Assembly: GCA_014382695.1 (NCBI GenBank)
Contig: JACNJF010000127.1
Coordinates: forward strand, 1 to 32,884
Source of the DNA: Gammaproteobacteria bacterium
GTDB lineage: Bacteria; Pseudomonadota; Gammaproteobacteria; GCA-001735895
Length of the DNA: 32,884 bases
Direction of reading: 5' to 3'
Part shown: in pieces, positions 1 through 32,884 of the stretch
Layout of the letters: each line of letters opens with the position of its first letter
Numbering within the stretch: position 1 is the stretch's first letter
Program-made: the position numbers and the translations under genes
The notes under the pieces: generated by a model
Told to the model about the DNA's origin: nothing
Databases searched by the model: none
The model's input: the letters and a program-made list of their open reading frames with translations, nothing else

Positions 1-78
1 CTTCAGGTCGAATTTTTGCCTGAACCCCATAAGCCCTTGTCCGCAGAGCTGATTGCAGCACTTTCATTCTGCCGTTAA
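1..78 (+). CDS. 3' end of an unidentified gene cut by the left edge
   Basis: Reading from the first base gives 25 sense codons (LQVEFLPEPHKPLSAELI... ending SFCR) and then TAA. The composition looks like real protein, and the next gene starts 35 bases later on the same strand. Too little is present to name a family. It could also be a chance open frame. Confidence 0.4.
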   Translation, partial: LQVEFLPEPHKPLSAELIAALSFCR

Positions 79-113
79 AATCGTCAGCTCATTTCCCAGA
101 ACTCACCGCTAAT

Positions 114-878
114 ATGCCCGATAAATCGCCAGCAACGGATCAGGCCCTCAATACGGCACTGGCGCGCCAACCCGGTTTCTTTAATAAACTGCCGCTGGCG
201 TTGCAGGCTGAGATGGCAGCACATTACAAACTGGAAAAATGGAAAAAAGGCAGCTTTGTCGATCCTGGCTGGATGATGCAGCGGTTTTATACCGTGCTGG
301 AAGGGCAGATTGAAATGAAGCGCTCAAATCCGGATAACGGGCGTGAAGTGACGCTCGACCTACTGTATCCCGGCGACAGCTTCGATGTCATTACCTTACT
401 CGATCATCAACCGCATGAACTACAGATAATACCGCTCACCCGCAGCCAACTGATGTCGGTTCCGATCGAAATGATGCGCAAATGGCTGTGGACCTACCCG
501 GAGATGAACCAGCAGTTCCTGCCTTACCTCGCACGCAAGATGCGTGATCAGGAAAACCTGAGCACCAGCCTGGCACTACACGATGTGACGACAAGACTGA
601 GCCGGATTATCCTGAACCAAATCAACCGCATCAGTTCCTATGCCGGCGATCAGCAACAGGCATACCAGCATCATCTGATCAATGGCCTGTCGGATGAGGC
701 CCTGGCACGCATGGTGGGTTCGGTACGTCAGGTGGTGAACAAACAGCTTCAGCACTGGAAATCACAGGATATTCTACAGAAAAAACGCAACCAGCTGGTT
801 ATCAAGGATCTCGATGCGATTTACCGTGCGGCCAATGTCACCAGTAGCCGACTGGAAAACCCCTCAGAAAACCTTTAA
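114..878 (+). CDS. Crp/Fnr-family transcriptional regulator
   Basis: A 254-residue protein with the Crp/Fnr layout. An N-terminal cyclic-nucleotide-type beta barrel (about residues 20-130, with the family-like stretch LLYPGDSFDVITLL near 83-96) is followed by a long dimer helix (about 135-175). The C-terminal winged helix-turn-helix has a recognition region like LSDEALARMVGSVRQVVNKQL. No cysteine occurs anywhere in the protein, so it cannot carry the Fnr iron-sulfur cluster, and I do not see the arginine/serine cAMP-binding signature of true Crp. The ligand is therefore unknown. The start has only a weak ribosome site. The gene faces the Hsp20/cbpA cluster tail to tail, with 19 bases between the stop codons. 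A palindrome of Crp/Fnr type lies upstream of that cluster at 3692-3705; a link is speculative. Confidence 0.85.
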   Translation: MPDKSPATDQALNTALARQPGFFNKLPLALQAEMAAHYKLEKWKKGSFVDPGWMMQRFYTVLEGQIEMKRSNPDNGREVTLDLLYPGDSFDVITLLDHQPHELQIIPLTRSQLMSVPIEMMRKWLWTYPEMNQQFLPYLARKMRDQENLSTSLALHDVTTRLSRIILNQINRISSYAGDQQQAYQHHLINGLSDEALARMVGSVRQVVNKQLQHWKSQDILQKKRNQLVIKDLDAIYRAANVTSSRLENPSENL

Positions 879-897
879 ACGGAAAAGCGTTTACGAC

Positions 898-1218
898 TTA
901 ATCACGCTGTAACGCCGCGACCCGCTGGCGCAGGGTCTTAAGCTCATCGAGTAACTCCAGCGCCAGTGCCGTACCCGCCAGGTTGATATCCAGATCGCGC
1001 TGTAGACGAATCGCCATCTGCATGCGCGGCACACAGTCGGCGCTGAACTGCCAGTGTACTATGCTGTTACGACTGGTTGGCAGCGGTTCGATGATGCCAT
1101 ATTCGATGATGGGTAAAATCTGCTCCGCTGATAATGCACAGCTGCGACACAACTCTGCCAGTGAAATCACTTCATCATCGGTGATGATGACTGCGCTGAA
1201 TAATTCCTGTTTGGTCAT
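898..1218 (-). CDS. cbpM: chaperone modulator CbpM
   Basis: A 106-residue protein of the CbpM family: a MerR-like helix-turn-helix at the N-terminus (VISLAELCRSCALSAEQILPI, then an EYGIIEPL motif) and a C-terminal helix rich in leucine and arginine. In E. coli CbpM binds the J domain of CbpA and blocks its co-chaperone and DNA-binding activity. The gene starts two bases after the cbpA stop codon, in the usual cbpA-cbpM order, so the two are probably translated from one message. Length and context both agree with the assignment. It is the last gene of the reverse-strand stress cluster. Confidence 0.88.
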   Translation of the reverse strand: MTKQELFSAVIITDDEVISLAELCRSCALSAEQILPIIEYGIIEPLPTSRNSIVHWQFSADCVPRMQMAIRLQRDLDINLAGTALALELLDELKTLRQRVAALQRD

Positions 1219-1220
1219 GG

Positions 1221-2186
1221 CTATACACCCAGATTTGCACGTGGATTAAAATGAACGGCTTCCTGCTGTAAAGCCTGATACAGCGATTTTTCTTTTTCAC
1301 TTTGTTTTTGCGCTAACACCACTTCCAGTGTCACGTAAAAATCGCCCCTGGTAGGTGCCGGAATGCCACGCCCCTTGAGACGCATACGTTTTCCGCTGGA
1401 AGAACCCGGTGGCACTTTCAACTCAACCTTGCCGGACGGTGTCGGTACCTGAATAGTTGCGCCAAGCGCCGCTTCCCACGGTGTGATAGGGAGTTCCAGC
1501 GACACATCATGTCCATTCACCTTATACAGAGAATGCGGATTAAAACCAATTTCCAGATACAGATCCCCAGCCTTTGCATCGCCATATCCTGGACTACCCT
1601 GGCCCTGTAATCGTATCGTCTGCCCTTCCTTAAGACCTTTTGGAATCTTCACATTCAGGGTACGCGGCCTGATATGCGGACGACCATCCGCGCCCAGTTC
1701 GGTCGACTGTAGAGTAAGTACACGGGTAGCACCGTGGTAGGCATCTTCCAGTTCGATAAACACCCGCGCATGACTATCCTGCCCACGCACCTGAAACCCA
1801 CGCTGCTGCCCGGCTCTCGAAGAACGATGTGCACCTGCAGCGCGCTGGCCAAACAGACTTTCAAAGAAATCACTGAAATCGGCCGAATCTCCGCCGGTAA
1901 AACCACCACCATGAAACTCAAAACCCTCGTTCCAGTCCGGCGGCGGTTGAAAACCACTCTGGCCGGTTTTCCAGTTTTTGCCGAGCTGATCATAGGCCAC
2001 CCGTTTTTCCGGGTCTTTTAACACTTCATAGGCTTCTCCAACCTCTTTGAAATGCGCTTCCGCTTCCGTTTCACTACTGATATCCGGATGGTATTTACGC
2101 GCCAGCTTACGGTAGGCGCGTTTGATCTCATCCTGGGTTGCACTTTTTTCAACACCCAGTATCTGGTAATAGTCTTTGTATTCCAC
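1221..2186 (-). CDS. cbpA: CbpA-type DnaJ co-chaperone
   Basis: A DnaJ-class co-chaperone that stimulates the DnaK ATPase. The J domain comes first (DYYQILGV, with the HPD motif at residues 33-35), then a Gly/Phe-rich linker (FEFHGGGFTGG), then the two beta-sandwich substrate domains. The four CxxCxGxG zinc repeats of DnaJ are absent, which is typical of CbpA. I chose the GTG at 2186, giving 321 residues. It sits about 6 bases behind an AGGT sequence and puts DYYQILGV at the usual distance from the N-terminus. The open frame reaches back to 2243, but those 19 residues have no family match. It is followed at once by cbpM and lies downstream of three Hsp20 genes, a sensible protein-repair cluster. 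Confidence 0.92.
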   Translation of the reverse strand: MEYKDYYQILGVEKSATQDEIKRAYRKLARKYHPDISSETEAEAHFKEVGEAYEVLKDPEKRVAYDQLGKNWKTGQSGFQPPPDWNEGFEFHGGGFTGGDSADFSDFFESLFGQRAAGAHRSSRAGQQRGFQVRGQDSHARVFIELEDAYHGATRVLTLQSTELGADGRPHIRPRTLNVKIPKGLKEGQTIRLQGQGSPGYGDAKAGDLYLEIGFNPHSLYKVNGHDVSLELPITPWEAALGATIQVPTPSGKVELKVPPGSSSGKRMRLKGRGIPAPTRGDFYVTLEVVLAQKQSEKEKSLYQALQQEAVHFNPRANLGV

Positions 2187-2267
2187 GTTGTACCTGCCGC
2201 TTAGATGTTGAGTTAACTTAGCCCTTTGTACTCTGCTGCACAAGTCTGCCGGACTGATTTCCAGACA

Positions 2268-2747
2268 TTACTTGACCTGAATCTGTCTACGCCGCTGTTG
2301 CGCCTTTTTGTCTAACTCCAGACGTAATACACCATGCTGGTAAGTGGCTTTGGCAGACTCGGCATCCACCTCATAACCAAGTGGAATGGAACGGGTAAAC
2401 TGCCCATAGGCCCGTTCCAGCAGGTGATACTCGCCTTTGGTCTGCTCCCGTTCAAAACGCTTTTCACCACGGATCATCAACACATTATCAACCACGCTAA
2501 CATCAAAATCCTGCGCCGATAATCCGGGCACTTCGAGACTCACTACCACCCTGTCGGCATCATCGAACACTTCGGCGCTCATCAATCCCCAGTGAGGGCT
2601 TTGCAGCGGACTATGATCGGCTTCATCATCCGTGACAGTGAAATGGGTCAACGCATTACCGGCCCGATGGATCAGATGCTGCCAGCCATGACTGAGATTT
2701 TCCCAGGTCCGGTTCAGACCCGCAGTTAAATCATTCATATTTAACAT
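2268..2747 (-). CDS. Hsp20/alpha-crystallin small heat shock protein (third of three)
   Basis: A 159-residue small heat shock protein, an ATP-independent holdase that keeps unfolding proteins soluble for DnaK/DnaJ. The alpha-crystallin domain spans about residues 55-150, with the family patterns VVVSLEVPGL, VLMIRGEKR and the closing GVLRLEL. The N-terminal arm is unusually rich in Trp and His (WENLSHGWQHLIHRAG). A strong GGAGG site lies six bases before the ATG. It is the last of three tandem Hsp20 genes and lies 81 bases upstream of the chosen cbpA start. Confidence 0.92.
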   Translation of the reverse strand: MLNMNDLTAGLNRTWENLSHGWQHLIHRAGNALTHFTVTDDEADHSPLQSPHWGLMSAEVFDDADRVVVSLEVPGLSAQDFDVSVVDNVLMIRGEKRFEREQTKGEYHLLERAYGQFTRSIPLGYEVDAESAKATYQHGVLRLELDKKAQQRRRQIQVK

Positions 2748-2773
2748 CTCACACCTCCAGCTTAACCATTCAA

Positions 2774-3181
2774 TTAAACCACCTTGATGTCAATCTTGCG
2801 TGGTTTGTGCTGCTCACTACGTGGAATAAACAGCTTCAGTTCGCCCTGATTCAGATTCGCCTCGATATTCTCCACACCCAGTTCATCGCCCAGCGTAAAG
2901 CGCCGTTCATAAATCCCCGAATGCAACTCCATATGACTCGGTTTCAGATTTTCCGGCGTATGCAGATTGATCGAACCGCGGATGCTCAATACATTTTGAT
3001 CGATATCGATACTAAGCGCGTCTTTGGTTACCCCCGGCATATCCAGATACAGGGTGACCCCCTGACTGGTTTCGTGGATATCGGTTAAAGGGCGCAGGGT
3101 GAATACTTCCGCATTGGCCTGCCCGGCCAGCGCTGTTTGCTGCTGGCTGTGTTGCAGATTCATTGTGTTGTCGTTACTCAT
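2774..3181 (-). CDS. Hsp20/alpha-crystallin small heat shock protein (second of three)
   Basis: A 135-residue small heat shock protein. The alpha-crystallin domain fills residues 30-133 (VTLYLDMPGV, VLSIRGS, then GELKLFIPR near the C-terminus). The N-terminal arm is short and Gln-rich (LQHSQQQTALAGQAN). A clear AAGGAG site precedes the ATG, 12 bases after the stop codon of the previous Hsp20. The three proteins differ strongly in their arms and clearly in the core, so they are old paralogues rather than a recent duplication. Mixed oligomers are possible, as known for other bacterial Hsp20 sets. Confidence 0.92.
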   Translation of the reverse strand: MSNDNTMNLQHSQQQTALAGQANAEVFTLRPLTDIHETSQGVTLYLDMPGVTKDALSIDIDQNVLSIRGSINLHTPENLKPSHMELHSGIYERRFTLGDELGVENIEANLNQGELKLFIPRSEQHKPRKIDIKVV

Positions 3182-3193
3182 GATGGCCTCTCC

Positions 3194-3622
3194 TTATTGT
3201 GCAGAAACTTTGATCTGGCGTGGCTGTGAAACCGCCGGTTTGGCAAGTCTGATATGTAGCACGCCATCCTGATATTGCGCCTCGACCGTGTCGACATCGA
3301 CATCTTCCGGCAGTGTGATTACACGCTTAAAGGCACCATCAAAGCGCTCAGTTCTGACCTGAGCATCTTCACTGGCCTGCTTTTTGAGTTGTCGCTCACC
3401 GCTGATGCTGAGCAGTTTTTTCTCGATCACCACATCCAGCGCAGCCGGATCCATGCCCGGAATAAACAGATACACATCCACATTTTCATCGGTCACCCCG
3501 ATATTCACCGGCGGGTAGGCCGAACGTGGACGCCGGTTAAAGCGGCGGGCTTCAGGGAAAAACCAGTTATCCAGGTCATCATCAAACATGGACAGGGGGA
3601 AACGTAACATATTGGAAATCAT
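3194..3622 (-). CDS. Hsp20/alpha-crystallin small heat shock protein (first of three)
   Basis: A 142-residue small heat shock protein and first gene of the stress cluster. The N-terminus (MISNMLRFPLSMFDDDLDNWFF) is typical of class A-like bacterial Hsp20. The alpha-crystallin domain follows (VDVYLFIPGM, LLSISGERQL, GVLHIRLAK). I chose the ATG at 3622 because an AAGGAGG ribosome site ends six bases before it; a GTG directly upstream at 3625 is also in frame. No convincing heat-shock sigma promoter (CTTGAA / CCCAT) could be found in the 140 bases upstream, which instead contain a palindrome. Confidence 0.92.
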   Translation of the reverse strand: MISNMLRFPLSMFDDDLDNWFFPEARRFNRRPRSAYPPVNIGVTDENVDVYLFIPGMDPAALDVVIEKKLLSISGERQLKKQASEDAQVRTERFDGAFKRVITLPEDVDVDTVEAQYQDGVLHIRLAKPAVSQPRQIKVSAQ

Positions 3623-3691
3623 CACTAGCCTCCTTCGACAGGAAATTAATTAATCTTGTGTGAAGAATAAGGACTGCGAATGAATAGATCA

Positions 3692-3705
3692 GTCACCTAA
3701 GTGAC
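3692..3705. promoter_or_regulatory. palindrome GTCAC-N4-GTGAC upstream of the Hsp20 cluster
   Basis: A 5-bp inverted repeat with a 4-base centre lies 70 bases before the first Hsp20 start, between that gene and the end of fbpC. Its half-site and spacing resemble targets of Crp/Fnr-type dimers. No matching transcription start could be defined, so its role as an operator is inferred only from position. Confidence 0.35.
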
Positions 3706-3762
3706 AGTTTGCAACAAAATTGAAGGTTTTTTTGCCTTGCGCCAGAGCTGGCACAAACTGCT

Positions 3763-4812
3763 TTAACGAGTTGAAGGAAACACCACCAGATGATCAAACT
3801 CAAGCCGAATACCGATGGTTTCATTGATCTTGTGATCATGATGACTCGGTACCAGGCTTAACACTTCGATACCACTCGGCATGCGCAGGGTATATAGAAA
3901 ATCAGAACCACGAAAGGCCGATTCAACCACCACTGCTTTTTCGGAAGAGTCATCATCATGCACAATATCATCCGGCCGTATCAAAACATCCACCAGACAA
4001 CCGGGCTTACAGCCGGCGGGGACATGGCCGTGAATATTACCCAGCTCGGTATTCACCGTATTACCCCCCACCACCATGCCCGGCACGATCACCCCTTCAC
4101 CAATAAAATCGGCCACGAATCGATTCACCGGTTTGTGATACAGGTTATAGGCCGAATCATGCTGCTGAATGCGCCCTTCGTGCATAACGCAGATTTCATC
4201 CGCCATCGCGAAGGCTTCGTTCTGATCATGGGTCACCAGAATCGCGGTGATGTTCTCCTGTTTTAGTATCAGGCGCACTTCCCGCGCGAGCTGTTCACGC
4301 AGCTCCACATCCATGCTGGAGAAAGGTTCATCCAGTAGCAGGATGGAAGGTTTCGGTGCCATCGCCCGCGCCAGTGCGACACGCTGCTGCTGTCCGCCGG
4401 ATAGCTGATGCGGATAGGCACGGGATAGTGTCGACATACCGATCATCGCGAGCAGTTCAATCACCCGCGCGTGCTGATCTTTTTTTGACCACTTTTTCAG
4501 ACCGAAGCGAATATTGTCTTCCACCGACAGATTCGGAAACAGCGCGAAATCCTGAAACACCATGCCGATTTCTCTTTTTTCCGGCGGTAGATTTGTTTTA
4601 CGATCGGCAACCACCCGATCACGAATCAGCACCTGCCCCTGCTTCGGCTGCTCAAATCCGGCAATGGTACGCAACACCGTGGTTTTGCCGCAGCCACTGG
4701 GGCCTAACAGACAGCCAATGCGGCCCTCTTCCAGGGTAAAGGACAGGTCGTTGATAATCTGATGACTGCCATAACTAACATCGATGTTCTTAACTTCCAG
4801 CTGATTAACCAT
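3763..4812 (-). CDS. fbpC: ferric iron ABC transporter, ATP-binding protein
   Basis: The 349-residue ATPase of a FbpABC-type iron(III) importer. Seen in order are Walker A GPSGCGKT (37-44), the Q-loop FQDFALFP, the signature LSGGQ (137-141), Walker B ILLLDEP (157-163) and a switch histidine in LVTHDQNEA. A C-terminal beta domain like that of FbpC/MalK regulators follows. I chose the ATG at 4812 rather than the upstream frame start at 4842. From 4812 the protein begins directly with the ABC beta strand (MVNQLEVKNI), and the ATG overlaps the fbpB stop by eight bases, a sign of translational coupling. Last gene of the fbpABC operon; polyamine or phosphonate transport is less likely given the fbpA and Fur-box context. 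Confidence 0.9.
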   Translation of the reverse strand: MVNQLEVKNIDVSYGSHQIINDLSFTLEEGRIGCLLGPSGCGKTTVLRTIAGFEQPKQGQVLIRDRVVADRKTNLPPEKREIGMVFQDFALFPNLSVEDNIRFGLKKWSKKDQHARVIELLAMIGMSTLSRAYPHQLSGGQQQRVALARAMAPKPSILLLDEPFSSMDVELREQLAREVRLILKQENITAILVTHDQNEAFAMADEICVMHEGRIQQHDSAYNLYHKPVNRFVADFIGEGVIVPGMVVGGNTVNTELGNIHGHVPAGCKPGCLVDVLIRPDDIVHDDDSSEKAVVVESAFRGSDFLYTLRMPSGIEVLSLVPSHHDHKINETIGIRLEFDHLVVFPSTR

Positions 4813-6466
4813 CGTTTTTATGCCCCGCTCTAGATTGCGCAATACTTTTACTTAAATAGATGACCGGCAACAGACCCACCACCACGATCATCAGCGCGGC
4901 GGTCGACGAATCCGCCAGACGCTCATCCGACGCCAGCTCAAACGCGCGCACCGCCAGCGTATTAAAATTAAACGGGCGCAGGATCAACGTGGCGGGTAAC
5001 TCTTTCATCACATCCACAAACACGATTAGCAGCGCGGTTAATAGCGAGCCTTTCATCAGCGGCATATGCACTTTAAACAGGGTCTCTCGCGGGCTATAAC
5101 CGAGCGAGCGAGAGGCATCATCCATCGATGGCTTGATCTTGCCAAGCCCCGACTCGATGGTCTGCAAACTAACCGCCAGAAAGCGCACCATATACGCAAA
5201 CATGACCGCAAACAGGGTGCCACTGAGTAACAATCCTGTGGAATAATCGAAGCGCTCACGCATGAACTGATCCAGTGTATTATCCAGCCACGCGAACGGA
5301 ATGATGATACCAACCGCTACCACGGTGCCGGGGATCGCATAGCCGATCGCGGCAATACGGATCGATACAAACACCGAGGTTCTGCCCAGCATGCGTTTGC
5401 CATAGGCCAGAAATACCGCCAGCAAAACCGATAGCAGCGCGGCCGATATTCCCAGCAGGATAGTATTCACGGTCAGTCTTACAAAATTCGCATCGACCAT
5501 TTCATCAAAGGTGATAATCGCCCACGACGTCAGCTGAGCGGCCGGCAGAAAAAAACCGAAGGCGACCGGTAGCAGGCACATCAGGAAGGCTAACAGCGCT
5601 TTCGCCCCCTTTAACTGGTACTCCGGTAACTGACTGTATTTATTCGTCGTATGGTGATAGCGCGCCTGCTTTCTGGACACCCGTTCGATCACCACCAGGG
5701 TAAATACAAACATCAATAACATTGCCGCCATTTTGGCCGCCGCGACGCTGTCACCGAGTCCAAACCAGGTACGAAAAATTCCGGTGGTGAACACCCCCAG
5801 ACCAAAATAGGAAACCGTGCCATAGTCCGCCAGGGTTTCCATCAGCGCCAGCGAAAGTCCAGCCACGATGGCTGGACGCGCCAGCGGCAACGCCACCCGA
5901 TAGAAGCTGCACCAGGCGCCACATCCGAGGGTACGGCTAACTTCCAGCACACAGATGGACTGCTCGACAAAGGCGGAGCGCGCGAGCAGATAAACATACG
6001 GGTACAGCACCAGCGACAGCATGCTGATTGCACCGCCCAGTGAGCGCACTTCGGGGAAGTAATAATCGCGATAGCCCCATCCGGTCCATTCACGGATCTG
6101 GCTTTGCACCGGGCCAGCAAAATCGAACAGTCCGGTATAGGTATAGGCGATGATATAGGCCGGCATGGCCAGTGGTAACAGCAACATCCAGACAAAAAGT
6201 TGCTTGCCCGGAAAGCGGCACATTGCGGTCAACCAGGCGGTAGACACACCGATCAGCAGGGTACCCACCGACACGCCCGCCACCAGCAGCGCTGAATTCG
6301 ACAGATACTCGGGTAGCACCGTCTGCTTCAGGTGTTCCCAGTTTTCCCCGGACGGTTCAAATACGAAACTGGCGATGGTTAATACAGGCACGCTCAGCAG
6401 CAACGCCACCAGCATAATGCCGGGTTGCCAGAGCCTGCCTAGAAAATTCAGCAAAACATTTCTCAA
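4805..6466 (-). CDS. fbpB: ferric iron ABC transporter, fused permease
   Basis: A 553-residue inner-membrane permease made of two fused binding-protein-dependent permease domains, each with about six hydrophobic segments. The first domain's EAA-like loop is near VLEVSRTLGCGAW and the second near DDASRSLGYSPRETL. This two-in-one layout is standard for FbpB/SfuB iron permeases. The reading frame begins with a TTG at 6466 and has no good ribosome site, so an internal ATG at 6415 remains possible. It is separated from fbpA by 61 bases holding a strong hairpin terminator, so it is probably expressed below the level of the binding protein. Confidence 0.9.
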   Translation of the reverse strand: MRNVLLNFLGRLWQPGIMLVALLLSVPVLTIASFVFEPSGENWEHLKQTVLPEYLSNSALLVAGVSVGTLLIGVSTAWLTAMCRFPGKQLFVWMLLLPLAMPAYIIAYTYTGLFDFAGPVQSQIREWTGWGYRDYYFPEVRSLGGAISMLSLVLYPYVYLLARSAFVEQSICVLEVSRTLGCGAWCSFYRVALPLARPAIVAGLSLALMETLADYGTVSYFGLGVFTTGIFRTWFGLGDSVAAAKMAAMLLMFVFTLVVIERVSRKQARYHHTTNKYSQLPEYQLKGAKALLAFLMCLLPVAFGFFLPAAQLTSWAIITFDEMVDANFVRLTVNTILLGISAALLSVLLAVFLAYGKRMLGRTSVFVSIRIAAIGYAIPGTVVAVGIIIPFAWLDNTLDQFMRERFDYSTGLLLSGTLFAVMFAYMVRFLAVSLQTIESGLGKIKPSMDDASRSLGYSPRETLFKVHMPLMKGSLLTALLIVFVDVMKELPATLILRPFNFNTLAVRAFELASDERLADSSTAALMIVVVGLLPVIYLSKSIAQSRAGHKNDG

Positions 6467-6472
6467 TAAAGC

Positions 6473-6502
6473 AAAAAAGGGTGCGAAGTTTACCCCGCAC
6501 CC
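6473..6502 (-). terminator. intrinsic terminator between fbpA and fbpB
   Basis: On the reverse strand a 7-bp perfect stem (GGGTGCG / CGCACCC) with a 10-base loop is followed by six Ts. It lies 26 bases after the fbpA stop and just before the fbpB start, so partial readthrough would give much more FbpA than FbpB and FbpC. Confidence 0.85.
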
Positions 6503-6527
6503 TGTTGTTTAGACAATGATTTCCCGA

Positions 6528-7541
6528 CTATTTCCAGCCGGCCCGATCCATGATACGTACTGCTTCGGCATTATTTTTACCCAATACATCCAGATTCAGA
6601 TTATCGGCTTTGAATGTACCCCAGCTTTTCAACAGATCACTGGTTTCAGCATTCGCGATAACCGGGTATTCATAATTAACCTCGGCATACCATTTCTGCG
6701 ACTCTGGATTGACCAGGAATTCCAGCAGCTTAACCGCACTCTCCGGATTTTTAGCATATTTGGTGACGCCGGCACCGCTGATATTCACGTGCGCACCTCG
6801 ACTATTCTGATTCGGCCAGAACACACCCATCGCCTGCGCTGCCTTCAGTTGCGACTCATCCTTGGTATCACTCAGCATGGTGCCATAGTAATAGGTGTTA
6901 GCGATGGCCAGATCACACTGACCGGCAGCTGCCGCCTTGATCTGGTCACGATCACCGCCCTTGGGAGGACGCGCCATATTCTGTACCAGTTTATTGGTCC
7001 ACTCCTGAGCGGCCTGTGCGCCATTCGCATCGATCATCGAGGCAACCAGCGACTGGTTATAGATATTGCTTGAACCACGGATACAGATGCGGTTGTTCCA
7101 TTTGGCGGAAGCCAGATCTTCATAGGTGGAAAGCTCAGAGGCCTTGACCCGCTCTTTGGCATAGAAAATTATCCGCGCTCGCTTGGACAGGCCAACCCAC
7201 TGCCCCTCTGGATCACGTAGATTGTCTGGTATCGCCGCATTCAGCTTTGCACTGTTAATGTTGGCAAAAACACCGGCCTGCTTGGCGCGGTGCAGATTAC
7301 CGGCGTCGACCGTAATAAACAGATCGGCTGAAGTATTGCGCCCTTCATTTTCCAGTCGGGTTAATAACTCTTCGGCTTTGGCCGTGACCAGATTGGTTTT
7401 AATCCCGGTCTGCTCGGTAAAACGATCCAGCAGCGGCTTGATCAGGCTTTCTTTACGTGCCGAATACACATTCACTTCGGAGGCAAGCGCCTGGGTCGAC
7501 ATCACCAGTGACAGGGCAATAACGATATTTTTTAGGTTCAT
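6528..7541 (-). CDS. fbpA: periplasmic ferric iron-binding protein
   Basis: A 337-residue periplasmic binding protein of the FbpA/FutA group. It has a signal peptide (MNLKNIVIALSLVMSTQALA, cleavage expected after residue 20) and mature start SEVNVYSARKE, the family hallmark (VYSxR). A tyrosine cluster YYY at 217-219 matches the conserved iron-ligand tyrosines of ferric-binding proteins. It delivers iron(III) to the FbpB/FbpC transporter encoded next. A Fur-like box lies about 80 bases upstream of the start, and a terminator follows the gene, so iron starvation probably induces it and high FbpA dose is favoured. Confidence 0.93.
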   Translation of the reverse strand: MNLKNIVIALSLVMSTQALASEVNVYSARKESLIKPLLDRFTEQTGIKTNLVTAKAEELLTRLENEGRNTSADLFITVDAGNLHRAKQAGVFANINSAKLNAAIPDNLRDPEGQWVGLSKRARIIFYAKERVKASELSTYEDLASAKWNNRICIRGSSNIYNQSLVASMIDANGAQAAQEWTNKLVQNMARPPKGGDRDQIKAAAAGQCDLAIANTYYYGTMLSDTKDESQLKAAQAMGVFWPNQNSRGAHVNISGAGVTKYAKNPESAVKLLEFLVNPESQKWYAEVNYEYPVIANAETSDLLKSWGTFKADNLNLDVLGKNNAEAVRIMDRAGWK

Positions 7542-7619
7542 TCAGAGTGCTCCTATATAATTTTGGGAAAAGGTAAATTTGTAAAGTTGGCAAATAATAA
7601 TCACAATTTTATTTAATGT

Positions 7620-7639
7620 AAATAATAATCTTTCTCATT
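7620..7639 (-). promoter_or_regulatory. Fur box upstream of fbpA
   Basis: Read on the reverse strand the site is AATGAGAAAGATTATTATTT, differing at two positions from the classical Fur-box form AATGAGAATGATTATCATTT. A partial second copy (GTGATTATTATTTG) lies at about 7590-7603, nearer the gene. The site is in the 126-base gap between divergent fbpA and glnE, where Fur would repress the iron transporter in iron-replete cells. Confidence 0.75.
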
Positions 7640-7667
7640 TGCATTAAATATTTCACGACTGCATGAC

Positions 7668-10484
7668 ATGAATCAATTTGAACACCTGATCAAGCCCGAT
7701 GACTTTCACTGGCAACAGCTTTGTAAGCTGCTCGAGCAGCAGACACCTCCACCCTCTGCCGAGTTTATCGAAGCCCTGCAACGGCTGGCATTAGGCAGTA
7801 ACTATGCGATTAGCCAGTGTGTTAAATACCCCGAACTGATTCAGCCACTGGCCGACTACCTTCAGTTTGAGCTGGAACCGTCCGTACTGGAAACCGCATT
7901 ACAGGGGCTCAGCGATATCGCGCTAATCAAACAACAGCTGCGACTTTTCCGTCACCGCAAGCTGATTCAGATTATCTATCTGGATATCTGCCGTCAGCAG
8001 CCGGTTGAACAAACCCTGCTGCAACTGAGCGAACTGGCCGACCTGCTGATCCAGCAGGCATTGCAAGTGGCTGAACAGAATCTCGCCGCTAAACATGGCC
8101 AGCCGCTGCAAGCGAATGGCGAGCCAATGCAGCTGAATATCATCGCGATGGGCAAGCTGGGTGGACGCGAGCTGAATTTTTCCTCCGATGTCGATCTGAT
8201 CTGTTGCTATAGCGAAGAAGGCACATTAAGCGGATTCGGTAAGCTCAGTCACACTCAATTCTTTACCCACGTGGTGAAGCTGTTCAAGCAGTTACTGCAT
8301 GAAGTGACCGCGGATGGCTTTGTCTACCGGGTCGATCTGCGGCTTCGGCCGTGGGGCGATTCCGGGCCGATTGTGCTTAGCCATACAGCGTTCGAACATT
8401 ATTACCAGTTGCATGGGCGTGAATGGGAACAGTATGCGATGGTCAAGGCACGTGTGATCACCGGCAGTGCAACGGATAAAAAGCACCTCAAGTCGATCAT
8501 CCGCCCGTTTGTTTACCGGCGTTATCATGATTATCGGGTGTTCGAAGGACTGGCACTGCTGAAACACAAGATTGATCAGCAAACTAAAAATAAAGCCCAT
8601 CGGCGTAACATCAAGATGGGTCGCGGTGGCATCCGTGAAGTCGAATTTTTTGTGCAGGCGTTCCAGGTCCTGAAAGGTGGCCGTAGCAATCAACTGCAGA
8701 CACCGAGCCTGTTCAAGGTCATCGAAATCCTGCAACAGCAGGAAATCACCGATCGGCCGACCTTAAACAGTATGCGTGCATCCTATTGTTTCCTGCGCAT
8801 GCTGGAAAACCGAATCCAGATGATGAACGACCAGCAGACCCACGAAATACCAACCAGACAAAATCATCTGGATCGCATCAGCCTGTTGCTCGGGTATGAT
8901 GACTGGCCTGCGCTGGATCAGCAGCTGCAACAGCATTTAGAGCAGGTCAACCGGGTTTTTTCAGAGCTGTTTTCAACCCATGAAGAGCAATACGATAAGC
9001 CTGCCCTGCACATGGATGAACTGGCTGACGAACAGCATCTTGCCAGCATTCGGCAGTATGGCTTTGTTGAGCCGCAGGTAATCCATCAGCGCCTGCTCGA
9101 ATTTTATCACTCTAAAGCCCTGCTCTACATGTCTGAAAAGGCCAAGAAGCGCTTCCACATATTTTTCCCTGAACTGCTGAAACAGATTAGCCAGCATGCG
9201 GAGCAACTGGAGCTGCTGAACAAGATGCTGGCCTTACTGTCGTCGATTGCCGGGCGCAGTGTGTATTTCGAGCTGCTGTACCAGAACATCCCGTTGCTGA
9301 TGAAACTGGTACACCTGTTCGATAGCAGTCACTGGATCGCCGAACAGGTCACACGTCACCCACTGCTGCTCGAATCCCTGCTCTATCCAGGACGCGTCGA
9401 TCAACGTTTTAATAAAGTGCATCTGCGCCAGGAATTGAACACCCAGCTCAACAACGTGATCGACGATATCGAGCTCGAACTCGATATCCTGCGCCAGTTC
9501 AAGCGTGCGCAGACGATTGTGATAGCCACCGCCGAAATCGCACAGGAAATCTCCACCGCGCAGGTATCGGAGTATCTCTCCGAACTGGCTGAAATCATCC
9601 TGCAGGCGGTGTATCAATTAGCCTTCAACGAAGTGAGCACGCAGTACGGTATCCCGCAATGCCGGGTGGATGATCAACTCATCACCCCCGTACTCGGGAT
9701 CATCGCCTACGGCAAACTGGGAGGATGCGAACTGCATTACCAGTCCGATCTGGACATCATCTTTCTGCATAATTCAAGCGGCTCAGAGCAGATCACCAAT
9801 GGCCAGAAATCGATCGATAATGCGGTATTCTTTTCGCGCCTGGCACAGAAAATCATCTCCAAGGTCAGTATGCTGACAGCGGCCGGCAAACTGTATGAAA
9901 TTGATACCCGACTGCGCCCCAACGGAGCCTCCGGCATGCTGGTGTCGTCGCTCAGCGCCTACCAGAGCTATCAGCTCGAGAAAGCCTGGGTATGGGAGCA
10001 TCAGGCTATCATCCGTGCGCGTTACATCGCCGGCGATCCGATCATCCAGCAGCAGTTTGCCGCGATTCGCCAACAGGTACTGCTGCAACCACGCGACCCG
10101 CAGGCGCTGCAGAGTGAAATCACCCAGATGCGCGCAAAAATGTATCAGGCCAGCAACCCGGTGGAGGGCGACAGCATCAATATCAAGCACTCAAAACACT
10201 GTATGCTTGATATTGAATTTTTAGTGCAGTATCTGGTATTGCAACACGCAAATAAATTTGCCAGTCTAATCGAAACGACTGATAATGTCGGGCTGATTAC
10301 CGAGCTGCATCGTCTGCATCTGATCGACGATCATGCGCTGGCGCTTCGGGAGTCTTATCTGACTTTACACAGGTGGCTTCACGCACGTGTGTTACAAAAT
10401 CAGTCTGCTGAGATCGCTTCTGCCCTCGTCAGGCAGGACATGGATCTGGTTCAGGCTTGCTGGAACAAAACCTTTAAAACGTAA
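7668..10484 (+). CDS. glnE: glutamine synthetase adenylyltransferase/adenylyl-removing enzyme
   Basis: A 938-residue two-headed enzyme that adds AMP to glutamine synthetase when nitrogen is plentiful and removes it when nitrogen is scarce. Two nucleotidyltransferase domains are visible. The N-terminal (deadenylylating) one has MGKLGGRELNFSSDVDL near 160-178, and the C-terminal (adenylylating) one has YGKLGGCELHYQSDLDI near 680-697; both carry the SDxD metal-binding motif. Length is close to the 946 residues of E. coli GlnE. No good ribosome site precedes the ATG at 7668. The neighbouring ilvE downstream is a common arrangement in gammaproteobacteria. Confidence 0.97.
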   Translation: MNQFEHLIKPDDFHWQQLCKLLEQQTPPPSAEFIEALQRLALGSNYAISQCVKYPELIQPLADYLQFELEPSVLETALQGLSDIALIKQQLRLFRHRKLIQIIYLDICRQQPVEQTLLQLSELADLLIQQALQVAEQNLAAKHGQPLQANGEPMQLNIIAMGKLGGRELNFSSDVDLICCYSEEGTLSGFGKLSHTQFFTHVVKLFKQLLHEVTADGFVYRVDLRLRPWGDSGPIVLSHTAFEHYYQLHGREWEQYAMVKARVITGSATDKKHLKSIIRPFVYRRYHDYRVFEGLALLKHKIDQQTKNKAHRRNIKMGRGGIREVEFFVQAFQVLKGGRSNQLQTPSLFKVIEILQQQEITDRPTLNSMRASYCFLRMLENRIQMMNDQQTHEIPTRQNHLDRISLLLGYDDWPALDQQLQQHLEQVNRVFSELFSTHEEQYDKPALHMDELADEQHLASIRQYGFVEPQVIHQRLLEFYHSKALLYMSEKAKKRFHIFFPELLKQISQHAEQLELLNKMLALLSSIAGRSVYFELLYQNIPLLMKLVHLFDSSHWIAEQVTRHPLLLESLLYPGRVDQRFNKVHLRQELNTQLNNVIDDIELELDILRQFKRAQTIVIATAEIAQEISTAQVSEYLSELAEIILQAVYQLAFNEVSTQYGIPQCRVDDQLITPVLGIIAYGKLGGCELHYQSDLDIIFLHNSSGSEQITNGQKSIDNAVFFSRLAQKIISKVSMLTAAGKLYEIDTRLRPNGASGMLVSSLSAYQSYQLEKAWVWEHQAIIRARYIAGDPIIQQQFAAIRQQVLLQPRDPQALQSEITQMRAKMYQASNPVEGDSINIKHSKHCMLDIEFLVQYLVLQHANKFASLIETTDNVGLITELHRLHLIDDHALALRESYLTLHRWLHARVLQNQSAEIASALVRQDMDLVQACWNKTFKT

Positions 10485-10524
10485 TTAACAATTTAAGTTA
10501 CACGCAGTAACGGAGAAATAAGAT

Positions 10525-11445
10525 ATGTCGATGTCCGATCGTGATGGTTTCATCTGGTTTGATGGAAAAATGGTGCCATGGCGCGAAGCCAATGTACACG
10601 TACTGACTCACACCCTGCATTATGGCATGGGTGCGTTTGAGGGAGTGCGCGCTTACCACGCCGATCAGGGTACCGCCATTTTCGCACTGGAAGCGCATAC
10701 CAATCGACTGTTTGACTCCTGCAAGATTCTGGGCATGAAGATGCCCTATACCAAACAGCAGATCAACGATGCCCATATTGCCGCCGTAAAGGACAATAAA
10801 CTGGACAGCGCCTACATCAGACCGATGGCATTCTATGGCTCGGAAGGGATGGGACTGCGCGCCGACAACCTGAGTGTACATGTCATCGTCGCCGCCTGGG
10901 AATGGGGCTCTTATCTGGGCAAGGAAGGCATGGAAAAAGGTATCCGCATCAAAACATCGTCCTTTACCCGTCATCACGTGAATATCGCCATGACCAAGGC
11001 CAAGGCGAACGGTCAATACATCAACTCGATGCTGGCGTTACAATCAGCCATCAAAGATGGCTATGATGAAGCCCTGCTGCTTGATCCTGAAGGCTATGTG
11101 GCTGAAGGCAGTGGTGAAAATATATTCGTTATCAAGGATAACGTCATCTACACCCCGGAAGTCACCTCCGCGCTGAATGGCATCACGCGTAAGACTATCT
11201 TTACTCTGGCACAGGACATGGGCCTGAAGATCGTCGAAAAACGCATCACCCGTGATGAAGTGTATATTGCCGATGAAGCCTTCTTTACCGGCACCGCGGC
11301 AGAAGTCACCCCGATACGCGAACTGGATAATCGTGCCATCGGAGAGGGTCGTGGCCCCATTACCGAAAAGTTACAGACCGCCTATTTTGATCTGGTACAT
11401 GGTCGCAATAGCAAGCACATGAACTTACTGACATTCATCAAATAA
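10525..11445 (+). CDS. ilvE: branched-chain amino acid aminotransferase
   Basis: A 306-residue fold-type IV PLP transaminase that makes valine, leucine and isoleucine from their 2-keto acids with glutamate. Family signatures include FxGxMVPWREANVHVLTHTLHYG near the N-terminus and the PLP lysine K160 in TKAKANGQYINS. The motif EGSGENIF and the late FFTGTAAEVTP are also present. A GGAG site lies nine bases before the ATG. It starts 40 bases after glnE and is followed closely by the zinc-finger gene, so the three are probably one operon. Confidence 0.97.
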   Translation: MSMSDRDGFIWFDGKMVPWREANVHVLTHTLHYGMGAFEGVRAYHADQGTAIFALEAHTNRLFDSCKILGMKMPYTKQQINDAHIAAVKDNKLDSAYIRPMAFYGSEGMGLRADNLSVHVIVAAWEWGSYLGKEGMEKGIRIKTSSFTRHHVNIAMTKAKANGQYINSMLALQSAIKDGYDEALLLDPEGYVAEGSGENIFVIKDNVIYTPEVTSALNGITRKTIFTLAQDMGLKIVEKRITRDEVYIADEAFFTGTAAEVTPIRELDNRAIGEGRGPITEKLQTAYFDLVHGRNSKHMNLLTFIK

Positions 11446-11460
11446 CTCAGGATCTGAACC

Positions 11461-11676
11461 ATGGTTAACCCGAATACCGCCGCAAAACAGCAGGACTTTA
11501 CAACACCCAATAGCAAAACCGCTATCCAGTTAAAAACGACTGAGTTACCGGTGCACTGCCCGGCTGAAAGTTCCAGCCTGTGGAACTCTCATCCAAAGGT
11601 ATATATTCCGGTTGCAGAAAATGGTGGTGAAGCGAAATGCCCCTATTGCGGAACCCTGTATAAATTGATCGACTGA
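11461..11676 (+). CDS. small CHCC zinc-finger domain protein
   Basis: A 71-residue protein ending in a CHCC zinc-finger domain: the pattern VHCP...HPKVYIPV...AKCPYCGTLYKL supplies Cys-His-Cys-Cys ligands. The domain is shared with the NDUFS6 subunit of mitochondrial complex I and is common as a lone small protein in proteobacteria, often next to ilvE. Its function there is not established. An AGGA site lies nine bases before the ATG, 15 bases after ilvE, so it is the third gene of the glnE-ilvE unit. Confidence 0.9.
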   Translation: MVNPNTAAKQQDFTTPNSKTAIQLKTTELPVHCPAESSSLWNSHPKVYIPVAENGGEAKCPYCGTLYKLID

Positions 11677-11771
11677 TCGATTGTTCGATTAATCAACCCG
11701 TACATCACGGCGACTGAAGGCCAGTCCGTTAAAGCACTGACTGGATAAATCAGCAGTACCGACCAACTTAG

Positions 11772-11803
11772 ACGGCTGAAGTGCATTGCACACTCAGCCG
11801 TTT
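11772..11803 (+). terminator. probable intrinsic terminator of the glnE-ilvE unit
   Basis: An 8-bp perfect stem ACGGCTGA / TCAGCCGT encloses a further short stem GTGC-ATT-GCAC and is followed by TTTAAG. The T run is short, so efficiency is uncertain. It lies about 95 bases after the zinc-finger gene. Confidence 0.55.
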
Positions 11804-11893
11804 AAGATCAAATCAACCATCGACTCTCGCAAGCCCTGGCAGTCTTCTCCCATATGCCGGATAACTCGCTCAAAATTTCGGGCCCCTGCCCTT

Positions 11894-12127
11894 TCAATCC
11901 CACTCTTCCTCACTTCTGACATCAGCCAGTTGCTTTTCCAGTCTGACCACTTCATTGCGCAGAAAATGAGTCCGCCGTGAAGGTCCACTAGCCGCCTCGA
12001 TACTACTGATCTGGCCGCCAATCTGATGGATCGCCCGGACCAGTTTTACTTCATCGATGGCCAGGGACAGATTATTCAGAAGATGGGTGGTAGAGGTTGA
12101 GTGAATTAATACCTGAGTCTGACTCAT
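11894..12127 (-). CDS. small hypothetical protein with a coiled-coil-like C-terminus
   Basis: A 77-residue frame, not recognised. The C-terminal half (THFLRNEVVRLEKQLADVRSEEEWD) has the heptad-like spacing of a short coiled coil, and the middle is amphipathic (LLNNLSLAIDEVKLVRAIHQI). There is no signal peptide or membrane segment. AGGGA lies eight bases before the ATG. It is preferred over an overlapping 75-residue frame at 11794-12021 on the same strand, which has a less protein-like composition. It is transcribed against the glnE-ilvE unit. Confidence 0.45.
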   Translation of the reverse strand: MSQTQVLIHSTSTTHLLNNLSLAIDEVKLVRAIHQIGGQISSIEAASGPSRRTHFLRNEVVRLEKQLADVRSEEEWD

Positions 12128-12798
12128 AGTTGCGTCCCTGTTTGATACGAGCGATAACTATGCCGCTAACGCAACTAAACGGATACTTTAAAGCACACAA
12201 TTTATTGTCAGAAATGGATTACAGACTCGACCCAGCGTGAACCGCATCACAGCAGAAAAAATCAAAATTGAATAGTAGCCAGTAGGAGGGGGTTTACTGC
12301 AAATGACCTGTACTGAGGCCTGTTAACCCGGTAAATCATGCTGAATCAGAGGGCTTTATAGTGAAAGACATCGACTTCAGTACGAACTCCAGGAGGAAAT
12401 AAAAGCGGTCATTCAGACTGGTAACAGGTCGGCTCCAGCAAAGGCTGGTGACCTGCCAGCAGCTGCCATTCCTTACCGGCTACAGGTAACTACCGAAGAA
12501 TGTACTAATAGAGAATATTATGGGAATATAGTGTCTGCCTGCATGGAAAGGAAGCAGGCATGCCCCGAACACAGGTCCTCAAAAAAGGGCATCACAGCGG
12601 CCCCCTCATAAAAGCCATCAGACAGAAAAGTACTCATCTGGCGCATTTTTCAGGGCTTTCAAACGGGTCTTTGGTGTGCCGCCGGGCAGTGTTCCCCACA
12701 AAATAACCGCACCGTCTTAAGGTAGTTTAGCGCTGAAAACAGGGCGTTTACATCGGGTTCATTTACCCGAGCAACTAAAACATTCATTAAAAATCAGC
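12128..12798. other. 671-bp stretch without a recognisable gene; two strong stem-loops
   Basis: No frame of believable protein is visible on either strand. Two hairpins stand out. One at 12425-12455 has CAGGTC/GACCTG outside and CCAGC/GCTGG inside around an AAAG loop; one at 12536-12560 has the 7-bp stem TGCCTGC/GCAGGCA. An AGGAGG-like sequence near 12392 is not followed by a long frame. The stretch could be decayed coding DNA or hold a structured RNA; I recognise no known riboswitch or intron core. Confidence 0.5.
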
Positions 12799-13281
12799 AT
12801 GGATAAAGAGTTATTACATCAAACAATTCTGGCCGAATTAAACGCTCTTCGCCAGGACGCCATTAACGCAGCCATGCAAGCTTACAACACGGCGACACAT
12901 GCAGAGAATGTAGCGGATAACAAGTATGACACGCTGGGGCTGGAAGCTTCTTACCTGGCTCAGGGACAGGCTAAACGGGTTGCCAACTGTGAAGCCAACC
13001 TGGCGATTTTTGCCAGGCTAAAAATCACTCACTTTACTTCGCAAACGGCCATCTCATTGGGCGCATTAATTTACTTAATGGATGACAAAGGCTCAGAACA
13101 AGTATTGTTTTTAGCGCCGGTTTCCGGGGGCGTCAAAATAAATTTTTCAGGACTGAACATCACCCTTATTACACCTTCAGCGCCACTGGGTAAAAAATTA
13201 ATGGGCTGTTATGTCGATGATAAAATCGAGATCGAGCTGACCGGTCAAAAAAATCACTACGACATTACGGCTATTTACTAA
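12799..13281 (+). CDS. GreA/GreB-like transcription factor
   Basis: A 160-residue protein related to transcript-cleavage factors of RNA polymerase. The N-terminal half is helical (MDKELLHQTILAELNALRQD... then TATHAENVADNKYDTLGLEASYLAQGQ, a stretch typical of a GreAB-related subfamily). The C-terminal half is a beta domain ending in the GreA-type motif TPSAPLGKKLMGCYVDDKIEI. True GreA/GreB carry two acidic residues at the coiled-coil tip that enter the polymerase secondary channel; whether this shorter coiled coil keeps that function is unclear. The ribosome site is weak. Confidence 0.75.
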   Translation: MDKELLHQTILAELNALRQDAINAAMQAYNTATHAENVADNKYDTLGLEASYLAQGQAKRVANCEANLAIFARLKITHFTSQTAISLGALIYLMDDKGSEQVLFLAPVSGGVKINFSGLNITLITPSAPLGKKLMGCYVDDKIEIELTGQKNHYDITAIY

Positions 13282-13319
13282 CTCACTTCATTTATATTGG
13301 CCAGTAACTATCTAAACCA

Positions 13320-13342
13320 AACAACTGGAATTTCCAGTTGTT
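13320..13342. terminator. perfect inverted repeat between convergent genes, likely bidirectional terminator
   Basis: The arms AACAACTGGAA and TTCCAGTTGTT match over all 11 bases around a single T. It sits between the convergent Gre-like gene (ends 13281) and the EamA gene (ends 13385). A long T run is missing on both sides, so this may be a weak terminator or a protein-binding palindrome. Confidence 0.45.
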
Positions 13343-13384
13343 ATGCCAGTGAGTGTCTGAAGTGGTCATTGGTTTTTCTAAACT

Positions 13385-14278
13385 CTAAACTCGAGCATTA
13401 TGATCTACACCTAATCGGGTGAGTGAAATGCCTATCATGATTATGACCAGCGCTAACAGACTCATCCAGCTTAACGATTCGTTGAGAAAGATAACACCGG
13501 TGAAAAAGGCAACTACAGGGATAAGGTAGTTGATCGTAGACAGGAAGGTTGGGCCGGCACGCTCGATAACAACAAACAGGATAATGGTCGCGATTCCTGT
13601 TGGACCAATGCCTAACCAGATTATTGAGGCGAGTGATGTCGAGCTGACGGCATCAGTTACCGGCCTGGTCAGCAGCAACCAGGGTATTAATAAGGCGAGG
13701 CTTGCGGCTATCAGGAGTCCGGCTCCAGCGACAACGGGATCGAAACGCGGTAGGCGGCGAACAAGTATAGTATTGACTGCGTAACTGCAGGCGGCAGTTA
13801 AAACTGCAATAGCACTTAGCATTTCAAGCATGCTGCCTCTGAAAATGGGTCCGAGCAGGATGCCAACCCCGGTAATACCCAGCAAGAAGCCCAAAATCTT
13901 GAATACGCTCAAGCTCTCACCTTGAATGAAATAATGAGCCAGAAGCATCGTGATCAATGGCATGATCGCCATAATCATCCCTGCGAGACCTGACGTTATA
14001 GTTTGTTGTCCCCAGGCAATTAGGAAAAATGGAAGCAAATTACCAACAAAACCGAATAGCAGAAAGATAAGCCAGCTTTTAATGTCTCGTGGCAGGCTCT
14101 TCCTGCGAAAGTATAGATAGGCCGTTAACACAATCGCGCCAATCAATACACGATAGAAAACTATCGACAATGGGTCTATCGTTTCGACGGCAACAGCCGT
14201 AAAAAGAAACGATGTACCCCAAAGCAAGATCAGGCACAGTAGTAACAACCAGTTGAACATTATTTTGTTTGCTTTCAT
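13385..14278 (-). CDS. EamA-family (DMT superfamily) transporter
   Basis: A 297-residue inner-membrane protein with about ten hydrophobic segments arranged as two repeats of the EamA domain. The first begins LLLLCLILLWGTSFLFTAVAV, and the second is around AIAVLTAACSYAVNTILVRR with a late loop FLNESLSWMSLLALVIIMIG. Family members export metabolites or amino acids, but the substrate cannot be read from sequence. The start is uncertain: no clear ribosome site precedes 14278, and a methionine at 14260 is an alternative. It stands alone between convergent neighbours. Confidence 0.85.
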   Translation of the reverse strand: MKANKIMFNWLLLLCLILLWGTSFLFTAVAVETIDPLSIVFYRVLIGAIVLTAYLYFRRKSLPRDIKSWLIFLLFGFVGNLLPFFLIAWGQQTITSGLAGMIMAIMPLITMLLAHYFIQGESLSVFKILGFLLGITGVGILLGPIFRGSMLEMLSAIAVLTAACSYAVNTILVRRLPRFDPVVAGAGLLIAASLALLIPWLLLTRPVTDAVSSTSLASIIWLGIGPTGIATIILFVVIERAGPTFLSTINYLIPVVAFFTGVIFLNESLSWMSLLALVIIMIGISLTRLGVDHNARV

Positions 14279-14457
14279 TGGTCGATGCTAACGGCCTGAT
14301 TAATAATAGCTATTCAGGCAGTACCGCTATTACCTGGTCATACCAGGCTGGACAGTACAGTTAAGATAGCCTGGCTTAGAAGTTGGTGACGCACTTGAAA
14401 AGTGCTGAGCAAACCGAAGTCTGAATATATATGGCCAGACCTGAGCATTCCAGTCGA

Positions 14458-15543
14458 TCAGGAATAGAATTGATTTCGTGTACCACGGTCAAACCACTTC
14501 AGTAATACTGCATCAACGGCCGAATGCACGCCAATGCCGAGTTTTTCCGGCAGCGATTTTTTCACGCAATACTTCACTTCGAATACATCAGAATCATTGC
14601 AGGCGTTAACAATATATTCATCGCTGGTCATCAGTTCATCGACAAGCGCATTATCGATAGCGCGTTGACCAAACCAGATTTCCCCGGTGGCGACTTTATC
14701 AATGTTGAGTTGCGGACGGTGTTGCAGGACAAAATCTTTGAACAGAACGTGAATATCTTCGATATCTTCAACAAATTTCTCGCGGCCTTTCTTGGTGTTT
14801 TCGCCAAACATGGTGAGCGTGCGCTTGTATTCACCTGCGGTGATCATTTCAAAGTCGATATCGTTCTTTTTCAACAACCGGTTGAAGTTAGGTAACTGAG
14901 CGACCACACCAATCGAACCGATAATGGCAAATGGTGCGGCGAGTAATTTGCTGGCAACACAGGCCATCATATAACCGCCACTGGCGGCAACCTTATCGAC
15001 GCAAACGGTTAAAGGGATATCGCGATCCTTAATCCGTTGCAACTGCGACGAAGCCAGTCCATAGGCGTGTACCATGCCACCGCCACTTTCCAGCCGTAGC
15101 AGGACTTCATCCTGGGTTTCTGCCAGCGATAACACGGCGGTTATTTCACGACGTAAACTGGCTACCGCCGAGGCCTTCATATCGCCGTGAAAATCGAGTA
15201 CGAAGAGACGACGCTTACGAGCCTGCTCAACTGGTTTTTCAGCGCCCTTTTTGGTGGCTTGTTTGAGTTTTTTAACCTTAGCTTTGTGTTCAGCCTTTTC
15301 GGCCTTATGACGTTGTTTAAGCTGAGCTTTAAAAACATAGGGATCGATAACGGTCTCACACAGGGAGTCACGCAAATGATCAATTTCATCGTTGACCCTG
15401 GTGACTTCGATATGACCTTCCCTGGTTGCCTTGCGTGTGCGCATACCCACCGCAACCGACACCCCAATAACAGCCATAATGGCGACCACGATGGTCATAG
15501 CTTTTAGTAAAAATAGTCCGTAATCGAAAAAGAATTCAGTCAT
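14458..15543 (-). CDS. sohB: inner-membrane peptidase SohB
   Basis: A 361-residue membrane-anchored serine protease of the SppA/SohB (S49) family. An N-terminal membrane helix (residues about 11-33) is followed by a charged Lys/Glu-rich linker (70-112) and the ClpP-like catalytic domain. The catalytic pair is visible as S188 in KVAASGGYMMA and K240 in GEYKRTLTMFGE, the Ser/Lys dyad used by this family. Length fits E. coli SohB (about 350). It is the last core gene before the CRISPR array, and its upstream end faces the trailer end of the array. Confidence 0.93.
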   Translation of the reverse strand: MTEFFFDYGLFLLKAMTIVVAIMAVIGVSVAVGMRTRKATREGHIEVTRVNDEIDHLRDSLCETVIDPYVFKAQLKQRHKAEKAEHKAKVKKLKQATKKGAEKPVEQARKRRLFVLDFHGDMKASAVASLRREITAVLSLAETQDEVLLRLESGGGMVHAYGLASSQLQRIKDRDIPLTVCVDKVAASGGYMMACVASKLLAAPFAIIGSIGVVAQLPNFNRLLKKNDIDFEMITAGEYKRTLTMFGENTKKGREKFVEDIEDIHVLFKDFVLQHRPQLNIDKVATGEIWFGQRAIDNALVDELMTSDEYIVNACNDSDVFEVKYCVKKSLPEKLGIGVHSAVDAVLLKWFDRGTRNQFYS

Positions 15544-15749
15544 GGGATTTTATTCAGTCTTTAATCTGGAAAGGCGCATGATACGCTGCCGGGAGGTGGA
15601 CGGGAAATAAGTGTGTCGAGTTTATTTCTGTTGCGCATCCCTCAGTCATGCAACCAACCGATAAAACCTATGTATCATTTTGATATAAGGCATTCGCAGG
15701 AAAAACGTCCGTTTTGAGCTCAAGTTAGCCAGTCTTAGCGCTGCCAACC

Positions 15750-15777
15750 GGTAACAGAATGTGCTCGATCAGTGAAC
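15750..15777 (-). repeat. decayed terminal (56th) CRISPR repeat
   Basis: Exactly one 60-base period beyond the last perfect repeat, the first eight bases of the repeat (GTTCACTG on the reverse strand, 15777-15770) are intact while the other 20 are mostly changed. An eight-base match in exact phase has odds of about 1 in 65,000. The 32 bases 15778-15809 would then be the oldest, A-rich spacer. Confidence 0.6.
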
Positions 15778-15809
15778 ATGAAAAAGAAGCTAAAAAAATA
15801 CTACGACAT

Positions 15810-18800
15810 TTTCTAAGCTGCCTGTGCGGCAGTGAACAATCAAGACCAAAGATAATTGCATGATAATGATTTCTAAGCTGCCTGTGCGGCAGTGAACCTC
15901 AATCAGCATTAACAATAATACTGCTAATTTTTCTAAGCTGCCTGTGCGGCAGTGAACGATGGTCTTTATTTTCACATAATCCTGGAGGTTTTCTAAGCTG
16001 CCTGTGCGGCAGTGAACGAGCCGGGCGCGGCAAAGTATCGCTTTAAAGCTTTCTAAGCTGCCTGTGCGGCAGTGAACGCTGGCTTATTAGGTGGCTTTGA
16101 GCGTGTACGTTTCTAAGCTGCCTGTGCGGCAGTGAACGGCTGTTGTTTGTTGGGTGGAGCGCTGATGAATTTTCTAAGCTGCCTGTGCGGCAGTGAACAA
16201 TAACCCCAGCTGCTCATACTCCCCAGGTGCATTTCTAAGCTGCCTGTGCGGCAGTGAACTCGATATCGACGTTGTGCGGGCGTCCTGGGTATTTCTAAGC
16301 TGCCTGTGCGGCAGTGAACTAAGCGGCAGAGTCGTACGTGACGTCTCCAATTTTCTAAGCTGCCTGTGCGGCAGTGAACCAACAAGGTCATAAAGCTTGT
16401 CGTAATAAGCTTTTCTAAGCTGCCTGTGCGGCAGTGAACACTTGGCGTTTCAAAGTCTATTGTCTCTAATTTTTCTAAGCTGCCTGTGCGGCAGTGAACC
16501 TGAAAATAATCAGCGGCGCGCTGTTGCGTGTTTTCTAAGCTGCCTGTGCGGCAGTGAACGCATTAGAGGAAAACGGCAACGAACCAGGCGCTTTCTAAGC
16601 TGCCTGTGCGGCAGTGAACAAGGCTTTTCCCTATCGATTCCGGCCCTATCTTTTCTAAGCTGCCTGTGCGGCAGTGAACCACCATAAACGCCCACGGCGG
16701 CGGGTTTTTGTTTTCTAAGCTGCCTGTGCGGCAGTGAACGTTCTAAAAGTTAACTCGTGAGCCTTATCATATTTCTAAGCTGCCTGTGCGGCAGTGAACA
16801 CAACCGACATTATTGAAATATATCGGATTATTTTCTAAGCTGCCTGTGCGGCAGTGAACTAAGCGGCAGAGTCGTACGTGACGTCTCCAATTTTCTAAGC
16901 TGCCTGTGCGGCAGTGAACCAACAAGGTCATAAAGCTTGTCGTAATAAGCTTTTCTAAGCTGCCTGTGCGGCAGTGAACACTTGGCGTTTCAAAGTCTAT
17001 TGTCTCTAATTTTTCTAAGCTGCCTGTGCGGCAGTGAACCTGAAAATAATCAGCGGCGCGCTGTTGCGTGTTTTCTAAGCTGCCTGTGCGGCAGTGAACG
17101 CATTAGAGGAAAACGGCAACGAACCAGGCGCTTTCTAAGCTGCCTGTGCGGCAGTGAACAAGGCTTTTCCCTATCGATTCCGGCCCTATCTTTTCTAAGC
17201 TGCCTGTGCGGCAGTGAACCACCATAAACGCCCACGGCGGCGGGTTTTTGTTTTCTAAGCTGCCTGTGCGGCAGTGAACGTTCTAAAAGTTAACTCGTGA
17301 GCCTTATCATATTTCTAAGCTGCCTGTGCGGCAGTGAACACAACCGACATTATTGAAATATATCGGATTATTTTCTAAGCTGCCTGTGCGGCAGTGAACT
17401 CAGGGCAATGATGGCTATAGTTTTCATGACGTTTCTAAGCTGCCTGTGCGGCAGTGAACTTAAATCAATGTCAACAGTAGCCGAAGCTACCTTTCTAAGC
17501 TGCCTGTGCGGCAGTGAACATTTTACTGCGGATGCGTGGCGTGGCGATGACTTTCTAAGCTGCCTGTGCGGCAGTGAACGTTACTGGACCCTGACACTCG
17601 CAGCAGCAGCGTTTCTAAGCTGCCTGTGCGGCAGTGAACTCCAGTTATTTGTCATCCACCTTGCAGAGCTTTTTCTAAGCTGCCTGTGCGGCAGTGAACG
17701 GTTGATAGTACAGTTATTTACAGGACTCCAATTTCTAAGCTGCCTGTGCGGCAGTGAACATAACGACCAGTCTTCATCGCAGTGTACGCATGTTTCTAAG
17801 CTGCCTGTGCGGCAGTGAACATTGTGCGCTCTGCTACAGGGTTTCCTTTCAATTTCTAAGCTGCCTGTGCGGCAGTGAACCATTGACAGCATGGGACTCT
17901 GGATCTGCTGGATTTCTAAGCTGCCTGTGCGGCAGTGAACGTAGGCAGGTGGAAAGGTGGAATATACGCTTGTTTCTAAGCTGCCTGTGCGGCAGTGAAC
18001 GGGTTCTTCCTTGATGAGTTACTTCATCAGACTTTCTAAGCTGCCTGTGCGGCAGTGAACCGTTATCAACATCAGCGTGGAGATTTTCGTATTTTCTAAG
18101 CTGCCTGTGCGGCAGTGAACGTAATGTGGAAACTTCAAGGTTCACTTTAGTATTTCTAAGCTGCCTGTGCGGCAGTGAACTCCGGTTTCCGCATTACCGG
18201 GGCGCTGTTACGTTTCTAAGCTGCCTGTGCGGCAGTGAACATGTAACTGACCCGGTATTATTAAGCTCTTTTTTTCTAAGCTGCCTGTGCGGCAGTGAAC
18301 GCGCAGCCTCGAAATCTTTAACAACTTTGTATTTTCTAAGCTGCCTGTGCGGCAGTGAACTCAGCATCAGCACCCCAACGCTCGACCATAACTTTCTAAG
18401 CTGCCTGTGCGGCAGTGAACGAAAAAGTGCAACTGCGTGCATCGCAGGAACATTTCTAAGCTGCCTGTGCGGCAGTGAACTAGCGCAGCTGGGCATATAG
18501 CGCGGCATCGGATTTCTAAGCTGCCTGTGCGGCAGTGAACTGCGGATTTTATAGCCGGCTGTTTTTTCAGCCTTTCTAAGCTGCCTGTGCGGCAGTGAAC
18601 TCGGGCGGCACGCTGGCGCAGGATTACGACCTTTTCTAAGCTGCCTGTGCGGCAGTGAACGATCGAAGCTTGAACGCTGATGTTGGACAGGTTTTCTAAG
18701 CTGCCTGTGCGGCAGTGAACCTACTTCGGGGAAAAACGCTCCCAAGCAGATATTTCTAAGCTGCCTGTGCGGCAGTGAACATAACAGCGACAGCTCATTG

Positions 18801-19080
18801 ATTCGCGTCAAGTTTCTAAGCTGCCTGTGCGGCAGTGAACGGGTTTGGTGGGGGCTCTGTAAATGCTCCAACTTTCTAAGCTGCCTGTGCGGCAGTGAAC
18901 ATAACGCCGGAAATTTACAACGCAAACCCAGATTTCTAAGCTGCCTGTGCGGCAGTGAACGTTAGGCTTTGCAGCTGTGCGCTGGCGTTGATTTTCTAAG
19001 CTGCCTGTGCGGCAGTGAACAGCCCGCTGGACGCACCACGCAGCACAGCCTTTTTCTAAGCTGCCTGTGCGGCAGTGAAC
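15810..19080 (-). CRISPR. type I-F CRISPR array, 55 repeats and 54 spacers
   Basis: Repeats are 28 bp and, as far as I can read, all 55 are identical. In transcribed (reverse) orientation each begins GTTCACTGCC and ends CTTAGAAA. The middle forms a 5-bp stem CTGCC/GGCAG with loop GCACA, the hairpin cut by Cas6f, leaving the 8-base handle CTTAGAAA. Spacers are 32 bases except three of 33 (16138-16170, 16199-16231, 17760-17792). The leader is at the right end (beyond 19080), next to cas6f, so the newest spacers are at the right and the oldest at the left. Nine spacers occur twice, leaving 45 distinct. No spacer target could be assigned by eye. Confidence 0.99.
16320..17399. repeat. tandem duplication of nine spacer-repeat units inside the array
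   Basis: Bases 16320-16859 are repeated without change as 16860-17399: two 540-base copies of nine spacers each in the same order. With the flanking repeat the identity runs 569 bases (16292-16860 against 16832-17400). Unequal crossing-over between identical CRISPR repeats explains it; an assembly error is the alternative. Confidence 0.97.
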
Positions 19081-19163
19081 TGAAGATAATTGATATTTAT
19101 TTCATGCGCAACAAACACTTACAGTCATTTTCACCGTTTTACCAATGAATAATGACTCTCGTG

Positions 19164-19176
19164 TAAGTTATTGATT
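19164..19176 (-). promoter_or_regulatory. IHF-consensus site in the leader
   Basis: On the reverse strand AATCAATAACTTA matches the IHF consensus WATCAANNNNTTR at every defined position. It lies 84-96 bases from the first repeat. IHF bending of the leader is known to guide Cas1-Cas2 integration in types I-E and I-F, so this is a plausible adaptation site. Confidence 0.65.
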
Positions 19177-19185
19177 TTTATAGAT

Positions 19186-19197
19186 TGTTAAAGAGCG
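19186..19197 (-). promoter_or_regulatory. boxA antitermination element in the leader
   Basis: On the reverse strand the leader reads CGCTCTTTAACA, the boxA sequence of ribosomal RNA leaders, 106 bases before the first repeat. BoxA bound by NusB/S10 on the nascent RNA makes RNA polymerase resist Rho. BoxA in leaders of long CRISPR arrays has been described and protects pre-crRNA from early Rho termination. A 3.3-kb untranslated array would need this. Confidence 0.75.
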
Positions 19198-19205
19198 TTA
19201 AAAAT

Positions 19206-19221
19206 ATTGGTTTAAACCAAT
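19206..19221. promoter_or_regulatory. 16-bp perfect palindrome in the leader
   Basis: ATTGGTTTAAACCAAT is a perfect palindrome just upstream of boxA. About half of one such palindrome is expected by chance in the whole window, so its place in a 258-base leader is suggestive of a dimer-binding operator, but no regulator is identified. Confidence 0.4.
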
Positions 19222-19338
19222 CAATTACACTGTCTCTCAGAGAAAGCGAAAGCAGTTACGTTTTAGCTTACCCGGTCTACCCACATCTTCCGGCAACCGG
19301 GGTCTTTCTAAAACATTTATTTGTTATTCTTGGCAGTC

Positions 19339-19914
19339 TCAAAACCAGGGGACTGTCGCGGTTATGGATAGACCGTAACAATTGAACGAACCCTCTACAG
19401 CGCTTAGGTTCACTTCTTTCTCTATAATCAATCTCCATTGCTCACCTTTCGACAGGCTTTTCAAATTGATATAAGGCAATTTACTCTGCTCGTTTTCAAA
19501 ACCTTCGAAATGCACCAAAGCGTGTTCGTAGCTTTCACTTTTTCGCTTCGCTCTGCGCCGCGCCAGTCGCTCAACATTGCTACTGAACTGCTTACGCCTG
19601 AACACGGCGTACTCTGTCACTGCGGGGATTGGTTTTATTGATGTGTAGTGGCAATAGTCACTGAGACGGTTAAGCCACTTCGATAAATTCAAGCCTTCCA
19701 ACCAAGTTGCTTCTTCGGCCAATAAGCGCAGTTTGCTTCCTAATGGAAATGCCTTGCTACCATATTCTGGAAACGAAACAGCAACCAGCGAATGATTCTC
19801 GCCCACCTTGTTTTCAACAAGCGCCAGGTGAATTTGTTGATAGACCTTTTGCCAGAGGAAGCCTAGATTGGCCTCGGCATCCGGGAGCAGGGTTATGTCG
19901 CAATAGTGTTTCAT
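19339..19914 (-). CDS. cas6f: Cas6f (Csy4) CRISPR RNA endonuclease
   Basis: A 191-residue type I-F processing nuclease that cuts pre-crRNA 3' of the repeat hairpin and stays bound to the crRNA end in the surveillance complex. The catalytic histidine H29 (YQQIHLAL) is at the same number as in Pseudomonas Csy4. The serine loop is kept at S153/S155 (LKSLSKG). The arginine-rich helix that grips the hairpin is ERLARRRAKRK (115-125), and the protein ends in the family tail CYGLSITATVPWF. It follows cas7f with a two-base gap and is the last cas gene before the leader. Confidence 0.96.
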   Translation of the reverse strand: MKHYCDITLLPDAEANLGFLWQKVYQQIHLALVENKVGENHSLVAVSFPEYGSKAFPLGSKLRLLAEEATWLEGLNLSKWLNRLSDYCHYTSIKPIPAVTEYAVFRRKQFSSNVERLARRRAKRKSESYEHALVHFEGFENEQSKLPYINLKSLSKGEQWRLIIEKEVNLSAVEGSFNCYGLSITATVPWF

Positions 19915-19916
19915 CC

Positions 19917-20906
19917 TTATTCACCTTCCGAAAACACACCACCACGAATAAGCATTGCGACAACAAAGTGCTTTTCAATATCAGACAAATCATCATCATT
20001 CATCCATTTTGTGAGCAGGGTTTTGAAGTCATTCCGGCTTGAACGGTAGGCTACGCCACGTTGCGTGACAGAACCATATGCTTCAATTGCTATAGGTGAT
20101 TCTGAGCCTGTTTGCCAGTCATCGATTGTTCTTAGAGCATTGCCGATTTTTTCACAATGCATTGCAGCGTTACCATCCAATGCAAACAAATGGCGGCTTT
20201 TTTCTCCTTTAGGAATTTTCAATACCATTTCCTGGGAAGGCCAAACCCGCTGCCGGTTTCCCAGTTTTGCATAGGCATCAACTTCAATAAAAATATTGTT
20301 ATCATCATTTAAACCTTGCTCAATTATGCCGCCAAGTGTTGCAACACTATCGTCCTCTGAAGATGCTTTATTTAACGGGTAATCGTAAGCATTGAAGATG
20401 AGAGGGGAATCCAGGCTATTGTGTTTAACATAGATAATGATTTCTTGAGCACCGACACGATTGCGCCAAAGGAACCGTCCATTAGCGATGTTACAGGCAT
20501 ATCGATTGGCTAATTCTCCAAATCCAATATCACTTTTATAGCTATCAATCACTCCAGTAAACTTATCCTGGTAGTCTTTTTTATTACAGGCAGACGGTTT
20601 ATTAATACCACCCAAAACACGTAAACTAAAGCTAACTCTCAAAGTATCCCTATTCGATGGTAATGTAGCATCATCGCCCCATGACAGGTTGGGCTCTTCT
20701 ATCTGTTTTTTTAACTCTTCCTCATCGTTTAATACTTCCTGTTTAAAGTTACTCTTAACCGCGCGATTTCTACGATCAAATAATTCAATTGGCTCCCAAC
20801 CATTCGTTTTACTGATCTCACTCCAATTACCTGAATACATAACAGCATCCGAAGGTTCGAGCTTACGATCAAAAGATAATACGGTAGGCATTGTTAATGT
20901 AGGCAT
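19917..20906 (-). CDS. cas7f: Cas7f (Csy3) backbone subunit of the I-F surveillance complex
   Basis: A 329-residue protein that polymerises (six copies in the characterised Pseudomonas complex) along the crRNA spacer. Strong family signatures are LSFDRKLEPSDAVMYSG at the N-terminus, the central LRVLGGINKPSACN, then NIANGRFLWRNRVGAQ, KIGNALRTIDDW, and IRGGVFSEGE at the end. Length is close to the 342 residues of the Pseudomonas protein. The start at 20906 is fixed by AAGGAG seven bases upstream, inside the 12-base gap after cas5f. No residue looks abnormal. Confidence 0.97.
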   Translation of the reverse strand: MPTLTMPTVLSFDRKLEPSDAVMYSGNWSEISKTNGWEPIELFDRRNRAVKSNFKQEVLNDEEELKKQIEEPNLSWGDDATLPSNRDTLRVSFSLRVLGGINKPSACNKKDYQDKFTGVIDSYKSDIGFGELANRYACNIANGRFLWRNRVGAQEIIIYVKHNSLDSPLIFNAYDYPLNKASSEDDSVATLGGIIEQGLNDDNNIFIEVDAYAKLGNRQRVWPSQEMVLKIPKGEKSRHLFALDGNAAMHCEKIGNALRTIDDWQTGSESPIAIEAYGSVTQRGVAYRSSRNDFKTLLTKWMNDDDLSDIEKHFVVAMLIRGGVFSEGE

Positions 20907-20918
20907 AGTGATTTCTCC

Positions 20919-21950
20919 TTAAAGGTTTGACAGCGCTGTTTGAAAATCAAGGGTTTCACTTTCTTCAGAAAGTGATGTTTGTTGTGAAGATTTTTTTGTT
21001 GTTTCTTGAGTGCATAGATACCAATCGTTATCAGGTTGATATCTCCAAATAATCTCATTGATATTAGTTATCCGATGCATGCTTTTCCATTCTCCAATCG
21101 TATGTACCGCTTCCACAAAACGTGATGGTGTCTCGGCGTCACGGGTATTGGCTACCTCGCCTGCTGGGTAGACCTGACTGATAGCTTTGTATCCCGTCAT
21201 TATCGGAACTAACCAGCCTTTTTCGGGTTTTGCTAATAATTCCCAATCAGCATCTGTTTCTGCTGTGGCTTCGAGTTCATTTTTCTTAAGCTTAGGTTGC
21301 GCCTGATATTTCATCGCTGAAAAATCCAACCAGCCGTCGAGTAGTCCTGCATTTTCATCCATTTCTTTTAATCGTTGAAAATGCCTTTTTAAATATTCTG
21401 AGCGATCCTTTAAGACGAAGCCCGGCATTGTAAGTCGTTTAAGTTTTTTGGTTAATTTGTTGAGCTGTTCATTGGTTGATGCGGACAATAAATCAATCCG
21501 GCCTATTGATAGTATCGTGCCGCCTGCGAATCGACTTTTTAAGCAGTGCGCTAAAACAGCCTGTTTCAATTGTTTTATCGACGCCTCATTAGTGGTTAAT
21601 TCTTTTGAAACCTCAATAACCATCGAAGTGGTTAAATTCATTTTCCCTTCTTCAATAATAGAAGGAGTTTTCATTAGTCCCTTGTCAAATTTAGGCTTAA
21701 ATGTGTACGAGCCTTTACTCTGTAAAAATTCAAAGTTGGCTCTGGGGCTTGGTTTATAAACGCGTAATTGATAATCATGGCTGACAATAGCGCAGCCACC
21801 TAAAGCAATATCGAATGTTGCTGATAGTTGCCGCTGCATTGCATGAGTAAATCCAAGATAATGAGTAATAGCTGGGAAGCCCCAGGTGAAGCCCGCAATG
21901 CAATTGGCATTTTGAATTTGTATGCGACTTAATACTAAGTACTGGCTCAT
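20919..21950 (-). CDS. cas5f: Cas5f (Csy2) subunit of the I-F surveillance complex
   Basis: A 343-residue protein that, with Cas8f, caps the 5' handle of the crRNA and helps PAM recognition. The N-terminus MSQYLVLSRIQIQNANCIAGFTWGFPAITHYLGF is characteristic of Csy2, with HAMQR and GGCAIVSHDYQLR following. I chose the ATG at 21950. It lies four bases after the cas8f stop, with GGAG seven bases ahead, and begins at the conserved strand. The frame extends upstream to 22001, but that part overlaps the end of cas8f and has no family match. The Ser/Thr-rich C-terminal tail (STKKSSQQTSLSEES-like, about the last 35 residues) looks like a disordered extension. Confidence 0.95.
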   Translation of the reverse strand: MSQYLVLSRIQIQNANCIAGFTWGFPAITHYLGFTHAMQRQLSATFDIALGGCAIVSHDYQLRVYKPSPRANFEFLQSKGSYTFKPKFDKGLMKTPSIIEEGKMNLTTSMVIEVSKELTTNEASIKQLKQAVLAHCLKSRFAGGTILSIGRIDLLSASTNEQLNKLTKKLKRLTMPGFVLKDRSEYLKRHFQRLKEMDENAGLLDGWLDFSAMKYQAQPKLKKNELEATAETDADWELLAKPEKGWLVPIMTGYKAISQVYPAGEVANTRDAETPSRFVEAVHTIGEWKSMHRITNINEIIWRYQPDNDWYLCTQETTKKSSQQTSLSEESETLDFQTALSNL

Positions 21951-21954
21951 TACA

Positions 21955-23463
21955 TTACTCCTGTGTAGCGATGAATTCGCGAAGCTGAGGACTAAACACA
22001 TCTTTCCACAGACGCTGCTGAGTGAGTGTCAAATTCAATTGTTTATGCTTGAGCTGTCTATTTAACCACTCTGCAAAATCGTCAGAGACTTCAGACAGCC
22101 ATTGCTTTTTATTTCTCTCTTGAATTGCCTCCTCATCATCCCTACCCGGCTCCAGAAGTAATTGCTGGGGTAAAGTCAGCGAAGATTTTTGAGTCCAGCC
22201 TTTTTCATTGTTTAATAAACTGAACTTTATGATTTCAACAAAAAAGGCCTGAGCAATGTCACTTACATACCCCACGATAGCCTGGTGCATTTCAGGCTTT
22301 TTACTACCGATTCCTTTGGATTTGATGACTAATAATAAGCGCTGCAAGTCTTTTACTTCGTCCTTCAATTTGAAACTCAACTGCCGATTAAAAAGATTGG
22401 TTTGATTCAGGGAAAGTTTCTCGTTTGATTGCCATTTGGGTGGTGAGCAGGGTAATAGTGTTAGCTCTCCAAAACGATCTTTATTAAGGGATGAAATATT
22501 GCTATGCGCCTTTACGCTTCGAGTAAGCGTTAAAGTTGCCTTATTGGAATAAGAAGTTGCAATCTTTTCGTCAAATTTCTTCTTGCTCTTTTGCTCTCTA
22601 ATTGATTTATGCCCTTCATTAGATAGCTCCCTAAATTTTAAAAATAGAGCATGTGCCATTGTTGACGATACTAATGGCAATAATAGATGGTACTGCTGGT
22701 TTTCAATTGGGTAATAAACTTGCTTCGATAGGAAATGACTGGTTTTATGATCACTGTCGTAAGCTTGTTTAAAACATGAAATCCAATTCTCTATATATTC
22801 CTTGTTGTCAGTTAAATGCTCAAAGGCTGTTCGATCATCTTCTTTAACATAATCTAGCAAGCTTTTGTCGTTGATTTGAAGCGTCAGGATTTCACCAGCT
22901 GGGGCAGATGCGGCATTGGCAGTTGCAGTGTCAGTCTCCAGCCACTTAAGCATATTTGTCGTTAAATAGGCATGATTAGACGATGTGGTTTTATCAAAAA
23001 TACTCGAGCCTTTACTACTGGAGTGTGTGAGCTTGGCGACATGTGTTGCAAAACTGATATCACTAGCTTTTACTGCCCACTGGTTTAGCCATGCAGTGGG
23101 GACGTGCTCTTGATTAATGATATGTAATGTTTCTCTGTACTCCTGGGTAATATCTAAAACCAGGTTATCTATTTGATGTTCGCCCAATAAAAACAATAGT
23201 GCCTGATATTTACTTTGTTGAAATTCAAGCGCAGATTGAGCTTTGTCCTTCTTTTTGCTGATTAAAATCTTTAGTGGCTCATGTGACTTTCCAAAAAAGG
23301 TTTCTGCAGCCTTAGTCAGACGAATATTAATGCCTCCTATGCCTTTATTAGGTTTTTCTTTTAACAGCGCCAATTCTTTTTTATCTCGACGTTCAGAAAT
23401 ATAACGACTAATTTCTTGCGCCATTAGTTTTGATTCATCACTACTATTCATCAATATACTCAT
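21955..23463 (-). CDS. cas8f: Cas8f (Csy1) large subunit of the I-F surveillance complex
   Basis: A 502-residue protein in the csy1 position, larger than the roughly 430 residues of the Pseudomonas protein. Csy1 is the fast-evolving subunit that reads the PAM and recruits Cas2-3. Recognisable family stretches include FFGKSHEPLKILISKKKDKAQSALEFQQSKYQALLFLLGEHQ-like text near residues 56-97. Others are KQVYYPIENQQYHLLLPLVSSTMAH near 245-270 and LTLLPCSPPKWQ near 335. It overlaps the end of cas2-3 by 20 bases. The in-frame ATG at 23451 is an equally good start because AAAGG almost touches the first ATG. Confidence 0.93.
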   Translation of the reverse strand: MSILMNSSDESKLMAQEISRYISERRDKKELALLKEKPNKGIGGINIRLTKAAETFFGKSHEPLKILISKKKDKAQSALEFQQSKYQALLFLLGEHQIDNLVLDITQEYRETLHIINQEHVPTAWLNQWAVKASDISFATHVAKLTHSSSKGSSIFDKTTSSNHAYLTTNMLKWLETDTATANAASAPAGEILTLQINDKSLLDYVKEDDRTAFEHLTDNKEYIENWISCFKQAYDSDHKTSHFLSKQVYYPIENQQYHLLLPLVSSTMAHALFLKFRELSNEGHKSIREQKSKKKFDEKIATSYSNKATLTLTRSVKAHSNISSLNKDRFGELTLLPCSPPKWQSNEKLSLNQTNLFNRQLSFKLKDEVKDLQRLLLVIKSKGIGSKKPEMHQAIVGYVSDIAQAFFVEIIKFSLLNNEKGWTQKSSLTLPQQLLLEPGRDDEEAIQERNKKQWLSEVSDDFAEWLNRQLKHKQLNLTLTQQRLWKDVFSPQLREFIATQE

Positions 23464-26400
23464 CCTTTGTCAGTTCCTTAAAAACGCCCAAATTTTCGTG
23501 ATATTTCCAACGAGCAACTTCATCGTTGCTACTTCTTCTCAGTTGAAGATGTGAAAACTTTTTATATGCATAATCTTCTGAAATGTCGAAGAGAGCTATT
23601 AACCGATTCATGCTTTTGGTAATGGACAGGTCGAACCAGGAAACATTGTTTTCTGCCATTAATAAATCTTTAGAGCCTAATGTGTAAATATCAGTGCTCG
23701 TGTCATATTTTGCGGGATATTCGCGCGGTCTCTTTTTTTGCCAAATACATTTTTGGTGATAGCTCATATTAAAGTTGTAATCGTCTGTTACCTGCGACTG
23801 CCTAAATGGCTGATTTCTCTGTATTTCACCGCTCCAGGTTACATGATTTTGCCACCATAATTTGGCAGAGTTTTCTTCATTTTCGTTACCAAAGAGTCTG
23901 ATGTGTTGGACGATATGTTCGAGTTCATTAAAGCTTTTAAATCTCTTGGGTATGTCATCAGTCAATGCAAAAGGTGGTGAAATTCTAGCAATTCTCGGAA
24001 TCGCACTGATCGTAGTATATTCATTCTCACCCAAGAGGTTTGAAAGTAGAGGGCTATAAAATCGGCGCTGAGCAGTTTCAAAACCAGGACGGCAATAAGC
24101 AGGTGATTCACCTTTTAGAGCCTTAAAATTTTCATCCAGAATAAAAATGTTTTCAGAGATTGGGATTTGTTTTCTATGCCGCTGTACACGCCCCGCCAAC
24201 TGTATGATTGAGCGCATTGAGCTTGGCTCCACAATGGCCCAGTCGTAGTCGTGATCGCGCCCAACTTCGGCGACTGAGGTCGCCAATACTACAAAGATAT
24301 GATTAGTAAGGTGGCTGTTATTGATCGTTTCTTCAATACCGCTGTCTTTCCACCATTGTGTTTCATCATGGCGGGAAAGCGCCTTGTCGAGATTTTCTTC
24401 AATTTGCGAGCGCAACGCTAGCGGATATTGACTGTGGTAGACACAATAATAAATTTTCGTATCTTCTGAAGATTGTATGGCATACAAGTGTTTAGCTACC
24501 GAAACTAACGGATCTATATTCGCCATTCTTATCAGGCCAATCGAGACCTTCTTTTGGGAACTGTGTACAACGCAATTTAGTTGATGCAGCGGGGCGATTG
24601 ATGAATGAATGGTATGTGCAAAGACTTCACTGGGCTTTAAACCTTCCTGCATGCTGATAGGAATAATTTTTGCCTTTCTTAGATTTTCCGCTTTATTGGT
24701 GAGCTTATCAATTCGGCTGTTGATGAATTTTGTATGTGCCGCGCCAAAATCATCGAGTGAGTTTACTGCGTGGCTCATGGGCTTTTTATATTCATCGAAC
24801 CAGGCGCAGCAAATCGTATCAGATACACCTTGCTCACCATTAACCTGGGTGTAGTGCTTTCGACCTTGCTGATAAGCATCAAATAATGCCGATGCTAACT
24901 CAGGTGGAATGGTTGCTGTTGATAGCAATACTTTTGATCCCAACATGCCTGCCCAATTAACGAGTCGGCATAAGGCAGGGAGGTCTTCCAGACCAAAATC
25001 ATCCGGTTCATCCAGTACCAGGTCTGAGGTGAGTAGCCTAAGCATAGGGGCTATTTGTCTTCCTCCGCGCAGGCCATCTGTTGCCGGGATCAGATAATCA
25101 ATAGTGCTTACCAGAACAGGCGCCTGTATTAATTTTAATATTTTCGCATCATGTTCAACATATTCAGCAAGAATGCTATCGTGGTCGGGGAGCTGATGGT
25201 GGAGTTGAAGCTCGTCTTTTAACAGCGACTCGGCTGACTCACTGCCTAGCTGTTGCTCCTGGCTTAGTTCTTGTTCACGACCTAATTGGTGTAAATCTTT
25301 AACGGCTTGCGAACCAATTAAAACAGCCAGTTCTGCATAGGAGAGGTGTAAATTATTTTTTAATGCTTCGCCTGTTTGCAATGTCAGTGTTCTTAAACCA
25401 AGAGCTACACTAAAGCGACATTCATTTTCCTCTGATACCCCAAACATAATACGTGCGTTTGCCCTGGTTTTACCTTTTCCGGTTGATGCCATATTAACCC
25501 CAAAAAAACCATGATCTTTACTTTCATCGCGTAGTTCCTGGGCTTTAGTAAACGCATTATCCTGCCAACCAAAGTCAGCCTTATATTCTTTTTCAACGGC
25601 TTGAGTAAATGATTTATTGGCTTTTAAGCTGGGCAATGACTTTTTCAGACCAGGGAGTTTTCTTGCAATTTTTCGGGCATGGGCACCCACGGCAATATTA
25701 TGCTCATCCAGTTTTTGTTTTTTATATTTACCTGTCTCTGAATCAAAACCTGTATTGGCATAAGCTTGATAATTCCTGTCTTGCCACTCTTTTGTTACTT
25801 CTGTTTTTGAAGAATAGTAATGATCGGAAAGCATGAGTGATAATCGCGCCAGGTGCGCGGTAAACCTTTGCTCCAGCCAGTCATCGGCAAATATTCGTTC
25901 AAGCCTTAATGTTTCATCCGCAATAATACTGACTTGCGTTTGCCATATTGCGCTTTTAAAGGGTGTCCCATAGGGAAAATGCCAATTCTGTTCAATTGTA
26001 TCTGTACCCCAATCTTCGGTAAGACATTGTGGCGAATTCCAGCAGGCCTCAAAGTATTCATTTAACCACGAATCAATATTCTGTAGAGACGGCGGGTTGC
26101 CCCCTGTTTTCGGGTATTGAGGCAGGCGATGGTGAGAAACAATCAGCCAGGCGACAATTTTTGCAATCGGCTCAAAGTTAGTAAAAGGATTCTTTATATT
26201 CGTGTTCAGGCCATCCCTTAATAATTCAAGATTTTTAAGCATGAGTTCTTCTGCCTTATTATCGATATTTTTTAGTGCCTGTAACCACTCGATATCTTTT
26301 TTACCATTAACGAAGGCTTGAAATAATCTGAATGAAACCCACTCATGTCGATAAGGCTCAAAGCCTTTTCCACGATAATCAGGCTCAAGTTTATTTTGAA

Positions 26401-26788
26401 ACAAAAGCATTGACTTTCCAATGTCATGAAAAAAACCGGCCAAACAGGCGAGTAAAGCAATAACTTCGGAATTCATATTGAAAGACTCAGCTATATCTTT
26501 TGACACCAATGTGAAATTCACCGGTACAACCCCCTGCGCATTAAACTTCCCCCTGTTCCCCACAATCCACACCAGCTCACTTCGACTCCTCGACCTCAAC
26601 CAGTGACAACTCACCGCCGTATTCTTACTCGCCGTTTTCCGCAGCAGTTTCTTCACCGCCAGCAAACCTTCATTAGTAATCACGGTTTGCCAGGTTCTAT
26701 TGCCGATCCGGTTGGCGAAGGCATCGAGCACTCTGCGTGTCCGGTTGAGGGCTTTCTTTTCGCATTGCGATACGAAGGTGACCATCAT
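23444..26788 (-). CDS. cas3f: Cas2-3 fusion (adaptation subunit plus nuclease-helicase)
   Basis: A 1114-residue type I-F Cas2-Cas3 fusion. Residues 1-90 are the Cas2 domain (FVSQCEKKALNRTRRVLDAF, RTWQTVITNEGL), which partners Cas1 in spacer integration. The HD nuclease follows (H121-D122 in FFHDIGKS, then H148 and HH219-220). The superfamily 2 helicase has Walker A STGKGKT (435-441), DEPD (593-596), STAT (623-626) and a late QLAGRVQRHR. It degrades target DNA once recruited by the crRNA complex. All catalytic motifs look intact. Its ATG shares one base with the TGA of the BRO-N gene, so translation should be coupled to it. Confidence 0.97.
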   Translation of the reverse strand: MMVTFVSQCEKKALNRTRRVLDAFANRIGNRTWQTVITNEGLLAVKKLLRKTASKNTAVSCHWLRSRSRSELVWIVGNRGKFNAQGVVPVNFTLVSKDIAESFNMNSEVIALLACLAGFFHDIGKSMLLFQNKLEPDYRGKGFEPYRHEWVSFRLFQAFVNGKKDIEWLQALKNIDNKAEELMLKNLELLRDGLNTNIKNPFTNFEPIAKIVAWLIVSHHRLPQYPKTGGNPPSLQNIDSWLNEYFEACWNSPQCLTEDWGTDTIEQNWHFPYGTPFKSAIWQTQVSIIADETLRLERIFADDWLEQRFTAHLARLSLMLSDHYYSSKTEVTKEWQDRNYQAYANTGFDSETGKYKKQKLDEHNIAVGAHARKIARKLPGLKKSLPSLKANKSFTQAVEKEYKADFGWQDNAFTKAQELRDESKDHGFFGVNMASTGKGKTRANARIMFGVSEENECRFSVALGLRTLTLQTGEALKNNLHLSYAELAVLIGSQAVKDLHQLGREQELSQEQQLGSESAESLLKDELQLHHQLPDHDSILAEYVEHDAKILKLIQAPVLVSTIDYLIPATDGLRGGRQIAPMLRLLTSDLVLDEPDDFGLEDLPALCRLVNWAGMLGSKVLLSTATIPPELASALFDAYQQGRKHYTQVNGEQGVSDTICCAWFDEYKKPMSHAVNSLDDFGAAHTKFINSRIDKLTNKAENLRKAKIIPISMQEGLKPSEVFAHTIHSSIAPLHQLNCVVHSSQKKVSIGLIRMANIDPLVSVAKHLYAIQSSEDTKIYYCVYHSQYPLALRSQIEENLDKALSRHDETQWWKDSGIEETINNSHLTNHIFVVLATSVAEVGRDHDYDWAIVEPSSMRSIIQLAGRVQRHRKQIPISENIFILDENFKALKGESPAYCRPGFETAQRRFYSPLLSNLLGENEYTTISAIPRIARISPPFALTDDIPKRFKSFNELEHIVQHIRLFGNENEENSAKLWWQNHVTWSGEIQRNQPFRQSQVTDDYNFNMSYHQKCIWQKKRPREYPAKYDTSTDIYTLGSKDLLMAENNVSWFDLSITKSMNRLIALFDISEDYAYKKFSHLQLRRSSNDEVARWKYHENLGVFKELTKDEYIDE

Positions 26789-27636
26789 CAGGTTTTATCT
26801 GTTCCTTTTTTGATGCGTTTATTTCCGGGAGGCAAGTAGTTATTGTCAGTGACCACTTTTTTACCGGTTTTTGCTTCCAGCTCTTTTCGTGCCCTTTTGG
26901 CAATATTGCCGCCTGATTTGGCGGATGTTTTATTTTCATCCATTCCTGTCGATTCATCAGTTTCGGCGATTTGGCGGGTGGATAGTTCGGCAAGTGCGGT
27001 AAAGATTAATTCTGCCTCACTCATGTGATCACGTAAATTCTGGCTGCTCAGCCCTTTAAGATTTTTGTGTTCTTTGACGCTGACTTCTGCCCATTCCTGA
27101 TGAATGATGTTGGTGAGTATGGCGAATTCTTTACCTTGTTTGATGTCATGTTCACCCCAGTAATCGGTGAGTTTGTTGCGGGTTTCCTGTCCGGTCATCC
27201 GTTGTTGTATCCACTTTTTGCTGCGGCCATGTTTTTGCCAGGTTTCCCTGGCTCGGTTCAGCGATATGGCCGGGTCTGCCATTTCCTGCATGCGTTCATA
27301 ACCCACTTTGGCTAACCAGAGCTTGATCGGCTCGGCTTTAGGGCTGGGAACGGATTGTACGAGTCGCAGTAAGGTTTCTGCGGTGGCAACGTCAGTGAGA
27401 TATTTTTTCCCGTCAGCAGCGATTAATTTCAGTCGGTGACAATCTGTCACCGACTGACTGCCTTCTTTTTTCAGTCGTTGTTTCAGCTTGTTCCAGTATT
27501 TTCTGGCAGTCTGATAATCGGCCTGTTGTGTTAATACCTGCATGATATCAATCACTGAAAACCACCATACTTCAGTATCTTCATCGTATACCCGGCGTAT
27601 CTGATAATCTTCGAATAGGGTCATGTCATCATTCAT
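26788..27636 (-). CDS. BRO-N / DinD-like protein embedded in the cas operon
   Basis: A 282-residue protein that is not a standard Cas protein. Residues 8-112 form a BRO-N domain (YQIRRVYDED, WWFSVIDIMQVL, SPKAEPIKLWLAKVGYERM), the DNA-binding fold of phage antirepressors and baculovirus BRO proteins. The C-terminal half has a DinD-like motif (LRDHMSEAELIF, 201-212) and a basic GGNIAKRARKELEAKTGKK stretch (242-260). E. coli DinD is an SOS-induced protein reported to interfere with RecA strand exchange. The gene begins directly after the cas1 stop (TAA then ATG) and ends overlapping the cas2-3 start (TGATG), so it is co-translated with the adaptation genes. Its role here, whether regulator, adaptation cofactor or passenger, is unknown. 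Codon and base composition look like those of the cas genes. Confidence 0.85.
   Translation of the reverse strand: MNDDMTLFEDYQIRRVYDEDTEVWWFSVIDIMQVLTQQADYQTARKYWNKLKQRLKKEGSQSVTDCHRLKLIAADGKKYLTDVATAETLLRLVQSVPSPKAEPIKLWLAKVGYERMQEMADPAISLNRARETWQKHGRSKKWIQQRMTGQETRNKLTDYWGEHDIKQGKEFAILTNIIHQEWAEVSVKEHKNLKGLSSQNLRDHMSEAELIFTALAELSTRQIAETDESTGMDENKTSAKSGGNIAKRARKELEAKTGKKVVTDNNYLPPGNKRIKKGTDKT
27431..27455. repeat. perfect inverted repeat inside the BRO-N gene
   Basis: The arms AGTCGGTGACA and TGTCACCGACT pair over all 11 bases around the loop ATC. It lies in codons 61-69 of the BRO-N gene (QSVTDCHRL). As RNA it forms a very stable stem in the middle of the operon; as DNA it could be a dimer-binding site. 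Confidence 0.8.
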
Positions 27637-28626
27637 TTAAACTATTTCCTGTTCGTTGTTTATGGAAGCTTTTAGATGATATGTTTCATGATGTTGTAAG
27701 GCGATTGCCTTTACCTGATCGAACATAAAATCAAGCGCCTTATGCTGGGTGAAGTTTTGCAGGCATTGCTGACGAAATTCCTGTTCGGTGGCTCCCTCTT
27801 TGGCACAGATGAAGGCCCACGGTAATACCAGTGTATCTTTGATCAGATCGGCCACATCGAACACCAGCGCGCCCCTGCGGGTTTTGCCGTGCATCACGGC
27901 GAATCCATGCGGGATGCCGAGTACCCATAGCGTGGTGGCTGCCAGTCCATAGGCCAGATAGTTGCCATGATTGAGGAAGGCATTGGCAGCGTCCACACTG
28001 TCGTGCTGACGCACAAAGTCTTTCTGTCGGGTGTTATTGGCGGCTATTTTGTACAGGCTTTTGGTGAGCTGTGCCTCCATTAACAGAAGCTTTGTGACAT
28101 CGGTGGATTGTTCTATCTGCAGGCTGAATGACGCCAGTGCACGTTGTAGATCCTGGTCATCGGTATGAAACCCTTCATTCTGTAAATCCCGGTCATGACT
28201 CCAGACGCTTTGCAGGTATTCGATGCGGCGTTGTTGGAATTGTTTGGCAACCTGAAGTCTTTTCGCTTCGTCGAACCAGAAAGCCATCCAGCCCTGTACA
28301 TATTCAGTCGGTCGATATTCACTTTGCGGGCTGAGCCATTCAATTTCATTAGCGGCTATCAGCGGCGTGCCACCAGTGCCACTGAACCCGATCAACACGC
28401 CAGCCGAGGCCAGCATTCTGACTGCCGCCTGGGTAATGGATGTACCGGTACCGAGTAGAATGCAGGTGGTATTCGCGATGGGGATATTCCAGTATTGCTT
28501 CTCGACCTTTTCTTCGGTCAGGTACAGCACGCGCCCACTTTTTTGCATGACGCGGCATTTTTCCAGATAAAAGATGTTGGCGCGTTTAGAGTGCAGAATG
28601 GCTTTCAGATCGGTTAAGGCTTCCAT
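27637..28626 (-). CDS. cas1: Cas1 (type I-F integrase)
   Basis: A 329-residue integrase that inserts new spacers at the leader end together with the Cas2 part of Cas2-3. The metal-binding active site is visible as E184 (LLMEAQLTKSLYK), H246 (FAVMHGKTRRG) and D260 (VFDVADLIKD). The H-to-D spacing of 14 equals that of the Pseudomonas enzyme. The N-terminal beta domain (AILHSKRANIFYLEKCRVM, VLLGTG-like, GVLIGFSGTGGTPLI) is typical of the I-F branch. First gene of the operon; its ribosome site is weak. The promoter must lie in the A+T-rich region to the right. Confidence 0.97.
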   Translation of the reverse strand: MEALTDLKAILHSKRANIFYLEKCRVMQKSGRVLYLTEEKVEKQYWNIPIANTTCILLGTGTSITQAAVRMLASAGVLIGFSGTGGTPLIAANEIEWLSPQSEYRPTEYVQGWMAFWFDEAKRLQVAKQFQQRRIEYLQSVWSHDRDLQNEGFHTDDQDLQRALASFSLQIEQSTDVTKLLLMEAQLTKSLYKIAANNTRQKDFVRQHDSVDAANAFLNHGNYLAYGLAATTLWVLGIPHGFAVMHGKTRRGALVFDVADLIKDTLVLPWAFICAKEGATEQEFRQQCLQNFTQHKALDFMFDQVKAIALQHHETYHLKASINNEQEIV

Positions 28627-28636
28627 GCTTCTTAAC

Positions 28637-28750
28637 TCACCTATTTTCCCGGCCTGTTAATGCTTCAGGAATCCAGTCCCCAGGCACTCGGGCGTAGGCA
28701 TTTACAAAATCTGGGGTAAGAGAATTCTGTAGCAGAGTGATTATTTGCAT
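28637..28750 (-). pseudogene. possible remnant of an IS4-type transposase N-terminus
   Basis: A 37-codon frame (MQIITLLQNSLTPDFVNAYA, then PGDWIPEALTGRENR) ends ten bases before the cas1 ATG. The DWIPEAL pattern resembles the DWI/EWI-xxAL stretch at the very start of IS4-family transposases, after which the frame is cut by TGA. The likeness is short and based on memory of the family, so a real small leader peptide of the cas operon remains possible. Confidence 0.35.
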
Positions 28751-29411
28751 GATGTCCTTATTTCTCGTAATTCATCCTGATTATAAGCGCCAGGTAGCTC
28801 ACTAGAAGAGCCACTTAAAACTATTTTCTGAAAAACTTCCTGTTTTATTATTTAAGTGCAATTCCATTTAGTCCTTGAGTAATTTACCCATATGAGATGG
28901 GTATAAAAATTAAACTATAAAGAATATTGTCATTAACAGTGCTTTTTACCCTCTCTGACAACCATCTGCAATATAATCCAGCGAAACGTCAGCCCCAATG
29001 CTTAAGTACGCCACTGCACATGATATCAATGACTCTTTTCTCTGGCATGTAGGCATAAACCGATTGATATCGTTCTCATCACCTGACAGGTAAAAAGATT
29101 GCATAAGCTGATTAGAATCTGCCGTCTGCTTGATCGCAAATAAAAAATCGACCGTAGATAATAACCTAAAGTTATTTCAGAACAGATAACTATTTGCGCT
29201 GGAAATGACGGGAATTCTTGGCTTTCAAAAAAAGCTTATCATTTTTTTTATATGCGACACCGCCAGAATGCTATGCTAATTTTTGCGTAAGGTAATCTTA
29301 ACGTGCTCACCTGACTGTGACGCACCTACCCAAGTTGCATTTCAAACAGTTCACCGATGAGAATCACCACTTACAAAGAATACTTCATGGATTCGCTCCC
29401 AAGACCATCGG
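28751..29411. other. A+T-rich 661-bp gap before the cas operon
   Basis: No believable gene is seen. The gap must hold the cas operon promoter, but no strong -35/-10 pair stands out. Short symmetric elements are present: TACCCAT-N5-ATGGGTA at 28885-28903, ACCTG-A-CAGGT at 29081-29091 and AATAAC-N5-GTTATT at 29160-29176. I see no complete insertion sequence. Confidence 0.5.
28885..28903. promoter_or_regulatory. inverted repeat TACCCAT-N5-ATGGGTA upstream of cas1
   Basis: Perfect 7-bp arms with spacer ATGAG lie about 260 bases before the cas1 start, directly beside T/A-rich DNA that could hold a -10 element on the reverse strand. Size and symmetry fit an operator; there is no direct evidence of binding. 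Confidence 0.35.
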
Positions 29412-30179
29412 CTAGAACCCTGTAATAATCCGCTTCAGGTGCTCAGCATCCTCTTCAAGATCATCGAATGCATAGGCATTCAGAAATTGTCTACGCCATA
29501 GTATGGTTCGATCGGTTGCGCTTAAAGAAGCTTCATCGCAGACTTCACCCCAGTGGCTAATGATCGATTTTATCTGGTTTTCAGCAATGTCGATGGCTTC
29601 TTTTCGGGACAGCAGAAAATGCCCGACCGCATCAAAGCAGGACGAAAGCCGGCTCATGCGGTCGTTACCGGTTATCAGCATGGCCTGGGATGTCTCATTA
29701 CCAGTACGTGCCTGCGGACAGATATCGTAGGCCGGTGTTAGCTCCAGTACTTGCCCATCCCAGAATGCGGCACGGTTGCGCGCATGATCATCCGTATTGC
29801 CACATAGGACGTTAAAAACCAGCTTTGAATACAGCTCTAACAGTGTTGACTGGGCATCGACAAAACGATGTCGAACAAGCTCTGCGTGGTCTTCGTAACT
29901 GGCATATCGCGCCATCATTTCATCCAGTGACAGCATGGTCAGCGCAGATACCATGGCCTTACGCTGCCAACCGGAAACCTAACGTGTTCGATCGAAGCGC
30001 TCAATCAGTAACACATCTTTATTCAGTGAACGGGTTAGTGAAACCGATGCAGCATCAATGCCAGCCAAAGCTGCCAAACGCATGGCTATAAACTCAGCCT
30101 TGACCACACTATACAGGTCATTGGCGGAGGAAAATTTGGTGATATATTTCTTTTCACCGCCTTCAATCTGAGCCAGCAT
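29412..30179 (-). pseudogene. hipA-like toxin kinase, truncated and interrupted by an amber codon
   Basis: The frame encodes the C-terminal HipA kinase region in two in-frame pieces. The first, at 30179-29979, holds EKKYITKFSSANDLYSVVKAEF, then DVLLIERFDRTR and a TAG at 29981-29979. The second continues VSGWQRKAMVSALTMLSLDEM with the catalytic-loop motif NVLCGNTDDHARNRAAF and ends IITGF. No frameshift is needed, only the stop. The N-terminal HipA domain and phosphate-binding loop (about 170 residues in full HipA) are missing, and no HipB antitoxin gene is seen. HipA kinases phosphorylate glutamyl-tRNA synthetase, and the gene lies beside tRNA-Glu, probably by coincidence. It is most likely dead. 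Confidence 0.85.
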
Positions 30180-30197
30180 TAATTTGCAAACACACGA

Positions 30198-30219
30198 TAT
30201 ACCCGAAATATACCCGAAA
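30198..30219. repeat. 11-bp tandem direct repeat at the hipA remnant breakpoint
   Basis: TATACCCGAAA occurs twice in a row, between the truncated start of the hipA remnant and the tRNA terminator. It marks the probable breakpoint where the 5' part of hipA was lost. Confidence 0.6.
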
Positions 30220-30234
30220 ACTTTTTAAACAGGC

Positions 30235-30264
30235 AAAAAAAAGACCTAGCAAAAGCTAAGTCTT
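30235..30264 (-). terminator. intrinsic terminator of the tRNA operon
   Basis: On the reverse strand AAGACTTAGC-TTTT-GCTAGGTCTT forms a 10-bp stem (with one G-T pair) followed by six Ts, 20 bases after the end of tRNA-Glu. Confidence 0.88.
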
Positions 30265-30284
30265 TGTTCTACTTACAGAATAAG

Positions 30285-30361
30285 TGGCGTCCCCAAGGGG
30301 ATTCGAACCCCTGTTACCGCCGTGAAAGGGCGGTGTCCTAGGCCGACTAGACGATGGGGAC
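30285..30361 (-). tRNA. tRNA-Glu (anticodon TTC)
   Basis: A 77-base cloverleaf with CCA encoded. The acceptor stem GTCCCCA/TGGGGAC pairs fully with discriminator G. The anticodon loop CTTTCAC reads TTC (bases 30324-30326), and the T-arm is GGGGTTCGAATCCCC. It is nearly identical to E. coli tRNA-Glu, with one extra D-loop base. Confidence 0.97.
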
Positions 30362-30384
30362 ACTGTACAAGCTTGCGCTTGATT

Positions 30385-30460
30385 TGGTGGAGCCAGGCGG
30401 GATCGAACCGCCGACCTCAACACTGCCAGTGTTGCGCTCTCCCAGCTGAGCTATGGCCCC
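30385..30460 (-). tRNA. tRNA-Ala (anticodon GGC)
   Basis: A 76-base cloverleaf with CCA encoded. The acceptor stem GGGGCCA/TGGCTCC carries the G3-T70 pair that is the identity element for alanyl-tRNA synthetase. The anticodon loop is TGGCAGT, and the T-arm GGCGGTTCGATCCCGCC. It is first in a two-tRNA operon, 23 bases before tRNA-Glu. Confidence 0.97.
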
Positions 30461-30475
30461 CTTGAGAGAGCGCGT

Positions 30476-30504
30476 ACTTTAATAGCGACACCCCCTTCTG
30501 TCAA
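30476..30504 (-). promoter_or_regulatory. sigma-70 promoter of the tRNA-Ala/tRNA-Glu operon
   Basis: A perfect -35 TTGACA (30504-30499), 17-base spacer and -10 TAAAGT (30481-30476) are followed by the G+C-rich discriminator ACGCGCTC, the pattern of stringently controlled stable-RNA promoters. Transcription would start about 8-10 bases before tRNA-Ala. Confidence 0.85.
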
Positions 30505-30573
30505 GCGAAAATCCCCCCTCACTAAAAGTTTTTATTTTATTTTTTATTGTCTACAAAAACCTCGTCAAAACAT

Positions 30574-30582
30574 TGCTATGAT
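30574..30582 (+). promoter_or_regulatory. candidate extended -10 promoter of the epimerase gene
   Basis: TGCTATGAT matches the extended -10 form TGnTATAAT with one change. No good -35 is seen. Transcription would start near 30589, leaving a 5' leader of 13-25 bases. Confidence 0.4.
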
Positions 30583-30613
30583 TACAGTCAAATTTAGATA
30601 AATGAGAATAATA

Positions 30614-31534
30614 ATGAGACAAGTTTTAATTACTGGCGGTGCTGGTTTTATCGGTTCCCATACGGCAGATCTACTCATGCAGAATGGTATCCCGGTCAGA
30701 GTGCTTGATAACCTGAGTTCTGGCTTCAGGCATAACCTGCCGCAGAATCACGAGTTGCTGGAGTTTGTCGAAGGCGATATCAGGGATAAGGATATGGTCA
30801 ATCAGTGTATGCAGGGGGTAACACATTGCCTTCATCTGGCGGCTCAGGTATCCGTAGTGGCGTCACTGGAAGACCCGGAGTTTTCTGCGCAGCAAAACAT
30901 TGTCGGTTTCGTGAATGTTATCGAAGCGGTGAAAAACCATGCCGTGAAACGGCTGGTGTATGCATCATCTGCGGCGATCTATGGAAACCCGGTCGTGATT
31001 CCCTTACCCGAAGATGTCGATAAAACCCAGCTGTCTCCGTATGGACTGGAAAAACAGGTGAATGAGCAGTACGCCGAGCTGTACCGTTATCTATACCAGG
31101 TCTCTTCCCTGGGTCAGCGCTTTTTTAATGTGTTCGGCCCGCGTCAGGATCCCAAGTCGCCTTATGCTGGCGTGATCGCGTTGTTCGTTGACCGCATTTC
31201 GGAAGGCAAACCTTTAACCATTTTCGGTAATGGCGAACAGACGCGCGACTTTATCTATGTGGGAGATGTCGCGCGGGCGAATGTGGCCGCTCTGGAAAAA
31301 AAGGCTGCAGGTGCCTGTAATATTGCGACAGGAACCAAAACCTCGTTACTGGACCTGGTTCAGGTTTTATCGGATATAACCGGTAAACAGTCAGCACTAA
31401 GCTTTGCTGAGCCACGTGAAGGCGACATTGTACATTCGCTTGCAGTGACCACTAAAATGAATCAGGAACTGGGACTGAGCGCTCACACCAGTCTGAAACA
31501 GGGCCTGGAAAAGCTCATCGCCAGCTCTCGATAA
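30614..31534 (+). CDS. NAD-dependent nucleotide-sugar epimerase (SDR family)
   Basis: A 306-residue extended short-chain dehydrogenase of the GalE/WbpP type that inverts a hydroxyl on a UDP-sugar through a keto intermediate. The NAD site GGAGFIG lies at residues 8-14. The catalytic set is visible as YASSAAIYG and SPYGLEK (the YxxxK pair), with FNVFGPRQDPKSPYAGVI in the sugar-binding part. The exact sugar (glucose, GlcNAc or the uronic acid) cannot be told. I prefer the ATG at 30614, which places the Rossmann strand directly at the N-terminus and has GAG seven bases upstream; the ATG at 30602 would add four residues. The product would feed surface polysaccharide synthesis. Confidence 0.9.
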   Translation: MRQVLITGGAGFIGSHTADLLMQNGIPVRVLDNLSSGFRHNLPQNHELLEFVEGDIRDKDMVNQCMQGVTHCLHLAAQVSVVASLEDPEFSAQQNIVGFVNVIEAVKNHAVKRLVYASSAAIYGNPVVIPLPEDVDKTQLSPYGLEKQVNEQYAELYRYLYQVSSLGQRFFNVFGPRQDPKSPYAGVIALFVDRISEGKPLTIFGNGEQTRDFIYVGDVARANVAALEKKAAGACNIATGTKTSLLDLVQVLSDITGKQSALSFAEPREGDIVHSLAVTTKMNQELGLSAHTSLKQGLEKLIASSR

Positions 31535-31546
31535 AAGCGTTGCAAC

Positions 31547-32092
31547 ATGCGTTATTCCTTATTTCTGTATCCGCATGTAACGGCCGAGTCTCGCATCATA
31601 AAATCGGAACTGATCGACACTCTGGCGGAGCTGGATTTTTTGCAACGCTCAGAATCATCACAGCAACTCAGCGGTGGACCGCAACTGATGGACTTCATCA
31701 CCTTTCTCGGTTGCTCGCCCGCTCTGGAATCCGCTGAAATCCGTTCGGTAATCTTGCTCCATCAATTCGATCAGATCAACGCACTCGGTGGTGAAGCGAT
31801 AGATGCGATCCGTTATCCGGGCTGTAAACACTTGCTGCGCAATAGCGCTGATTTGATTAGCGATTATCCGGCTTTAACACTATGGATCTGCCCGGAATGT
31901 GGTCAGCAAGGGGCTGTTGAGGATATTAACTGGCGAAAATCGGCTGGCTTTTCAACACTCTTCATCGAAATCAGCCCGATCTTCCCGAAAGAAGCGATAC
32001 CCTCGGATCGGCTGTTAAGCGTGCTGAATGAGACGACTCAATCCAGCTGGCACTGGTTTTATTCTAAAAGCAGTGTACGGCTTGACACATAA
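31547..32092 (+). CDS. hypothetical protein with a CPxC motif
   Basis: A 181-residue soluble protein that I do not recognise. It has no signal peptide or membrane segment. Cysteines at 93 (RYPGCKHLL), 115 and 118 (LWICPECGQQ) could hold a metal or zinc-ribbon-like fold, but a fourth ligand is not obvious. It starts 12 bases after the epimerase stop on the same strand, so the two are probably cotranscribed, although a role in polysaccharide synthesis does not follow from the sequence. The fused-looking middle (GGPQLMDFITFLGCSPAL, HQFDQINALGGEAIDAIRYPG) appears conserved in style and argues for a real protein. Confidence 0.75.
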   Translation: MRYSLFLYPHVTAESRIIKSELIDTLAELDFLQRSESSQQLSGGPQLMDFITFLGCSPALESAEIRSVILLHQFDQINALGGEAIDAIRYPGCKHLLRNSADLISDYPALTLWICPECGQQGAVEDINWRKSAGFSTLFIEISPIFPKEAIPSDRLLSVLNETTQSSWHWFYSKSSVRLDT

Positions 32093-32172
32093 TTATAACC
32101 TTGTAACAAATTGATTATCCCTGTTAACTATTTTTCCGGTATAAATCATAAAACAATCCAGGTGGAGGCAGC

Positions 32173-32601
32173 ATGAGCAAAGCAGAACTAGAACATATAT
32201 CGCCCAAACAGGCTTACGAGATGATCCAGCATGAACCTAATATGGTTTTTGTGGATGTACGCTCAGAGATGGAGTTTCTTTTCATAGGACATCCTGTCGG
32301 TTCAGTGAATATTCCCTGGATCGAAGAACCCGACTGGGAAATCAATCCGCACTTTGTCAGAGATATCCGAAAACTGATACTGGGAGGCGTTATCTGTACG
32401 GAGCAGAGTCGATGTGCACCGATCGTATTAATCTGTAGAAGTGGAAAACGCTCGGCTGAAGCAGGCCAGCTGTTGATCGAATCGAAGTTTAATCGGGTTT
32501 ATAACGTCGATACAGGCTTTGAGGGTGATCTGGATGAAACGCATCATCGCAGCTCTGTAGGTGGCTGGAGACATGATGGTCTGCCCTGGGAACAGTGTTA
32601 A
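32173..32601 (+). CDS. single-domain rhodanese (sulfurtransferase)
   Basis: A 142-residue rhodanese domain protein that carries sulfane sulfur as a cysteine persulfide. The family landmarks are the FVDVRSEMEF strand (residues 26-35), GSVNIPW (43-49) and the active-site loop ICRSGKRS with catalytic C88. There is no signal peptide, so it acts in the cytoplasm. The last 25 residues (ETHHRSSVGGWRHDGLPWEQ) form the common C-terminal GW..DGLPW tail of these proteins. A good GGTGGAGG-type site precedes the ATG. It follows the unknown gene by 80 bases, enough for its own promoter. Confidence 0.92.
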   Translation: MSKAELEHISPKQAYEMIQHEPNMVFVDVRSEMEFLFIGHPVGSVNIPWIEEPDWEINPHFVRDIRKLILGGVICTEQSRCAPIVLICRSGKRSAEAGQLLIESKFNRVYNVDTGFEGDLDETHHRSSVGGWRHDGLPWEQC

Positions 32602-32663
32602 CACCCAGAGCAGACCCTTTAACGGTATATCAGTTAGATTAAAGCGTTAGGAAAACGACTTTA

Positions 32664-32884
32664 TTATCTAGCTGGTGCTGGTGGTGCCTGTGGAGCTGGA
32701 GGAGCGCCATAAGGACCAGGACCATACATTGGAGGCATTGGAGGAGCGCCGTATGGGCCAGGACCGTACATTGGAGGAGCGCCATAAGGACCAGGACCGC
32801 CAGGACCAGGACCGAACATTGGTGGAGCACCATATGGGCCAGGACCGTACATTGGAGGAGCTCCGTATGGGCCATTATTACCAC
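32664..32884 (-). CDS. Pro/Gly/Tyr/Met-rich repeat protein, 5' end beyond the window
   Basis: The last 72 codons of a reverse-strand gene that is open at the right edge. The protein is built almost only of the repeat MYGPGPYGAPP (four variable copies, one with F for Y and one with an inserted GPG), then APQAPPAPAR and TAA. Such tails occur in structural or secreted proteins and in some sulfur-globule envelope proteins of sulfur-oxidising bacteria, which are rich in Gly, Pro and Tyr. The adjoining rhodanese fits that idea weakly. Without the N-terminus no signal peptide can be checked. An overlapping open frame on the same strand has a poorer composition. Confidence 0.7.
   Translation of the reverse strand, partial: GNNGPYGAPPMYGPGPYGAPPMFGPGPGGPGPYGAPPMYGPGPYGAPPMPPMYGPGPYGAPPAPQAPPAPAR

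Follow-up and report, generated by a model that had tools for sequence, protein, structure and literature searches.

The I-F CRISPR array of contig JACNJF010000127.1 lies behind a leader that contains boxA, and the question this locus raises is whether boxA works there as RNA, on the polymerase that transcribes the array, or has some other part in the leader. In rRNA operons boxA is bound by NusB and S10 (NusE), together with NusA, NusG and SuhB. The analysis started from the window, by which we mean the whole 32,884-nt stretch of DNA examined, and was extended to I-F leaders from other genomes.

The CRISPR-Cas locus and its leader

The features of the window needed for the argument, in the direction of transcription, are as follows.

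27637..28626, minus strand: cas1 (PF01867)
23444..26788, minus strand: cas2/3 (PF21384, PF22590)
21955..23463, minus strand: csy1 (cas8f; PF09611)
20919..22001, minus strand: csy2 (cas5f; PF09614)
19917..20906, minus strand: csy3 (cas7f; PF09615)
19339..19914, minus strand: cas6f (csy4; PF09618)
19081..19338, minus strand: leader region of 258 nt, between the cas6f stop and the first repeat
19206..19221, no strand: palindrome ATTGGTTTAAACCAAT, adjoining boxA upstream; its AAACCAAT half is leader arm 1
19186..19197, minus strand: boxA CGCTCTTTAACA, spanning -117 to -106 relative to the first repeat (the position of class A, see below)
19164..19176, minus strand: IHF-distal site AATCAATAACTTA (WATCAANNNNTTR), at -96, 21 nt past the boxA start
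19134..19147, minus strand: leader arm 2 CATTGGTAAAACGG, complementary to arm 1
15810..19080, minus strand: I-F CRISPR array of 3,271 nt, with 55 identical 28-nt repeats (all GTTCACTGCCGCACAGGCAGCTTAGAAA) and 54 spacers

The full I-F set (cas1, cas2/3, csy1-3 and cas6f) is thus present together with an I-F repeat, the cas genes lying upstream of the array on the same strand. The leader fits the I-F layout, with an IHF site near -96 and inverted-repeat arms, and arm 2 resembles I-F inverted-repeat motifs that are reported to be Cas2/3-bound (PMC12259127). In RNA fold predictions the palindrome ATTGGTTTAAACCAAT forms a small hairpin, beside which boxA is mostly unpaired.

Three further observations concern this region. 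Inside the cas operon, cas1 and cas2/3 are separated by a gene with a Bro-N domain (26788-27636), which corresponds to the PADLOC candidate PDC-S13 (E 2.8e-120). Counted from the leader, spacers 29-37 are exactly the same as spacers 38-46 (window 16350-17440), and this repeated block of nine spacers is either a tandem duplication within the array or an assembly error. Near cas1, a 180-aa ORF (29412-29954) aligns with the C-terminal portion of HipA, over positions 80-213 of a 213-position profile, and is possibly a truncated gene.

A perfect boxA on the transcribed strand

The initial annotation had placed a boxA on the transcribed strand of the leader, and this was confirmed: CGCTCTTTAACA is read on the minus strand from 19197 to 19186 with zero mismatches, and the cas genes and the array lie on that strand too. 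Its location was given correctly and its distance was not, the spacing to the first of the 55 repeats being 105 nt and not 106. The element satisfies the published boxA consensus GYTCTTTAANA (PMC5725501), C4 and T6 included, C4A being a boxA mutant used in E. coli (PMC5725501), and against this consensus it was rightly called a perfect match to the rRNA boxA.

Within the window the exact CGCTCTTTAACA is single-copy, and the 11-mer GCTCTTTAACA has only 2 copies in the 3.99-Mb assembly, one in this leader and one in contig 151, in surroundings that are not rrn; from this frequency the chance of a hit on one strand of the 258-nt leader is, by our own arithmetic, roughly 6e-5. No 16S gene was found in the assembly. 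The rrn leader boxA is CGATCTTTAACA or CGATCTTTAAAA in two members of the family, and one member has TGTTCTTTAAAA as its 16S-23S spacer boxA; the CRISPR boxA of the window differs by one base from the CGATCTTTAACA of a near relative.

Conservation of boxA in I-F leaders

Leaders were collected from Cas6f loci (whole genomes) and Csy3 loci (named genomes and viral contigs), giving 115 candidates, 93 of which were clean and non-redundant; boxA was called at a match of at least 11 of 12 positions, and the chance baseline was obtained from 300 first-order Markov simulations of the same leaders. A search for boxA in related I-F leaders had been proposed as a check on the window element, and the outcome is clear: boxA is present on the transcribed strand of 63 of the 93 leaders, about two thirds, and on the opposite strand of none, with a mean of 1.36 and a maximum of 5 in the simulated sets. 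Exact GYTCTTTAANA occurs in 44 leaders in the sense and in 0 of 93 in the antisense direction.

Circularity was limited by a second selection of sites on TCTTTAA alone. Among the 54 sites so selected, boxA position 2 is G in 49, and the position that is free in the published consensus does vary (30 A, 18 C, 5 T and 1 G). Since the leader is AT-rich and the motif short, and since boxA-like matches with up to two mismatches occur in the window at the frequency expected by chance, a chance match had to be considered; with boxA in 63 of 93 leaders where chance gives 1.4 on average, and with no case on the other strand, it is already statistically refuted and hardly credible.

No boxA is recognisable ahead of several I-F arrays of which about 70 repeats are in view (e.g., L097, L122 and L125), so boxA is not indispensable. 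The Tn7-like I-F3 comparison, used as a no-acquisition control, comprised a single locus with a short array and without boxA.

Two observations on the distribution of I-F leaders may be added. In L016, a locus of the window's genus, an array of different, I-C-like repeats has beside it a fragment of cas6f and an I-F leader that contains CGCTCTTTAAAA at -81. Four I-F loci (L084, L104, L124 and L129) were found in MAGs labelled Chlorobium, Chlorobiaceae, Desulfuromonadaceae and Saprospiraceae, which may represent either transfer beyond Pseudomonadota or mis-binning.

Two fixed positions and the geometry of IHF sites

Nearly all boxA copies fall at about -118 or about -40: in class A (37 leaders) boxA starts at -117 to -120, the window leader at -117, and in class B (24 leaders) it starts at -39 or -40. 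Cultured species whose leaders belong to class A include Shewanella sp. AS1, Undibacterium aquatile and Psychrobacter immobilis. When GYTC is used as a seed at both positions, TTTAA mostly comes next. The IHF-distal site keeps its place, -95 to -98, in almost every class A leader and in the majority of class B leaders, which puts boxA about 22 nt upstream of it in class A and about 56 nt downstream of it in class B. An apparent class at -76 (Salinivibrio L076 and L092) was rejected, as the wrong one of two sites had been taken and the true slot is at -119.

The constancy of these positions to 1-3 nt, which is tighter than an RNA signal should need, speaks for a different reading, namely that the element is a DNA motif of spacer acquisition, such as an extended IHF site, within the leader platform that IHF and Cas1-2/3 fold, and that its likeness to boxA is convergent. 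The surroundings agree with this, since boxA in class A lies between arm 1 and the IHF-distal site, its A-run coinciding with the A-tract expected of an IHF site, and in class B continues directly into a second, IHF-like site. I-F integration needs IHF and leader inverted repeats (PMC12259127), and acquisition in A. baumannii depends critically on an A-rich region (PMC9602844). However, an A-tract explains neither the GYTC half of the element nor the choice of A or C at position 11, the same layout of IHF site and arms is found in many leaders without boxA, and two non-equivalent places relative to a constant IHF-distal site are hard to reconcile with a single fixed role in a folded integration complex. 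Lineage-specific pairing between the inverted-repeat arms was looked for and is absent: exchanging the partners left the scores unchanged, since all the arms follow one common consensus.

Leader boxA and the rrn boxA of the host

If boxA is recognised by NusB/S10, lineages with an odd rrn boxA are expected to carry an odd boxA in the CRISPR leader as well. Psychrobacter immobilis has TACTATTTAAAA in the rrn leader and GAACTATTTAAAAAC in the rrn spacer, and GAACTATTTAAAAAC also occupies the boxA slot of its CRISPR leader; in P. lutiphocae the core CTATTTAAAA occurs both in rrn and in the CRISPR leader. The Psychrobacter rrn pattern was matched by 1 of 48 other genomes, and there without rrn context, and CTATTTAAAA was found in a Vibrio plasmid leader too. 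Lysobacteraceae NML95-0200 has TCTTTGAAA in rrn and TGTTCTTTGAAA in the CRISPR leader, TCTTTGAAA being common to both. Against these stand Acinetobacter, in which the rrn boxA is TCATTAA and yet the CRISPR leader has TATTCTTTAACAG, with the core TCTTTAACA kept, and Legionella, in which the rrn boxA is likewise TCATTAA and the CRISPR boxA of L. pneumophila Lens is reported as GTTCTTTAAAA (PMC7862264).

The tracking of host variants at the level of sequence favours boxA, but with two lineages for it (Psychrobacter and Lysobacteraceae) and two against (Acinetobacter and Legionella). The sharing of rrn variants in the first two also counts against the DNA motif of spacer acquisition described above, which we regard as unlikely. 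General copying of the host rrn boxA by each leader was rejected, as most leaders differ from it within the consensus and Acinetobacter contradicts it.

The sequence of boxA, its strand, its conservation, its two positions, its fit to the published boxA requirements and its sharing of the host rrn variant in two lineages are what the data show. Judged by sequence comparison, the window element is a genuine rRNA-type boxA and part of a conserved I-F CRISPR leader.

Is boxA part of the array RNA?

The 330 nt upstream of the array were searched with a sigma70 weight matrix, whose values are consensus scores and whose hits are predicted sites only. The two best are the following.

19083..19111, minus strand: best sigma70-like promoter (predicted), TTGCGC-17-TATCTT, abutting the first repeat; the start would fall downstream of boxA
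19314..19342, minus strand: second-best promoter-like sequence (predicted), TTGAGA-17-TAAATG, overlapping the cas6f stop; the start would include boxA in the RNA

The initial annotation had taken boxA to lie within the array transcript, and this is at odds with the predicted best promoter, from which the RNA would start downstream of boxA. Its further expectation, that the oldest spacers are still transcribed, is not derivable from sequence alone, and I-F arrays of about 70 repeats without a recognisable boxA exist. The literature searched yielded no mapped start site of an I-F array.

In both classes of leader the mean sigma70 score peaks at -3 to -9 relative to the repeat, and class A has a promoter-like trend next to the repeat, TTGTAA-16-TATWCT-N3-repeat. 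This trend, the abutting best site in the window and the existence of long arrays without boxA suggest that class A boxA might be real but idle, the array starting at the repeat-proximal promoter and boxA being a remnant or guarding only rare read-through. The I-F leader of phage ICP1 (L149) would agree, as it has a similar promoter-like sequence, TTGAAA-16-TATAGT, directly before the first repeat and is without boxA. On the other hand, conservation across distant genera makes idleness unlikely, and the -35 part of the repeat-proximal sequence overlaps an inverted IHF-like sequence, so that the conservation of these bases may not mean a promoter; we consider an idle boxA distinctly improbable.

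In a typical class A leader, the start of boxA is about 10-40 nt past the stop of a gene read in the same direction, in most cases cas6f and elsewhere another gene. At this point an RNA would leave translation and open to Rho. The corresponding gap in the window, from the cas6f stop to boxA, is 141 nt.

This gap, about 140 nt of single-copy sequence (19198-19338) where most class A leaders have 10-40 nt, was also considered as a genomic repeat between cas6f and the leader, which was ruled out, the 131 nt tested being single-copy. The palindrome ATTGGTTTAAACCAAT resembles a cas6f gene end followed by a leader arm (cf. L034 and L045), and may be left over from an earlier end of cas6f. In several other I-F loci the class A leader follows directly on a kinase-like gene (AAA_33 / zeta-toxin family) whose stop lies shortly before boxA (L039:2669-3250, L096:7102-7683 and L055:7111-7695), and L016, of the window's genus, may have a similar kinase-like gene end.

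Proposed mechanism

The reading that we favour, and hold to be somewhat probable, is that boxA works as RNA on polymerase arriving from upstream, with Nus antitermination protecting the array from Rho. RNA polymerase would enter the leader by read-through of the cas1-cas6f operon or from a putative promoter upstream of 19197; boxA in the nascent RNA would be bound by NusB/S10, which would load the Nus antitermination complex, and this would protect the untranslated 3.3-kb array against Rho. RNA that starts at the repeat-adjacent promoter-like sequence would be without boxA, and it is this predicted promoter downstream of boxA that makes upstream-entering polymerase the favoured target. The presence of boxA in the RNA, Nus binding and antitermination are here what we infer. 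In P. atrosepticum (Pectobacterium) the I-F cas genes form one operon (PMC4499141), and the I-F leader of P. aeruginosa CRISPR2 is transcribed and is a target of Rho (PMC6700203).

The downstream promoter signal, the 141-nt gap, the tight positions, the overlap with IHF sites, Acinetobacter and Legionella, and the long arrays without boxA all weigh against the action of boxA on upstream polymerase. A stricter version, which we advance tentatively and think rather doubtful, is that class A boxA, being placed ahead of the promoter of the array itself, acts solely on polymerase reading through from the cas operon, full-length transcription of the array thereby being tied to cas expression. If this were true, I-F arrays would have two modes of transcription, one short-range from the repeat and one Rho-proof from the cas genes.

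Comparison with known systems

Antitermination of CRISPR arrays by boxA was reportedly described by Stringer et al. 2020, with boxA in the CRISPR leader and a proposed protection from Rho. PMC12691694, PMC10883916 and PMC7862264 treat it as established that the rrn antitermination complex protects CRISPR arrays, the last also reporting a boxA ahead of the array of L. pneumophila Lens, and the initial annotation was thus correct that such antitermination had already been described (PMC12691694, PMC7862264). Our analysis extends this published principle of rRNA-style antitermination to the I-F array of JACNJF010000127.1, where the function is predicted, and shows that many I-F leaders carry boxA, at one of two discrete positions that are documented here. 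That boxA lies upstream of the apparent promoter is a conflict which bears on the expression of old, far-end spacers in long arrays and on whether the leader motif serves transcription, spacer acquisition or both.

The window element resembles the boxA of rrn operons in that it conforms to GYTCTTTAANA, its required positions are the conserved ones, it lies on the sense strand, it precedes a long untranslated RNA and it has a hairpin just upstream; it differs in that the leader has no visible boxC-like context, its position is phased to the repeat, and its presence in RNA and binding by Nus factors are predicted. Like the CRISPR-array boxA systems, it lies in the leader (at -117), upstream of a long array (3,271 nt), but unlike the case of Stringer et al. 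2020, the predicted promoter in the window would exclude boxA from the RNA. With the I-F integration platform the leader shares an IHF-distal site and complementary arms in the expected order (PMC12259127), and no boxA was seen in the passages on that platform. In the PhrS system of P. aeruginosa CRISPR2, protection is by an sRNA and boxA has 0 occurrences in the paper (PMC6700203); what the present locus would have in common with it is a feature of that system, an I-F leader that is transcribed and is terminated by Rho unless protected.

Follow-up and report, generated by a model that had tools for sequence, protein, structure and literature searches.

A BRO-N gene of the candidate defence family PDC-S13 at the cas1/cas2-3 junction of a type I-F CRISPR-Cas operon and its recurrence at CRISPR adaptation modules

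The type I-F CRISPR-Cas operon found in the window (the whole stretch of 32,884 nucleotides of DNA analysed here) raises the question of what a gene for a BRO-N protein is doing between cas1 and cas2-3. The system itself is complete. On the reverse strand it comprises cas1f (27637..28626; TIGR03637, E=2.5e-146), the BRO-N gene (26788..27636; 849 bp, 282 aa), the cas2-3 fusion Cas3f (23444..26788; TIGR02562, E=0), csy1 (cas8f, 21955..23463; PF09611, E=3.6e-67), csy2 (cas5f, 20919..22001; PF09614, E=1.3e-88), csy3 (cas7f, 19917..20906; PF09615, E=3.7e-109), csy4 (cas6f, 19339..19914; PF09618, E=1.9e-57) and, on the same strand, a CRISPR array of 55 identical 28-bp I-F repeats (15810..19080). The TAA stop codon of cas1, upstream, directly abuts the ATG of the BRO-N gene with zero gap, and the BRO-N stop codon TGA overlaps the ATG of cas2-3, downstream, by one base (TGATG). 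An earlier note on this DNA had described an 849-bp BRO-N gene locked in this way between the two cas genes, and the open reading frame together with the Pfam, TIGR03637 and TIGR02562 matches confirms that description.

No promoter or terminator match was detected on the coding strand between cas1, the BRO-N gene and cas2-3. The sole promoter-like match in the region 26400-29400, where such matches are fewer than in shuffled sequences, is a weak one based on the consensus only and lies upstream of cas1 (29020..29048, reverse strand). Strand, spacing and the absence of a promoter signal between the genes suggest that BRO-N is carried on the cas transcript. Within the array, the segments 16292-16591 and 16832-17131 share one and the same 300-nt sequence, after which the spacers recur in order; about nine repeat-spacer units (16292-17371) appear to have been copied in tandem.

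The encoded protein has a BRO-N domain (residues 13-110; 27307..27600, reverse strand; Pfam Bro-N, E=1.1e-8), which forms an alpha/beta region in the AlphaFold2 model, and an all-helical C-terminal domain (about residues 122-257; 26866..27273, reverse strand), where pLDDT is mostly 80-96 against 83 for the model as a whole. The best PADLOC model, PDLC04920, covers residues 2-274 (E=2.8e-120) and places the protein in the candidate defence family PDC-S13. The designation 'DinD-like' given to the gene previously would seem valid at the family level only. Escherichia coli DinD matches sister PADLOC models of PDC-S13 and, like the BRO-N protein, has a BRO-N domain, a helical C-terminal half and an alignable C-terminal stretch, but direct similarity is weak: hhalign against a DinD profile aligned the C-terminal half only (E=2e-4, probability 45%), and an NCBIfam search of the protein gave no DinD match. 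With 23% identity and E=0.06 in BLASTP, DinD is ruled out as a close relative at the sequence level.

Sequence searches of solved structures with the BRO-N protein matched none. A Foldseek search of the PDB with the predicted fold returned six significant matches (E<0.001), all of them to DdrC of Deinococcus radiodurans (7udi, 8u0g and 7qvb; E 1e-7 to 2e-5, probability 1.0), which is thereby the only solved protein significantly matched. The likeness has its limits, as identity is 12-14% and the TM-scores are modest (0.28-0.42 on the query, 0.36-0.52 on the target). A DinD homologue, modelled on a shallow alignment, gave no significant match to DdrC. Viral proteins matched by the predicted fold include BRO-N, KilA-N, repressor-domain and antirepressor proteins. 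The BRO-N protein is predicted to bind DNA and to adopt a DdrC-like fold. DdrC is a damage-response protein of Deinococcus, encoded by a standalone gene; it forms a dimer that binds and stabilizes DNA breaks. DinD is listed among the regulators of RecA filaments in a passage of PMC4457935 that cites Uranga 2011.

The association of such genes with cas operons is not confined to the window. Among 369 genomes of the same class, 34 carry a BRO-N homologue, 38 an I-F Cas2-3 domain above the cut-off and seven both; in three of these seven (the window, G227 and G338) the BRO-N gene adjoins I-F cas genes. The order is cas1, BRO-N, cas2-3 in the window and G227, and BRO-N, cas1, cas2-3 in G338. Two other genomes (G239 and G083) have a BRO-N gene between cas4 and cas1 of a type I-C system, so that the gene is found at the cas locus of 3/38 I-F and 2/31 I-C genomes. 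Chance placement, estimated from locus and genome sizes, predicts about 0.02 adjacent cases against the three observed. Adjacency to cas genes exceeds chance.

A GTDB scan with one genome per species yielded 345 homologues, of which the best 80 were examined. Twenty-three lie in cas loci (9 I-F and 14 I-C; where an I-F relic lies upstream of an I-C system, the nearest cas genes decided the class), 23 beside the type I restriction genes hsdM/hsdS and 34 elsewhere; about 40% of the 80 have no recognised defence gene beside them. All of the ten closest homologues, at 80-93% identity, come from cas loci of type I-F or I-C. This is not the distribution that the earlier note had named as speaking against its proposal, namely homologues beside cas1 in this strain only and closest relatives in prophages. 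A prophage or phage origin was rejected, as tblastn of 50,697 phage records gave only four matches, all below 60% identity and on short gut contigs; a search of plasmids gave 13 records, again all below 60%. The orientation of the gene is constant in defence operons: wherever the partner was scored, BRO-N is on the same strand as Cas1f (10/10), Cas3f (14/14), Cas1c (15/15), Cas4 (15/15), HsdS (24/24) and HsdM (23/23). Outside cas and hsd loci the nearest neighbours are on mixed strands, by crude ORF calling.

A maximum-likelihood tree of 93 proteins, with SH-aLRT support and without bootstrap, assigns the protein of the window to a CRISPR-only group with 15 members (10 I-F, 5 I-C; SH-aLRT 92, not starred) that spans gamma-, beta- and zetaproteobacteria and Myxococcota. 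Three further CRISPR rows adjoin this group and a second I-C group, from Comamonadaceae, stands apart; restriction-linked and other rows are intermixed elsewhere in the tree. Clustering of the labels is beyond that of 500/500 shuffles for I-F as well as for I-C. The BRO-N gene is under strong purifying selection, with pairwise dN/dS of 0.03-0.1 (0.089 between the window and L081, its closest relative). Mantel correlations of BRO-N distances, with species history uncontrolled, are r=0.64 (p=0.003) with Cas1f in I-F loci and r=0.79 (p=0.007) with Cas1c in the I-C group sited at cas4/cas1; the correlation with Cas2-3 is not significant (p=0.14), and in the Comamonadaceae group BRO-N does not track Cas4, Cas5 or Cas7. 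Recurrence in cas loci on the operon strand, the CRISPR-only group, purifying selection and co-divergence with Cas1 all bear out the view that the gene in the window is not a random insertion peculiar to one strain. We consider it likely that BRO-N represents an embedded PDC-S13 cargo gene with a role of its own.

Co-divergence with Cas1 and the CRISPR-only group nevertheless count against a cargo gene and would also suit a dedicated adaptation factor, which would tune spacer acquisition in concert with Cas1-Cas2-3 or Cas4-Cas1-Cas2, for instance by keeping hold of the leader or of prespacer ends. That the co-divergence involves Cas1f and Cas1c and is not significant for Cas2-3, and that one group is common to I-F and I-C, argue for such a factor. 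So does the position of the gene: every site it takes in intact cas loci borders on the adaptation module (cas1/cas2-3, before cas1, cas4/cas1, cas7/cas4), and in the loci surveyed it was never seen inside the effector genes. The 55 perfect repeats of the window array suggest in addition that spacers were acquired with BRO-N present. Against this, the gene is next to cas1 in very few of the I-F genomes sampled, and close relatives occupy restriction operons without Cas1. An adaptation factor such as Cas4 or Csn2 is expected to be regularly present in its subtype and restricted to CRISPR; neither was found, given the frequencies of 3/38 and 2/31 and the relatives outside CRISPR. A dedicated adaptation factor is on balance improbable, and we similarly doubt its more specific form, in which a CRISPR-dedicated DinD/DdrC-like branch would act with Cas1 in both I-F and I-C as an accessory adaptation protein that handles the ends of prespacers or blocks RecA where targets are cut.

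The content of the junctions themselves bears on the same point. We inspected 30 I-F and 30 I-C loci. Approximately 20 of the 30 I-F loci have a plain 4-nt overlap of cas1 and cas2-3 (ATGA) with no insert; in L035 this junction is empty and BRO-N lies upstream of cas1 instead. Inserts of at least 350 nt are present at cas1/cas2-3 in 8/30 I-F loci. They are BRO-N (the window and G227), a KilA-N gene (PDC-S22) in one locus, antisense PIN-domain toxin genes in three loci (two confirmed by Pfam), a gene that we take from its sequence to encode a WYL-type regulator in one locus and, in L058, 357 nt without an ORF of at least 60 aa. The I-C cas4/cas1 junctions contain BRO-N (two loci), a ParE toxin gene, nucleotidyltransferase/HEPN pairs and an antisense PIN gene; a MazF-like gene lies upstream of cas1 among the I-C loci, and RhuM-Fic genes (PDC-S05/S23) are found just before cas4 in 3/30 of them. 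Unrelated cargo, including antisense toxin-antitoxin genes, thus enters the same junctions, and the tight fit alone is no proof of a role in spacer acquisition.

Across the loci surveyed, toxin-antitoxin modules (PIN/VapC, ParE, nucleotidyltransferase-HEPN, MazF-like), some of them antisense, were seen at cas1/cas2-3 or cas4/cas1 in L051, L053, L059, L163, L170, L178, L189 and L190, the pair in L178 and the partner antitoxins having been assigned by eye. In L073, L082, L088, L089, L118, L173, L174 and L179, from a branch of type I-C systems, a RhuM or RhuM-Fic gene occupies the interval from cas7 to cas4 or immediately precedes cas4. An ORF6N gene (PDC-S05/S23) directly follows BRO-N in L099, and in L061 the region upstream of cas1 holds a second PDC-S13 gene, this one of the DinD type.

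Such junctions allow speculation about a single-gene mobile hitchhiker, inserted neatly at the start/stop junctions of operons and kept as harmless, with defence operons being merely tolerant. Unrelated operons are indeed also occupied, presumably upstream of dnaA (L069), beside ilvH (L078) and after yebC (L077), these names having been read from N-terminal sequence, and several of the other slot inserts are toxin-antitoxin modules. In L083 (7832-8600) and L099 (7850-8400), the insert has a short copy of the cas2-3 start (ATGATGGTCAC...) before it and a complete start after it, as if insertion had duplicated the 5' end of the downstream cas2-3; a hitchhiker would fit this pattern. It would also fit the synonymous divergence: almost every pair compared shows a smaller dS for BRO-N than for its neighbour cas1 (0.45 against 1.07 between the window and L081), which is consistent with some independent exchange of BRO-N. 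On the other hand, no transposase or recombinase was recognised beside BRO-N in cas loci, and a gene kept as harmless accords poorly with strong purifying selection, with complete strand agreement within cas and hsd operons when strands are mixed at other loci, or with a CRISPR-only group in place of random scatter. We therefore think it unlikely that BRO-N is a mere passenger, and prefer a cargo gene with its own role that retains some mobility.

Three loci show how BRO-N fares when its I-F partners decay. L081 (93% identical to the window BRO-N), L083 and L084, whose full loci are L196, L195 and L197, respectively, each form a complete I-C system that has I-C repeats and a cas4-cas1-cas2 set of its own. 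In L081 and L083, a relic of the I-F module consisting of cas1f, BRO-N and a cas2-3 stump lies upstream of cas3. L083 retains an intact cas1f gene, whereas an insert of about 160 bp breaks the one in L081; the stumps match about the first 60-67 residues of Cas2-3, the one in L083 being a free-standing ORF of 94 aa whose first 67 residues match the Cas2-3 start. No cas1f or cas2-3 was detected next to the BRO-N gene of L084, which is preceded by what we take, from its sequence, to be a gene for a WYL-type regulator; this locus has a second, diverged BRO-N gene (39%) between cas7 and cas4. A hybrid system joining I-F adaptation to an I-C effector was considered for these loci and excluded, as the full loci proved to be complete I-C systems with an I-F relic upstream of cas3.

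BRO-N is intact in all three. The gene can consequently persist without its I-F partners, which again weighs against a dedicated adaptation factor, although a separate cas1c is present in the genomes where cas1f is broken or absent, and every member of this branch has a CRISPR system close by. Together with the antisense cargo in the junctions and the relatives beside restriction genes, this persistence leaves without support the earlier argument from tight fit to selection for joint production with Cas1 and Cas2-3.

A role as regulator or guard of the operon, by BRO-N/antirepressor-type control of cas expression, by damage sensing or by an addiction-like hold on the cas locus, appears very unlikely. 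BRO-N domains do occur in phage regulators, repressor-domain and antirepressor proteins are among the viral matches to the predicted fold, and toxin-antitoxin modules in the same slots are what guards would predict. However, no antitoxin partner gene adjoins BRO-N, the gene is inside the transcription unit and not at its head, and a presumed WYL-type regulator, named from sequence, is already there in seven loci. A LexA-like box was likewise not found before BRO-N in cas loci, where the best match is 13/20 (in I-F loci 12/20, within the 300 nt before the gene), which is a further difference from E. coli DinD. With no box directly before the gene, SOS control of BRO-N in cas loci was dismissed. 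In L151, a standalone relative from Rhodoferax bucti, a LexA-like box, TACTGTGTAAAAATACAGTA, which matches the consensus at 17/20 positions, lies about 65 nt upstream of BRO-N.

The most satisfactory explanation, to which we give about an even chance as a whole, is that BRO-N is an embedded, semi-mobile PDC-S13 defence add-on, cotranscribed with cas genes and acting on the breaks made by Cas3 or HsdR. In type I CRISPR operons the gene would occupy a slot at the adaptation module, and in type I restriction operons one on the hsdS side. Cas3 of type I CRISPR systems and HsdR of type I restriction systems both cut DNA with a translocating helicase-nuclease. The BRO-N protein could bind the DNA ends, nicks or gapped DNA that they leave and either keep host repair by RecA from rescuing the cut invader or clear RecA from the breaks, and in either system would thereby help to block rescue of the invader by recombination. 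Binding of breaks at Cas3 and HsdR cuts would unite the two main contexts of the gene with its predicted fold. This part of the explanation is tentative, and somewhat less probable than its opposite. The modest TM-scores to DdrC and the roughly two-fifths of near relatives that have no recognised defence neighbour weigh against the explanation as a whole.

Genes embedded in immune operons are already known as a kind. PDC-S13 is named in PMC12988326 as a 'guilt-by-embedding' candidate; it comes from the screen for embedded genes by Payne et al. 2024 (10.1101/2024.01.29.577857), and most PDCs are described in PMC12988326 as still unvalidated. The gene in the window resembles other PDC-S13 members in its full-length HMM match and as a single gene recurrently embedded in a defence operon on the same strand; it differs in that its subgroup is tied to I-F and I-C CRISPR adaptation modules. 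RhuM ORFs lie between cas1 and cas9 in a type II-C locus of Bacteroides fragilis (PMC5704556); there too a gene for a phage-type DNA-binding domain is beside cas1, but the family and the CRISPR type are different. In Btr190I of Bibersteinia trehalosi, dinD is fused to hsdS (PMC4996451), which links the DinD family to type I restriction, as do the close relatives of BRO-N, although by gene fusion and in restriction, not CRISPR. RhuM has also been reported near PrrC and restriction genes (PMC3710099).

We found no report of BRO-N or DinD in cas operons in the open papers searched. The earlier note, which knew of no described I-F variant with this gene, agrees with that literature, but the family itself is catalogued in PADLOC as PDC-S13. 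A CRISPR-bound branch across I-F and I-C was not found in the same literature, the bioRxiv embedding preprint lying outside it, and is new to the literature searched. Junctions between CRISPR adaptation genes are thus insertion slots, taken up by several different candidate defence genes as well as by toxin-antitoxin pairs, and a single branch of BRO-N has remained associated with CRISPR in both I-F and I-C and throughout several proteobacterial classes and Myxococcota. If the link to DNA breaks and RecA is true, this branch would represent a helper that type I CRISPR has in common with type I restriction, and it would make it possible to test directly whether the cuts made by defence systems are shielded from host repair.

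At the far end of the window (32639-32884), away from the operon, short-period repeats include five overlapping copies of 58 nt and are accompanied by an ORF that is open at the contig edge.
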